Source of the DNA: Gammaproteobacteria bacterium
GTDB lineage: Bacteria > Pseudomonadota > Gammaproteobacteria > DRLM01
Reading direction: 5' to 3'
DNA length: 58,419 nt
Assembly: GCA_011375345.1 (NCBI GenBank)
Contig: DRLM01000120.1
Location: 1-58,419 of the forward strand
Shown: positions 1 through 58,419 of the stretch, piece after piece
Layout of the letters: every line of letters begins with the position of its first letter
Numbering within the stretch: position 1 is the stretch's first letter
Made by a program: the position numbers and the translations under genes
Notes under the pieces: model-generated
Database searches by the model: none
Seen by the model: only the letters and a program-made list of their open reading frames with translations
What the model was told of the DNA's origin: nothing

Positions 1-256
<256 letters not shown>

Positions 257-376
257 ATAACACCCAAGTGGTTTGGGCTGTGAACTCTGATCCTTAATAC
301 GCCGATACAGCTTCCGAATTGTTGCTTTTGGGGCTTGAACCCTGGACGGGTTCATACCTTAAGAGCGCTGCAAGTT

Positions 377-494
377 TGCCTGGCGGCCATAGCGAGCGTG
401 AACCACCCGATCCCATTCCGAACTCGGAAGTGAAACCGCTCAGCGCCGATGATAGTGTGGGGGATCCCATGCGAAAGTAGGACACTGCCAGGCG
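377..494 (+). rRNA. rrf: 5S ribosomal RNA
   Basis: The gene begins TGCCTGGCGGCC and ends CACTGCCAGGC, so its two ends pair as the usual terminal helix. The internal ACCCGATCCCATTCCGAACT and GCGAAAGTAGG segments are the classic bacterial 5S loops. It lies downstream of 23S on the same strand and is followed at once by a strong terminator that closes the rRNA operon. Boundaries are accurate to about two bases. Confidence 0.97.
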
Positions 495-508
495 CCTAAC
501 CGGGAAAA

Positions 509-542
509 GCCCGAGACGGTCACCGTCTCGGGCTTTTTTTTT
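509..542 (+). terminator. rRNA operon intrinsic terminator
   Basis: A GC-rich hairpin with arms GCCCGAGACGGT and CACCGTCTCGGGC is followed by an uninterrupted run of nine T. It starts 15 bases after the 5S gene and is a textbook Rho-independent terminator for the operon. Confidence 0.95.
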
Positions 543-837
543 CGTGGCGCTATTCCCCGGGCTGTGGTGGTGAAGGAATGACATGGGGGTGGAAGCCGCC
601 CGCCGGCCCATCTGCGGACGAAAGCGGAGGCCGGTCGTTACTCAAGACTGTGCAACGGCTCCAGTGTGTCTCGTGAACCGCCGGATGCCGAACCGCATCT
701 CCGGCGGTGTGAGATGACGGCGGGTGGGAACCCGCCTCCTGCCCGATGCAGAGTCGTTGCGTTTGCTTTGCACTTGGCGGGCTCGGGGTGGGCCGTGGTA
801 GGATCACCCAAAGCTGTTTTTCCGCGGGGCTTTGGTC
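543..837. other. Intergenic region before usp
   Basis: This stretch of about 295 bases separates the rRNA terminator from the stress-protein gene. No convincing reading frame, tRNA or repeat is seen. The promoter of the usp-ampD operon presumably lies here, but no clear -35/-10 pair could be picked by eye. Confidence 0.5.
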
Positions 838-1290
838 ATGGCAAGGGCAGCGACACAGAATTACCGGCACCTCTTGGCAGCGGTGGATTTTTCGCCGGCC
901 GATGCAAAGGTGCTCGCGCGCGCCCAGAGCCTGACCCGGCTCTTCAAGGCGCGGATCAGCATCGCCCACATCGTGGAATATATTCCCCTGACGCTGGACA
1001 ACGATGCGCTGATCCCTCAATCCGTCGAGGTGGAGACCGCCCTGGTGGAGGTGGCCCGGAAGCGCTGTTCAACGCTGACACGGGACCGTGGCTGGGGCGA
1101 CGCGGCGTGCATTGTTGAATTGGGTTCACCGCGGCTGGAGCTTCCCCGTATCGCTCAGGAGAGGGATGTCGATCTCATCATTATCGGCAGTCACGGCCGC
1201 CATGGTTTGGCGCGTTTTCTGGGTTCGACCGCCAATGGTGTTTTGCACGGGGCCGGCTGCGACGTGTTGGCTGTCCGCACCGGCGATTAA
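838..1290 (+). CDS. Universal stress protein (UspA family)
   Basis: This is a 150-aa single-domain cytoplasmic protein of the UspA fold. The N-terminal strand YRHLLAAVDFS is the first beta strand with its conserved Asp, and the C-terminal DLIIIGSHGRHGLARFLGST followed by CDVLAVR matches the family's glycine-rich ATP-binding segment and last strand, although the spacing between the glycines is about one residue shorter than the usual G-2x-G-9x-G(S/T). ATP binding is inferred. The ATG at 838 is preferred over a TTG two codons upstream because a GGGG stretch lies about 8 bases before it. It is the first gene of a same-strand run with ampD. Members act as stress-resilience factors, but the specific trigger is unknown here. 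Confidence 0.88.
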   Translation: MARAATQNYRHLLAAVDFSPADAKVLARAQSLTRLFKARISIAHIVEYIPLTLDNDALIPQSVEVETALVEVARKRCSTLTRDRGWGDAACIVELGSPRLELPRIAQERDVDLIIIGSHGRHGLARFLGSTANGVLHGAGCDVLAVRTGD

Positions 1291-1318
1291 TTGTAACGAT
1301 CTGCCGGGGGTGAGGGTC

Positions 1319-1882
1319 ATGGCTGGTGGCGCATCCATAAACTGGCTTGAGGGGGTGGCTCCGTGCCCCTCTCCCAACTGCGATCCCCGTCCTCCCCGCA
1401 CGGAGGTGGATCTGCTTGTGATTCATGCCATCAGCCTGCCCCCGGAACAGTTCGGCGGGCCCTGGATCGAAGCCTTGTTTACCAACGCGCTGGATCATAG
1501 TGCCCACCCTTACTTCGCCGCTTTGCGTGGTGTGCGTGTTTCGGCCCACGTGCTCATCTGTCGTGACGGGGGGGTGCGCCAGTTTGTGCCGTTCCACATG
1601 CGCGCCTGGCATGCGGGCAAGTCCTGTTTTCAGGGTCGTGCCTCCTGCAACGATTTTTCCATTGGCATAGAGTTGGAAGGGTCTGATCAGCAGCCCTTCG
1701 ATGAGCGTCAATATCCGGCGCTGGCCGAAGTCACCCTTGCCATCATGCGTGCATATCCCCGCATCACCCCCACACGTATCGTGGGTCATGCGGATATTGC
1801 CCCTGGCCGCAAAAGTGACCCCGGCCCCTTTTTCGACTGGGCCCGCTACCGGGCCATGATCGTCGCTCGCAGTCATGGCTGA
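1319..1882 (+). CDS. ampD: 1,6-anhydro-N-acetylmuramyl-L-alanine amidase AmpD
   Basis: This cytoplasmic zinc amidase cleaves the peptide from anhydro-muropeptides during peptidoglycan recycling. Zinc ligands expected from E. coli AmpD are present: His36 (LLVIHAIS), His157 (IVGHADI) and Asp167 (KSDPGPFFDW); the substrate-site segment IGIELEGSD is also conserved. At 187 aa it matches the family length. The ATG at 1319 is chosen because it has a GGGGTGAGG stretch just upstream and aligns with the AmpD N terminus; the frame stays open far upstream, but that part overlaps usp and looks non-coding. The last 8 bases overlap the next gene, which suggests translational coupling. In many gammaproteobacteria AmpD also limits beta-lactamase induction, but no ampC/ampR is seen nearby. 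Confidence 0.95.
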   Translation: MAGGASINWLEGVAPCPSPNCDPRPPRTEVDLLVIHAISLPPEQFGGPWIEALFTNALDHSAHPYFAALRGVRVSAHVLICRDGGVRQFVPFHMRAWHAGKSCFQGRASCNDFSIGIELEGSDQQPFDERQYPALAEVTLAIMRAYPRITPTRIVGHADIAPGRKSDPGPFFDWARYRAMIVARSHG

Positions 1883-2483
1883 GCAGCGCTACATCGATGT
1901 CCTGCGCCACGGCGAGCCGGAGGGGGGGCGCTGCATACGTGGCCAGCGCGACGATCGTCTGAGCGCCGCCGGCTGGGCCCAGATGCGGGCCGCCGTGGCC
2001 CACGGGCGACTGTGGCAGCGAGTGGTCAGCTCGCCTTTGCACCGCTGTGCCGATTTTGCCAGTGCCTACGCCAAGGCGCACCAACTGCCCCTTTGTATTG
2101 AACCTCGGCTGAAGGAGATTGGATTCGGTCCATGGGAAGGGCACAAGCCGGCTAAGCTGCAGCGTGACGATCCGGAGCGCTACACGCGTTTTCGCCGCGA
2201 TCCCGTCGCCCACCTGCCGCCCGGTGCCGAACCGGTCACGGCCTTTGCCGCCCGCGTGGGGGCGGCCTGGGATGAGTTGTTGCTGCAGTCCGACGCGCGG
2301 GCGGTGTTGGTGGTGGCCCATGCCGGAGTCATTCGCGCCCTGCTGAACCATGTTCTGGGCGCGCCCGCCCACTGCTTGTTTCGCTCGCAGGTGGGCTATG
2401 CTTGTTTTACCCGCTTTGTTGTGGACAGCGGCGGCTTGGTCCGGCTGGTGTGCCACAACGTAGCCCGTTTGCCGGAAACGTGA
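1875..2483 (+). CDS. Histidine phosphatase family protein (phosphoglycerate mutase-like)
   Basis: This 202-aa protein has the phospho-acceptor motif LRHGEP (Arg11-His12) at the N terminus, a second conserved Arg in SSPLHRC, the acid EIGFGPWEG segment and the C-terminal catalytic His in [10 protein letters not shown]. These are the four catalytic elements of the histidine phosphatase superfamily. The short form with FGPWEG resembles alpha-ribazole phosphatase (CobC), but no cobalamin genes are nearby, so the substrate is left open. It overlaps the end of ampD by 8 bases (ATGGCTGA) and is followed by a kinase, so it is probably translated as part of the same operon. Confidence 0.88.
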
Positions 2484-2497
2484 GCACACCACCTTCC

Positions 2498-3415
2498 ATG
2501 CGCATTGGCATCGATCTGGGCGGCACAAAAATAGAAGGCATTGCCCTCGGCGAGGGTGGCACACTACTCTGCCGGCGGCGCCTTGCCACCCCTGCCGGTG
2601 ATTATCCCGCGACGGTGCGGGCCATGGCCGGCCTGGTTCACGCCATTGAAAGCGCGACGGGCCGCCGCGGCACCGTGGGGGTGGGCGCGCCGGGTGCGCT
2701 GTCGCCGGTTACGGGGAAGATAAGAAACGCTAACTCTACCTGCCTTATCGGCCAGGCCCTGGACCGTGATCTGAGCGCCGCCTTGCAGCGCCCGGTGCGC
2801 CTGGCCAATGATGCCAACTGCTTCGCCCTGTCCGAGGCCGTGGACGGTGCGGCTGCCGGCGCGGCGGTGGTGTTTGGCGTCATTCTGGGCACGGGCACCG
2901 GTGGCGGGCTGGTGGTGGACGGGCGGGTGCTCACCGGCCGCAACGCCATTGCCGGGGAGTGGGGTCACAATCCCCTGCCCTGGCCCACTGCCGATGAGCA
3001 GCCCGGTCCGCCCTGTTATTGCGGCAAGCGGGGCTGTATCGAGACTTTCCTGTCTGGTCCGGGTTTGGAACGCGACTTCGCCGCGACCACCGCCGCCACC
3101 CTGGCGGCCGCCGATATCGCCCGTCGGGCCGGTGCCGGTGATGAACAGTGTGAAGCGGTTTTGCAACGCTACGAACAGCGCCTGGCCCGCGCCCTTGCCA
3201 CTGTGATCAACGTTCTTGATCCGGATGTCATCGTGTTGGGGGGCGGTTTGTCCAATGTGGAGCGCCTGTATCAGCGGGTGCCGCGCCTGTGGGGACGGTG
3301 GGTGTTTTCCGATCATGTGGCCACGCCGCTGGTGCCGCCCCTGCACGGGGATTCCAGCGGCGTGAGGGGGGCGGCCTGGTTGTGGCCGCAGGATGAGCGT
3401 GCCGGCCACGGCTGA
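2498..3415 (+). CDS. ROK family sugar kinase (fructokinase/N-acetylhexosamine kinase-like)
   Basis: This protein of about 305 aa phosphorylates a hexose with ATP. It opens with the phosphate-binding [11 protein letters not shown], has the [12 protein letters not shown] adenosine-loop motif in the middle and carries the ROK zinc signature [15 protein letters not shown], so it is a kinase-type ROK protein without a DNA-binding domain. Length and N terminus resemble E. coli Mak (fructokinase); the exact sugar is not decidable. A GTG at 2480 is in frame, overlaps the previous stop as GTGA and has GGAAA close by, so an 6-codon longer form is possible. Next to ampD, an amino-sugar role in wall recycling is an attractive inference only. 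Confidence 0.9.
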
Positions 3416-3815
3416 GCCGACAACCGGGCGGTGGGTCCGGCGCCGCCTGCGTTGGTTTCCCCTGTGGCGGGCCGTGGGCTGGGGCCTGGTGGCCGTGGTG
3501 GTGTACGCCTCGCTGATGCCGGCGCCGCCGCTGCCCGGCTTCAGCGCCGCGGACAAAGTGGCTCACGTGGCCGGCTACGCCGGCTTGATGCTGTGGTTTG
3601 TCCAGCTCTACCAGCGGCCGGCGTACGGGCGAGTGGCGCTGGCTCTTGTCACTCTGGGCGTGGGGCTGGAAGTTGCCCAGGGGCTGACGGGTTACCGCAG
3701 TTTCGATTACTGGGACATGGCGGCCAACGGCCTGGGTGTGGTGGTGGCCTGGGGGCTGGGGCTGACGCCGGTTGCGATGGTGCTGCAAACTCTGGAGCGG
3801 AAAATGACGGCTTGA
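3393..3815 (+). CDS. VanZ-like family membrane protein
   Basis: This 140-aa protein has three to four hydrophobic segments ([55 protein letters not shown]) and the family-like features [13 protein letters not shown] and [25 protein letters not shown], which place it with VanZ/teicoplanin-resistance-like proteins. Function is unknown for most members. It overlaps the ROK gene by 23 bases, which points to co-transcription. It closes the plus-strand operon; an inverted repeat follows at 3870-3945. Confidence 0.85.
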
Positions 3816-3869
3816 ACGGGGTCTTGGCCCGCATTCCTCAGCAGATGGACAGGCCCTTGCTTGTTCTTT

Positions 3870-3945
3870 GGATACACAGGGGATTTTCTTCCATCGGAAA
3901 TGGGCAATGTGTATTCCGCTCTGTCAGAACATCCCCTGTGAATCC
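3870..3945. repeat. 76-bp element bounded by 15-bp inverted repeats
   Basis: The left arm GGATACACAGGGGAT (3870-3884) is the reverse complement, with one mismatch, of the right arm ATCCCCTGTGAATCC (3931-3945). A smaller TTCC-atc-GGAA hairpin lies inside. It sits between the convergent VanZ-like and methyltransferase genes. It could act as a bidirectional transcription barrier or be a small non-autonomous mobile element; there is no T-run and no clear target duplication. Confidence 0.6.
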
Positions 3946-3989
3946 ACCGTCTTTCGCGATTGCCCCGCTTCCTGGTTGAGCAACCCGGG

Positions 3990-4823
3990 CTAGGCTTCCG
4001 CAACAATGTAAGCGATCCACGCCTCCTGGGTCTCCACCTCGGTGACTTCTAAATAGTTGCCGCTGCCGACCAAGTATTCCTCGTCGTTTTCGTCTTCTTC
4101 GAATTCTTCCCAATAAATGCGCACTTTGCTGAAGCCCGCTTCGTGCAACAGTTCCCGGATTTCGGGCAATGACCACAGGCGCCAATAATAAGAAAAGGCA
4201 CGTTTCAGCTTGGATCCATCGGGAAAACCGAAATGGATGTAGCATTGCATTTCGTTGGTGATGGGATTGTACGTGGCCTGGTCCCAGGTGTAGGTAAAGT
4301 CCTCGCCTTCTATTTCCCGCTCTTCCGCCACGGCGTTGGGCGTTTCGAGACCGCCCAGCAGGTCGAGAAAGAACAAACCGTTGTCCTTCAGGCCGGCGCG
4401 TACGGTTTCGAAATAGTGCCGCAGTGCGCCGCGCCTGGTGAAGATCATATAGCTGAAATTCATAGCACAGGTGACGTCCGCCTTGGGGGCGTCGGCGGTG
4501 AGGACGTTGGCATTGATGAGCTTGATACGGCGGGCCACGTCTTTGCCGGCCGGGCGGACGTTGTGTTTCAAACCCCACTCCAGGGTTTCTGCGCACAAGT
4601 CCACGCCGATGGCCTGGCGCTTGGGATGGGACTTGGCCCACTGGGCGCACACCAGCGCTGTGCCGCAAAAGTCTTCGCGCAGGATCAATGGCCGTTTCCC
4701 GCGCAGCTCGCGGTAACGGGCGTCGAAGAAATCCAATTCGAACTCCGGTGATTGAACGGAAAGTTGATAGAGTTCGTGGCGGTCGGCCTTTTGGGCCATG
4801 GTGGGTGTGCTGCGTTTTGTCAT
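3990..4823 (-). CDS. Class I SAM-dependent methyltransferase, substrate unknown
   Basis: This 277-aa soluble protein carries SAM-binding features: LREDFCGTALVCAQWA at motif I, IGVDLCAETLEWG at the acidic loop, KLINANVL at motif II and CAMNFSYMIFTRRGALRHYFETVRAGLKDNGLFFLDLLGG at motifs III-IV. An unusually acidic patch, WEEFEEDENDEEYL, lies near residue 245. The family is widespread and uncharacterised, so no substrate is proposed. The ATG at 4823 is in a plausible position; a second ATG eight codons later (MAQKAD) is an alternative start. It lies downstream of birA-coaX on the same strand and may be part of that operon. Confidence 0.85.
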   Translation of the reverse strand: MTKRSTPTMAQKADRHELYQLSVQSPEFELDFFDARYRELRGKRPLILREDFCGTALVCAQWAKSHPKRQAIGVDLCAETLEWGLKHNVRPAGKDVARRIKLINANVLTADAPKADVTCAMNFSYMIFTRRGALRHYFETVRAGLKDNGLFFLDLLGGLETPNAVAEEREIEGEDFTYTWDQATYNPITNEMQCYIHFGFPDGSKLKRAFSYYWRLWSLPEIRELLHEAGFSKVRIYWEEFEEDENDEEYLVGSGNYLEVTEVETQEAWIAYIVAEA

Positions 4824-4897
4824 GGGCCTGTTGCAAAGTCCTTGTGGTGGGAAGGCGCTAGATTAGCGGCGCGGACCCACCCTGGCAACCGGTGGGT

Positions 4898-5071
4898 TTA
4901 TTCGCTGTCTTCGCTTGCTGTGGTGGACCGCTCTTTCAATAGGCGCAGTGGTTTGCCATATGTCGCGGCGTTGTCCGCTGTTGCTGTGGCGGGTCTTGTC
5001 TTATGGCCATAGTGCTGCCAGGCGAAGACCGCCACATTGGCCAACAGCAGGGCAAAGAATATCAGTCGCAC
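4898..5071 (-). CDS. Small membrane-anchored protein downstream of coaX (57 aa)
   Basis: This short gene has a GTG start that overlaps the end of coaX by 10 bases and an excellent Shine-Dalgarno (GGGAG, 7-8 bases upstream). The protein starts VRLIFFALLLANVAVFAWQHYG, a signal-anchor-like segment, followed by a short polar tail ending in TASEDSE. In several proteobacteria a gene after coaX encodes a similar N-terminal anchor followed by a SPOR domain; that comparison is from memory. Here the frame stops at 57 residues and only 74 bases remain before the methyltransferase, so the SPOR domain is absent. It may be a genuine small protein or a remnant. Function unknown. Confidence 0.6.
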   Translation of the reverse strand: MRLIFFALLLANVAVFAWQHYGHKTRPATATADNAATYGKPLRLLKERSTTASEDSE

Positions 5072-5823
5072 GGGCTTTCTCCCAATATCGCCAGGCCTTC
5101 GAGCACGAGATGCGGGCGGTGCTCAAAGCCTGGGGTGAGCAAAGGATGCAGGCTCGCCGCGTCGCCGCCGGAAATCAAGCGGGCCATGTTTGGCCCCAGT
5201 TGGGTGGCCAGATTCTGAGCGATCCTGTCAATTAGTGCCACAGCGCTGTAGAGTGTGCCGCCCTGTACCGCGGCCTGGGTGCTGCGGGCCAGTAAAGTGC
5301 CCTGTTTGACGGTTTGGCCTTGCGCGCGCGCACTGATGTCGGCGGTCTTTTCCAGCAAGCTGCTGCGCATCAGCTGCACACCCGGCACGATCAGGCCGCC
5401 CAGGTGGTGGCCGTTTTCGTCCATGGCATCAATGGTAATGGCCGTTCCGGCGTTCACAATGCACGCGGCCTGCTGGTATCGTCGTCGTGTTGCCACCAGC
5501 GCTGCCCAACGGTCCACGCCCAGCTTGCCGGGTTCCTCGTAGGCGTTGGTCACGCCGCCCGCCCGGGCCTGGGCCTGGATAAAATGCGGTGTGATGTTCC
5601 AGTGAGATTGCATCCATGCGGTCAGCGCTGCGGCGATGGTTTCGCCGGCGACGTTGGCGGTGATGATGTTCCGGGGGGGAGGCATACGGCCCCAGGCGGC
5701 TTCGGCGCCCGCCGGGATGTTGGCGGCGTCCGGCCGGGTAAACGCTCCGCAGTGATCTAGCGCACCGTTTTTCCAGATGCCCCATTTGATACGGCTGTTG
5801 CCGATGTCCACCAGCAGCTTCAA
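5062..5823 (-). CDS. coaX: Type III pantothenate kinase
   Basis: CoaX phosphorylates pantothenate, the first step of coenzyme A synthesis, and unlike CoaA is not feedback-inhibited by CoA. The 253-aa protein begins LLVDIGNSRIKWG (phosphate-binding loop of the acetate/sugar kinase fold), then has GKLGVDRWAALVATR, CIVNAGTAITIDAMD and GGLIVPGVQLM, all characteristic of CoaX. The start is TTG at 5823 (KLLVDIG next), supported by AAGGA seven bases upstream. It follows birA after nine bases, the common Bpl-CoaX pairing, and overlaps a small membrane-protein gene at its 3' end. Confidence 0.95.
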   Translation of the reverse strand: MKLLVDIGNSRIKWGIWKNGALDHCGAFTRPDAANIPAGAEAAWGRMPPPRNIITANVAGETIAAALTAWMQSHWNITPHFIQAQARAGGVTNAYEEPGKLGVDRWAALVATRRRYQQAACIVNAGTAITIDAMDENGHHLGGLIVPGVQLMRSSLLEKTADISARAQGQTVKQGTLLARSTQAAVQGGTLYSAVALIDRIAQNLATQLGPNMARLISGGDAASLHPLLTPGFEHRPHLVLEGLAILGESPCD

Positions 5824-5832
5824 GGGCGGTCC

Positions 5833-6813
5833 TTAAGTTTCGCCAGGGTACAGGCGTGCGCTGACATCGCCGCTTTGATAGGCGGTGATGCGGCGGTCGC
5901 GTTCAATCAACAAGGCACCGTGATCGTCGACGCCGCGTGCAACGCCGGTTACCTTCTCGCGCAAGCCTTGCAGCCTCACGGTCCGGCCCGCCAGGGCGTC
6001 GAGTTCACGCCATGTGGGCAAGCAGGCCTGCAAGCCCTGTTGGCCATAGCGTTCCGCCGACAGCAGCAGCTCACCCAGCAGCGCGCCCGCCAGGGCGTTG
6101 CGCCCGGGTGGTGATGGGGTGGCGCTTTGCACATCGGCCCAGGCCTGGTCGATCTCCACGTGCCGGGGCATGTGCACGTTCAAGCCGACACCGATCACCA
6201 CGGCCTGGGCACCGTGGGACTCGCCGCTGGTTTCCAGCAATACGCCGGCCAGTTTGCGGCCCTGCCAAAGGACATCGTTGGGCCATTTCAGACCGATGTC
6301 GGTGATCCCCATTTGCGCCAGGCTTTTTGCCACCGCCACACCGGCGGCCAGGCTCATCCCGCTTAGTGCGGGCGGCTCCAATTCGAAACGCCAAAGCAGG
6401 GAAAGATAAATGTTGGCGCCCAGGGGGGAAGCCCAGTGCCGGCCGCGGCGGCCCCGGCCCTGTTGTTGGTGTTCTGCCAAACAGGCGTGCCCGCCCGGCC
6501 GGCCCGCGCGGGCGGCGTCAAGAAGATGGCTGTTGGTGGAGCGCAGGCTGTGGTGGATTTCCAGCTCGCTGAGCAATGGCGCGGCGCCCTGGGGGAGGGC
6601 CTGGCGTATGGCCTGTTCGTCCAGCAGTTCCACGGGCCGGGCCAGATGATAGCCTTTGCCGGCCACGGCATGGATGGTGACCCCCATAGCTCTCAACACG
6701 CGGATGGCTTTCCACACGGCGGTGCGGCTGACGCCCAATTGCCGGCTCAGATCCTCACCGGAGTGGAGGTGCCCGTTGCTGAGGATGCGCAAGGTGCGGT
6801 GGTGCAATGACAT
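5833..6813 (-). CDS. birA: Biotin--[acetyl-CoA-carboxylase] ligase / biotin repressor BirA
   Basis: BirA activates biotin with ATP and attaches it to the biotin carboxyl carrier protein. The 326-aa protein has an N-terminal winged helix (SGEDLSRQLGVSRTAVWKAIRVLRAMG, residues about 17-43), so it may also repress biotin genes, then the catalytic core with GRGRRGRHWASP, LKWPNDVLWQGRKLAGVLLE and a C-terminal SH3-like domain. The ATG at 6813 gives MSLHHRTLRIL and matches the family length; the frame extends upstream without similarity. Its target AccB is encoded at 16567-17019. It is the first gene of the birA-coaX run; no strong Shine-Dalgarno is seen. Confidence 0.95.
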   Translation of the reverse strand: MSLHHRTLRILSNGHLHSGEDLSRQLGVSRTAVWKAIRVLRAMGVTIHAVAGKGYHLARPVELLDEQAIRQALPQGAAPLLSELEIHHSLRSTNSHLLDAARAGRPGGHACLAEHQQQGRGRRGRHWASPLGANIYLSLLWRFELEPPALSGMSLAAGVAVAKSLAQMGITDIGLKWPNDVLWQGRKLAGVLLETSGESHGAQAVVIGVGLNVHMPRHVEIDQAWADVQSATPSPPGRNALAGALLGELLLSAERYGQQGLQACLPTWRELDALAGRTVRLQGLREKVTGVARGVDDHGALLIERDRRITAYQSGDVSARLYPGET

Positions 6814-6936
6814 AGGGCGGATTTTAGCCCAAGCCGCCGAGGGTATCCGCCCCTGCCCGGGGGGCGTCTGGCACAGACCCCTACCCCTGGTGAGAGCGGC
6901 GCCTCGCCGCGATAATATCAACCTGACAATCCTAGC

Positions 6937-8433
6937 TCAGGAATATAACCCAGCGGCGCGTGAGCCCGGTCGCGCTTTGTTGCCTTTGGCTTTGAAAGGT
7001 TTGCCGGCCTTGCTGCTGCGGCTTGTTTTTTTGTGCGGGCGCGACGCGCTGGGGCGTTTTGTCAACGGTGGGCCTGCGGCCGCCTTGTCCCGCCGGGGCG
7101 TGGCTCGCTCGGGGACATTCAAGGGGCGTTCCCGCTGGTGCAAATAGGCCAGTGCCGCAGCAATGTCGTTCAGGCTGACTTGGTGTTCCCGCTGGTATTC
7201 TTCGATCACGTCCTGAAAAAATCCCAATTCCTGGGCCTTGAGGGTGTCGTTGATCAGCTGTTTGAATTGGGCGATGCGGCGGTCCGCCACGTCCTGCCGG
7301 GTGGGCAGTTGCATGGGGTTGATGGGCTGGCGGGTGGCGCGTTCGATGGCACGCAGCATGCGTTTTTCCCGCGGCGCGACGAATAATATGGCCTTGCCCT
7401 GGCGACCGGCGCGGCCGGTGCGGCCGATGCGGTGCACATAGGCCTCGGTGTCGTAGGGGATGTCGTAGTTGACCACGTGGCTGATGCGGTCCACGTCCAG
7501 GCCGCGGGCGGCTACGTCGGTGGCCACGACAATGTCCAGGGATTTTTTTTTCAGCCGCGCCACGGTTTTTTCCCGCAGCGCCTGGTTTATATCACCATTG
7601 AGCGGTGCGCTGGCGTAGCCGCGGGCCTCCAGTTTTTCTGACAGTTCCACCGTGGCGTTTTTGGTGCGCACGAAGACAATCATGGCATCGAAGTCTTCCG
7701 CCTCCAGAATGCGGGTGAGGGCATCCAACTTGTGGAGGTCGGTGACTTGCCAGCAATGCTGGCTGATGGTGTCTACGGTGGCGGTTTTGGTTTTGATTTT
7801 CACCTCCGCCGGCTTGTTCAGGTGACGCTGGGCGATTTTGTGCACGGCGCCGGGCAAGGTGGCGGAAAACAGCGCCACTTGGCGCGTCTGGGGCGTTTGT
7901 TCCAGAATCCACTCCACGTCTTCGAGAAAGCCCATTTTGAGCATTTCATCGGCTTCATCCAGCACCAGGCTCTGAAGCTGGCCCAAGTTCAGGGTCTTGC
8001 GGCGCAAATGATCCATCACCCGGCCGGGTGTGCCCACCACCACGTGCACGCCGCGGCGCAGCGATCGCAACTGGTCGGCCATGCCCTGGCCGCCGTAGAG
8101 GGGCAGCACCTGGAAACCCTTGAGATGGCGGGCGTAGGCCTGGAAGGTCTCCGACACTTGAATGGCCAGCTCCCGCGTAGGCGTGAGCACCAGCACCTGC
8201 GGTTGTTTGAGGCCGATATCCACCTTGCTGAGCAGGGGCAGGGCGAAGGCGGCGGTTTTGCCGGTGCCGGTCTGGGCCTGTCCCACCAGATCTTTGCCCG
8301 CCAGCAGCAAAGGAATGCTGGCGGCCTGGATGGGCGAGGGGGATTCGTAGCCGGCATCGGCAACAGCTCTGAGAATCAAAGGGTTAAGACCCAGTTCCGC
8401 GAAGGCGCCGGGGGAAGGGGTGGGACCTGACAT
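6937..8433 (-). CDS. DEAD-box ATP-dependent RNA helicase (DeaD/CsdA-like)
   Basis: This 498-aa helicase unwinds structured RNA in ribosome assembly or RNA decay. Motifs are complete: Q-motif GYESPSPIQAASIP, motif I AQTGTGKT, PTRELA, TPGR, DEAD, SAT, and HRIGRTGRAGR. The region after the helicase core (REKRMLRAIERAT...PTRQDVADRRIAQF...DIAAALAYLHQRERPL) resembles that of DeaD. The C-terminal RNA-recognition (DbpA-type) domain of E. coli DeaD is missing and replaced by a Lys/Arg/Ser-rich tail of about 65 residues. It stands alone with a GC-rich leader; cold-shock regulation would be typical but is not visible in the sequence. Confidence 0.93.
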   Translation of the reverse strand: MSGPTPSPGAFAELGLNPLILRAVADAGYESPSPIQAASIPLLLAGKDLVGQAQTGTGKTAAFALPLLSKVDIGLKQPQVLVLTPTRELAIQVSETFQAYARHLKGFQVLPLYGGQGMADQLRSLRRGVHVVVGTPGRVMDHLRRKTLNLGQLQSLVLDEADEMLKMGFLEDVEWILEQTPQTRQVALFSATLPGAVHKIAQRHLNKPAEVKIKTKTATVDTISQHCWQVTDLHKLDALTRILEAEDFDAMIVFVRTKNATVELSEKLEARGYASAPLNGDINQALREKTVARLKKKSLDIVVATDVAARGLDVDRISHVVNYDIPYDTEAYVHRIGRTGRAGRQGKAILFVAPREKRMLRAIERATRQPINPMQLPTRQDVADRRIAQFKQLINDTLKAQELGFFQDVIEEYQREHQVSLNDIAAALAYLHQRERPLNVPERATPRRDKAAAGPPLTKRPSASRPHKKTSRSSKAGKPFKAKGNKARPGSRAAGLYS

Positions 8434-8541
8434 GAATAAAAAACCTCTGTGGGATGTGTCGGCTCGACGCCGACCAAGGGGGAGCTGTGAGCGAGAAAGC
8501 AGTGAATTATACGCGAAAACGCTGGCTGGATGGGGTCGGGT

Positions 8542-8913
8542 TCAAGGTCTTTTGGGGTCTGCCTGGTCCAGTGCGCGTTTCAGGTAGCGGTCGCAGTATG
8601 CCCACGCCGGGTCGAGAACGAGTCCGGCGTGGGCATGATAAAAGCGCAGGCGGCAGGCAATGGGCTGGTGCAGCGAGGTGCGCGGTTCAAAGTCAGTCCA
8701 GGCGGCGACGGGGATGTCGTTTAATGTGCGGTCCGCGATGGCCCACAGCCCGTCTTCCAGAATCATGTCCAGGCCCCGCAAACCCTCGATGGGAAAACGT
8801 TGGGGATTGGTCGTCCACCTGAGCGCCAGGCGCACGGCGTTGAAACGTGCCGCGGGCACCACTGTCTCCTCGGTGCTGAAAACGGGGAGCCGCCGGAGCT
8901 GTTCACGATACAC
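8542..8913 (-). CDS. Conserved hypothetical protein
   Basis: A reading frame of about 123 aa with a protein-like composition, including RFPIEGLRGLDMILEDGLWAIADRTLNDIPVAAWTDFE and CRLRFYHAHAGLVLDPAWAYCDRYLKRAL. I do not recognise a named family, and no signal peptide or membrane segment is seen. The start is uncertain: a GTG at 8913 follows GAAAGAGA, while a TTG at 8958 would add 15 residues of doubtful quality. It stands between the helicase and the YciI-like gene on the same strand and has no informative partner. Confidence 0.6.
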   Translation of the reverse strand: MYREQLRRLPVFSTEETVVPAARFNAVRLALRWTTNPQRFPIEGLRGLDMILEDGLWAIADRTLNDIPVAAWTDFEPRTSLHQPIACRLRFYHAHAGLVLDPAWAYCDRYLKRALDQADPKRP

Positions 8914-9197
8914 CGCTGGGTCTCTTTCGCAACGTCCACGCTTCGAAGTATGTTGCAACGGCAGCGCCGCGTCCAGCTTTCAGGGGGGCGGGTTTTCAGT
9001 GGCGCAACCCAATGAGAGGAAATCTGACCCGGGCCGCACCCCGCGTCGCGCATTGTTCAGTGGCCGGGGAAAGCACGCTCTGCCCGGCAGGCATTCTGGC
9101 CACGAATTCCGCAAGGGGCCCGGTCGCACCGGCGCGCAGCCAGCGGGGCTGGCCAGAGCTGTGCTCATCCGTTCAGCGAGGGGATGAGGCCCGTTGT

Positions 9198-9485
9198 TCA
9201 GGGGAGCAAGAACTGCAGCCGCTCGTCGGCTTTTGACGGCGTGATCTCCAAAACCTCGGCGGTGACGATGTTTTTCATCACAAAAGGGTCACTGTCCACC
9301 CGGTCCTGAAGTTCGGACAGCGTGGTATTGTGCGCGATGATCCCGCCACCGCTGTTGGTTTGCAGGCTGCCCGCCAGCACAAACACGCCCTCATCGAAAC
9401 CGCGCTTTAGCCAGGCTTTGTGACCGTCCAAATACTGGCCCGCCTGCCCTTTGTTGTCTGAGAATTTCAACAGTATCACGAACAT
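9198..9485 (-). CDS. YciI-like family protein
   Basis: A 95-aa single-domain protein with the YciI/YCII ferredoxin-like fold pattern: MFVILLKFSDNKGQAGQYLDGHKAWLKRGFDEGVFVLAGSL, then GGGIIAHNTTLSELQDRVDSDPFVMKNIVTAEVLEITP. The conserved His in the GHKAWL helix and the Asp of SDPFV correspond to the putative active-site residues of the family, whose reaction is mostly unknown. The ATG at 9485 has a strong GGAGGAT ribosome-binding site; the frame runs further upstream but lacks coding character. Related proteins have been linked to hydrolase, dehalogenase or sensor roles, none of which can be assigned here. Confidence 0.85.
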   Translation of the reverse strand: MFVILLKFSDNKGQAGQYLDGHKAWLKRGFDEGVFVLAGSLQTNSGGGIIAHNTTLSELQDRVDSDPFVMKNIVTAEVLEITPSKADERLQFLLP

Positions 9486-9901
9486 GGTTTTGATCCTCCA
9501 TTTGACTGGACGGCGCGTGGCGGTGGCGGCCGGGGAGAGCCGGTCCCCATCCCAGCTCACAGATGCGAATGTATAAAGGGCGGCCCTTTCCGTTCCCACG
9601 CCCGTTGTTCCCCGGCCTTTGGCAAAGCCCCCCTGTTCTAACTGCCCGTGGGCGACGGCGCCGAACCGGGTCGGGCCTTTTCCCATGATTTCAGGCCTGT
9701 GGCGGAAGCCGACGTGCAGGAATATGACTTTTGCCGCGGTTTCCTTGAGGAGATGAAGAGGCGCGGGCCGGGCGGGGCGCAACGGGTAGTGCGGATCATA
9801 TCAGCTGGCGCTGGTGCCGCAAGCGCAATCTGTGCAGGCGGTGTTTGTTCTAAGTGCGCCTGTGTTTTCACCGGGGCTGCCGCCGGTGCCTGCGGGCGCG
9901 A
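9486..9901. other. Intergenic region between YciI-like gene and groEL terminator
   Basis: Over 400 bases without a convincing gene on either strand. Open frames are present because of the high GC content, but none has a ribosome-binding site or protein-like composition. The promoter of the YciI-like gene should lie in its lower part. Confidence 0.5.
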
Positions 9902-9939
9902 AAAAAAAAGGCCCCACCCAAACGGGCGAGGCCTTTTTT
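9902..9939 (-). terminator. groESL intrinsic terminator
   Basis: Read on the minus strand, the sequence AAGGCCTCGCCCG-TTT-GGGTGGGGCC forms a GC-rich hairpin followed by nine T (the A-run at 9901-9909 on the plus strand). A shorter T-run (9934-9939) on the other side could let it also work for plus-strand transcripts. It lies 24 bases after the groEL stop codon. Confidence 0.88.
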
Positions 9940-9962
9940 CGTGAGGTGGTGCCTGACCGGGC

Positions 9963-11657
<1,695 letters not shown>

Positions 11658-11948
11658 TTAGCCTTCGATGACCGCCATGATGTCGTCTTCGCGCATCACC
11701 AGCAGGTCTTCGCCTTCCACTTTCACCTCAGTGCCGGCGTATTTGCCGAACAGCACCTTGTCGCCCACTTTGACGTCCAGGGCGCGCTGCTCGCCGTTGT
11801 CCAGGATCTTGCCGTTACCCACGGCGATCACCTCGCCCTTGCTGGGCTTTTCGGTGGCGGTGTCGGGAATCACGATGCCTCCAGCGGTTGTGCGCTCTTC
11901 TTCGAGGCGGCGCACCACGACGCGGTCATGTAACGGACGAATGTTCAT
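11658..11948 (-). CDS. groS: Co-chaperonin GroES (Hsp10)
   Basis: The 96-aa lid of the GroEL chamber begins [46 protein letters not shown], with the mobile-loop segment [10 protein letters not shown], and ends [16 protein letters not shown]. The ATG at 11948 has GGGAGATC upstream. The frame continues for 29 codons upstream but this overlaps the promoter and CIRCE region. The gene leads the groES-groEL operon. Confidence 0.98.
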
Positions 11949-12021
11949 ACTTGAGATCTCCCTAAGTCTTGATTTAGAAACAATGACTTGCGCAATGCTT
12001 CCAGGTTGGGGTGGGTGATTG

Positions 12022-12048
12022 TTAGCACTCACCACTCGTGAGTGCCAA
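12022..12048 (-). promoter_or_regulatory. CIRCE operator (HrcA-binding inverted repeat)
   Basis: The plus strand reads TTAGCACTC-N9-GAGTGCCAA, which matches the CIRCE consensus TTAGCACTC-N9-GAGTGCTAA with one mismatch. It lies between the groES promoter -10 box and the start codon, overlapping the expected transcription start. HrcA binding here would repress groESL until heat or misfolding stress. An hrcA gene is not in this window. Confidence 0.9.
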
Positions 12049-12050
12049 TA

Positions 12051-12078
12051 ATGATAGTTCCGAAATTCAAAAGGTCAA
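12051..12078 (-). promoter_or_regulatory. groESL sigma70-like promoter
   Basis: On the minus strand TTGACC (12078-12073) and TATCAT (12056-12051) are separated by 16 bases, close to the sigma70 consensus TTGACA/TATAAT. The start point would fall inside the CIRCE element, an arrangement that fits repression by HrcA. No clear sigma32 box is seen, so control by HrcA may be the main heat-shock switch. Confidence 0.7.
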
Positions 12079-12205
12079 GGGGCAAGCCCTGTCGAATGGC
12101 AAAAAAATATCCAGGACTGCGATTGAACAAGGGATAACTATAGAAGAGAAGTTCAGGGGAGGGGTGGAGCTTTGACAGGACCGCCGCGGCATCCGGGCCC
12201 CCCGC

Positions 12206-12640
12206 TCAACGGTCGTCGCGGGTGTAGTCGCCGTCGATGGTGTGGGACTCGTGTCGGGTGTAGCTGCGGGCGCTGACTATTACGTTGCTGTGGCGCAGCA
12301 AGTACAGCACCATGGCGCGGCGGGTGGCGGGGATCAGTCCCAGGAACCCGATGGTGTCGGTAAAAAAACCGGGTGTGAGCAACAGGGCACCGCTGACCAG
12401 CAGCACCAGGCCTTCCATCATCTCCAGGGCGGGAAGCTCGCCCCGCGCCAGGGTGGTTTGCACGCGCTGCCATGTGGCGAAGCCCTGCTGGCGCAACAGA
12501 TAGGCGCCGATGACCGCAGTGAGCACCACCAGCCCCACAGTGGGCAGGGCGCCGATCCACCCCCCCACTGTAATCAGGAGGTAGATTTCCAGAACCGGAA
12601 CGCCGAGGAAGATTAAAAACAGGGCTTTGAATGGCGTCAT
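12206..12640 (-). CDS. fxsA: FxsA family membrane protein
   Basis: A 144-aa inner-membrane protein with MTPFKALFLIFLGVPVLEIYLLITVGGWIGALPTVGLVVLTAVIGAYLLRQQG, then LVLLVSGALLLTPGFFTDTIGFLGLIPATRRAM, the conserved FxsA/YtzA pattern with two N-terminal helices and the LTPGFFTDTIG motif. E. coli FxsA suppresses phage T7 exclusion by F plasmid PifA when overproduced; its normal role is unknown. The ATG at 12640 fits the family; no good Shine-Dalgarno is seen. It lies beside groESL and divergent from cutA, as in other gammaproteobacteria where fxsA, cutA, dsbD and groESL cluster. Confidence 0.92.
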   Translation of the reverse strand: MTPFKALFLIFLGVPVLEIYLLITVGGWIGALPTVGLVVLTAVIGAYLLRQQGFATWQRVQTTLARGELPALEMMEGLVLLVSGALLLTPGFFTDTIGFLGLIPATRRAMVLYLLRHSNVIVSARSYTRHESHTIDGDYTRDDR

Positions 12641-12729
12641 GGCACACACGGTACACTTCCCCGCCGCCAAGCTCAAGTTGTGATCCCGGTGGCGGCGAAG
12701 GACAGGTGGATTTGCTAGAATCCGGCGCC

Positions 12730-13080
12730 ATGAGCACTGAGGCTTGCATTGTTTATTGCACCTGCCCGGACGGCGAGGTGGCCGGGCGCATCGCCCGCGG
12801 GCTGGTGGGCGCCGGGCTGGCCGCCTGCGTCAACGTGGTACCTGCCGTGCGCTCGGTGTATCGCTGGCGGGGGGCGGTGGAGGAGGCGGACGAAGTGTTG
12901 TTGTTGATCAAGTCGACGCGGCCTGCCTTGCAGGGTCTTCAGGAAGCGGTGTTGCGGCTGCATCCCTATGAACTTCCGGAGTTGGTCGCGGTCCCAATCG
13001 CCACCGGCTTGCCCGCCTATCTGGCCTGGATTGAGGAGTCTGTGCCAGGCCCGGATCAGGGCGCGGCCCCGTCCTCCTAA
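12730..13080 (+). CDS. cutA: Divalent-cation tolerance protein CutA
   Basis: CutA is a small trimeric cytoplasmic protein with a ferredoxin-like fold, linked to copper tolerance in E. coli, though its molecular role is still debated. The 116-aa protein has CIVYCTCPDGEVAGRIARGLVGAGLAACVNVVPAVRSVYRWRGAVEEADEVLLLIKS and HPYELPELVAVPI, all family hallmarks. The ATG at 12730 is chosen because it starts directly before the first beta strand; the in-frame extension overlaps fxsA. It is followed 26 bases later by dsbD, as in E. coli cutA-dsbD. Confidence 0.95.
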   Translation: MSTEACIVYCTCPDGEVAGRIARGLVGAGLAACVNVVPAVRSVYRWRGAVEEADEVLLLIKSTRPALQGLQEAVLRLHPYELPELVAVPIATGLPAYLAWIEESVPGPDQGAAPSS

Positions 13081-13106
13081 CGAACAATGCCAAGAGGACA
13101 GTTTCC

Positions 13107-15395
13107 ATGATGCACATCCAGTCGGGCACGCCCGTGTGCCGTGTCTGCATGTTATTGCTGGCCGCCCTCGGCGCCTTTCTCGCCGGTCCTGCTGCGGCTG
13201 TCCAGCCCGACGATCTGCTTCACCCCGATCAGGCTTTCCGCGTCAGCGCCACGCCCCTGGCCGCCGATATGGTGCGGGTGGAGTGGGAGATCGCCGAGGG
13301 TTACTACTTATATAAGGGGAAAATCAGTTTCCGCAGCGCTGACCCGGGTGTGGAACTGGGTCCGCCCATGCTGCCCGAGGCCCACGATATCAAACACGAT
13401 GAATTCTTCGGCGAAAGCGCCATCTATCGTGGCCATGTGGCAGTGGACATTCCCCTGATCCGCGCCGATGCCCGTCATGCCTTGGATTTTTCCCTCATCG
13501 CCAAATCCCAGGGTTGTGCCGATGCGGGGGTGTGTTTCCCGCCGCGGGAGCAGACGCTCAGTGTGAGCCTGGCCGCCGCCCCCGGCGGCCCGCCAAAAAG
13601 CGGCGGGGTGCTCGGTGGGTTTTTGAATTCCGTAAAAGACACCCTGGGCCTGGGCGGGGCGGGCGAGGAGTTTTTGGATCCCGATCAGGCGTTTGTTTTC
13701 GCGGCCGGGGCACAGGAGAACAAGGCTTTCCACCTTCAGTGGCAGATTGCCGATGGCTATTATCTCTATCGCAAACAGCTCAAGGTCACCCTCAAAGACA
13801 GTCCCGGCGTGACCCTGGGGGAGTTGGTGCTGCCTCCGGGCAGGATGAAAACCGACGAGTCTTTCGGTCACTCCGAGGTGTATTACCACAAGCTGGATGT
13901 GCGTGTGCCGGTGGTGTTTGAGGGGGAGGGGCGGTCTGTCACCGCCGAGGTGCGTTATCAGGGCTGCGCCGACGCCGGCCTGTGTTACGCCCCCATCACC
14001 AAGACCGTGGCCCTCACGCTGCCGGCGGGTGGGGCGGGGCCGGCACCGGCACCAGTGATCCCTGCTGTCAGTGGTTTTGTGTCCGAGCAGGACCGCTTCG
14101 CCCAGTCCCTCATGGGTGGCAACCGTCTGCTTACCATGCTCAGTTTCTTTGGCGTGGGATTGCTGCTGGCCTTTACACCCTGTGTGTTCCCCATGGTGCC
14201 CATCCTCTCCAGCCTCATCGTGGGGCAGGGGGCCAGCATCACCACCCGCAATGCCTTCTTCTTGTCCCTGGCCTACGTGCTGGCCATGGCGCTGACCTAC
14301 ACGGTGGCGGGGGTGTTGGCGGGCCTGTTCGGCGCCAATTTGCAGGCGGCTTTCCAGAATGCCTGGGTCATCGGCGCCTTCAGCGCGCTGTTTGTGGCGC
14401 TGGCGCTGTCCATGTTCGGCTTTTACGATCTGCAACTGCCCGCGAGTTGGCAGAGCAGGCTCAGCGAAATCAGCAACCGGCAGCAGGGGGGCACCCTGGC
14501 CGGTGCCTCTATCATGGGCTTGTTGTCCGCGCTCATCGTCGGTCCCTGCGTGGCGGCGCCTTTGGCCGGTGCGCTCATCTATATCGGGAACACCGGCGAT
14601 GCGGTGCTCGGCGGCCTGGCTTTGTTCGCCATGAGTCTGGGCATGGGGGTGCCGCTGTTGGCGGTGGGGACCTCCGCGGGTAAATGGCTGCCCCGCGCCT
14701 CCGGCTGGATGAACACCATCAAAGCCGTGTTCGGCGTGTTGCTTTTGGGGCTGGCGATCTGGATGCTGGAACGGGTGATTCCCGGGCAGTTGGCGCTGGT
14801 GCTGTGGGGGGCGCTGTTTATCGTCACGGCGGTGTTTCTGGGGGTGGCCAACACCCTGCCGGTGGAGGCCACGGGCTGGCAGAAGTTGTGGAAAGGTGTC
14901 GGCTTCGTCTTTCTGGTTTACGGTGTTGTGTTGACGCTGGGGGCGGCCACCGGTGGCAACAGCATGTTCAAGCCGCTGGCCAATGCCTCCTTCCTGGGCG
15001 GTGGCCAGGCCAGCGCGCCGGCCTTGCCGTTCGTCCGGATCAAGGGGCCGGACGGCCTGGACCAGGCCCTGCAACGCGCCCGTGCCCAGGGTCAGCCGGT
15101 GATGCTGGATTTCTACGCTGACTGGTGTGTGTCCTGCAAGGAGATGGAACATCTCACCTTTTCCGATCCTGCGGTGCAGGCGGCGCTGGCCGGGGTGATG
15201 TTGCTGCAGGCGGACGTGACGGCCAACGATGAGGCAGACAAAGCCCTGATGGCGCGTTTTGGCATTTTTGGTCCGCCGTCCATCCTGTTTTTCGGCGTCG
15301 ACGGCACCGAGCGCAAGGCTTATCGCGTGGTCGGATTCCTCGATGCCGGGGAATTCGCGTCCCACGTGCAACAAGCGCTGGAGAGGAGTTTGTGA
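13107..15395 (+). CDS. dsbD: Thiol:disulfide interchange protein DsbD with two alpha domains
   Basis: DsbD moves electrons from cytoplasmic thioredoxin across the inner membrane to periplasmic thiol proteins. At 762 aa it is about 200 residues longer than E. coli DsbD because the N-terminal domain is duplicated. A signal peptide (residues 1-31) is followed by a first alpha domain (Cys137/Cys143, GCADAGVCFPP) and a second (Cys287/Cys293, GCADAGLCYAP). The membrane domain (about 340-600) has LAFTPCVFPMVP and ALIVGPCVAAPLAGAL, and the C-terminal thioredoxin domain has FYADWCVSCKEME. AGAGGA precedes the first ATG. It ends in a GTGA overlap with a TlpA-like gene, so reductant may pass to that protein. 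Confidence 0.96.
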   Translation: MMHIQSGTPVCRVCMLLLAALGAFLAGPAAAVQPDDLLHPDQAFRVSATPLAADMVRVEWEIAEGYYLYKGKISFRSADPGVELGPPMLPEAHDIKHDEFFGESAIYRGHVAVDIPLIRADARHALDFSLIAKSQGCADAGVCFPPREQTLSVSLAAAPGGPPKSGGVLGGFLNSVKDTLGLGGAGEEFLDPDQAFVFAAGAQENKAFHLQWQIADGYYLYRKQLKVTLKDSPGVTLGELVLPPGRMKTDESFGHSEVYYHKLDVRVPVVFEGEGRSVTAEVRYQGCADAGLCYAPITKTVALTLPAGGAGPAPAPVIPAVSGFVSEQDRFAQSLMGGNRLLTMLSFFGVGLLLAFTPCVFPMVPILSSLIVGQGASITTRNAFFLSLAYVLAMALTYTVAGVLAGLFGANLQAAFQNAWVIGAFSALFVALALSMFGFYDLQLPASWQSRLSEISNRQQGGTLAGASIMGLLSALIVGPCVAAPLAGALIYIGNTGDAVLGGLALFAMSLGMGVPLLAVGTSAGKWLPRASGWMNTIKAVFGVLLLGLAIWMLERVIPGQLALVLWGALFIVTAVFLGVANTLPVEATGWQKLWKGVGFVFLVYGVVLTLGAATGGNSMFKPLANASFLGGGQASAPALPFVRIKGPDGLDQALQRARAQGQPVMLDFYADWCVSCKEMEHLTFSDPAVQAALAGVMLLQADVTANDEADKALMARFGIFGPPSILFFGVDGTERKAYRVVGFLDAGEFASHVQQALERSL

Positions 15396-15958
15396 GCGAA
15401 AAAATCACGCCGTTGAAGCGGCCCGGCCTGGTTCTGGGTCTGTTGACCGTGGGTGTTGCCACCGTGGTGGGCTATTTCGTTTTCAGCGACTGGGCGCAGC
15501 GGCGCGCCGCCGCGGAGCGGGGTGAAGTGAGCGCTGCCCTGGAGCGGCAGCGGCCGGGCTTCGGTCTGCCGGATATGGATGGCGTGGTTCACCATATTGA
15601 TGAATGGGACGGCAAAGTTATCGCCCTGAATTTCTGGGCCACTTGGTGCCGGCCTTGTTTGCGTGAGATTCCCATGCTCAACGGCTTGCAGGCCCGCTAC
15701 GGCGAACAGGGCCTGCAGGTCATCGGCGTGGCGCTGGATGACCGCGAGGCGGTGAGCGCCTTCATCAGGAACACCCCCATTGACTACGCCATCATGATTG
15801 GTGAGGACGATGCCGTGGACGTGGCCAGGGCCTACGGCAATGACGCCGGCGTGCTGCCCTATACCGCCATTATCGACCGTGACGGGCGGATTGCCGCCGT
15901 GGAATTCGGGGAATTGCATGAGCGCGAGGCCATCACCCTGATCCAGCCCCTGCTTTAA
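15392..15958 (+). CDS. TlpA/ResA-like membrane-anchored thioredoxin
   Basis: A 188-aa protein with one N-terminal membrane anchor (LVLGLLTVGVATVVGYFVFS) and a periplasmic thioredoxin-like domain containing IALNFWATWCRPCLREIPMLN, i.e. a WCRPC active site, and the cis-Pro loop AGVLPYTAIIDRDGRI. It belongs to the AhpC-TSA/Redoxin TlpA group that reduces periplasmic disulfides, for example during cytochrome c maturation. Start is GTG at 15392, overlapping the dsbD stop as GTGA with GAGGAG upstream. The overlap makes a DsbD-to-TlpA electron chain likely by context. Confidence 0.92.
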   Translation: MSEKITPLKRPGLVLGLLTVGVATVVGYFVFSDWAQRRAAAERGEVSAALERQRPGFGLPDMDGVVHHIDEWDGKVIALNFWATWCRPCLREIPMLNGLQARYGEQGLQVIGVALDDREAVSAFIRNTPIDYAIMIGEDDAVDVARAYGNDAGVLPYTAIIDRDGRIAAVEFGELHEREAITLIQPLL

Positions 15959-16095
15959 ATCACGTGGAAGTGGTGGCAATGATCATGCGGGTATTTGCGA
16001 CGAACACACGGGAAGTTCAAACGATATAGACAAACCCACCTTGGCCATGCAGAATTACCCTTCTGGCGCTGAGTCGTGTGCGCAGAAGGATTTTC

Positions 16096-16545
16096 ATGGC
16101 TACCTTGCTGCTTTTGAACGGCCCCAACCTGAATATGTTGGGCCGCCGCGAGCCCGGTCTTTATGGACGGACCCGCCTTGCGGATATCTGCCGCCATCTG
16201 GAAAACCTGGCGGGGCAAAGCGGTCACCGCCTGCTTCATTTCCAAAGCAACGCGGAGCACGCTCTCATCGAGCGCGTTCACAGCGCTGCTGAGGAACAAG
16301 TGGCGTTCATCATTTTCAACCCCGCGGCCTTTACGCACACCAGTGTGGCACTGCGCGATGCCCTGCTGGCGGTGGATATCCCTTTTATAGAGGTTCACCT
16401 GTCCAATGTGCACCGCCGCGAGGCGTTCCGCCATCAGTCCTATTTTTCAGACATCGCCAGCGGCGTGATTGTGGGGTTCGGGCCGCAAGGTTACGAACTG
16501 GCCCTGCAGGCTGCCGTCACCGAACTGGCCAGGGAAAAGAGTTAA
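16096..16545 (+). CDS. aroQ: 3-dehydroquinate dehydratase, type II
   Basis: AroQ dehydrates 3-dehydroquinate to 3-dehydroshikimate in aromatic amino-acid synthesis. The 149-aa protein opens [21 protein letters not shown], whose Arg and Tyr are catalytic in type II enzymes, then has [20 protein letters not shown] and [34 protein letters not shown]. The ATG at 16096 has AAGGA five bases upstream. It leads aroQ-accB-accC-prmA on the plus strand, a typical gammaproteobacterial order. Confidence 0.96.
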
Positions 16546-16566
16546 ACCGGGGTACAACGCACTGTC

Positions 16567-17019
16567 ATGGACATACGCAAAGTAAAAAAACTGATTGAAC
16601 TGCTGGAAGAGTCCGGTATCGCCGAAATCGAAATCCACGAGGGGGAAGAATCGGTGCGCATCAGCCGTTATCCGGCCGGGGGGAGTGTCGCCCTGCCTGC
16701 GCCGGCCCCGCCCGTGGCCACTTTGCCGGCGGCGGCCGCTGTCAGATCCGAGACTGAGGCGGTGGATGAGCCCGCCGTGCCCAGTGGTCACACCGTGACC
16801 AGCCCCATGGTGGGAACGTTTTACCGCGCCTCGGCCCCCGGGAACAAACCCTTCGTGGAAGAGGGGCAGACGGTGAAAGCGGGCGACACCCTGTGCATCA
16901 TCGAAGCGATGAAAATGTTCAACCAAATCGAATCCGACAAAGCGGGAGTGATCAAGGCCATCCTGGTGGAAAACGGCCAGCCGGTGGAATACGGCCAACC
17001 GCTGTTCATCATCGATTAA
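16567..17019 (+). CDS. accB: Biotin carboxyl carrier protein of acetyl-CoA carboxylase
   Basis: AccB carries biotin between biotin carboxylase and carboxyltransferase in the first committed step of fatty-acid synthesis. The 150-aa protein has an N-terminal dimerisation part ([34 protein letters not shown]), an Ala/Pro-rich linker (about 40-75) and the C-terminal biotinyl domain with [12 protein letters not shown], where the Lys of EAMKM is biotinylated by BirA. It sits 21 bases after aroQ and 15 before accC and is co-transcribed with both by all appearances. Confidence 0.97.
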
Positions 17020-17034
17020 CAGCGGGACCAGACC

Positions 17035-18375
17035 ATGCTCGAAAAAGTAGTGATTGCCAACCGGGGCGAAATCGCGCTGCGCATCTGGCGCGCGTGCAAG
17101 GAGATGGGCATCAAAACCGTCGCCATTCATTCCAGCGCCGATCGTGATCTGAAACACGTGCGCCTGGCTGATGAATCAGTGTGCATCGGCGAGAATGCCG
17201 CTGCCCAAAGTTATTTGAATGTTCCCGCTGTCATCAGCGCCGCGGAAGTGACCGATGCCGTGGCCATCCATCCGGGATACGGTTTTTTATCGGAAAACGC
17301 TGATTTTGCCGACGTGGTGGAACAAAGCGGTTTTATCTTTATCGGTCCGCGCGGTGACACCATCCGCCTGATGGGCGACAAGATCTCTGCCATCGCCGCC
17401 ATGAAAAAAGCCGGCATTCCCTGTGTGCCGGGCTCCGACGGTCCTTTGGGCGACAACCCGGACGAGATCCTGAGTCTCGCCCGGAGCATCGGCTATCCGG
17501 TAATCATCAAGGCCGCCGGCGGCGGCGGCGGGCGCGGCATGCGGGTGGTGCGTTCTGAGGCGGCCCTGCTCAACGCCATTGCCCTGACGCGCAGCGAAGC
17601 GGGAGCGGCCTTCGGCAACGATACCGTCTACATGGAAAAATTCCTGGAAAACCCCCGCCACATCGAATTCCAGGTGCTGGCCGACGGCCAGGGTCACGCC
17701 ATTCACCTGGGCGAACGGGACTGTTCCTTGCAGCGCCGTCATCAAAAAGTGATCGAAGAGGCGCCGGCGCCGGGGCTCAACGAAAAGCTGCGTGACAAAA
17801 TGGGGGTGCGCTGCGCCAAAGCCTGTGTGGACATCGGCTACCGTGGCGCGGGCACCTTCGAGTTTCTCTACGAAGACGGACACTTCTACTTCATCGAGAT
17901 GAACACCCGCCTGCAAGTGGAACATCCCGTCACCGAGATGATCACCGGCGTGGACATCGTCAAAGAACAACTTCGCATCGCCGCGGGAGAGCCCTTGCGC
18001 TTCCGGCAAAAGGACATCCGCTTTACCGGTCATGCCCTCGAATGCCGCATCAACGCCGAAGACCCGGTCAAGTTCACCCCCTCGCCCGGGGTCGTCAAAC
18101 GCTACCATGCGCCCGGTGGTCCCGGTATCCGGGTGGATTCCCATCTCTACGACGGTTACACCGTGCCGCCGTACTACGACTCCATGGTGGGCAAACTCAT
18201 CTCCCACGGCGAAGACCGCGATTCGGCGCTGGCGCGCATGCGCACGGCCTTGATGGAACTGGTGGTGGATGGCATAAAAACCAACACCGAGCTGCACCGC
18301 GACATCCTCAACGATGCCGCCTTTCAGGCCGGTGGCACCAATATTCACTACCTGGAACGCAAGCTGGGCATGTAG
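17035..18375 (+). CDS. accC: Acetyl-CoA carboxylase biotin carboxylase subunit
   Basis: AccC uses ATP and bicarbonate to carboxylate biotin on AccB. The 446-aa enzyme has the N-terminal [41 protein letters not shown], the Gly-rich ATP loop [14 protein letters not shown], the [18 protein letters not shown] segment and [20 protein letters not shown], all in the expected places of the ATP-grasp fold. Length is normal (E. coli 449). A 10-bp-arm hairpin follows in the gap to prmA. Confidence 0.98.
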
Positions 18376-18397
18376 CTTCAACAGTTGCTGTCAAATT

Positions 18398-18430
18398 CAG
18401 CCTGGATGGAGCACGGCGGAATCCAGGCTG
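18398..18430 (+). other. Hairpin between accC and prmA
   Basis: Perfect 10-base arms CAGCCTGGAT and ATCCAGGCTG enclose a 13-base loop. There is no T-run after it, so it is not a normal terminator. It could stabilise the upstream mRNA end, attenuate reading into prmA or be a relic of a palindromic repeat. Confidence 0.6.
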
Positions 18431-18449
18431 CAAATGAACCGACCGAATC

Positions 18450-19322
18450 ATGCCCTGGCTGCAACTCCACTTTGACACCTCCCGCGACCAGGCCGAAGCC
18501 TTGAGCGCCACCTTGTCCGCGCTGGGGGCGCAAGCCGTTACCCTGGGTGACGCTGCCGATGAAGCCTTGCTGGAGCCGCCGCCCGGTGCTGCGCCGCTTT
18601 GGTCGAAGGTGGTCGTGACCGCCTTGTTTGCTTCCGGCACGCAAGCGGAGGATATCATCGCAAAAGTGGAAGCCTTGCTGGGCCCCGCTCCCCCTTGCCG
18701 TAAAGAACAGCTGGAAGATCAAGCTTGGGAGCGTGCCTGGCTGGAACACTTCCAGCCCATGCGTTTCGGTGAGCGCTTGTGGGTATGTCCGCGGGAACAG
18801 GGCCCAGTCGAGCCGGATGGCGTCAATATCCTGCTCGATCCCGGCCTGGCATTCGGTACCGGCACCCACGCCACCACAGCCCTGTGTCTGAACTGGCTGG
18901 ATGCCCATCCTCCCCGGGGGAAAACCGTCATCGACTATGGCTGTGGCTCCGGCATCCTCGCCATCGCCGCCGCCAGGCTCGGCGCAGCCCAGGTGCGGGC
19001 CGTGGACCACGATTCCCAGGCCCTGCAAGCCACTTGTGACAATGCGCTCGTCAACCGGGTGGCTGAGCGGATTGCCACCCACTCTCCGGCCGATTTCCCC
19101 CACGTCCCTGCGGATCTTCTCTTGGCCAACATCCTCGCCGGACCGTTGATCGAACTGGCGCCCCGTTTTGCCGCGCTGCTTCGCCCTGGCGGTGATATCG
19201 TCTTGTCCGGCATTCTCGCCGAGCAAAAGCAGGCCGTGGTGGACGTCTACCAACTGCACTTTCGGCTGCACCCGCCGGTGGAACAACAAGGGTGGGTGCG
19301 TCTGTGGGGCAAGCGACGATGA
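18450..19322 (+). CDS. prmA: Ribosomal protein L11 methyltransferase
   Basis: PrmA trimethylates lysines and the N terminus of ribosomal protein L11 with SAM. The 290-aa protein has a small N-terminal substrate-binding domain (MPWLQLHFDTSRDQAEALSATLSALGAQAVTL) and a C-terminal methyltransferase domain with LDPGLAFGTGTHATTALCLNWL, VIDYGCGSGILAIAAARLGA (motif I) and LLLANILAGPLIELAP (motif IV). The ATG follows the accC hairpin. The accC-prmA order is common in gammaproteobacteria. Confidence 0.96.
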   Translation: MPWLQLHFDTSRDQAEALSATLSALGAQAVTLGDAADEALLEPPPGAAPLWSKVVVTALFASGTQAEDIIAKVEALLGPAPPCRKEQLEDQAWERAWLEHFQPMRFGERLWVCPREQGPVEPDGVNILLDPGLAFGTGTHATTALCLNWLDAHPPRGKTVIDYGCGSGILAIAAARLGAAQVRAVDHDSQALQATCDNALVNRVAERIATHSPADFPHVPADLLLANILAGPLIELAPRFAALLRPGGDIVLSGILAEQKQAVVDVYQLHFRLHPPVEQQGWVRLWGKRR

Positions 19323-19578
19323 CGGAAGAACCGGGTTGATTTGACCCTGCCCGGCAAAGCCTTCTGCGCGACGACGGCCCTTTCCCGCACCGCCCTGGCC
19401 GTCGCCGACGGCGAAGTGGAAAACATTGAATACGCTTGTTGGTCAGATTCGGCGCGATGGGTGAAATGCTCTGCTGGATGTGATCAGGTCCATACCGTCA
19501 TTTCTCACCCCGCGGGGGCAGCAGCGCGAGGCGGCTGGCCGGCTCCGGGCGGGCCCGGGAGGGGCGCCGCCAACCCAG
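19323..19578. other. Intergenic region between convergent prmA and glucan phosphorylase
   Basis: About 256 bases between two convergent genes. No open frame with coding character and no clear terminator with a T-run is seen on either strand. Confidence 0.4.
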
Positions 19579-22134
19579 TCACACCCAGATCATCAGGCCC
19601 ATCTCAAAGGGATGGCTCAGCAGAGGATGACTGGGATAGGCACGCAGCTTGTAGTACTGCAAGCCCGGCAGCGGCGGGTGCAGATCCAGGCGGAAGACGG
19701 TTTCGCCGTTGCGGGTGCCGGCGGCCTGGAGCCGCTGCACGTCGCGCAGTTCGAAGTGGTTGTTGTGATCGTCCTTGCCCACCAGGCACTCCACGGTGAT
19801 GTCATCGGCCTTGAGGTCGCCCAGGTGTACACCGACTTCGATGTTCAGCGACTGGCCCGCGGTGAGCCGCGTCTGCTGGGGATCGAGGCGCCGCAGGGTG
19901 ACCTTGGGCCAGGCTGCCGCGACGCGTTTTTTCCACGCCGCCAGTTGCTTTGCCGGGGCGCCGCCGTCGCCGCTCAAGCGGCGGCGGGCCTTGGCGGCGG
20001 GGCCGTAGAAGCCGGCCACGTAATCCAGCACCATGCGTTGGGCGTTGAAACGGGGAATCAGTGTTTTCATGGACGCCTTGGCCATTTTCACCCAGCCTTC
20101 GGGGTAGCCGTGGCCGTTGCGGTCGTAGTAGAGGGGGACCACTTCTTTTTCGAGAATATCCAGCAGTTCCCGGGCTTCTTCCTGGTTGCGCTTGTCGTGG
20201 TCGTAGTCGGGCCCGTGGGGGGTGATGGCCCAGCCGTTGTCGCCGGTGTAGCCCTCCCCCCACCAGCCGTCCAGCACGCTCAAGTTGAGCACGCCGTTCA
20301 TGCCGGCTTTCTGGCCGGAGGTGCCGCTGGCTTCCATGGGGTATTCCGGGGTGTTGACCCACACGTCCACCCCGGAGACCAGTTTGCGGCCCAGGGCCAT
20401 GTCGTAGCCTTCCAGCATGATGATCTTGCCTTCAAAACTGGGGTGGCGGCTGTATTCGTGAATGGTTTTGATGAGCTGCTGGCCGGGGATGTCGTGGGGA
20501 TGGGCCTTGCCCGCGAAAATAAAGATCACCGGCCGTTCGGGGTCGTTGATTATGCGCGCCAGCCGCTCCGGGTCGGAGAACAACAGGGTGGCCCGCTTGT
20601 AGGTGGCGAAGCGGCGGGCGAAACCGAGGATGAGCACGTCGGTGTTTTCCGCCGTAAGCTCTCTGGTCAGACGCTTGATCTGTGTGGCGCTTACGCCGTT
20701 GCGGCTGTACTGGTGTACGGCGCGTTCGCGGACGTCTTCCAGCAGCTCGGATTTCAAAGACTGGCGCAGACTCCAGAACGTGTAATCGGGAATCTCGTCC
20801 AGGCGCGACCAGTATGCCTCATTATTGAGTTCATTGCGCCACTCGGCGCCGAAACGCATGTCCAGCAGGCCCAGCCATTCCCGCGCCAGGAAGGTGGGCA
20901 GATGTACCCCGTTGGTGACGTAGGAAATAGGGTTTTCCTCGTGGGGGATTTGCGGCCACACGTAAGCTTCCATGCGTGAGGCCACGCCACCGTGGATACG
21001 GCTCACACCGTTGTGAAAGCGCGAGCCGCGCAGCGCCAGGGCCGTTTGGTTGAAGCCGCCCTCGTTGCCGGGGCTTACCCCCAACTCCAAAAACCTGGGC
21101 ATGTCCAGCTTGAGCTGGGGGATGTAGCCGGCGAAGTATTCGTGCATCAGATGGTGGTCGAAAATGTCGTGGCCCGCCGGCACCGGCGTGTGGGTGGTGA
21201 ACACCGTGCCGCTGGCCACCTGTTCCAGGGCGGAATCGAAATCCGCGCCGGCGGCGGTGAGTTCGCGGCAGCGTTCCAAGACCTGAAAAGCCGCGTGGCC
21301 CTCGTTGATGTGCCACACCGTAGGCGCCATGTTCAGGGCGCGCAGCGCCCGCACCCCGCCGATGCCCAGCACAATCTCCTGCTGAATCCGGGTGTGAATG
21401 TCGCCGCCGTAGAGCTGGTGGGTAATGGCGCGATCGCTGGCGCTGTTTTCCGCCACATCGCTATCCAGCAGGCACAGGGTGATGTGGCCCGCCTTGGCCA
21501 GCCACACTTTCAAGGCCACGCGGCGCTCTGGCATGTCCACATACACGTGCAATTCGCCGCCGCTGGGTGAGGTGGCCGGGGTGGTGGGGAGTGACTCAAA
21601 ATCCGTGGGGCTGTAGTGGGCCACCTGCTGGCCCTGGGCGTCCACCGTCTGAATGAAATAACCCTGGCGGTACAACATGCCCACCGCCACAAAGGGCAGG
21701 GTCAAATCGCTGGCTGCCTTGCAGTGATCCCCCGCCAGGATCCCCAGGCCGCCGGAGTAAATGGGCAGGGATTCGTGCAATCCGAACTCAGCGCAAAAAT
21801 AGGCCACCAAATCGCTTTCGGCGTCCAAATGGGGCGTGATCCCGGGCCGCACACTTTCCTGATGATAGGTGTCGTAGGCAGACAGGGCCCGGTTCATGTC
21901 CTCAATAAAAATACGGTCTTTGGCCGCCGCGTTCAGCCGCTCCTGGGCGATGCGTTTCAACAGCAGCTTCGGGTTATGGCCGCAGCGTTCCCACAAGTCA
22001 GGATCCAAGCGCACAAACAGCCCCCGGATGCGCCGGTCCCAGCTGTACATCAAATCATTGGCCAGCTCCTCCAGGCGCGCCAGGCGCTTGGGAATCTGCG
22101 GTTGTACTTCCAGGCTGAAACGGGTTCCGTTCAT
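19579..22134 (-). CDS. glgP: Alpha-glucan (glycogen) phosphorylase
   Basis: This 851-aa PLP enzyme releases glucose 1-phosphate from alpha-1,4-glucans in the cytoplasm. It has the N-terminal DUF3417-like region (RLARLEELANDLMYSWDRRIRGLFVRLDPDLWERCGHNP), then FCAEFGLHESLPIYSGGLGILAGDHCKAASDL, INEGHAAF, and the PLP-binding region MEASGTSGQKAGMNGVLNLSVLDGWWGEGY. This is the subfamily found in actinobacteria and some proteobacteria, different from E. coli MalP/GlgP. No other glycogen gene is adjacent, so it is an orphan locus. The ATG at 22134 starts NGTRFSLEVQPQIP; the upstream leader of 238 bases before tRNA-Leu should hold its promoter. Confidence 0.95.
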   Translation of the reverse strand: MNGTRFSLEVQPQIPKRLARLEELANDLMYSWDRRIRGLFVRLDPDLWERCGHNPKLLLKRIAQERLNAAAKDRIFIEDMNRALSAYDTYHQESVRPGITPHLDAESDLVAYFCAEFGLHESLPIYSGGLGILAGDHCKAASDLTLPFVAVGMLYRQGYFIQTVDAQGQQVAHYSPTDFESLPTTPATSPSGGELHVYVDMPERRVALKVWLAKAGHITLCLLDSDVAENSASDRAITHQLYGGDIHTRIQQEIVLGIGGVRALRALNMAPTVWHINEGHAAFQVLERCRELTAAGADFDSALEQVASGTVFTTHTPVPAGHDIFDHHLMHEYFAGYIPQLKLDMPRFLELGVSPGNEGGFNQTALALRGSRFHNGVSRIHGGVASRMEAYVWPQIPHEENPISYVTNGVHLPTFLAREWLGLLDMRFGAEWRNELNNEAYWSRLDEIPDYTFWSLRQSLKSELLEDVRERAVHQYSRNGVSATQIKRLTRELTAENTDVLILGFARRFATYKRATLLFSDPERLARIINDPERPVIFIFAGKAHPHDIPGQQLIKTIHEYSRHPSFEGKIIMLEGYDMALGRKLVSGVDVWVNTPEYPMEASGTSGQKAGMNGVLNLSVLDGWWGEGYTGDNGWAITPHGPDYDHDKRNQEEARELLDILEKEVVPLYYDRNGHGYPEGWVKMAKASMKTLIPRFNAQRMVLDYVAGFYGPAAKARRRLSGDGGAPAKQLAAWKKRVAAAWPKVTLRRLDPQQTRLTAGQSLNIEVGVHLGDLKADDITVECLVGKDDHNNHFELRDVQRLQAAGTRNGETVFRLDLHPPLPGLQYYKLRAYPSHPLLSHPFEMGLMIWV

Positions 22135-22372
22135 GGTGCGAGTCCTACCTTATGAAACGACAAGGGTCCGGGAATTGACGATCAGAGAAGGTCCAGCCCT
22201 CCATCAGCAATTCACGTGCCACGACACTGCATCCACCCCTGGGGGTGCCGCAGGTCGTCAGTTCTTCTTGAGCGAGCGAACGATTTAACGAGAGACGGTG
22301 CGTCCGAAGTTTAATGTTCTTCTTGATTGCCCATCGCCGTCGCGACGGGTAGCACTGCTTTAGCCAAAATTA

Positions 22373-22459
22373 TGGTGCCGGGAGAGAGACTCGAACTCTC
22401 ACGAGGTTTCCCTCACCAGATTTTGAGTCTGGCGCGTCTACCAGTTCCGCCATCCCGGC
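22373..22459 (-). tRNA. leuX: tRNA-Leu (anticodon CAA)
   Basis: The minus strand reads GCCGGGATGGCGGAACTGG at the 5' end and GAGTTCGAGTCTCTCTCCCG with CCA encoded at the 3' end. The acceptor arms GCCGGGA and TCCCGGC pair perfectly. The anticodon stem CCAGA/TCTGG encloses loop CTCAAAA, giving anticodon CAA for UUG codons. The long variable arm TGAGGGAAACCTCG is typical of class II tRNAs, so leucine is secure. Confidence 0.96.
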
Positions 22460-22676
22460 GCCAAGCGGCGTAGTATAGCCGTTTCTCGCCGGTGGGCAAG
22501 GGGATGTCGCGGGGGAGGAGTTTGAACCGCAACGGATGTGAAGAAGCTCGATTGAGCCCCGTACAAGGCCGTGTCTCGCAACGCCCTCGCTTTGACATTC
22601 ATGCCGCCTGGCGGTCGTTCCGGCGCGCAAGGCGGGCTTTGCGCTTGGACCTGCCGAATTGCTACCATCGCGCGCC

Positions 22677-23720
22677 ATGCGGCGCCGTGATTTTTTCTAC
22701 GATCTTCCCCCTCACTTGATCGCCCAGCATCCGGGTGAGCAGCGCAGCGCCAGCCGCCTGCTGTGTCTGGACGGGGCCGGCGGAGCGGTGCAGGACCGCA
22801 GGTTCTACGAGCTGCCCCGGCTGCTGCGGCCGGGTGATTTGCTGGTGCTGAACGATACGCGGGTGGTGCCGGCGCGTCTCAGGGGGGTGAAAGACAGTGG
22901 TGGCAAGGTCGAGGTGCTGGTGGAACGCCTGTTGGACGGGCACCGGCTGCTGGTCCAGGTGCGGGCCAGCAAGGCGCCCGGGCCCGGCACGCGATTGCAC
23001 TTGTCCGGAGGCGCTGTGGAAGCTGAAGTGACCGGCCGCGACGAAGACATGTTCGTGTTGCGCGTGTTGGGTGACACGCCATTGCCGGATCTGTTGGAGC
23101 AATACGGTGAAATACCCCTGCCGCCTTACATCGGGCGGGCGGGCGCGGCGGAAGACCGCCAGCGGTATCAGACGGTGTTCGCCCGCGAACCCGGCGCCGT
23201 GGCCGCGCCCACGGCGGGTTTGCATTTTGACGATGCCTTGTTGAACAGTCTGCGCGCCATGGGGGTTGATACGGCCTTCGTGACCTTGCACGTGGGCGCC
23301 GGCACTTTTCAGCCCCTGCGGGTGGAGGATGTTTCCCGGCACCGCATGCATGCCGAGCGCGTGACCGTGAGCGCGGCGGTGTGCCGCGCCGTCGCCCGAA
23401 CCCGTGCCCGCGGCGGCCGGGTGATTGCCGTGGGCACCACGGTCGTCCGCAGCCTGGAAACCGCCGCCCGTGATGGCGTGCTCCAACCCTTCGGGGGCGA
23501 GACCCGCTTGTTCATCTACCCCGGCTTTCGCTTTCAGGTGGTGGATGCCCTGATCACCAATTTCCATCTGCCGGAATCCACTTTGCTGATGCTGGTATGC
23601 GCCTTTGCCGGGCGCGGGCCGGTGTTGCAGGCCTACCGCCATGCGGTGGCGCAGGGGTACCGCTTTTTCAGCTATGGGGACGCGATGCTGGTGACGCCGG
23701 GCCGGGCGGCCGGGTCTTGA
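22677..23720 (+). CDS. queA: S-adenosylmethionine:tRNA ribosyltransferase-isomerase
   Basis: QueA transfers and isomerises the ribosyl part of SAM to preQ1 in tRNA, giving epoxyqueuosine. The 347-aa protein begins [31 protein letters not shown], has [73 protein letters not shown] and [19 protein letters not shown], all diagnostic. The ATG at 22677 fits the family start; the in-frame ATG six codons upstream is less likely. It is followed by tgt, the queuosine partner. Confidence 0.97.
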
Positions 23721-23898
23721 AGGGTGCGGGTTTGTTATGCCCGGCCCGATTTTCATATACTGGCGCAGCAACAGAATATACGTTGCCAAGGGCGCGGTAC
23801 GCCTGAAATCCCGGAGTTGTCCGGGACGCGGGGCGCCGGAATCAGATCATCAGCGATCCGGGGGGGGCGACCGGAGGCCGCCACGGCTGTTTTTGTGA

Positions 23899-25128
<1,230 letters not shown>

Positions 25129-25156
25129 TACCGGCCTTTCGCGTCCCGGAGGGGAA

Positions 25157-25178
25157 AGCGCGCGCCGCGGCGCGCGCT
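25157..25178. repeat. 22-bp perfect GC palindrome before yajC
   Basis: A perfect palindrome with half-site AGCGCGCGCCG lies in the 121-base gap between tgt and yajC, after a GGAGGGGAAA stretch. It would form a strong RNA stem in the leader of the yajC-secDF mRNA. No T-run follows. Function unknown; it may stop tgt read-through or act as a structural insulator. Confidence 0.6.
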
Positions 25179-25249
25179 GCGGATGCGGAAGCGGTCCGGC
25201 GCTGCCTGGGCCGAGGGATTTGGGACTGCATAAATCAAAGGTAAACGCC

Positions 25250-25684
25250 ATGAACTTTTTCATCTCCAACGCCTGGGCCCAAGACGCCCCCGCCGCCGCG
25301 CCGCCGGAACCCGGCCTGATGGGTTTTGTGCCGCTGATCATCATATTTGTGCTGTTTTACTTTTTGCTGATCCGGCCGCAGATGAAGCGCGCCAAGGAGC
25401 ACCGCAAAATGGTGGAAGCCCTGTCCAAGGGTGACGAAGTGGTGAGCAACGGGGGCTTGCTGGGGCGGATCACGGCCGTGGATGACAACTTTGTCACCAT
25501 GGAAGTGGCCGATGGCGTGCGCGTGAAAATCCAGCGCAACATGATCGCCTCCGTCATGCCCAGGGGCACTGTCAAGAGCATCGGCAAGGAAGGTGGCAAG
25601 GGCAAAGGCAAAGCCAAAGGGAAGGAAGCCCCCGCCGCCGAAGAAACGCCGGCTTTGGAAGAGAAAAAACAAGAGGAAAAATAA
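25250..25684 (+). CDS. yajC: Preprotein translocase subunit YajC
   Basis: YajC is a small single-span membrane partner of SecDF and YidC. The 144-aa protein has a short N-terminal segment with NAWAQDAPAAAPP, a membrane span GFVPLIIIFVLFYFLLIRPQMKRAKEH and the conserved MVEALSKGDEVVSNGGLLGRITAVDDNFVTMEVADGVRVKIQRNMIASVMP. It is about 30 residues longer than E. coli YajC because of a Lys/Gly/Glu-rich tail (GKEGGKGKGKAKGKEA...). The ATG at 25250 is the first Met before the conserved part. It is followed 39 bases later by secD. Confidence 0.96.
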   Translation: MNFFISNAWAQDAPAAAPPEPGLMGFVPLIIIFVLFYFLLIRPQMKRAKEHRKMVEALSKGDEVVSNGGLLGRITAVDDNFVTMEVADGVRVKIQRNMIASVMPRGTVKSIGKEGGKGKGKAKGKEAPAAEETPALEEKKQEEK

Positions 25685-25723
25685 GCCTCCCGCAACGGAG
25701 TCGCTTTTGCGGACTGAGCCTTC

Positions 25724-27577
25724 ATGAACAAATACCCGCTTTGGAAACAGTTGCTGATCGCATTCGTGCTGCTGATCGGCGTGATTTACGCCCTGCCGAA
25801 TTTATACGGCGACGACCCCGCCCTGCAAATTTCTTCCAGCCGCGGTGCCGAGGTGAACAGCGCTACGGAAGGGCGGGTGCGGGTGGTGTTGCAGGAGGCG
25901 GGAGTGCCTGTCAAAGGCACCGAGCTGGCCGCCGGGCGTCTGCTGGTGCGCTTCAACAACACCGAGGACCAGCTCAAGGCCCAGGGTCTGGTCAAGCGTG
26001 AGTTGGGGGACGACTACTTCGTCGCCCTCAACCTGGCTCCCACCACGCCATCGTGGCTGCGGGCCATCAACGCCCTGCCCATGTATCTGGGCCTGGATTT
26101 GCGCGGTGGCGTTCATTTCCTCATGGAGGTGGACATGGAGGCGGTGACGGATCAGACCCTGGAGCGCTACGTGGGTGATTTTCGCGCCGCCTTGCGGGAA
26201 GAGAAACTGCGTTATCTTTCCGTGCGCCGCGAGGGCGAAAAGCTGGAAGTCAAATTCCGCAGCCGGGAGGAGCGGGACGCCGCCCGGGTGGTGTTGCGCA
26301 AGGCCTTTCCCGAGCTGGTGCTGAGTGAGGCGGATGAGGACGGGGCGTTCCTGGTCCGGGCGGTCATGAGCGAAAAAGAACAACAGGAAGCCCGCAACTT
26401 CGCCGTGCAGCAAAACATCACCGCCTTGCGCAACCGGGTCAACGAGCTGGGCGTGGCCGAGCCGGTGATCCAGCGCCAGGGCCAAAACCGCATCGTGGTC
26501 CAGCTCCCCGGCGTGCAGGACACCGCCCGCGCCAAGGAAATACTCGGTGCCACCGCCACCTTGGAGTTCCGCATGGTGGACGAGAAGCACGAGGCCGCCG
26601 CGGCGGCCGCCGGGCGGGTGCCGGCCGGCTCCCGCCTCTATCGCACCCGCCAGGGCCAGCCGGTCCTGCTGCAAAGGCGCGTCATCATCACCGGCGATTC
26701 CATCACCGATGCCGCGGCGACTATCGATCAGCGCGATGGCAGCCCGGCGGTGAGCATCACCCTGGACGGCAAGGGGGCGCGTTCCATGCATAATGTCAGT
26801 CGTGAAAACGTGGGCAAACTCATGGCCGTGGTGTTCATCGAAACCAAAACAGAGACCCGCTGGGAAGGCGACAAGCCCGTCAAGGTCAAGAAGAAAGTCG
26901 AAGAAGTCATCAATCAGGCAGTGATCCGTGAGGCCCTGGGCAAACGCTTCCAGATCACCGGGCTGGACAGCCCTGATGAAGCGCGCGATCTGGCGCTGCT
27001 GCTGCGTGCCGGTGCCCTGGCCGCGCCGGTGGACATCGTCGAAGAGCGCACCGTCGGTCCCAGCCTGGGACAAGACAATATCGATCAGGGGCGTATGGCC
27101 GTCATCGTCGGGTTCCTCGTGGTGGTGGTGTTCATGGCGGTGTATTACCGGATCTTCGGCGTGGTGGCCGGCGTGGCGCTGGTGTTCAACCTGATACTGA
27201 TTATTGCAGTCCTGTCCATGTTGCAGGCCACCCTGACTCTGCCCGGCATCGCCGGCATCGTGCTGACCGTTGGCATGGCGGTGGACGCCAATGTGCTCAT
27301 CTTTGAGCGCATACGGGAGGAAATACGGGCGGGTAATTCACCCCAGGCCAGCATCCATTCCGGTTATCAACGCGCCCTGTCCACCATTGCCGATGCCAAC
27401 ATCACCACCTTGATCGCTGCCGCGATCCTGTTCATGTTCGGCACCGGTCCCATCAAAGGCTTCGCCGTGACCTTGTGCATAGGCATCATCACGTCCATGT
27501 TCACGGCCATCATGGTGAGCCGGGCCATGATCAACCTCATTTACGGTGGCAAACGGGTCGCCAGGCTGGCGATCTAG
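25724..27577 (+). CDS. secD: Protein translocase subunit SecD
   Basis: SecD with SecF uses the proton gradient to pull proteins through SecYEG. The 617-aa protein has an N-terminal membrane helix (KQLLIAFVLLIGVIYALPNLYGDDP), a large periplasmic region with YLGLDLRGGVHFLMEVD and ALRNRVNELGVAEPVIQRQGQNRIVVQLPGVQD, and a C-terminal set of helices with TVGMAVDANVLIFERIREE and GFAVTLCIGIITSMFTAIMVSR. Length equals the E. coli protein (615). secF follows after 12 bases. Confidence 0.98.
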   Translation: MNKYPLWKQLLIAFVLLIGVIYALPNLYGDDPALQISSSRGAEVNSATEGRVRVVLQEAGVPVKGTELAAGRLLVRFNNTEDQLKAQGLVKRELGDDYFVALNLAPTTPSWLRAINALPMYLGLDLRGGVHFLMEVDMEAVTDQTLERYVGDFRAALREEKLRYLSVRREGEKLEVKFRSREERDAARVVLRKAFPELVLSEADEDGAFLVRAVMSEKEQQEARNFAVQQNITALRNRVNELGVAEPVIQRQGQNRIVVQLPGVQDTARAKEILGATATLEFRMVDEKHEAAAAAAGRVPAGSRLYRTRQGQPVLLQRRVIITGDSITDAAATIDQRDGSPAVSITLDGKGARSMHNVSRENVGKLMAVVFIETKTETRWEGDKPVKVKKKVEEVINQAVIREALGKRFQITGLDSPDEARDLALLLRAGALAAPVDIVEERTVGPSLGQDNIDQGRMAVIVGFLVVVVFMAVYYRIFGVVAGVALVFNLILIIAVLSMLQATLTLPGIAGIVLTVGMAVDANVLIFERIREEIRAGNSPQASIHSGYQRALSTIADANITTLIAAAILFMFGTGPIKGFAVTLCIGIITSMFTAIMVSRAMINLIYGGKRVARLAI

Positions 27578-27589
27578 GCGGACAGTCCC

Positions 27590-28522
27590 ATGCAGCTTAT
27601 CAAACAACCGCTCAATATTGATTTTATGGGCCGGCGCAGGCTGGCCTTGTATGTGTCCGCCGCGCTGTTGGTGGTTTCCGTGCTGGCGCTGGCCCTTCGT
27701 GGCCTGGAGCTGGGCATTGATTTTACCGGTGGCACGCTGATTGAAGTGGGCTATCCGCAGGCGGTTGAGTTGGAGAGCGTGCGCGAGGCCCTGAAAGACG
27801 CCGGGTTCAAGGATGCCGTCGTGCAGCATTTCGGCACCTCGCAGGACGTGCTGGTGCGCTTGGTGCCCCGGGAAGGCCTGTCCAGCGCTGATATCAGCAC
27901 TGACGTCCTGCGCGCGCTGAAAGGCACCGGTGAGCCGTCCATGCGGCGGGTGGAATTCGTCGGTCCCCAGGTGGGCGACGAACTCACCGAGCAAGGTGGT
28001 CTGGCCATGTTGGGTGCTTTGTTCGGTATTCTGATTTATGTGATGTTTCGTTTTGAATGGCGTTTTGCCGTGGGCTCCGTGGCGGCACTGGGGCATGATG
28101 TGTTGATTGTGCTGGGCATCTTCGCCCTGTTTGGTTTCGAGTTTGACTTGACGGTGCTGGCCGCCGTGCTGGCGGTGATCGGCTATTCGCTCAACGATAC
28201 CATTGTGGTGTTCGACCGCATCCGGGAAAATTTCCGCAAAATACGCAAAGGGTCGCCGGAGCAGGTGACCAACACCTCCGTCAATCAAACCTTGGCGCGT
28301 ACCCTGATGACCTCCTTCACCACCTTGCTGGTGTTGTTCGCGCTGTTTCTGCTGGGCGGTGAGGTGATCCACAACTTCGCCCTGGCGCTGATCCTTGGTA
28401 TTGTGGTGGGCACCTACTCGTCGATTTATGTCGCCAGCAGCGCGGCCCTGGCGTTGGGGATCAGCAAGGCCGATCTCATGCCGGTGAAAAAAGAAGGCGC
28501 CGATTTGGACGGCAGGCCCTGA
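27590..28522 (+). CDS. secF: Protein translocase subunit SecF
   Basis: This 310-aa partner of SecD begins IDFMGRRRLALYVSAALLVVSVLALALRGLELGIDFTGGTLIEV, a first helix and the conserved DFTGGT, and later has VLAVIGYSLNDTIVVFDRIREN with TLARTLMTSFTTLLVLFALFLLGGEVIHNFALALILGIVVGTYSSIYVAS, the proton-relay helices. Length is normal (E. coli 323). It ends the yajC-secD-secF run; the next gene is convergent and only 39 bases away. Confidence 0.98.
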   Translation: MQLIKQPLNIDFMGRRRLALYVSAALLVVSVLALALRGLELGIDFTGGTLIEVGYPQAVELESVREALKDAGFKDAVVQHFGTSQDVLVRLVPREGLSSADISTDVLRALKGTGEPSMRRVEFVGPQVGDELTEQGGLAMLGALFGILIYVMFRFEWRFAVGSVAALGHDVLIVLGIFALFGFEFDLTVLAAVLAVIGYSLNDTIVVFDRIRENFRKIRKGSPEQVTNTSVNQTLARTLMTSFTTLLVLFALFLLGGEVIHNFALALILGIVVGTYSSIYVASSAALALGISKADLMPVKKEGADLDGRP

Positions 28523-28561
28523 TCCAGATTGGAGCGGTACGGGTCGGTCTTCCCCGCAGGC

Positions 28562-29851
28562 TTATCCCAACGACGTGCTCGCGCTCTCCGAGTGCTCGAA
28601 TTCAATACGGTTGCGCCCCTGGTGCTTGGCGGAATACAGTGCCTGGTCGGCGCGCTGGATCAGGTCTTCCGCCGTCTCGCCGGGGCGGAACAAAACCAGC
28701 CCGGCGGAGAAGGTGGGAAGCGCGAGGGCCTGACCGTTGAACTGGTAGGTGGTGTCCGCTGCCCTCTTTTGCACTTTGCGCAGGGCGCGCAGGGCCCCCT
28801 CGCTGTGGGTATTGGGCAGCAGTATGGCAAATTCCTCGCCACCGTAACGCGACACCAGATCGTGGTGGCGGAAGATGGACAGGATTTCTGCCGCATAGGC
28901 TTTGAGCACTTCATCACCGGCGGCGTGGCCGTAGCGGTCATTGATGGACTTGAAATCGTCCAGATCCAACAAGGCCAGCGACAGGGGGTTGCCATAGCGT
29001 TGCACCCGTGACACCTCGTCTTTCAAGCGGCGCATGAAGGCGCGGCGGTTGGCCAGGCCGGTGAGGTCGTCGGTGAGGCTGAGCAGGTGAATGCGGGTGA
29101 GTTCGTCGCTCAGGCGCTGGCCGTCGGCCTGAGCGGCGGTGACGGCGGCGTTGATGTGCTTGAGCTGAGCGGCCAGTTCCCCCTGTTCCCGGGTCAGCTT
29201 GCGCAATTCCTCCAGCAGGTGTTGGCGCAGGGTGTCTGTGCCTTGCGCCTCTTTCAAATGCTCCAGGCTTTGCAGGCCGTGGTCCAGCACGCGGCCCAGG
29301 CGGTCGTTGAGCCGCACGGTGGCCGCGATCTGGGCGCCCAGGCCCTCCTGAAGCTTGTGGATGGTTTGCCGCTTGTCGTCCATATGTTGGCGGTAAGCGG
29401 CGTCGATCTGTTCCGGTTGGGTGCGTGGCGTCCGCTGCGGCGGGGGGCTGATCTCCACTTCTTCTGCGCCGCTGGTGAGCAGTGGCGCCAGCACGGCGCG
29501 CACCATGCTTTCGCTGGTGGGTGTCTCGGCCACGGCTCTGGCGTGTTCGCGCAGTTTGGCCAGATCCGAGGGGGAGATGGGCGGCGTGAGGCGAAGCTGC
29601 AGCAGTTTTATTTGCAGGCGGAGCGGCGAACTGCCGGGCAGTTGCCGTGCCCAGCCGTCCAGCAATTGGTCGAACAACTCGGCGTAGGTGATTTCTATTT
29701 CGCGGTGTTGTTGTTCCGTATCGCCCAGGAGTTGTTCGATGTATTCGAACAGGGCGGCACCGTTGCTGTCCTGCTTAATCGGAGCGAGTAGCTGCAGTAT
29801 TTTGTTCGCCCCGGGTCCGGGCGAGGCCTGGATTTGATCTTCAGACGACAT
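28562..29851 (-). CDS. Diguanylate cyclase (GGDEF domain) with N-terminal helical region
   Basis: A 429-aa soluble protein that should make cyclic di-GMP. The catalytic loop is GGEEF at about residue 337 and an RxxD inhibitory I-site (RHHD) lies exactly five residues before it, so product inhibition is expected. The N-terminal two-thirds (about 1-270) has long charged helices with Leu/Gln repeats and no known sensor domain; a coiled-coil from about 170-260 precedes the cyclase. The ATG at 29851 is chosen because AAGGGGA lies seven bases before it. A pair of overlapping palindromes at 29879-29899 lies just upstream. No membrane segment is seen. Confidence 0.93.
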   Translation of the reverse strand: MSSEDQIQASPGPGANKILQLLAPIKQDSNGAALFEYIEQLLGDTEQQHREIEITYAELFDQLLDGWARQLPGSSPLRLQIKLLQLRLTPPISPSDLAKLREHARAVAETPTSESMVRAVLAPLLTSGAEEVEISPPPQRTPRTQPEQIDAAYRQHMDDKRQTIHKLQEGLGAQIAATVRLNDRLGRVLDHGLQSLEHLKEAQGTDTLRQHLLEELRKLTREQGELAAQLKHINAAVTAAQADGQRLSDELTRIHLLSLTDDLTGLANRRAFMRRLKDEVSRVQRYGNPLSLALLDLDDFKSINDRYGHAAGDEVLKAYAAEILSIFRHHDLVSRYGGEEFAILLPNTHSEGALRALRKVQKRAADTTYQFNGQALALPTFSAGLVLFRPGETAEDLIQRADQALYSAKHQGRNRIEFEHSESASTSLG

Positions 29852-30193
29852 TGGGTGGTCCCCTTGTATGTTCATCACATCCCTGTGACGGGATCACAGC
29901 CGGGTCGTACGCGCCCGGCCGCGCTCGCAATCACGGTGCACGACAAGTAAAAGGCTGTCCCTGAGGGAACCCGGAAGCAGGCTGTTATTCCATCGCGTCC
30001 CTGCTGGTTATCGCCTGGTCCGCTCGCGGCGGATTATCCTTTTCCGGTGGGGGGATTAATATATCACGAACGCCCCCCCAAACTTCCAGTTTGCCGGTAC
30101 TGCGCCGGCGCGTGCCTGTACTGCACAAGCGCGGCGAATGGGGTATCCTTAACCCCTTTTTGCGGCCCGGTCGGGCGGTTCAGGGTGAGGCTC
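29852..30193. other. Divergent region between diguanylate cyclase and glyA
   Basis: A region of 342 bases holding the promoters of two divergent genes. Overlapping palindromes are seen near the cyclase start and a small hairpin with five T near glyA (30140-30161). No gene is supported. No glycine, THF or SAM riboswitch pattern was recognised. Confidence 0.5.
29879..29899. promoter_or_regulatory. Overlapping palindromes, possible operator
   Basis: ATCCC-TGTGAC-GGGAT and CTGTGA-CGGGA-TCACAG share bases. The second looks like a CRP half-site pair (TGTGA/TCACA) but the spacer is 5 rather than 6 bases. It lies about 30 bases before the diguanylate cyclase start codon, where a repressor or activator site would be sensible. 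The binding protein is unknown. Confidence 0.35.
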
Positions 30194-31450
30194 ATGTTTA
30201 CCAAAGATATGCAGATTGCCGGTTTTGACAATGCCTTGTGGACGGCCATGTCCGAAGAGCTCAAGCGCCAGGAAGCACACCTGGAACTGATTGCCTCGGA
30301 GAACTACGCCAGCCCGCGGGTGATGGAAGCGCAAGGCTCGGTGCTCACCAACAAGTACGCCGAGGGTTATCCGGGAAAACGTTATTACGGCGGCTGCGAG
30401 TACGTGGACATCGCCGAGCAGCTGGCTATCGAACGGGCCAAGGAATTGTTTGGCGCCGATTATGTGAACGTGCAGCCCCATTCCGGCTCCCAAGCCAACG
30501 CCGCCGTTTATCTGGCCCTGCTGCAAGCGGGTGACACCATTCTCGGCATGAGCCTGGCCCACGGCGGTCACCTCACCCACGGCGCCAAGGTGAACTTCTC
30601 GGGCAAATTGTTCAACGCCGTGCAATACGGCCTGGATGCCGCCACCGGCGAGATCGACTACGCCCACGTGGAAGAACTGGCCCGCGAGCACCGGCCGAAA
30701 CTGATCGTCGCCGGCTTCAGCGCCTATTCCCGGGTGGTGGACTGGCAGCGTTTCCGCACCATTGCTGACCAAGTGGGCGCTTATTTGTTTGTGGACATGG
30801 CCCACGTGGCCGGACTGGTGGCAGCGGGTTTGTATCCCAACCCCGTGCCCATCGCCGATGTGACCACCACCACCACCCACAAAACCCTGCGCGGTCCCCG
30901 CGGCGGCTTGATTCTGGCCAGGACCAATCCCGAAATCGAGAAAAAGCTGAGCGCCACCGTGTTCCCCGGCACCCAGGGCGGTCCCTTGATGCATGTCATC
31001 GCCGCCAAGGCCGTGGCTTTCAAAGAGGCGCTGCAACCGGAATTCAAGGCCTACCAGCAACAAGTCATTGCCAATGCCCGGGCCATGGCCGACACCATGA
31101 AACGGCGGGGCTACAACATTGTCTCCGGTGGCACCGACAATCATCTGTTCCTGGTGGATCTCATCGACAAAGACATCACCGGCAAAGACGCCGAAGCGGC
31201 CCTGGGCGCGGCCCACATCACCGTGAACAAAAACGCCGTGCCCAACGACCCCCGTTCGCCTTTTGTCACCAGCGGCATCCGCGTCGGCACCCCGGCACTC
31301 ACCACCCGCGGTTTCAGCGAGCAGCAGTGTCGAGAGCTGGCCGGTTGGATGTGTGACATCCTGGACGATCTGGCCGACGAGGCGGTGATCGAGCGGGTCA
31401 AGGCCCAGGTGTGCGACATCGCCCAGGCCCTGCCGGTCTACCAGAAATAA
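30194..31450 (+). CDS. glyA: Serine hydroxymethyltransferase
   Basis: GlyA interconverts serine and glycine with tetrahydrofolate, feeding one-carbon metabolism. The 418-aa PLP enzyme has [78 protein letters not shown] and the PLP-lysine region [18 protein letters not shown]. The ATG at 30194 follows GGGTGAGG and gives [12 protein letters not shown], the normal length; the longer open frame upstream is not coding. nrdR follows after 15 bases. Confidence 0.98.
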
Positions 31451-31465
31451 GCCCGGCCCCGCCCC

Positions 31466-31981
31466 ATGCGTTGCCCCTTTTGCGGCGCCGCTGACACCAA
31501 AGTGGTGGACTCGCGCCTCAGCGCCGACGGCCACAGCGTGCGGCGGCGGCGCGAATGCCTGGCCTGCAGCGAACGCTACACTACCTTTGAGACGGCTGAA
31601 CTTGTCCTGCCGCGCATCGTCAAGAGTGACGGCAGCCGCGAGCCATTTTTGGAGGAGAAGCTGCGGGCCGGCATGCAGCGGGCGCTGGAAAAACGCCCCG
31701 TGGGCGTCGAACAAGTGGATGTCGCCATCACCCGGCTGATCCACCGCCTGCGCGCCAGCGGCGAGCGGGAAATCAGCGCCCGGCAGTTGGGCGAATGGGT
31801 GATGGAAGAACTGCGCGGCCTGGATGAAGTGGCCTATGTGCGTTTTGCTTCGGTCTATCGTTCCTTCCAGGACGTCAACGCCTTTCGCGAAGAAATCGAA
31901 CGCCTGCAACGCGCGCCCTCGCCGGAGCTGGCCAAACAGCAGATCCCTCTGTTGCCGGAGGAGGAAGGCAAGCAGCGGTGA
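31466..31981 (+). CDS. nrdR: Transcriptional repressor NrdR
   Basis: NrdR represses ribonucleotide reductase genes in response to ATP/dATP levels. The 171-aa protein begins with the zinc ribbon [17 protein letters not shown]...[12 protein letters not shown] (Cys3, Cys6, Cys31, Cys34 by count) and continues with the ATP-cone domain ([31 protein letters not shown]...[26 protein letters not shown]). It sits between glyA and ribD, a widespread gammaproteobacterial order. Confidence 0.97.
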
Positions 31982-32181
31982 CGCCGGTGTTCACCACGGT
32001 GGGCATGGCGGTAACGCGGGCTGAATGCATGTGGCAAGTGTCCCGGCCCCTCTTTTTCACACGGGGAAACAAAGCGCGATGGAGGCCAGTTGAACAGCTG
32101 CGGCAGATGCGCTGTTCCGCTCTGGCCCAACTCTGTTTGCCAGATCGCGGCCCCGTGTCTGCGTGGTGAATTCAAAACACA

Positions 32182-33324
32182 ATGACGACCTGCTCCGACA
32201 GTCCCGAAGACCGCCGCTGGATGGCCCGCGCCCTGCGTCTGGCCGAGCGCGGCCGCTACAGCACCCACCCCAACCCGCGGGTGGGCTGTGTGCTGGTCAA
32301 GCAGGGCCGGATGGTCGGGGAAGGCTGGCACTGCCGTGCGGGCGGCCCCCATGCCGAAGTGGCGGCGCTGCAGCAGGCCGGTCCCCACGCCCGCGGTGCC
32401 ACGGCCTACGTGAGCCTGGAGCCCTGCAGCCATCATGGCCGTACGCCTCCTTGCGCCGGGGCGCTGATTGAAGCGGGTGTCACGCGGGTGGTGGCGGCCA
32501 TGGAAGACCCCAATCCCCACGTGGCGGGACAGGGTTTGCGGTGCCTGGCCGCCGCGGGTGTGGCCGTGCACAGCGGCGTGCTGGCGGCCGAAGCCGAAGC
32601 GCTGAACCCCGGCTTTTGCCGCCGTATGCGGGAGGGTCGGCCCTGGGTGCGGGCCAAGGTGGCCATGAGCCTGGACGGCCGAACGGCACTTTCCAATGGC
32701 GTGTCCCAGTGGATCACCGGCGAGGCGGCCCGCCGCGATGGGCAACGCCTGCGGGCAATGAGCAGCGCCGTGCTCACCGGCATCAGCACCGTGCTGGCGG
32801 ATGACCCTGCCCTCACCGTGCGCCTGAGCCCGGCGGAGCTGGACAGCCATTGCCAGGGCGAGGTGCGCCAGCCGCTGCGGGTGGTGCTGGACAGCGGCCT
32901 GCGTCTGCCGCCGGACGCCCGTTTGTTGCGCCAGCCCGGGGGCACGCTGGTGCTCACCGCCAGCGACGAACGGGTCGCCTGGCGCCGTTTGGCGTCTCCC
33001 CGTGTCACCGTGCACCGGCTGCCCCGCGCCGCCCGCAGCCTGGACCTGCACGCCGTGCTCACCCATCTGGCGGCAGAGGACATGAATGAAGTTTTGCTGG
33101 AAGCCGGGCCGACGCTGACCGGCGCATTATTGCGCGAAGGCCTGGTGGACGAATGGATTATCTACCTGGCGCCCAAGATCCTGGGTGACGGCGCCCGCGG
33201 TGTGTTCAAATTGCCAGTGTTTGATGACTTGGCACAATGCCCCCGGCTCGACATTACAGACATACGGGCCGTGGGTAGTGACTGGCGCATTACGGCAAAG
33301 GCCGAGCCGGTGCGCTCAACTTAA
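32182..33324 (+). CDS. ribD: Bifunctional diaminohydroxyphosphoribosylaminopyrimidine deaminase/reductase RibD
   Basis: RibD deaminates then reduces the pyrimidine intermediate of riboflavin synthesis. The 380-aa enzyme has the deaminase zinc site in GGPHAEVAALQQAG and SLEPCSHHGRTPPCAGALIEAG (first 145 residues) and a C-terminal NADPH reductase domain (KVAMSLDGRTALSNGVSQWITGEAAR...DMNEVLLEAGPTLTGALLREGLVDEWIIYLAPKILG). A 200-base gap without an FMN-riboswitch pattern precedes it. ribE follows 46 bases after the stop. Confidence 0.97.
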   Translation: MTTCSDSPEDRRWMARALRLAERGRYSTHPNPRVGCVLVKQGRMVGEGWHCRAGGPHAEVAALQQAGPHARGATAYVSLEPCSHHGRTPPCAGALIEAGVTRVVAAMEDPNPHVAGQGLRCLAAAGVAVHSGVLAAEAEALNPGFCRRMREGRPWVRAKVAMSLDGRTALSNGVSQWITGEAARRDGQRLRAMSSAVLTGISTVLADDPALTVRLSPAELDSHCQGEVRQPLRVVLDSGLRLPPDARLLRQPGGTLVLTASDERVAWRRLASPRVTVHRLPRAARSLDLHAVLTHLAAEDMNEVLLEAGPTLTGALLREGLVDEWIIYLAPKILGDGARGVFKLPVFDDLAQCPRLDITDIRAVGSDWRITAKAEPVRST

Positions 33325-33370
33325 ACAGGGTGTTTTTTCAAAAAACAGGGGCGCAACTGCGAAAACAACC

Positions 33371-34060
33371 ATGTTTACAGGTATCGTTCAAGCCGTCGGC
33401 CACATCGCCGCCCTGGAGCAAGGGGACGGCGATGCCCGCATCCGCATCCGTGCCGGCGCGTTGGATCTAAGCGGCGCGGTCCTGGGTGACAGTGTCAGCG
33501 TCAGCGGCGTGTGCCTTACCGCCGTGGCGCTGCACGATGACGGATTCAGCGCCGATGTGTCCGCCGAAACCCGCCGTTGCACCACTTTTTCCGGTTTGCG
33601 CGCGGGCGATCCCGTCAACCTGGAAAAGGCCCTCACCTTAAGCGCCCCCTTAGGGGGCCATCTGGTCAGCGGCCATGTGGACGGCGTCGGCGAAGTCATC
33701 CGGCGCGAACAGGCTGGCGCCTCCACCCGCTATGTGATCCGGGCGCCAGGTGAACTGGCCCGCTACATCGCCGCCAAGGGCTCCATCTGCGTGGACGGCG
33801 TCAGCCTCACCGTCAACACGGTGGCCGGCGCGGAGTTTTGGGTGAACGTCGTCCCTCACACCCTGGCGGTGACCACCTTGGGCCGCTATGCCGCCGGCAC
33901 CCGCGTCAATTTGGAAGTGGATTTGGTGGCGCGTTATCTGGAGCGTTTGGTGATGGGTGACGCCGCGGCGGAGCGCGGCGGTGTGAGCCGGGCGTTGTTG
34001 GCGCGGTATGGTTTTTTGCGGCCCGATGAGCGCGCCCGAAGGCGTGGGAAACAAACATGA
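33371..34060 (+). CDS. ribE: Riboflavin synthase, alpha chain
   Basis: This enzyme dismutates two molecules of dimethyl-ribityllumazine to riboflavin. The 229-aa protein begins MFTGIVQAVGHI and consists of two similar lumazine-binding barrels: the first with LGDSVSVSGVCLTAVALHDDGFSADVSAETRRCTTF and GHLVSGHVDGVGEV, the second with YIAAKGSICVDGVSLTVNTVAGAEFWVNVVPHT. The longer in-frame start overlaps ribD and is rejected. A palindromic 32-base repeat follows in the gap to ribBA. Confidence 0.97.
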   Translation: MFTGIVQAVGHIAALEQGDGDARIRIRAGALDLSGAVLGDSVSVSGVCLTAVALHDDGFSADVSAETRRCTTFSGLRAGDPVNLEKALTLSAPLGGHLVSGHVDGVGEVIRREQAGASTRYVIRAPGELARYIAAKGSICVDGVSLTVNTVAGAEFWVNVVPHTLAVTTLGRYAAGTRVNLEVDLVARYLERLVMGDAAAERGGVSRALLARYGFLRPDERARRRGKQT

Positions 34061-34100
34061 CAACCCCTCTTCCAGGCAAGGTGACGTCAGATTCTTCGCT

Positions 34101-34132
34101 ATTAACCCGGCAATTAGGATTGCCGGGTTAAT
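34101..34132. repeat. 32-nt palindromic dispersed repeat, copy 1
   Basis: Arms ATTAACCCGGCAAT and ATTGCCGGGTTAAT flank a central TAGG. The same sequence occurs again at 58276-58307 with one change. This copy is intergenic, 41 bases after ribE and 50 before ribBA. It may serve as a stem in the mRNA or a REP-like element. Confidence 0.85.
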
Positions 34133-34182
34133 ACCGTAACGAGGTCAACCGGGCTACGCAAAACCAAGGCCCCATCCCAACC

Positions 34183-35295
34183 ATGTCATTCAGCACCATC
34201 CCAGACATACTCGAAGATTTAAGAGCCGGTCGCATGGTGGTCATTGTCGATGACGAAGACCGCGAAAACGAGGGCGATCTGCTCATGGCCGCCAGCAAGG
34301 TGCGGCCGGAGGATATCAATTTCATGGCCCGCTACGGCCGCGGTTTGATCTGTCTCACCCTCACCCAGGAGCGCTGCGCCCAGCTGCGCCTGCCTTTGAT
34401 GGTGGGCGCCTCCCAGGGCAGTCATGGCACGCGCTTTACCGTCAGCATCGAGGCGGCGCGGGGGGTGAGCACGGGGATTTCCGCCAAGGACCGGGCCACC
34501 ACCATTCAGGCGGCGGTGGCGGCAGAGGCGAAACCGGAAGACGTGGTGCAGCCCGGGCACATTTTTCCCATTATGGCCCAGCCCGGCGGTGTGCTCACCC
34601 GCGCCGGTCATACCGAGGCCGGGTGCGATCTGGCGCGGCTGGCGGGGCTGGAACCGGCGGCGGTGATTGTCGAAATTCTCAACGAAGACGGCACCATGGC
34701 GCGGCGGCCCGAGCTGGAGCGTTTCGCCGCTGAGCACGGCTTGAAACTGGGTACCATTGCCGATCTTATCAGTTATCGTTTGCAGCACGAGAAAACCGTG
34801 GAGCGTCTCACTGAAACCGAGGTGCAAACACCTCACGGCCCGTTCCGTCTGTTGGCCTATCACGACGGTGTCACCGGTGACAGCCACCTGGCCCTGGTCA
34901 GGGGCGACATCGACCCTGACACGCCTGCTTTGGTGCGGGTGCACATGCTGGACATTCTGGGCGACGTGCTGGGCCTGGGCCGTTTTGATGCCACCTGGCC
35001 ACTCAACGATGCCCTGCAGCGCATCGCCCAGGAAGGGGGCGTGCTGATCGTGCTCCGGCGGCCCAACGAGGAGCAGGAGGTGTTGCAGCGCATCCGCAAC
35101 TGGTGTTTGCAGAGCCGGGGCGGGGCGCCGCCCCAGCCGCCGGCCGGCGGCGATGAATTGCGCACCTACGGCGTGGGCGCGCAGATACTGGCTGACATTG
35201 GCGTGGGCAAAATGCGGGTTATCGGTTCGCGGCGGCGTTTGCATGGCGTGTCGGGCTTTGGCCTGGAAGTGGTGGAGTATCTGGAACATGACTGA
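34183..35295 (+). CDS. ribB: RibBA-like protein: 3,4-dihydroxy-2-butanone-4-phosphate synthase with degenerate GTP cyclohydrolase II domain
   Basis: The N-terminal half (1-200) is an intact RibB domain that makes the four-carbon unit of riboflavin: [61 protein letters not shown]. The C-terminal half (about 205-370) has the RibA fold ([49 protein letters not shown]) but lacks the three zinc cysteines that active enzymes carry (canonical VRVHSECLTGD...RCDCG; here residues 251-270 hold no Cys). GTP cyclohydrolase II activity is therefore unlikely. The last 8 bases overlap a GNAT gene. Confidence 0.95.
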
Positions 35296-35719
35296 TGGCA
35301 CAGCCGTCGCCATTGCCGGCAGCGATGGCGCCATCCAGGCCTGTTTTCCCGTGATGGTCCAGCTGCGCCCTCATTTGCGGGCGGAGGAATTTGTACCGCG
35401 CGTGCGCCGGCAAATGGACGCCGGTTTTCGTCTGGTGGCCCTGAGTGAGGGAGGCGCGGTGAAAGCCGTGGCCGGTTTCCGCCTCAGCGAGAATCTCGTT
35501 TTCGGCCGCTTCATGTATGTGGACGATCTGGTCACCGACGCGCACAGCCGCTCTGCCGGTCATGGCCGCGTCCTGTTCGACTGGCTGGTGCGCCACGCCC
35601 GTGAAAACGGCTGTAGCCATCTGGAACTGGATTCGGGCGTGCAGCGTTTCGATGCCCACCGTTTCTATCTCCGCCAGCGCATGGTCCTGCGCAGCCATCA
35701 CTTCTCCTTGAAGTTGTGA
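35288..35719 (+). CDS. GNAT family N-acetyltransferase
   Basis: A 143-aa protein with a GNAT core: VRRQMDAGFRLVALSEGGAVKAVAGFRLSENLVFGRFMYVDDLVTDAHSRSAGHGRVLFDWLVRHARENGCSHLELDSGVQRFDAHRFYLRQRM. The SAGHGRVL loop is the acetyl-CoA pyrophosphate-binding motif (Q/RxxGxG/A-like) and LELDSG...AHRFYLR are the last strands. The ATG at 35288 overlaps the end of ribBA by 8 bases, which suggests coupled translation. The acetyl acceptor is unknown; a link to riboflavin synthesis is only positional. Confidence 0.9.
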   Translation: MTDGTAVAIAGSDGAIQACFPVMVQLRPHLRAEEFVPRVRRQMDAGFRLVALSEGGAVKAVAGFRLSENLVFGRFMYVDDLVTDAHSRSAGHGRVLFDWLVRHARENGCSHLELDSGVQRFDAHRFYLRQRMVLRSHHFSLKL

Positions 35720-35914
35720 GCTGTTGAGCGCGTGCCGTAACAATCAGCCGTGCCACCGTCATCCTTCATTACCCCTTTGGGAAGGGGGTGAGACGGTCAC
35801 TTGGCTGCGGCTGATCAACCCTCCTTGCCAGTAGTGCTAGAATGCACAACTTTCAGTCCATAAGTAATTTCGCCTCCGCCGCGCGGGGGTGAGCCCACAG
35901 CGAGACCCCTACCC

Positions 35915-36388
35915 ATGAGCGAGATCAACACCTTTGCCGGTGATTTCACCGCCACGGACGCGCGCTTTGCCCTGGTCGCCGGGCGTTTCAACAGCTTCAT
36001 TGTTGAGCATCTCATCAACGGCGCGGTGGATGCCTTGCACCGCCACGGCGTTGGCCGCTCCCATATCGATTTGATCCAGGTGCCGGGGGCCTTTGAAATC
36101 CCCCTGGCGGTGCAGCGGGTGGCGGCCAGCGGCCGCTTTGACGCGGTCATTGCCCTGGCCTGCATCATTCGTGGCGGCACCCCCCATTTCGACTACGTGG
36201 CCGGGGAGTGCGCCAAGGGGGTGGCCGGGGTGGCGTTGAAGCATGATCTGCCGGTGGCTTTTGGTATTCTCACTGTGGACACTGTCGAGCAGGCCATCGA
36301 ACGGGCCGGCACCAAGGCCGGCAACAAAGGCGTGGAAGCGGCGCTGGCGGCGCTGGAAATGGTCAGCCTGCTGCGAAAACTGCCGTGA
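35915..36388 (+). CDS. ribH: 6,7-dimethyl-8-ribityllumazine synthase
   Basis: RibH condenses the pyrimidine with dihydroxybutanone phosphate to make the direct precursor of riboflavin, usually as a 60-mer or pentamer. The 157-aa protein shows [102 protein letters not shown] and [16 protein letters not shown]. The ATG at 35915 fits the family. A 195-base gap separates it from the GNAT gene and holds no visible gene. nusB follows 22 bases later. Confidence 0.97.
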
Positions 36389-36410
36389 CGGCAAAGAGGG
36401 GAGACCGGCG

Positions 36411-36839
36411 GTGAGTCACGCCCGCAGCAAAGCCCGCCACTGCGCCCTGCAGGCCTTGTATCAATGGCAGCTTGCCGGCCAGGGGCCGGAGGTGGTGGAC
36501 ATCGAAAATCAGTTTTTCGCCGCCGGTGCCCTCAAAGGGGTGGATAAGAATTACTTTTGCGGCCTGCTGCACGAGGTGGCCGCCCATGTGGCCGAGATTG
36601 ACGGTCACCTGGGAACCTGCCTGGACCGTCCGGTGCGGGAGCTGGACCCGGTGGAACGGGCCATTTTGCGCATCGGTGCCTGGGAGCTGGCCGCCCGGCC
36701 GGAGATTCCCTACCGGGTGGTGATCAACGAAGCGGTGGAAGCGGCCAAGTTGTTCGGTGCCGAGCAAAGCCACCGTTACGTCAACGGCGTGCTGGACAGG
36801 CTGGCAGTCAGGCTCAGGCCCCTGGAGCGGGGCGGCTGA
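36411..36839 (+). CDS. nusB: Transcription antitermination factor NusB
   Basis: NusB with NusE binds boxA in rRNA leaders to allow antitermination. The 142-aa helical protein has HARSKARHCALQALYQWQLAGQ at the start and LDPVERAILRIGAWELAARPEIPYRVVINEAVEAAKLFGAEQSHRYVNGVLDRLA at the end, typical of the family. The start is GTG at 36411, chosen because GGGGAG lies seven bases upstream and the residues SHARSK align with the family N terminus. The neighbours ribH and thiL are standard. Confidence 0.96.
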   Translation: MSHARSKARHCALQALYQWQLAGQGPEVVDIENQFFAAGALKGVDKNYFCGLLHEVAAHVAEIDGHLGTCLDRPVRELDPVERAILRIGAWELAARPEIPYRVVINEAVEAAKLFGAEQSHRYVNGVLDRLAVRLRPLERGG

Positions 36840-36853
36840 AGCGCGCCGGCCCG

Positions 36854-37843
36854 ATGGCCCTGTCCGAATTTGACCTCATCCGTCGGTACTTCAGCCGCGG
36901 CCCGCGGCGGCCCGATGCGGCGATCGGCATCGGTGACGATGGCGCCGTGCTGCGTCCCCCTGCCGGCTGCGAGCTGGTGGTCGCCATGGACACCCTGGTG
37001 GCCGATGTGCATTTCCCCGCCACGGCGCGCGCCACAGACGTGGGACACAAAGCCCTGGCCGTCAACCTCAGCGATCTTGCCGCCATGGGGGCGGAGGCAG
37101 CCTGGGCGACCCTGGCCCTCACCCTGCCGCGTCCCGATCCCGCCTGGCTGGAAGGCTTCGCCGCCGGTTTTTTCGCCCTGGCCGCCGAGCACGGGGTGCA
37201 ACTGGTGGGGGGGGACACCACCCGCGGGCCGCTGACGGTGACCGTCCAGGCCCATGGCTTCATCCCTGCCGGCCGGGCCCTGGGGCGGGCCGGGGCACGG
37301 CCCGGCGATGTTTTGCTGCTGAGCGGTACGGTGGGGGAGGCGGCGCTGGCCCTGGCGGCCTGGCGGGAGCGCAGGATTCTCCCCCCCGCGGCGGCCGGTT
37401 GCCTCGAGCGCCGCTGGCATCGTCCCAGCCCGCGCCTGGCCCTGGGCCGGGCAGCGCGGGACTGGGCCCACGCCGCCATCGACGTCTCTGACGGCGTGGC
37501 GGCGGATTTGGCCCACCTGCTGGAGGCCAGTGGCGTGGGCGCCCGGCTGGAACTGGCGCGGCTGCCCCTGTCCGCCGCCGCCCGCGCCGCTGCCGCGGAA
37601 CTGGGCTTGGGGCAGGAGGCTTTGTGGCGGCTGGCCTTAAGTGGCGGCGATGACTACGAGCTTTTGCTGGCGGTGCCGCCAAAACGGCTGGAGGAGGCCC
37701 TGGCCGCCGGCCGCGCCCTGGGCTGCCCCTGCACCCCCATCGGCGCACTGAGCGCCGCGCCCGGTTTGCAGCTCCAGCGGAAAGACGGCACGGCGTTTTC
37801 TTTGGCCAGCCCGGGCTACGATCATTTCCGGGAGCGGCAATGA
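36854..37843 (+). CDS. thiL: Thiamine-monophosphate kinase
   Basis: ThiL phosphorylates thiamine monophosphate to the active diphosphate. The 329-aa PurM-like enzyme has SEFDLIRRYFSRG, AIGIGDDGAVLRPP, VVAMDTLVADVHFP with ATDVGHKALAVNLSDLAAMGAEAAW, LVGGDTTRGPLTVTVQAHG and AAIDVSDGVAADLAHLLEASGVGARLEL. The stop overlaps the pgpA start by four bases (ATGA), so the two are translationally coupled. It belongs to the nusB-thiL-pgpA run. Confidence 0.96.
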   Translation: MALSEFDLIRRYFSRGPRRPDAAIGIGDDGAVLRPPAGCELVVAMDTLVADVHFPATARATDVGHKALAVNLSDLAAMGAEAAWATLALTLPRPDPAWLEGFAAGFFALAAEHGVQLVGGDTTRGPLTVTVQAHGFIPAGRALGRAGARPGDVLLLSGTVGEAALALAAWRERRILPPAAAGCLERRWHRPSPRLALGRAARDWAHAAIDVSDGVAADLAHLLEASGVGARLELARLPLSAAARAAAAELGLGQEALWRLALSGGDDYELLLAVPPKRLEEALAAGRALGCPCTPIGALSAAPGLQLQRKDGTAFSLASPGYDHFRERQ

Positions 37844-38349
37844 ATATGCCGCGGGCAAAGGGGGAGGCGGCCGCGTTGCGGCGGCTGCTGCGCCAGCCGC
37901 TGCCCTTCCTGGCCCTGGGTTTTGGCAGCGGCCTGGCGCCCAAAGCCCCCGGCACCTTCGGCACCCTGGTGGGGCTGCCCTTTTACTGGTGGTGGCAGGA
38001 TTGGCCCTTGGAAGCTTATCTGCTGGTGGTGGCGGTGGCTCTGGTGGTGGGCATTTATCTGTGCGGCGAGACCGCCCGGCGCCTAGGGGTTCACGACCAC
38101 CCGGCCATTGTCTGGGACGAGATGGTGGGGCTGTGGATCACCCTGGCCCCGGCACCCGCCGGCGGGCTGTGGTGGCTGCTGGGTTTCGGGCTGTTTCGCC
38201 TGTTCGACATCTGGAAGCCCTGGCCCATCGGGGCTATCGACCGCCGCCTCCAGGGTGGCTTGGGCATTATGCTGGACGATGTGCTGGCGGGGCTGTACGC
38301 TGCTCTGGCCGTGGTGGCGGCCGCGGCCGTCTACGAGGTGGTTGGCTGA
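37840..38349 (+). CDS. pgpA: Phosphatidylglycerophosphatase A
   Basis: PgpA removes phosphate from phosphatidylglycerophosphate in the inner membrane to give phosphatidylglycerol. The 169-aa protein has FGSGLAPKAPGTFGTLVGLPFYW, DHPAIVWDEMVGLWITL with the metal-binding WDE, FRLFDIWKPWPIGAIDRRLQGGLGIMLDDVLAGLYAAL, all typical, and several membrane segments. Its stop codon lies inside the 3' end of the convergent GGDEF-EAL gene (19-base overlap). Confidence 0.95.
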   Translation: MNMPRAKGEAAALRRLLRQPLPFLALGFGSGLAPKAPGTFGTLVGLPFYWWWQDWPLEAYLLVVAVALVVGIYLCGETARRLGVHDHPAIVWDEMVGLWITLAPAPAGGLWWLLGFGLFRLFDIWKPWPIGAIDRRLQGGLGIMLDDVLAGLYAALAVVAAAAVYEVVG

Positions 38350-40823
38350 CAGGGGGCGTCGCCGGCCGCCACCCGCCAGGAGGATTCCCCCAGCCAGCGG
38401 CCCAGCACCCCCGCCGTCAGCGGCCGGCTCACGTGGTAGCCCTGGGCCAGGTCGCAGCCCAGGCGCGCCAGTTCTTTGAGCACCTCTGCACTCTCCACCC
38501 CTTCCGCCACCACCCGCCGGCCCATGTTGTGGGCCAGGTCGATGGTGGCGCGGACGATGACCAGATCTTCGTTGTTGCGCAGCATGTTAATGACGAAGGA
38601 CTTGTCGATTTTGATCTCGTCCACCGGCAATTGCTTGAGATAGATGAGAGACGAATAGCCGGTGCCGAAATCGTCGATGGCCAGGCTCACCCCCAGGCTG
38701 TTGAGGAATTGCAGGGTGTTCATGGCGCGCAAGGGGTCGGCCATGATGGCGCTTTCGGTGATCTCAAAGGCCAGGCAGGAGGCGGGAACCTCCCAATGGC
38801 GCATGAGCCGGGCGATTTTCTGCGCCAGTTGTTGGTCCTGCAACAGGCGGGCGGAGAGGTTCACCGCCAGGGCGAGGCCGAGATTGTCGCGGCGCCACAG
38901 ATGGAGCTGGTGCAAGGCCTCTTCCAACACGAAGAACGTCAGGGGGCGAATCAGGCCGGTGTGCTCCGCCAGGGGAATGAAGTCGTCTGGCAGCAGCAGC
39001 CCCCGCTGGGGGTGGTTCCAGCGCACCACCGCTTCCACTCCGGTGACGCGGCCGCTGCCCAGTTCGATTTTGGGCTGGTAGAACACCACCAGCTGGCGGC
39101 GCTCTATGGCCTCGCGCAACTCCCCCACCAGGGCCAGGCGGGAGGGACTGTGCTCGTCTTCCCGGGGATCGTAGACGGCATAGCCGCTGGCGGACCGCTT
39201 GGCCACATACATGGCCACATCGGCATGGCGCAACAAGGTGGCGCCATCGCGGCCGTGCTCGGGGCAAAGGGCGATGCCAATGCTGGCCCCCACGTGAAAA
39301 CCCTGCTCGTCCAGCATGATGGCGCGGTTCAGTGCATTTAACAGCTTGCGCGCGGCTTCTTCGGCGTGGGCGGCGCTGTCCACCACCGGCAGCAGAATGG
39401 CGAACTCATCGCCCCCTAAGCGGGCGATGGTGTCCGAGCCGCGCAAGGCCGTGCGCATGCGCCGGGCCACGTCTTGCAGCACCATGTCCCCCACATGGTG
39501 CCCCAGGGTGTCGTTGATTTCCTTGAAATGATCCAGATCCATGAGCAGCAGCGCCAGCGGATGATGTTCCCGCCCGGCCGCCAGGATGGCCTGGCGCAGG
39601 CGGTCTTGCAGCAGCAGGCGGTTGGGCAGCTCCGTCAGGGCATCGTGCAGGGCCTGGTGCTCCAGTTCGCGGTTGAGCGTGGCCAGCTCGCGGGTGCGCT
39701 TCAGCACGCGTCGTTCCAGGTCTTCCTGCAGGGCCTTGAGTTCTGCTTCCGCTTCCTTGCGCCGGGTGATGTCCCGCACGATGGCAATGAACAACAGCCG
39801 GGCGTTTTGCCGCATTTCGCTGAGGGCCAGTTCGATGGGAAATTCGTGGCCGTCTTTGTGCCGGCCCACGGTTTCCTCCGTCCCCATGCCGGTAATGGGG
39901 CGGTGGCCGTCTTGGTGTTCGCCCAGGGCGCAAAAGTGGTCCCGTGCCAGCAGGGTGTTGAGATGGCTGCCGATGATCTCGTCACTGTGGTAGCCAAAGA
40001 TGTCCAGGGCCGAGCGGTTCATGGATTGAATGTTGCCGTGGGGATCGACGGTAATGATGCCGTCCACCACATTGTCCATGATGGCCTGGAGACGGGCTTC
40101 GCGGGTGGCCACGGCGTGGGCCTGGGACAAGGTTTTCTGGTGCATGCGTTCCAGGTCCCGGGCCAGCTCAGCGACTTCGGTGATGCGGGAGGGGGCGTGC
40201 AGGCGGGCGACGGTCTTGCCGGCGGTGATGTCCTGTGCGGCGTCGCGCAGACGCTTGAGGGGCCGGGTCAGCTGCGGTGTGATGACCGCGACCAGCAGCA
40301 GCGAAAACAGCACGTAGGCGGCGGCCAGCACCAGGCCGTTGTAATAGATGTGGCGGATGTTCAGCCGGGCGGGCCGCTCGTCGTAGCCCAGCCGCAGGGT
40401 CACCGGCTCACCGTTGTGCAACACTGCGGGCCGGGCCAGAAAATAAATGCTGTCGCCATGCTCGGCAAAGCCGTGATCGGCAATGAACACCGCGTTTTCA
40501 TAGTTGGGGCGGACCGCCGCGGCAAGGGAGAGGCCGGAGGCGGTCCTGATTTCCGCGAAGACGATGTGTTCATCGCTTAACAGCCCGTCCAGATGGGCTT
40601 GCAAGTGCTCGGCGCTGGCCGGCGTTTCAAGCAGATGGCTGGTGAGATGATCGGCATGGCTGCGGCTGGCGCTGATGAACTGATCCTCAAAGCCCGCTTC
40701 CACGATGAACAAGACGCTGGCGAACAGGAAGGGGATCATCAAGGCGTGAATGATGGTGCCGCCCAGGATGATGCGGCCGGCAAAGCTGCCCAGAAAGCGT
40801 TTTGTTTTTTTGATCGATATCAT
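38331..40823 (-). CDS. Membrane-bound PAS/GGDEF/EAL protein
   Basis: An 830-aa inner-membrane signalling protein. Two membrane segments (about 20-40, ILGGTIIHALMIPFLFASVLFIVE, and about 162-185, LAAAYVLFSLLLVAVI) flank a periplasmic sensor of about 120 residues. A HAMP region (LTRPLKRLRDAAQDITAG), PAS (about 245-365), coiled-coil and GGDEF (RLGGDEF with I-site RGSD five residues before) follow, then EAL. The EAL motif is EAV in GVEAVVRWNH, but the other metal and catalytic residues (NLSARL, EITES, DDFGTGYSSL, KIDKSFV, AEGVES) are present. It could make, degrade or switch between both states of cyclic di-GMP. Confidence 0.94.
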   Translation of the reverse strand: MISIKKTKRFLGSFAGRIILGGTIIHALMIPFLFASVLFIVEAGFEDQFISASRSHADHLTSHLLETPASAEHLQAHLDGLLSDEHIVFAEIRTASGLSLAAAVRPNYENAVFIADHGFAEHGDSIYFLARPAVLHNGEPVTLRLGYDERPARLNIRHIYYNGLVLAAAYVLFSLLLVAVITPQLTRPLKRLRDAAQDITAGKTVARLHAPSRITEVAELARDLERMHQKTLSQAHAVATREARLQAIMDNVVDGIITVDPHGNIQSMNRSALDIFGYHSDEIIGSHLNTLLARDHFCALGEHQDGHRPITGMGTEETVGRHKDGHEFPIELALSEMRQNARLLFIAIVRDITRRKEAEAELKALQEDLERRVLKRTRELATLNRELEHQALHDALTELPNRLLLQDRLRQAILAAGREHHPLALLLMDLDHFKEINDTLGHHVGDMVLQDVARRMRTALRGSDTIARLGGDEFAILLPVVDSAAHAEEAARKLLNALNRAIMLDEQGFHVGASIGIALCPEHGRDGATLLRHADVAMYVAKRSASGYAVYDPREDEHSPSRLALVGELREAIERRQLVVFYQPKIELGSGRVTGVEAVVRWNHPQRGLLLPDDFIPLAEHTGLIRPLTFFVLEEALHQLHLWRRDNLGLALAVNLSARLLQDQQLAQKIARLMRHWEVPASCLAFEITESAIMADPLRAMNTLQFLNSLGVSLAIDDFGTGYSSLIYLKQLPVDEIKIDKSFVINMLRNNEDLVIVRATIDLAHNMGRRVVAEGVESAEVLKELARLGCDLAQGYHVSRPLTAGVLGRWLGESSWRVAAGDAPCQPTTS

Positions 40824-41087
40824 TGATGCCTTCGCTCAATAATTGTTGAGGCGGTTTCGATCATCTTGGCTGCTTGGCGTCTTGCGGCTGTCCTTGCCGG
40901 GCTTGTCTGGCTTGGCGATTAGCGCAGTCTGTGGTCTCCTTGTGCTCGGGAACGGGAAAAGAAACATTTGCCGGGCCTTTGCCCCGGCGCCGGGGAAGGT
41001 TGGTGTTTCAGGGCGCGCGTCCCGGGGTGGCGTATATCAAGGGGGACAGCGGCGAAGCGGCCAGGTCCGGGATCGTGGCTGCCCGCA
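40824..41087. other. Intergenic region between GGDEF-EAL gene and folE2
   Basis: About 264 bases. A plus-strand frame (40843-41124, TTG start) has a hydrophobic start but no ribosome-binding site and a non-protein-like C terminus, and it runs into folE2 on the other strand, so it is not annotated. The promoter of the GGDEF-EAL gene should be here. Confidence 0.4.
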
Positions 41088-41888
41088 TCATGGCGCCGTT
41101 TTGTCTCGTTCTATCAGGGCGTAGGCGGAATGGTTGTGAATGGATTCAAAGTTTTCCACCGCTACGGTATAGCGCAGAATCCGCGCTTCTGCGTCGAGGC
41201 GGGCCGCGACGTCGCGCACCATGTCTTCGACGAATTTGGGGTTGTCGTAGGCGCGCTCGGTGATGAACTTCTCGTCCGGCCGCTTGATCAGCCCGTAGAT
41301 TTCTGAGGAGGCCTCCTCTTCCACCAGCCGGATCAAGGCTTCCACCCCCAAAGGCTCCCGGCCGCTGGCGCTGACGGTGACGTGGGAACGCTGGTTGTGC
41401 GCGCCGTAAGCGGAGATTTCCTTGGAGCAGGGGCACAAACTGGTGACCGGTACCACGACTTTGACGGTGATGCGGTTTTCGCCATTGCGGCGCTCACCGG
41501 ACAGAGTGACGTTGTAGTCCAGCAAACTGGATACGCCGGACATTGGCGCCTGTTTGTTGACGAAATAGGGGAAACGCACTTCCGCATAAGCCTGGGATGC
41601 GTTCAAGGTGGTGGAGATGTTTTCCAACAGTTGGTGCATGGCCGCCACCGAGACCACGTGTTCACCGGCGTTGAGCAGCTGGATGAAACGCGACATATGG
41701 GTGCCGCGGTGGGCCGGGGCCAGGTTGACGTACATGCTGAATACGCCCACACCGTGCTGCATCCGGCCGCCGGGACCGGGCACGCGGATGGGATGGCGGA
41801 TGTCCTTGATGCCGACTTTGTTGATGGCGATGCGGCGCGCGGCGTTTTGGCCCTGCACGTCCAGCAGCGATGCGGGGACGCGGCTCAT
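41088..41888 (-). CDS. folE2: GTP cyclohydrolase FolE2
   Basis: FolE2 (type IB) makes 7,8-dihydroneopterin triphosphate from GTP for folate or queuosine synthesis and can work with metals other than zinc. The 266-aa protein has [53 protein letters not shown] with the conserved Cys, and [20 protein letters not shown]. The ATG at 41888 overlaps queD by four bases (ATGA). The longer frame upstream overlaps queD and is not used. Confidence 0.95.
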
Positions 41889-42274
41889 GGAGCGGCTTCC
41901 TCGCTGTAGCGCACGCAGGCCCGGTCCGTTTCCCACAGAGTGATGGCCGAGACCCGGACACGGGCCCCGTTCAGGGCCTCGCCCACGTGCTGATACAGAT
42001 AGGCGGCGATGTTTTCCGCGGTGGGATTGACCACGTCAAAGGGTCGGATCTCATTGAGGTGGCGATGGTCCAGTTCCGCCACGGCGAGCTTGGCGGCATG
42101 TTTGATGGCTTTGAAATCCAGTCCCATGCCCACCTCATCCAGAGCGGTGGCGATCACTTCCACTTCAACCTTCCAGTTGTGGCCGTGCAGCCGGCTGCAG
42201 GCACCGGGGTAGTTGCGCAAACTGTGGGCGGCGGCGAAATCGGTGATGACTTTCAGTGTGTAGCGTGGTGGCAT
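41885..42274 (-). CDS. queD: 6-carboxytetrahydropterin synthase QueD
   Basis: QueD converts dihydroneopterin triphosphate to 6-carboxytetrahydropterin, the second step to queuosine. The 129-aa protein has [31 protein letters not shown], with His17 and the HGH pair as zinc ligands and Cys26 as the catalytic nucleophile, and [27 protein letters not shown]. It overlaps folE2 by four bases, which means the first two enzymes of preQ0 synthesis are coupled. queA and tgt are encoded about 20 kb away. It could also act as a pterin synthase. Confidence 0.93.
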
Positions 42275-42337
42275 GAATGGTTCCGATAAAACGCGATCAG
42301 CTGCGACAGACGCAAAATGCGTCCATAGCTTGCTGGA

Positions 42338-44245
42338 TTAGCAGGTGGTCAGCCGGGCGGGCCGGGCCGGGGCGGCATCACGGCCCGCAAACGCCTCGAT
42401 TTGGGCGAGAATCCCGGCGCTGTCCAGGCCGCACTGGGCCATGAGGTCGCTGTGACGGCCATGGTCGACGAAGCGGTCCGGCAGGCCCAGATGCAGCAGC
42501 GGCACTGTCAGGCCCGCGCGGGCCAGCGCTTCGCCCACAGCGCTGCCGGCACCGCCGGCGATGGCGTTTTCCTCCAGCGTGACCAGCAGTTCGTGGCTGT
42601 GGGCCAGTTCTTCGACCAAGGCTTCATCCAGCGGTTTCACGAAGCGCATATTGGCCACCGTGGCCCCCAGCGCCTCGCCCACTTCCAGGGCCGGTGCCAG
42701 CAGGCTGCCGAAGGCCAGCAGAGCGATGCCGCGTCCCTGGCGCCGCAGTTCACCCCGGCCCAGCGGCAGCGGAGTCAGCGTGTCCCGGATGGTGGCGCCG
42801 GGGCCCGCGCCGCGCGGATAGCGTACCGCGGCAGGCTGATTCAGGCTGATCCCCGTGCTCAGCATGGCGCGGCATTCGTTTTCGTCCGCCGGGGCCATGA
42901 TCACCATATTGGGGATGCAGCGCAGATAGCTCAAATCGAAACTGCCGGCGTGGGTGGGGCCGTCGGGGCCCACCAGCCCGGCACGGTCGATGGCGAACAG
43001 CACGGGCAGGTTTTGCAGGGCCACGTCGTGGATGAGCTGGTCGTAGGCCCGTTGCAGGAAGGTGGAATAGATGGCCACCACCGGCTTGAGGCCCTCACAG
43101 GCCAGTCCCGCAGCCAGGGTGACGGCGTGTTGCTCGGCGATCCCGACGTCAAAATAGCGACCGGGGAAACGCTGGGAGAACGCCACCAGCCCCGATCCTT
43201 CCCGCATGGCGGGGGTGATGGCCACCAGCTTGGGTTCGTGCTCAGCCATGTCACACACCCAGTGGCTGAATACCTGCGTGTACGTGGGCGGGGCGGAGGC
43301 GGGTTTTCGGGCGCTGGGCTTGCCGGTGCGGGGGTCGAACCCGCCCACGCCGTGGTAGGCGCAGGGGTTGTCCTCCGCCGGTTTGAAGCCCTTGCCCTTG
43401 CGGGTGACCACGTGCAAAAACTGCGGCCCCTTCAGTTCGCGGATATTGCGCAGGGTTTTGACCAGCACGGGCAGGTCGTGGCCGTCTACGGGGCCGATGT
43501 AATTAAAACCCAGTTCTTCGAACAAGGTGCCGGGGACCACCATGCCCTTCACGTGTTCTTCCGCCCGCCGCGCCAGTTCCCACACGGGAGGCACGTTCTT
43601 CAAGGCCTTTTTGCCCTGCTCCCGCAGGCTCACGTAGAGTTTGCCCGACAGGATGCGCGCCAGGTGATTGGACAGACCGCCCACATTGGGAGAGATGGAC
43701 ATGTCGTTGTCGTTCAGGATCACCAGCAGATCGGTGTGCAGGTCGCCGGCGTGATTGAGCGCCTCAAAGGCCATGCCCGCGGTCATGGCACCGTCGCCGA
43801 TGATGGCCACGGCGCGGCGCTTCGAGCGCTGTTGGGCGGCGGCGATGGCCATGCCCAGCGCGGCGCTGATGGAGGTGCTGGAGTGGCCCACCCCGAAGGC
43901 GTCGTACGTGCTTTCGCCGCGCTTGGGAAAACCGGCCAGGCCGCCGGTCTGGCGCAGGCTGGCCATGCCTTTGCGCCGGCCGGTGAGGATTTTGTGGGGG
44001 TAGCTTTGATGGCCCACGTCCCACACCAGCCGGTCTTCGGGGGTGTTGAAGACGTAGTGCAGGGCCACGGTCAGTTCCACCACCCCCAGATTGGCCGCCA
44101 GATGGCCACCGGTGCGGCCCACGGACTCGATCAAAAAGCCGCGCAGCTCCCGGGCCAGTTGTCCAAGCTTGGATTCAGGCAAGGCGCGCAGCCCGGCCGG
44201 GGAATCGACCTGATTCAGCAGAGGATAGGCGTGGCTGGCGACCAT
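42338..44245 (-). CDS. dxs: 1-deoxy-D-xylulose-5-phosphate synthase
   Basis: DXS joins pyruvate and glyceraldehyde 3-phosphate with thiamine diphosphate, the first step of the non-mevalonate isoprenoid pathway. The 635-aa enzyme has [45 protein letters not shown], the TPP motif [22 protein letters not shown]...[45 protein letters not shown] and [17 protein letters not shown]. Length is normal (E. coli 620). It lies 74 bases after ispA, in the common order xseB-ispA-dxs; a small hairpin with GACGCA/TGCGTC arms lies between dxs and queD. Confidence 0.98.
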
Positions 44246-44319
44246 GGACGTGAAAACCGCGTAGTACTAGTTAAAGAACAAGCAATTATGCGGGGTGGGG
44301 CGGGGGCGCGCAAGTTGGG

Positions 44320-45216
44320 TCAGTGACGGCGCGTCACAATATATGCGGCGATGGCGCGCAAGGTCTCGGCCCGGCTGCCAAAGGGGGCGAGGCAGGATTG
44401 GGCTTCGGCGCTGAGCTGCCGGGCGTGTTGTTTGGCCTGCTCCAGTCCCAGCAGGGCGGGGAAGGTGGGTTTGTTCAGCGCCTGGTCGGCGCCCTGGCGT
44501 TTGCCCAGGGTTGCAGTGTCGCTCTCCACGTCCAGGATGTCGTCTTGCACCTGAAAGGCGAGGCCGATCAGGCAGGCGTAGCGCTCCAGCTTGTCCAGTT
44601 CCGCCGGGGTGATGCCGTTATGGCACAAGCCCCCCAGGCGTACGGCGGCGCGGATCAGGGCGCCGGTTTTGTGGGCGTGCATGGTCTCCAGTTGGCTCAG
44701 GGTGAGGGTCTGGCCCACGGCGGCCAGATCCATGGCCTGGCCGCCCACCATGCCGGTGGCGCCGGCGGCGGTGGCCAGGGTCTGGATCATGGCCAGGCGC
44801 TGGGATGGCGCCACGTCCAGGGCGGGATCCCGGGCGAGGAGGTCGAAAGCCAGGGTCTGCAGGGCATCGCCGGCCAGGATGGCGGTGGCCTCATCGAAGG
44901 CGCGGTGACAGCTGGGCCGGCCGCGGCGCAGATCGTCGTCGTCCATGGCCGGGAGGTCGTCGTGGATCAGGGAGTAGGCGTGGATCAGCTCCACCGCGCA
45001 GGCGGCGGCATCGGCCCGCTCCAGCGGTGCGCCCGCCGCTTCCGCGGCGGCGTAGACCAGTACGGGCCGCACCCGCTTGCCGCCCCCCAGCACGCTGTAG
45101 CGCATGGCGCGGTGCAGGGTCTGAGGCGCCAGGGATTCAGCCGGCAGCCGTTGCTCCAGGGCCTGTTCCACGCGGGCCTGCCACCGGGGCAGCCGCCCTG
45201 CCAGCAGATCATTCAT
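44320..45216 (-). CDS. ispA: Farnesyl diphosphate synthase (polyprenyl synthetase)
   Basis: IspA extends dimethylallyl diphosphate to farnesyl diphosphate. The 298-aa protein has GGGKRVRPVLVYAAAEAAG, the first aspartate-rich motif LIHDDLPAMDDDDLRRGRPSCH with the downstream GDALQTLAFDLLA, the KTGALIRAAVRLG segment and the second aspartate-rich motif FQVQDDILDVESD. The ATG at 45216 overlaps the end of xseB by eight bases. Confidence 0.96.
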   Translation of the reverse strand: MNDLLAGRLPRWQARVEQALEQRLPAESLAPQTLHRAMRYSVLGGGKRVRPVLVYAAAEAAGAPLERADAAACAVELIHAYSLIHDDLPAMDDDDLRRGRPSCHRAFDEATAILAGDALQTLAFDLLARDPALDVAPSQRLAMIQTLATAAGATGMVGGQAMDLAAVGQTLTLSQLETMHAHKTGALIRAAVRLGGLCHNGITPAELDKLERYACLIGLAFQVQDDILDVESDTATLGKRQGADQALNKPTFPALLGLEQAKQHARQLSAEAQSCLAPFGSRAETLRAIAAYIVTRRH

Positions 45217-45469
45217 GGTCTTTCGGAGGCGCGTTGTCGTCGTCGGCGAAGGTGCGGATGGTGGCCTGGTCGTTTTTTTCCAGCAGGATTTCCACTTTCT
45301 GCTCGGCCTCGGCCAGGGCCTGCTGGCAGGCGCGGGTGAGTTCCACGCCCCGGGAGAAGGTTTGCAGGGATTCCTCCAGGCTCAGCTCGCCGCCCTCCAG
45401 TTTTTCCACCAGGGTTTCCAGCTCGCTCAGCGAGGCTTCAAAATTACGGGGAATTCTTTTTTTCGCCAC
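45209..45469 (-). CDS. xseB: Exodeoxyribonuclease VII small subunit
   Basis: XseB binds the large subunit XseA to form the nuclease that degrades single-stranded DNA in both directions. The 86-aa protein shows FEASLSELETLVEKLEGGELSLEESLQTFSRGVELTRACQQALAEAEQKVEILLEK, the whole family signature. It leads xseB-ispA-dxs; xseA is not in this window. The tail (ADDDNAPPKDHE) is acidic and variable. Confidence 0.95.
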   Translation of the reverse strand: MAKKRIPRNFEASLSELETLVEKLEGGELSLEESLQTFSRGVELTRACQQALAEAEQKVEILLEKNDQATIRTFADDDNAPPKDHE

Positions 45470-45540
45470 GGCGCCGCCCTGTTCAGAAACGCGGGCGAGG
45501 TTAACGTAGATGTTCGGCGGGGGTCAATCGGGATGGCGGT

Positions 45541-45571
45541 GCCCCGGCGGGGGGCTGTGCCGCGCCGGGGC
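45541..45571. other. GC hairpin upstream of xseB
   Basis: Perfect nine-base arms GCCCCGGCG and CGCCGGGGC enclose a 13-base loop in the divergent region before xseB and rubrerythrin. No T-run follows. It could insulate the divergent promoters. Confidence 0.5.
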
Positions 45572-45626
45572 AGTCTATGCTGTCTGTTGACAGACCCGGT
45601 GCCCGGGCGTTAAATTCAGTCTTGAT

Positions 45627-45643
45627 TTTAGACATAGTCTAAA
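45627..45643 (+). promoter_or_regulatory. Palindromic operator candidate before rubrerythrin
   Basis: TTTAGAC-ATA-GTCTAAA is a perfect inverted repeat of two seven-base arms, 33 bases before the rubrerythrin start. AT-rich dyads of this size are bound by Fur/PerR-like and Rrf2/IscR-like repressors. It overlaps the likely promoter. Which regulator binds it cannot be told. Confidence 0.6.
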
Positions 45644-45676
45644 TATTCGCAGCCGTCCCAGGAGAGGAGAAGCGCT

Positions 45677-46096
<420 letters not shown>

Positions 46097-46158
46097 GGGG
46101 CATCCGGCGCGGCGGCGGGTTCACGGCGCCGCGCCTTTATCTGAGCTGAGGAAACAAT

Positions 46159-47514
46159 ATGGCCAGCGAGGACAGCGGCAGTTCCGGCCGGCGCGAAGGC
46201 GCTCCGGGAGCGCCCACCCGTCATCCGGTGAACTGGCAGGATCCCGACTTCTACCATGAGGAGGCCTTGTTCCGGGAGCTGGACCGGGTGTTCGACATCT
46301 GCCACGGTTGCCGCCGTTGCTTCAGTCTGTGCAATGCCTTTCCCCTGTTGTTCGATGCCATCGACGAGACAGCCAGCGGCGAGCCGGCGGGCCTGGACCG
46401 GCAGACGGTGTACTGGGACGTGGTGGATCAGTGCTACCTGTGTGATATGTGTTTCATGACCAAGTGCCCCTACGTGCCGCCCCATGAGTGGCAGGTGGAT
46501 GTTCCCCATCTGATGCTGCGGGCCAAGGCCGTCAAGCACAAAGCGGGGAAGAGCCGGGCCCGGGACAAGTTGCTGACCAGCACTGATTGGGTGGGGCGTC
46601 TGGCGGGGATTCCGGTGGTGGCCGGGGTGGTCAATGCTGCCAACCGCTCCAGGCCGGGGCGGGCCTTGCTCGACCAATGCCTGGGCGTGCATCCTGCGGC
46701 CCATTTGCCCGACTACCACAGCCGCACTCTGAGCAAACGCCTGGCGGGTCACCAGTCTGATCACAGCGCCCGGGCGAGTGCCGAGACCCGCGGCCGGGTG
46801 GTCTTGTTCGGCACCTGCTATGGCAATTACAACGAGCCGCAACTGGGTGAAGACCTGCTCGCCGTGTTTGAGCACAACGGTATTCCCGTCCAGGTCATGG
46901 CGCACCGCCATTGCTGCGGCATGCCCAAGCTGGAATTGGGTGATCTCGACGCCGTGCGCCAGGCCATGGAACACAACATACCCGTCCTGGCGCAATACGT
47001 GGACCAGGAGTGGGATGTGGTGGCGCCGGTGCCGTCCTGCGTGCTCATGTTCAAACAGGAACTGCCTTTGCTGTTTCCCGCCGACCCGCGGGTGGCCAAA
47101 GTGCGCGATGCGTTTTTCGATCCCTTCGAATACCTGGCCCTGCGGCACAGGCGCGGCCTGTTGAACACCGATTTCAAGCGGGCCTTGGGTAGCGTGGCCT
47201 ATCACGTGCCCTGTCACCTGCGCGTGCAAAACATCGGTCTCAAGACCCGCGATATCCTGGCCCTGGTGCCCGGGACGCGTATTGAAGTGATCGAGCGTTG
47301 CTCCGGTCACGATGGCACCTACGGGGTCAAACGCGAGTACCACGACACCGCCATGAAGATCGGCCGCCCCGTGGTGGGGCGGGTAAAAAAAGCCCAGGCC
47401 CGCCATTACAGCAGCGACTGCCCCATGGCCGGCCATCAGATTGCCCAGGGTTTGAACGATGGCAGCGCCCCGGTGCACCCACTGACCCTGTTGAGACAGG
47501 CCTACGCTCTGTGA
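46159..47514 (+). CDS. Fe-S oxidoreductase with CCG domains (GlpC/HdrD-like)
   Basis: A 451-aa cytoplasmic protein. Two [4Fe-4S] sites are at Cys48-51-54-58 (ICHGCRRCFSLCN) and Cys92-95-98-103 (QCYLCDMCFMTKCPY). Two CCG-type cysteine-rich domains follow: GTCYGNYNEPQLGEDLLAVFE...HCCGMPKLE and HVPCHLRVQNIG...IERCSGHDGTYG; the second reads CSG in place of CCG, so its cluster may differ. This resembles heterodisulfide reductase subunit D/GlpC. A start at 46159 has TGAGGAAA upstream. It ends in a GTGA overlap with the DUF3501 gene, and together with the rubrerythrin gene forms a recurrent three-gene cluster. Its electron donor and acceptor are unknown. Confidence 0.9.
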   Translation: MASEDSGSSGRREGAPGAPTRHPVNWQDPDFYHEEALFRELDRVFDICHGCRRCFSLCNAFPLLFDAIDETASGEPAGLDRQTVYWDVVDQCYLCDMCFMTKCPYVPPHEWQVDVPHLMLRAKAVKHKAGKSRARDKLLTSTDWVGRLAGIPVVAGVVNAANRSRPGRALLDQCLGVHPAAHLPDYHSRTLSKRLAGHQSDHSARASAETRGRVVLFGTCYGNYNEPQLGEDLLAVFEHNGIPVQVMAHRHCCGMPKLELGDLDAVRQAMEHNIPVLAQYVDQEWDVVAPVPSCVLMFKQELPLLFPADPRVAKVRDAFFDPFEYLALRHRRGLLNTDFKRALGSVAYHVPCHLRVQNIGLKTRDILALVPGTRIEVIERCSGHDGTYGVKREYHDTAMKIGRPVVGRVKKAQARHYSSDCPMAGHQIAQGLNDGSAPVHPLTLLRQAYAL

Positions 47515-48119
47515 ATGTGCTGACACGCGCAGACTTGCTGTCTTTGGAAGACTACGCCCGCCAGCGCGCCGCCTTCCGCAGCCGGGTGCTGGCTCACAAG
47601 AAAAACCGCCGGGTGTCCATCGGCCCCCATGCCGCTTTGTATTTTGAAGACCGCCTGACCGTGCAGTATCAGATCCAGGAAATGCTGCGCATCGAACGCA
47701 TCTTCGAGCCGGAAGGGATCGCCGCCGAACTGGCTGCATATAACCCTCTGATCCCCGACGGCGACAACTGGAAGGCCACGTTTATGCTGGAATACCCCGA
47801 CCCGGCGCAGCGCCGGGAATGGCTGAAACGGCTGCTGGGCATCGAAAACAATGTGTGGGTGAAGGTCGGTGACGGCGCTGCCGTTCGCGCCCTGGCTGAC
47901 GAAGATCTGGCGCGGGCTACGGCAGAGAAAACCTCCGCCGTGCACTTTCTGCGCTTTCAGCTTGAGCCGGAGATGATCGCCGCGGCCAAAGAGGGTGCAG
48001 CAGTGGCTGTGGGCGTTGACCACGATGAGTACGCCTGCTGCGTGGATCCTCTGCCTGAGCCTGTGCGCGCGTCACTGGTGGCAGATCTGGGGCCCAAGGG
48101 GCGGGCCGCCAGCCTCTGA
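47511..48119 (+). CDS. DUF3501 family protein
   Basis: A 202-aa soluble protein of unknown function: VLTRADLLSLEDYARQRAAFRSRVLAHKKNRRVSIGPHAALYFEDRLTVQYQIQEMLRIERIFEPEGIAAELAAYNPLIPDGDNWKATFMLEYPD, then KTSAVHFLRFQLEPEMIAAAKEGAAVAVGVDHDEY. The family is usually found with rubrerythrin and the CCG Fe-S protein, as here, so it is likely to work with them. Start is GTG at 47511 overlapping the previous stop (GTGA). No cofactor motif (no Cys pair, no nucleotide loop) is seen. Confidence 0.88.
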   Translation: MNVLTRADLLSLEDYARQRAAFRSRVLAHKKNRRVSIGPHAALYFEDRLTVQYQIQEMLRIERIFEPEGIAAELAAYNPLIPDGDNWKATFMLEYPDPAQRREWLKRLLGIENNVWVKVGDGAAVRALADEDLARATAEKTSAVHFLRFQLEPEMIAAAKEGAAVAVGVDHDEYACCVDPLPEPVRASLVADLGPKGRAASL

Positions 48120-48147
48120 TGCTGCGGTGGCGCCGGTGCCTGCGGCC

Positions 48148-49617
48148 TTACTTCAAATCAATCATCTGCACCGTGCCGTCCGGCAGGATCTCCGCCATCT
48201 GGCCCCGGGGTTCTTCGAGGAACAAGACGATCAACACAAACACCACGGCGGACACCAGCCCGATGACCAGGAAAAACCGGTCGTAGTCCACCAGGGAATT
48301 GACCGTGAGAAAGGTCACCGCCCCCACGTTGCCAAAAGCGCCTGCCATGCCGGCGATCTGCCCTGTCATCCGCCGTTGCACCAGGGGCACCATGGCATAC
48401 ACCGCCCCGGAGCCCGCCTTGGAGAAGATACCGGCGACGATGGTCGTCGCCACCACCAGCCACACCGGCCAGCTTTTGTCGACCCAGCCCAAAAACAGAA
48501 AGCTGCCGGTGATGCCGGCAAAGACAATGATCAAGGTGAGCTTGCGCCCGATCTTGTCGCTGATCCAGCCGCCCCCCGGCCGGGCCACCAGATTGATGAA
48601 GGGATAGACGCCGGCGAGCAATGCCGCGGTGACTTTGGGCATGTCAAACCAGCTGACATAGAACATGGCCAGCATGGAGACCACGGCCAGCTCCGTGCCA
48701 AAGGTGACGAGATAGGCCCAGTCCAAAATGGCGACTTGTTTGAATTTGTAACGCATCATCTGTGGCGCGGGCTTGTGGATGACATGACCGTTGATGTGCC
48801 AGATCTTCCCTATCTGGATGCCGTAAACGCCAGCCAGAACGGCATAGATGACATAGGTGGACCACTGCTCGATCAAGCCCATGCCTGCGGGTGACAGCTT
48901 CCATGTCAGCACGCCCAGCGCCAGATACAAAGGGATGTTCATCAGGATATAAAGCAGCAGATCGCCGCCGTTGCTCACTTCCATGGCACCGGTTTGCCTG
49001 GGTTTGAAATAGGTCGAGCCCTTGGGCGTGTTGGACACGATGAAGTAGTACACCACCCCGTAGGCGATGGCGGCGAGGCTGGCGAAGGTCAGGGCATAGC
49101 GCCAGCCCGTGGCATCGCCGATATGGGCTGCGATGAGGGGCAAGGTCATGGCCGCGCCGGCGGAGCCAAAGTTACCCCAGCCGCCGTATATGCCCTGGGC
49201 AATGCCCGTTTGGCCGGCGGGAAACCATTCGCCGATCATGCGGATGCCCACCACAAAGCCCGCGCCGATAAAACCGGACAAGAAACGCATGATGGTCAGC
49301 TGCTCGTAACTGTCCGACCAGGCAAAGGCAATGCTGATCAGTCCGCCCAGGATCAAAATCCCCGAATACATGATGCGTGGCCCGAGCTTGTCCACCAGCA
49401 TGCCCACCACGATGCGCGCGGGAATGGTCATGGCCACGTTCAGGATCAACAACACCTTGGCCTGCTGGTCGTTCAGCTCCAGCGCCTCTTTGATGAAAGG
49501 CATCATGGGCCCCAGTCCCAGCCAGACCACAAAGCTCATGAAGAACGCAAACCAGGTGTAGTGCAAAATGCGGATATTGGGCCTGTTAAAAGCCAATAGG
49601 TTGAATTTCTGGGACAT
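48148..49617 (-). CDS. NarK-like nitrate/nitrite transporter (MFS)
   Basis: A 489-aa major-facilitator protein with about 12 membrane segments. The two nitrate-signature-like motifs are GGWGNFGSAGAAMTLP (segment 5) and GMAGAFGNVGAVTF (segment 11), and Arg in VVGIRMIGEWFPAGQTG is the anion-binding type. This fits NarK/NarU transporters for nitrate uptake or nitrite export. No nar, nir or nas gene is adjacent, so the direction of transport is open. The ATG at 49617 starts MSQKFNLLAFNRPNIRIL. A FNR box (TTGAT-N4-ATCAA) was not found in the upstream region. Confidence 0.9.
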   Translation of the reverse strand: MSQKFNLLAFNRPNIRILHYTWFAFFMSFVVWLGLGPMMPFIKEALELNDQQAKVLLILNVAMTIPARIVVGMLVDKLGPRIMYSGILILGGLISIAFAWSDSYEQLTIMRFLSGFIGAGFVVGIRMIGEWFPAGQTGIAQGIYGGWGNFGSAGAAMTLPLIAAHIGDATGWRYALTFASLAAIAYGVVYYFIVSNTPKGSTYFKPRQTGAMEVSNGGDLLLYILMNIPLYLALGVLTWKLSPAGMGLIEQWSTYVIYAVLAGVYGIQIGKIWHINGHVIHKPAPQMMRYKFKQVAILDWAYLVTFGTELAVVSMLAMFYVSWFDMPKVTAALLAGVYPFINLVARPGGGWISDKIGRKLTLIIVFAGITGSFLFLGWVDKSWPVWLVVATTIVAGIFSKAGSGAVYAMVPLVQRRMTGQIAGMAGAFGNVGAVTFLTVNSLVDYDRFFLVIGLVSAVVFVLIVLFLEEPRGQMAEILPDGTVQMIDLK

Positions 49618-49915
49618 TGTCAGCTTGCCTCAGCGGAGATTGGGAAAACTTGGGGCCGGGTGGAGCAAGTAACGCGCCAGAAAAGCCGGGCGCCGAATAT
49701 CAGTGACTTAAGCTCTGTTTTGGGACGGGTGGGGCGCTTGTGTGAAACGTCGGTGCACAGCATGGTGAAGTGCCTGCCCCAATCAGGTGCGCCTTGCAGT
49801 CTCAATGTCCCAATGCGGAGAGCGCCTGGGAGGGTGAGTGCGGCAGCAAAAAGGGCAAGGCCCCCCGGGAACCTGGCGCTTGACGGTCGGTGCAGGAGAT
49901 TCTAAGATTCGAAAC
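49618..49915. other. Divergent region between NarK-like gene and arsR
   Basis: About 298 bases with promoters for two divergent genes. The direct repeat AGATTC-TA-AGATTC at 49898-49911 lies just before the arsR start and may be part of an ArsR operator. No gene is seen. Confidence 0.4.
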
Positions 49916-50230
49916 ATGTCGAAGAGTAAAATCAGTACCAGGCATTTTGCCGGGCAGTTCAAGGCCCTGAGCAATGAACACCGGCTGACACTGTTTCATC
50001 GCCTCATGAGCTGTTGCGAGCCGGGCACCCGGTGCTGCACCGAAGAGGCCGCCCGCTGTTGCGTGGGGGAATTGGGAGAGGGTCTGGGCATTGCGCCGTC
50101 CACCCTGTCTCACCATTTGAAAGAACTCAACCGCGCCGGCCTGGTGCGCATGGAGCGGCGCGGCAAAAAGGTCGAATGCTGGGTTGATCCTGGCGTTTTG
50201 GAACAACTCAGCGCGTTTTTCAATCCCTAG
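49916..50230 (+). CDS. arsR: ArsR family metal-sensing repressor
   Basis: A 104-aa winged-helix repressor with FAGQFKALSNEHRLTLFHRL at the start, the recognition helix LGIAPSTLSHHLKELNRAGLVRMERRGKKVECWVDPG. Three vicinal cysteine pairs (Cys33-34, 40-41, 48-49 in CCEPGTRCCTEEAARCC) lie between helices, different from the ELCVCDL arsenic site of E. coli ArsR, so the metalloid site is a variant. Binding of arsenite would release it from DNA. The ATG at 49916 has GGAG about 17 bases upstream, and a start further upstream is not supported. arsM follows 18 bases later, so it probably controls that gene. Confidence 0.9.
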   Translation: MSKSKISTRHFAGQFKALSNEHRLTLFHRLMSCCEPGTRCCTEEAARCCVGELGEGLGIAPSTLSHHLKELNRAGLVRMERRGKKVECWVDPGVLEQLSAFFNP

Positions 50231-50248
50231 TAAACAGAGGTCATGCCC

Positions 50249-51115
50249 ATGAGCAAGCAAGATTGTTGTGGGCCCCGCGGCGGCGCGCCTGCCGGCAGCA
50301 GGGCCAGCGAGGAGCAACACGACACCCATCGGCAAAAGGTACGCGGCGCCTATGCCAAGGTGGCCCGGGCCAATGACCAGCGTGTCGGCATAGAAGCGGG
50401 TTGTTGTGGTGTGTCGGACGATGCCCGGATCAATCAACTCATCTCCACCCGCCTGGGCTACAGCGAAGAGGATTTGAGCAAAGCCCCTGCCGGGGCCGAT
50501 ATGGGCCTGGGCTGCGGCAACCCCAAAGCCATTGCCGCCCTGAAACCGGGAGAGGTGGTCGTCGACCTCGGCGCTGGCGGCGGCTTTGACTGTTTTCTGG
50601 CGGCCCACGAAGTGGGGGAATCGGGGCGCGTCATCGGTGTGGACATGACGCCGGACATGTTGAGCAGGGCGCGCGCCAATGCCGACAAGGGCGGGTTTCG
50701 CAATGTCGAGTTTCGCCTGGGCGAGATTGAGCATTTGCCGGTGGCCGACAATACCGCCGATGTTATTCTGTCAAACTGCGTGATCAACCTCTCACCCAAC
50801 AAAGCGCAAGTATTCAAAGAAGCTTTCCGCGTGCTGAAACCCGGCGGCCGCCTCGCCATCTCCGATGTGGTGGCCACCGCCGAGTTGCCCGACGCCATGC
50901 GCAACGATCCCGCGCTGGTGGCCGGCTGCATGGGGGGCGCTGCCCTGATTGACGAGCTGGAGAAAATGATCGAAGCGGCGGGATTCACCGATGTCAGCAT
51001 CCAACCCAGGGATGAATCGAAAACATTTATCCGCGATTGGGCACCGGACCACCCGGTTACCGATTACGTGCTGTCGGCCACCATTGAAGGGCGCAAACCC
51101 AAGGGGTGTTGTTGA
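50249..51115 (+). CDS. arsM: Arsenite S-adenosylmethyltransferase ArsM
   Basis: ArsM methylates arsenite with SAM. The 288-aa protein has motif I VVDLGAGGGFDCFLAA and the three catalytic cysteines: Cys52/53 (AGCCGVSDD), Cys177 (LSNCVINLSP) and Cys227 (VAGCMGGAAL), plus a CC pair near each end (DCCGPR; KGCC). The ATG at 50249 is preferred over 50243 because AGAGG is at a normal eight-base distance. Methylated products are volatile or less retained, giving arsenic resistance. No arsenite efflux pump or arsenate reductase is beside it. Confidence 0.94.
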   Translation: MSKQDCCGPRGGAPAGSRASEEQHDTHRQKVRGAYAKVARANDQRVGIEAGCCGVSDDARINQLISTRLGYSEEDLSKAPAGADMGLGCGNPKAIAALKPGEVVVDLGAGGGFDCFLAAHEVGESGRVIGVDMTPDMLSRARANADKGGFRNVEFRLGEIEHLPVADNTADVILSNCVINLSPNKAQVFKEAFRVLKPGGRLAISDVVATAELPDAMRNDPALVAGCMGGAALIDELEKMIEAAGFTDVSIQPRDESKTFIRDWAPDHPVTDYVLSATIEGRKPKGCC

Positions 51116-51159
51116 ATTCCCGGAAGTGACAAAGAAACAGCGGGAAGCCGGGCGGGGAC

Positions 51160-51993
51160 TCAGACTCCCACAGTCTGCAGGTAGCGTCCCACCGCCTCCG
51201 CCACACTCAGCTCCCCCGCCTCCACCCGCGCCAAGTAGTGACGCCGCCACGCCGCCACATGGGTGCGCGCCTGGGTGACTTCCAGGTAAATCAAGCGGGC
51301 GATGGGGCCGCATTCTTCAAGGAAGCCGCTGTCCACCACGTCGCGGGCCGCTTGCGCGGTGTCGAAGGGTACCCGGGCAATGTCCGCCTGCCAGCGGCCC
51401 CGGTGAAAAACAAAGCGGCCGTAGGCAGCGCGGGGATCGCCATCCAAGGGTTGGCCCACGGAACCGGTGTTGACCACCTCGGTGCCGTGAAACTGGCGGC
51501 GCAGGGGGTGGTGGGTATGGGAGCAGATGAACAAATCGCGCGGGGTGCCGAGGCGTGCCGCCAGTTCCTTCTCCCCCATGTCGGGCAGGATGCCCCGGCG
51601 GTGGCCGAGGCGGGAGCCGTGGGTGATGTGCACGCTGGCGCCGTCCATGTCTTCCCAGTCCAGATGATCCGGCCAGCTTTTGAGTTCCGCCACCAGCGGG
51701 CCGAGCTGGGCGGCGGTCCAATCGGAAAAGCGGCGCAGCTCGAGCAGCGGGTCCGCCGGGTCGGCGGGATTTTCGGCACAATGGATCACGTAGCTTTCGT
51801 GATTGCCGGCCAGGAAGCGGCCTTTGGGCGTGCGCGCTTGGAGCCGTTCCAGGCAGGCCAGGGAACGGGGGCCGCGGCTGACCAGGTCGCCGTTGACGAT
51901 GATCTCATCGGCGCCCCAGACCTCGATATCGTCCAGCACCGCATCCAGGGCGGGAATGTTGCCGTGCACATCGGATAAGACGGCGATTTTCAT
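51160..51993 (-). CDS. Metallophosphoesterase (calcineurin-like)
   Basis: A 277-aa protein with the five metal motifs of calcineurin-like phosphoesterases: SDVHGNIPALDAVL, NGDLVSRGPRS, AGNHESYVIH, HITHGSRLG and SHTHHPLRRQ. The PP-family-like NGDLVSRGP with VHGN is close to bacterial YfcE/diadenosine-type enzymes, but the substrate is not known. A C-terminal helical region of about 60 residues follows the catalytic domain. It is convergent with arsM and divergent from the uup-like gene. Confidence 0.88.
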   Translation of the reverse strand: MKIAVLSDVHGNIPALDAVLDDIEVWGADEIIVNGDLVSRGPRSLACLERLQARTPKGRFLAGNHESYVIHCAENPADPADPLLELRRFSDWTAAQLGPLVAELKSWPDHLDWEDMDGASVHITHGSRLGHRRGILPDMGEKELAARLGTPRDLFICSHTHHPLRRQFHGTEVVNTGSVGQPLDGDPRAAYGRFVFHRGRWQADIARVPFDTAQAARDVVDSGFLEECGPIARLIYLEVTQARTHVAAWRRHYLARVEAGELSVAEAVGRYLQTVGV

Positions 51994-52061
51994 CGGTTTC
52001 CTGCCTTCAGTTGCAACAGGCGCTACAATACCCTATCCCTGCTCTCAAATATCATCGCGCT

Positions 52062-53960
<1,899 letters not shown>

Positions 53961-54161
53961 GGCGCGCCCAGCGCCCTCTTTTTCAAAGGGGGGGAAGATG
54001 GACTGTGCCGATGCTTCACCCGACAGCAATGACTCACACCCTTACCCCCAAGACGCGGAGCCCGCAGAGGAATCCCCTTTTGTTTGAAAAGCCAGGTTTC
54101 CTGTGTGCATCGTGCCTTTTTGGGTGAACTGAATGACGCGGCATCCGCAACAAGGAGCACC

Positions 54162-55031
54162 ATGAGCACCGCCATCGACACCAAATGGGGCACGCCCTCA
54201 CCCGTCCATGACCCCTATGCCCTTGCCCACTTTCAGGCCCGTCCCAGCGACGTGCTCATCACCACGGCGCCCAAGGCCGGCACCACCTGGATGATGCAGA
54301 TTCTGCATCAGCTGCGCAGCGGCGGTGATGCCGGTTTTGCCAGTATTTTCGACGTGGTGCCGTGGCTGGAGTTTCCCGGCGACGGGCGCCCCTGGCAGGA
54401 GCGGCTGGCGGAGTTTGAACGTATTCCCAATCCCCGTGTGTTCAAAACCCATTGCACCTGTCCGCAAACACCCGGCGTCGACAAAGTGCGTATCGTGCTC
54501 ACCTCGCGCGATCCGCGCGACTGCTGCGTGAGCATGTATCACCACCAGCTCAATATGACGGATGAGGCCCGCGCACGCATGGGCGTGCCGGTGCCCACAT
54601 CGTTCGACGCGTTCTTCGACAGATGGATGGGCTTCGGTTCCTGGTTTCGCAACGTGGCGAGCTGGTGGCCCCGGCGCGACGCAGACAATATTCTCTGGTT
54701 GCGCTATGAAGACCTGGTGCGGGATTTGGGCGCCGCTGTCGACCGGCTGTTGACGTTTCTCAACTGGACGCTTACGGCGACGCAAAGAGAACGCGTGCTG
54801 GAATATTGTTCTTTCGACTGGATGAAACGCCACGGCGACAAATTCAACGCCCGCCTGCCGAACGGCAAGCCTGTTTTCAAACCGGAATCGTTTATCCGAA
54901 AAGGCGCGGTGGGTGATCACAAGACGTTACTGCGGCCGGAGCAGGAACAGGCTGTCCTGGAGCGCGTTGTGCGGGAACTGCCGGCGGAGTGTGTGGCTTT
55001 TCTCGGATTGAACCCACGGTCCCGCCGCTGA
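54162..55031 (+). CDS. PAPS-dependent sulfotransferase
   Basis: A 289-aa cytosolic enzyme of the sulfotransferase domain family that moves sulfate from 3'-phosphoadenosine-5'-phosphosulfate to an acceptor. The 5'-phosphosulfate loop ITTAPKAGTTWMMQIL, the His of FKTHCTC, the 3'-phosphate loop VLTSRDPRDCCVSMYHH and the dimer/3'-phosphate RKGAVGDHK motif are all present. The ATG at 54162 has AAGGAG upstream. The acceptor is unknown. Such eukaryote-like soluble sulfotransferases are scattered in bacteria, so transfer is possible, although composition looks like the neighbours. No PAPS synthesis gene is adjacent. Confidence 0.9.
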   Translation: MSTAIDTKWGTPSPVHDPYALAHFQARPSDVLITTAPKAGTTWMMQILHQLRSGGDAGFASIFDVVPWLEFPGDGRPWQERLAEFERIPNPRVFKTHCTCPQTPGVDKVRIVLTSRDPRDCCVSMYHHQLNMTDEARARMGVPVPTSFDAFFDRWMGFGSWFRNVASWWPRRDADNILWLRYEDLVRDLGAAVDRLLTFLNWTLTATQRERVLEYCSFDWMKRHGDKFNARLPNGKPVFKPESFIRKGAVGDHKTLLRPEQEQAVLERVVRELPAECVAFLGLNPRSRR

Positions 55032-55062
55032 AACGCCAAGGTGGACGGTTTTGCCGCACACC

Positions 55063-56334
55063 TCAACCGTTGCGGGGGGGTGGTTCTTCGTTCTGGCGGG
55101 TCTGCGGCGGCGCCACGTCCCAAGCCTGATCCTGTAGTTCCAGAAGGTCGTGATCGTCTTTGCGGATCAAGGCCTCCAGCTCTTCCCTGAGCTGTTTTGC
55201 GCGGGACATGTACAGCGACTCGTCGTGTTTCAAAGCGGCCAGTTCTCTCCGGGCCGCAACATCGTGCCGCTTGAAAGTGCGCGCCGCGCGGCTGGCCTGA
55301 TAGGCGCGAAAGCCCAGCAGGCGCAAGGCCTCCTCGCCCAGGTCCAGGGCGCTGCCGAACATCTCGCGATAAACATGCGGGACATCCCGTTGAATCAACT
55401 CATAGGCGTGAAAGCGGCTGATGGCCCGCGCCAGAATTTTTAAATGGGGATAGTGCTGGCGGGCGTGCTCTGCGATGTGCAAAGCTTTTTCTTCGTCGTC
55501 AATGGCGATGACCAGCAGTTTCGCCTGCCCGGCCCCGGCCGCGTGCAGCAGTTCCGGGCGGCCGGCATCGCCGTAGAACACTTTGAATCCGAATTTTTTG
55601 AGAAACCCGATCCGGGAGGCATCGTGGTCCAGCACCGTGGTGCCCACGCCGTTGGCGTGCAGCAAGCGGCCCACGAGCTGGCCGAAGCGGCCGAAGCCGA
55701 GAATGATGACGGGGTTGTCGTGCTCGTCGATGACATCGGCCGCGCCGGCGGCCATGTCCGGCGCCAGGCGGGGTTGTACCCACTTGTCGTTGATCAGCAT
55801 CAACACCGGCGTCAGCAACATGGAAACGGCCACACACAGCACCAAGGGGTTGCTGATATTGGCGTCCATCACGCCGGACTGGGTCGCCAGGGCGGACAGC
55901 ACGAAGGCAAACTCACCGCCCTGGGCCAGGGCCAGGGAAAACAAAACATTGTCGCGGCTGGGCAGGCGGAAGACACGGCCCACCGCCAGCAACACGGCGA
56001 GCTTGATCAGCACCAGCGCCACCACGATGGCGGCGATGACTTCGGGATACCGGCGCAGCAGATCGAAATCGATACTTGCCCCCACCGAGATGAAAAACAA
56101 TCCCAGCAGCAGACCCTTGAACGGTTCGATATTGGATTCCAGCTCGTGGCGGTACTCGCTCTCCGCTAACACCACCCCGGCGAGAAACGTGCCCAAAGCA
56201 GGGGGCAGCCCCAGGCTTTGCATGGCCAGGGCGATGCCGATGACCAGCAGCAAGGCCGCCGCGGTGAACATCTCCCGCAGCCTGCTCTGGGCGATATAGC
56301 GCAGCACCGGTCGCACCAGGTAATAGCCGCCCAT
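55063..56334 (-). CDS. KefB/KefC-type K+/H+ antiporter, N-terminally truncated
   Basis: The frame encodes a 423-aa protein that starts in the middle of a Kef-type membrane domain: GGYYLVRPVLRYIAQSRLREMF, GTFLAGVVLAESEYRHELESNIEPFKGLLLGLFFISVGASIDF, NVLFSLALAQGGEFAFVLSAL. About six of the usual twelve or more membrane segments remain and roughly the first 215 residues of KefC are missing. The cytoplasmic RCK/TrkA-N domain (VIILGFGRFGQLVGRLL) and the C-terminal tail are complete. The ATG at 56334 overlaps the kefG stop as TGATG. It is probably non-functional as an antiporter, or altered. Confidence 0.8.
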   Translation of the reverse strand: MGGYYLVRPVLRYIAQSRLREMFTAAALLLVIGIALAMQSLGLPPALGTFLAGVVLAESEYRHELESNIEPFKGLLLGLFFISVGASIDFDLLRRYPEVIAAIVVALVLIKLAVLLAVGRVFRLPSRDNVLFSLALAQGGEFAFVLSALATQSGVMDANISNPLVLCVAVSMLLTPVLMLINDKWVQPRLAPDMAAGAADVIDEHDNPVIILGFGRFGQLVGRLLHANGVGTTVLDHDASRIGFLKKFGFKVFYGDAGRPELLHAAGAGQAKLLVIAIDDEEKALHIAEHARQHYPHLKILARAISRFHAYELIQRDVPHVYREMFGSALDLGEEALRLLGFRAYQASRAARTFKRHDVAARRELAALKHDESLYMSRAKQLREELEALIRKDDHDLLELQDQAWDVAPPQTRQNEEPPPRNG

Positions 56335-56888
56335 CACATCGTCCACGCGTGCGCCGTCACGCAAGGCACGCAGCACGTTGCATAGCGGGTGGCCGCATCG
56401 TCCAACAGCGGCGAGCGGTGCAGCTTGTCGGTGGCGTGCACCACGAAGGGTGGCAGATAGCGCATGCCGCACAGGTCGGCCGTGCGCCTGAACGGGGCCA
56501 GCAACTCGGACATGGTGGGATGGGACACCCCGTCATAGGCGGCGCGCTCCCCGCCGGTGGTGGTGGCCGTAAGCAGCCATTTGCCGTGCAAGGCGGTGCC
56601 TTGGCGGCCGTAAGCGAAACCGTATTCCAACACCAGATCCTGCCATTCCTTGAGCAGGGCGGGGGTGCTGTACCAATAAAAAGGGTGATGGAACACAATC
56701 ACGTCGTGCTCCGCCAACAAGGCCTGTTCCCGTGGCACGTCCACGCAGAAATCGGGGTAGATTTCGTAAAGATCATGCACGTGCACGCCCGCCAGCCTCT
56801 GCGCCGCCGCGAGCAAGTGCCTGTTCACCACGGATTTTTCGAAGGCGGGGTGGGCGAACAAGATCAGTATGCGGCGCCTTGGGGTCAT
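56334..56888 (-). CDS. KefF/KefG-type quinone oxidoreductase ancillary protein
   Basis: A 184-aa flavodoxin-like protein that would activate a Kef potassium antiporter. It has [22 protein letters not shown] (flavin phosphate loop), [49 protein letters not shown] and [18 protein letters not shown]. After Tyr169 the sequence turns to [13 protein letters not shown]. Read one frame over, the same DNA gives [14 protein letters not shown], the kind of ending KefG proteins have, so a one-base loss near 56381 is likely. It lies 40 bases after a lipoprotein gene and abuts the truncated kefB. Confidence 0.85.
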
Positions 56889-56928
56889 GCGCCGGTTATT
56901 CGGGCGGGCGGCGGGGGAAGGCCGCGGG

Positions 56929-57222
56929 TCAGGGGATTTCCTCAATATAGGTGCGCGAAATCGGCGTCTGCACGTAATACTTCTTTCCGTCCTTGACGGC
57001 CCAAAAATAGTAGTAACCTTTTTGCGGATCGCTGGTGACCTTGCCGCCGTCCACGGTCCAGTTCTTGACATGGCTGCCTTCCGCAAACGTCACGCTGTAA
57101 TTGCCTTCCAGCCATGTCACCCCCAGGCGGGACAGCTTGTTTTGCTGCTCCTCGGAGCAGCCGCTCAATGCCAGGGTCGCGGCCAGTATCGCAGCGGCCG
57201 ACAGTAGATATCGCTTTGTCAT
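56929..57222 (-). CDS. Small lipoprotein of unknown function
   Basis: A 97-aa exported lipoprotein: signal [21 protein letters not shown] with lipobox LSGC and Cys21 as the acylated residue; the next residues are Ser-Glu. The mature part reads [61 protein letters not shown], beta-rich with many aromatics. GGAG lies five bases before the start. I do not recognise a family. It heads the lipoprotein-kefG-kefB run, but the link may be only positional. Confidence 0.8.
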
Positions 57223-57572
57223 AAATACTCCGTATTCCCGCCCGCCTGGACTTGGCGCGCAGGTTTGTTGCCCTAGATTTCAGTATAACGAGCCGTGCCG
57301 GCAAGTTGAAACCAGCCATGCCAAAAAGCCGTTGTTCAGCGCCTCCCGCCTGGAGCGGCGATGCCGTCCCGTTCTGTTGGACAGACTGCGCCCCGCTTGT
57401 CTGCCACGGCGGACCTTGCATGCCATGGCGGCTGTGCCGCATGAGCGGGCTGTCGCGGCGAGACAGAAAAGTGATCACTTCGTGAAACCCGTGTGATACG
57501 CCTCTGCCACTCTGACCGCCGTGCCCGCCCGTGAGGGGCGGCCCCGTCACCTGGCTTCCGAAGGAGTTGATC
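57223..57572. other. Divergent region between lipoprotein and spondin-domain genes
   Basis: A region of 350 bases with the promoters of two divergent genes. No gene, tRNA or clear repeat is seen. Plus-strand frames here lack ribosome-binding sites and protein-like composition. Confidence 0.5.
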
Positions 57573-58280
57573 ATGACATCACGCCCTGCCACCGCTCTGC
57601 TCGCCATGAGTCTGCTGGTACCCGCCGCCACCGTGGCGGACACCATCCAGATCACCCTGACCAACCTCACCCACGGCAGCTATTTCACCCCGCTGCTGGT
57701 GGCCGCTCACGACAGCAGCACCCATTTGTTTCAGCCGGGCAGCGCCGCATCGGCCAGTTTGCAGGCCATGGCGGAAGGCGGCGACTTGTCCGGCCTGGTG
57801 GCGGATGTGGCCAATGTGGGCGCCACTTACGTGGAAAATCCGGCAGCGGGGCTGCTGGAGCCGGGGGCCAGCACCACCACCATGCTGGACACCACCGGCA
57901 CCCAGAACACCCGGCTTTCCATCGTTGCCATGATCCTGCCTACCAACGACGGTTTCGTGGGCCTGGATGCTCTCACCCTGCCTGCCACCGCCGGCACCTA
58001 CACTTTTTATCTGAACGCCTACGATGCCGGCACCGAAGCCAATGACGAAATTGTCAACGGCGCGGGCAGTCCCGGCGCGCCCGGCATCCCTGCCGATCCC
58101 GGCGGGCACAGCGGCAGTGGCGCCAGCGGCGCGGCCACGGCGGACAACAACAGCGCCGTGCACATCCACCGCGGTGTGTTGGGTGACCAGGACAGCAGCG
58201 GCGGCGTCAGCGATCTTGACAGCAGCGTGCACCGCTGGCTGAACCCGGTGGCCAAGCTTGTGTTGAGCGTCAACTATTAA
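57573..58280 (+). CDS. Secreted spondin-domain protein
   Basis: A 235-aa exported protein with a signal peptide (residues 1-22, cleavage likely after ATVA). The mature part DTIQITLTNLTHGSYFTPLLVAAHDSSTHLFQPGSAASASLQAMAEGGDLSGL...GVVANVGATYVENP-like segment and TRLSIVAMILPTNDGFVGLDALTLPATAGTYTFYLNAYDAGTEANDEI fit the bacterial Spondin_N domain. Residues about 162-193 are Gly/Pro/Ala/Ser-rich, and VHIHRGVLGD follows. The ATG at 57573 has AAGGAG upstream. It may bind to surfaces or matrix; function unknown. Its stop codon lies inside the second copy of the 32-nt repeat. Confidence 0.83.
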   Translation: MTSRPATALLAMSLLVPAATVADTIQITLTNLTHGSYFTPLLVAAHDSSTHLFQPGSAASASLQAMAEGGDLSGLVADVANVGATYVENPAAGLLEPGASTTTMLDTTGTQNTRLSIVAMILPTNDGFVGLDALTLPATAGTYTFYLNAYDAGTEANDEIVNGAGSPGAPGIPADPGGHSGSGASGAATADNNSAVHIHRGVLGDQDSSGGVSDLDSSVHRWLNPVAKLVLSVNY

Positions 58281-58307
58281 CCCGGCAATTAGGATTGTCG
58301 GGTTAAT
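58276..58307. repeat. 32-nt palindromic dispersed repeat, copy 2
   Basis: Same sequence as at 34101-34132 with a single change (GTC for GCC in the right arm). Here the left arm contains the stop codon of the spondin-domain gene, so the repeat forms the 3' end of its mRNA, where a stem could protect the transcript or stop transcription. Confidence 0.85.
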
Positions 58308-58310
58308 GGC

Positions 58311-58330
58311 GCGGCACAGGGATGTGCCGC
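58311..58330. terminator. GC hairpin after spondin-domain gene
   Basis: Perfect eight-base arms GCGGCACA and TGTGCCGC enclose a GGGA loop, just after the repeat. No T-run follows, so it is at most a Rho-independent-like stem. It may end the spondin-gene transcript together with the repeat. Confidence 0.5.
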
Positions 58331-58351
58331 CATTGGCGCAAGTCAATGCGA

Positions 58352-58401
58352 GCCCGCGAAATACCAGCCATTTCGCACAATGGCGCCCGTATTTCGCGGG
58401 C
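58352..58401. repeat. Nested inverted repeats at right edge
   Basis: Outer 13-base arms GCCCGCGAAATAC and GTATTTCGCGGGC are perfect reverse complements and enclose an inner hairpin with six-base arms GCCATT and AATGGC around TCGCAC. The element continues towards the window edge, so its full extent is unknown. Confidence 0.75.
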
Positions 58402-58419
58402 GGCAATCAAACAGGTCAG

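Follow-up and report, generated by a model that had tools for sequence, protein, structure and literature searches.

A truncated kefG-kefB pair in a gammaproteobacterial draft genome: probable recent inactivation of a glutathione-gated K+ efflux system

Results

The window, i.e., the whole stretch of DNA analysed here, is contig C120 at its full length of 58,419 bp, and the host draft genome to which it belongs comprises 2.68 Mb in 162 contigs and is 99% complete. Close to the right end of the window lie, both on the minus strand, a kefG-like frame with its ATG at 56886-56888 and its TGA stop at 56334-56336, and a Kef antiporter frame (55063-56334) with its ATG at 56332-56334, which is intact over 423 codons from that ATG and has no stop in 422 codons. 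The stop of kefG thus overlaps the first ATG of the antiporter frame in a TGATG at 56332-56336. The overlap, and the coordinates of the pair (55063-56888), are as given in a preliminary description of this DNA. Elsewhere, the window has a riboflavin cluster, ribD-ribE-ribBA-ribH, on the plus strand at 32182-36388, in which a frame for a GNAT acetyltransferase separates ribBA from ribH, and, on the minus strand at 41088-42274, a PTPS (queD-like) gene and folE2 (GCHY-1) in tandem, both complete.

Codons 1-169 of kefG (56382-56888, minus strand) are family-like throughout, as judged by Pfam, relatives and near-invariant residues. Residues 6-170 match Flavodoxin_2 (E 9.8e-45), the identity to KefG of the best relatives is 58-64%, and only one of 38 near-invariant residues is changed, which is in the range of intact genes. 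Near the GGERAAYDG stretch (about 56520-56550, minus strand) KefG has two residues fewer than its relatives; this difference is in frame and probably harmless.

After Tyr169 the family frame is lost, and the frame ends with 15 codons without family character and the TGA (56334-56381, minus strand). In the relatives, the conserved YLPPF region is followed by Y-R-x-x-L-E-A-L-R-D-G, and three-frame translation places the corresponding motif, NVLRALRDG, in the antiporter frame (displaced segment 56338-56379, minus strand), where it leads straight into GGYYLVRP. When a profile of nine columns, built from the KefG tails of relatives, was scored at all six-frame positions of the window, NVLRALRDG came out on top of 116,786 9-mers with 18.4 bits, the runner-up having 11.9. 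From this it follows that the displaced tail is real and that chance is excluded; the earlier proposal that KefG loses family character after Tyr169, and that a one-base shift would restore its tail, is thereby confirmed. KefG has the Flavodoxin_2 fold, and its gene immediately precedes that of a kef antiporter, as expected of a KefG/KefF ancillary oxidoreductase; it lacks the intact C-terminal tail of its relatives, most of which are about 200-208 aa long. Its NCBIfam scores lie below the cut-offs, with 201 of 210 bits for KefF and 184 of 240 bits for KefG.

The antiporter frame, as mapped with Pfam, NCBIfam and an alignment to the KefC structure 8bxg (PDB), consists of the end of TM7, TM8-TM13, the RCK (TrkA_N) domain and the C-terminal domain. 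It covers only positions 194-374 of the 375 in Pfam Na_H_Exchanger, while TrkA_N is nearly whole (positions 1-113 of 116, E 2.9e-22), so that the first half of the membrane domain is absent and the RCK domain intact, just as first reported. The NCBIfam KefC match starts at profile position 196 and scores 494 bits where the cut-off is 752, and the KefB match scores 445 bits where it is 804, as expected of a truncated copy. The truncated start had been placed at about residue 215 of KefC, which is slightly high: the alignment with 8bxg begins at about residue 183, the family-like part (GGYYLVRP) begins at about residue 197/198, and the same point corresponds to about residue 210 in the nearest full-length relatives.

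What remains is well preserved, with two of 90 near-invariant positions changed (again in the range of intact genes) and with the equivalents of K307 and E337 and of the GSH-site residues Q412, R416 and F441 all retained (KefC numbering; 8bxg alignment). The position of F441 is that of the trigger residue of KefC (PMC10224563). The remnant thus has the RCK/TrkA_N domain with GSH-site residues of a Kef antiporter, and lacks a complete 13-TM CPA2 domain with the QD motif (Q155, D156) on TM6. The ligands of K+ in E. coli KefC are Q155, D156, T127 and the carbonyl of S125, and contact of TM1 with TM8 holds the dimer together (PMC11150392). When these features are mapped by the 8bxg alignment, S125, T127, Q155 and D156, as well as TM1, fall in the lost half, while TM8 is retained. 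Because neither the K+ site (TM5/TM6) nor the contact that TM1 makes in the dimer remains, we infer that the remnant would not mediate K+ efflux and cannot work as an antiporter.

The closest relative of the pair is the kefGB of an uncultured Chromatiaceae MAG (FCS_M_Gamma_042; L034), its sister in the tree with support 100/98. This pair is 63% identical to the window's over the remnant and 58% in KefG but, in contrast to it, full length, with a KefG of 207 aa and a KefB of 621 aa. Sized by motif positions, the stretch of L034 flanked by the equivalents of the window's junction borders measures 692 bp. The window lacks ~20 codons at the end of kefG and ~210 at the start of kefB, the latter encoding TM1-TM6 with the K+ site and most of TM7. 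The preliminary description was therefore right that there is a deletion, which it put somewhat too short at about 650 bases. The junction between KefG tail and KefB is located by comparison with relatives to 56330-56340 (minus strand), the exact breakpoint not being fixable to the base.

In nearly all relatives that have kefG upstream, its end and a full-length kefB (about 613-660 codons) are only a few bases, or at most some tens of bases, apart. The short form occurs in none of the 107 loci with a kefB match, one of which breaks off at the edge of its contig, and the close matches in a survey of the class all have open frames of at least 597 codons. A comparison with close relatives, suggested at the outset as a check, thus found kefB at full length in every comparable one. 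The other Kef genes examined are also full length (about 600-660 aa), with the exception of one reading: in an Oleispira MAG (L076, 5359-6724), kefB stops after 455 codons from a normal start while the protein match extends beyond, and this may be a further case of a broken kefB, with the damage on the C-terminal side.

Relatives of the pair were found in Chromatiaceae, Lysobacterales, Acidobacteriota and Cyanobacteriota, and its distribution looks patchy. Two genomes of the same family (G001, G002) have other Kef copies, full length and with 44-46% identity, and kefG was not among the listed matches from the stretches fetched around them. Conservation of the uup-adjacent context within the family was rejected: G002 does not have it, and its own Kef is a different copy, 46% identical.

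The host genome has, in addition to the kefB remnant, two further antiporter genes of the Na_H_Exchanger family. An E. coli-type gshA (PF04262) is absent from it, and a PF08886-type gshA (E 2e-188) is found beside gshB (G000:C96:21545-23970; L125, L115). Judged by these genes, the host appears to make glutathione. As both gshA and gshB are retained, loss of glutathione synthesis was rejected as the cause of Kef loss. With the two further antiporters and the glutathione genes, loss of KefGB might be tolerable for the host.

Relative-rate tests against L034, L035 and L048 gave no acceleration for either the remnant or KefG (Tajima chi2 mostly below 2), and the terminal branch is 0.48 for the window and 0.43 for L034. 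Both retained halves look undamaged at the sequence level. Since the near-invariant residues are kept, the rate is like that of L034 and there is no internal stop, the lesion is either very young or absent from the organism altogether.

Discussion

The KefGB system itself is already well known, and what is found here is an ordinary inactivation or an assembly artefact. The window shares with the KefGB/KefFC systems of glutathione-gated K+ efflux (a CPA2 antiporter with an ancillary oxidoreductase) the order kefG then kefB with adjoining or overlapping genes, the Flavodoxin_2 helper, the antiporter with Na_H_Exchanger and TrkA_N, and the GSH-site residues of the RCK domain; it differs from them by the absence of the first ~200-210 antiporter residues and of an in-frame KefG C-terminus.

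We consider it probable, rather than certain, that an ordinary kefG-kefB operon was inactivated recently, and specifically in this lineage, by a ~690 bp deletion and a one-base indel. The operon would have encoded a glutathione-gated K+/H+ antiporter and its flavodoxin-like helper. The deletion would have joined the 3' end of kefG to kefB at codon ~200-210, and a separate indel ~45 nt upstream would have shifted the reading frame of what was left of the kefG tail; this is the history that had been proposed earlier, and the relatives bear it out. KefG, its C-terminus altered, may nonetheless be able to fold into a soluble oxidoreductase. The remnant, with six TM helices and the RCK domain, may either go untranslated or be produced in small amounts through translational coupling at TGATG. 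Measured against the branch of the gene, the lesion would be young, and the two frames would form a pseudogene pair at an early stage.

The strongest competing explanation is that the assembly is wrong at this spot: kefGB would be intact in the genome itself, and the consensus of the draft would have dropped ~690 bp and one base where coverage is weak or strains vary. We find this rather unlikely, though deserving of serious weight. The assembly is a draft of 162 contigs, neither retained half shows damage or an abnormal rate of evolution, and two lesions ~45 bp apart, i.e., within ~50 bp, in the absence of other decay and among checked genes that are otherwise sound, also fit such an error. 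Against it, there is no N run, there is no homopolymer at the frameshift, and the missing N-terminal half is found on no other contig of the 99%-complete assembly, where the best other match is a 28% paralogue. The only repeat near the junction that could explain the deletion is a 9-bp pair (TGGACGATG), near chance level, and its ancestral second copy is not visible. Widespread frameshifts in the contig were rejected, as the overlapping frames tested are complete, separate neighbouring genes, which is still compatible with one bad spot.

Of the two outcomes offered in the preliminary description, a dead pair and an RCK regulator that has acquired a new membrane anchor, the first is favoured, since the lost half contains the K+ site (PMC11150392) and the short form is seen in no relative; no positive support was found for the second, nor for a functional half-antiporter. 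It is improbable that a short protein of six TM helices and RCK, started at TGATG, works together with KefG as a regulator that senses GSH or nucleotides. The frame of the remnant is unbroken, the RCK ligand residues Q412, R416 and F441 are kept and coupled translation at TGATG is possible, but the form is absent from all relatives examined, half of the transport core and the native start region of kefB are gone, and the conservation is equally expected from a very recent lesion. That a naturally shortened Kef (TM8-TM13 and RCK) has been retained as a non-transporting redox sensor, as partner of KefG, appears slightly more improbable still. A kefG-kefB fusion protein, for which the one-base slip is a sequencing error or is bypassed by ribosomal frameshifting, is hardly credible: the KefG tail and the Kef remnant do share one frame, but the slip is in the consensus without a slippery run or homopolymer, and the K+ site would still be missing.

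Automatic annotation pipelines would probably name these frames KefG/KefF-like and KefC/KefB-like, even though the antiporter, as judged from the structure of KefC, is unable to transport K+. Should the lesion be real, the lineage would have lost one of its defences against electrophiles while still making glutathione.
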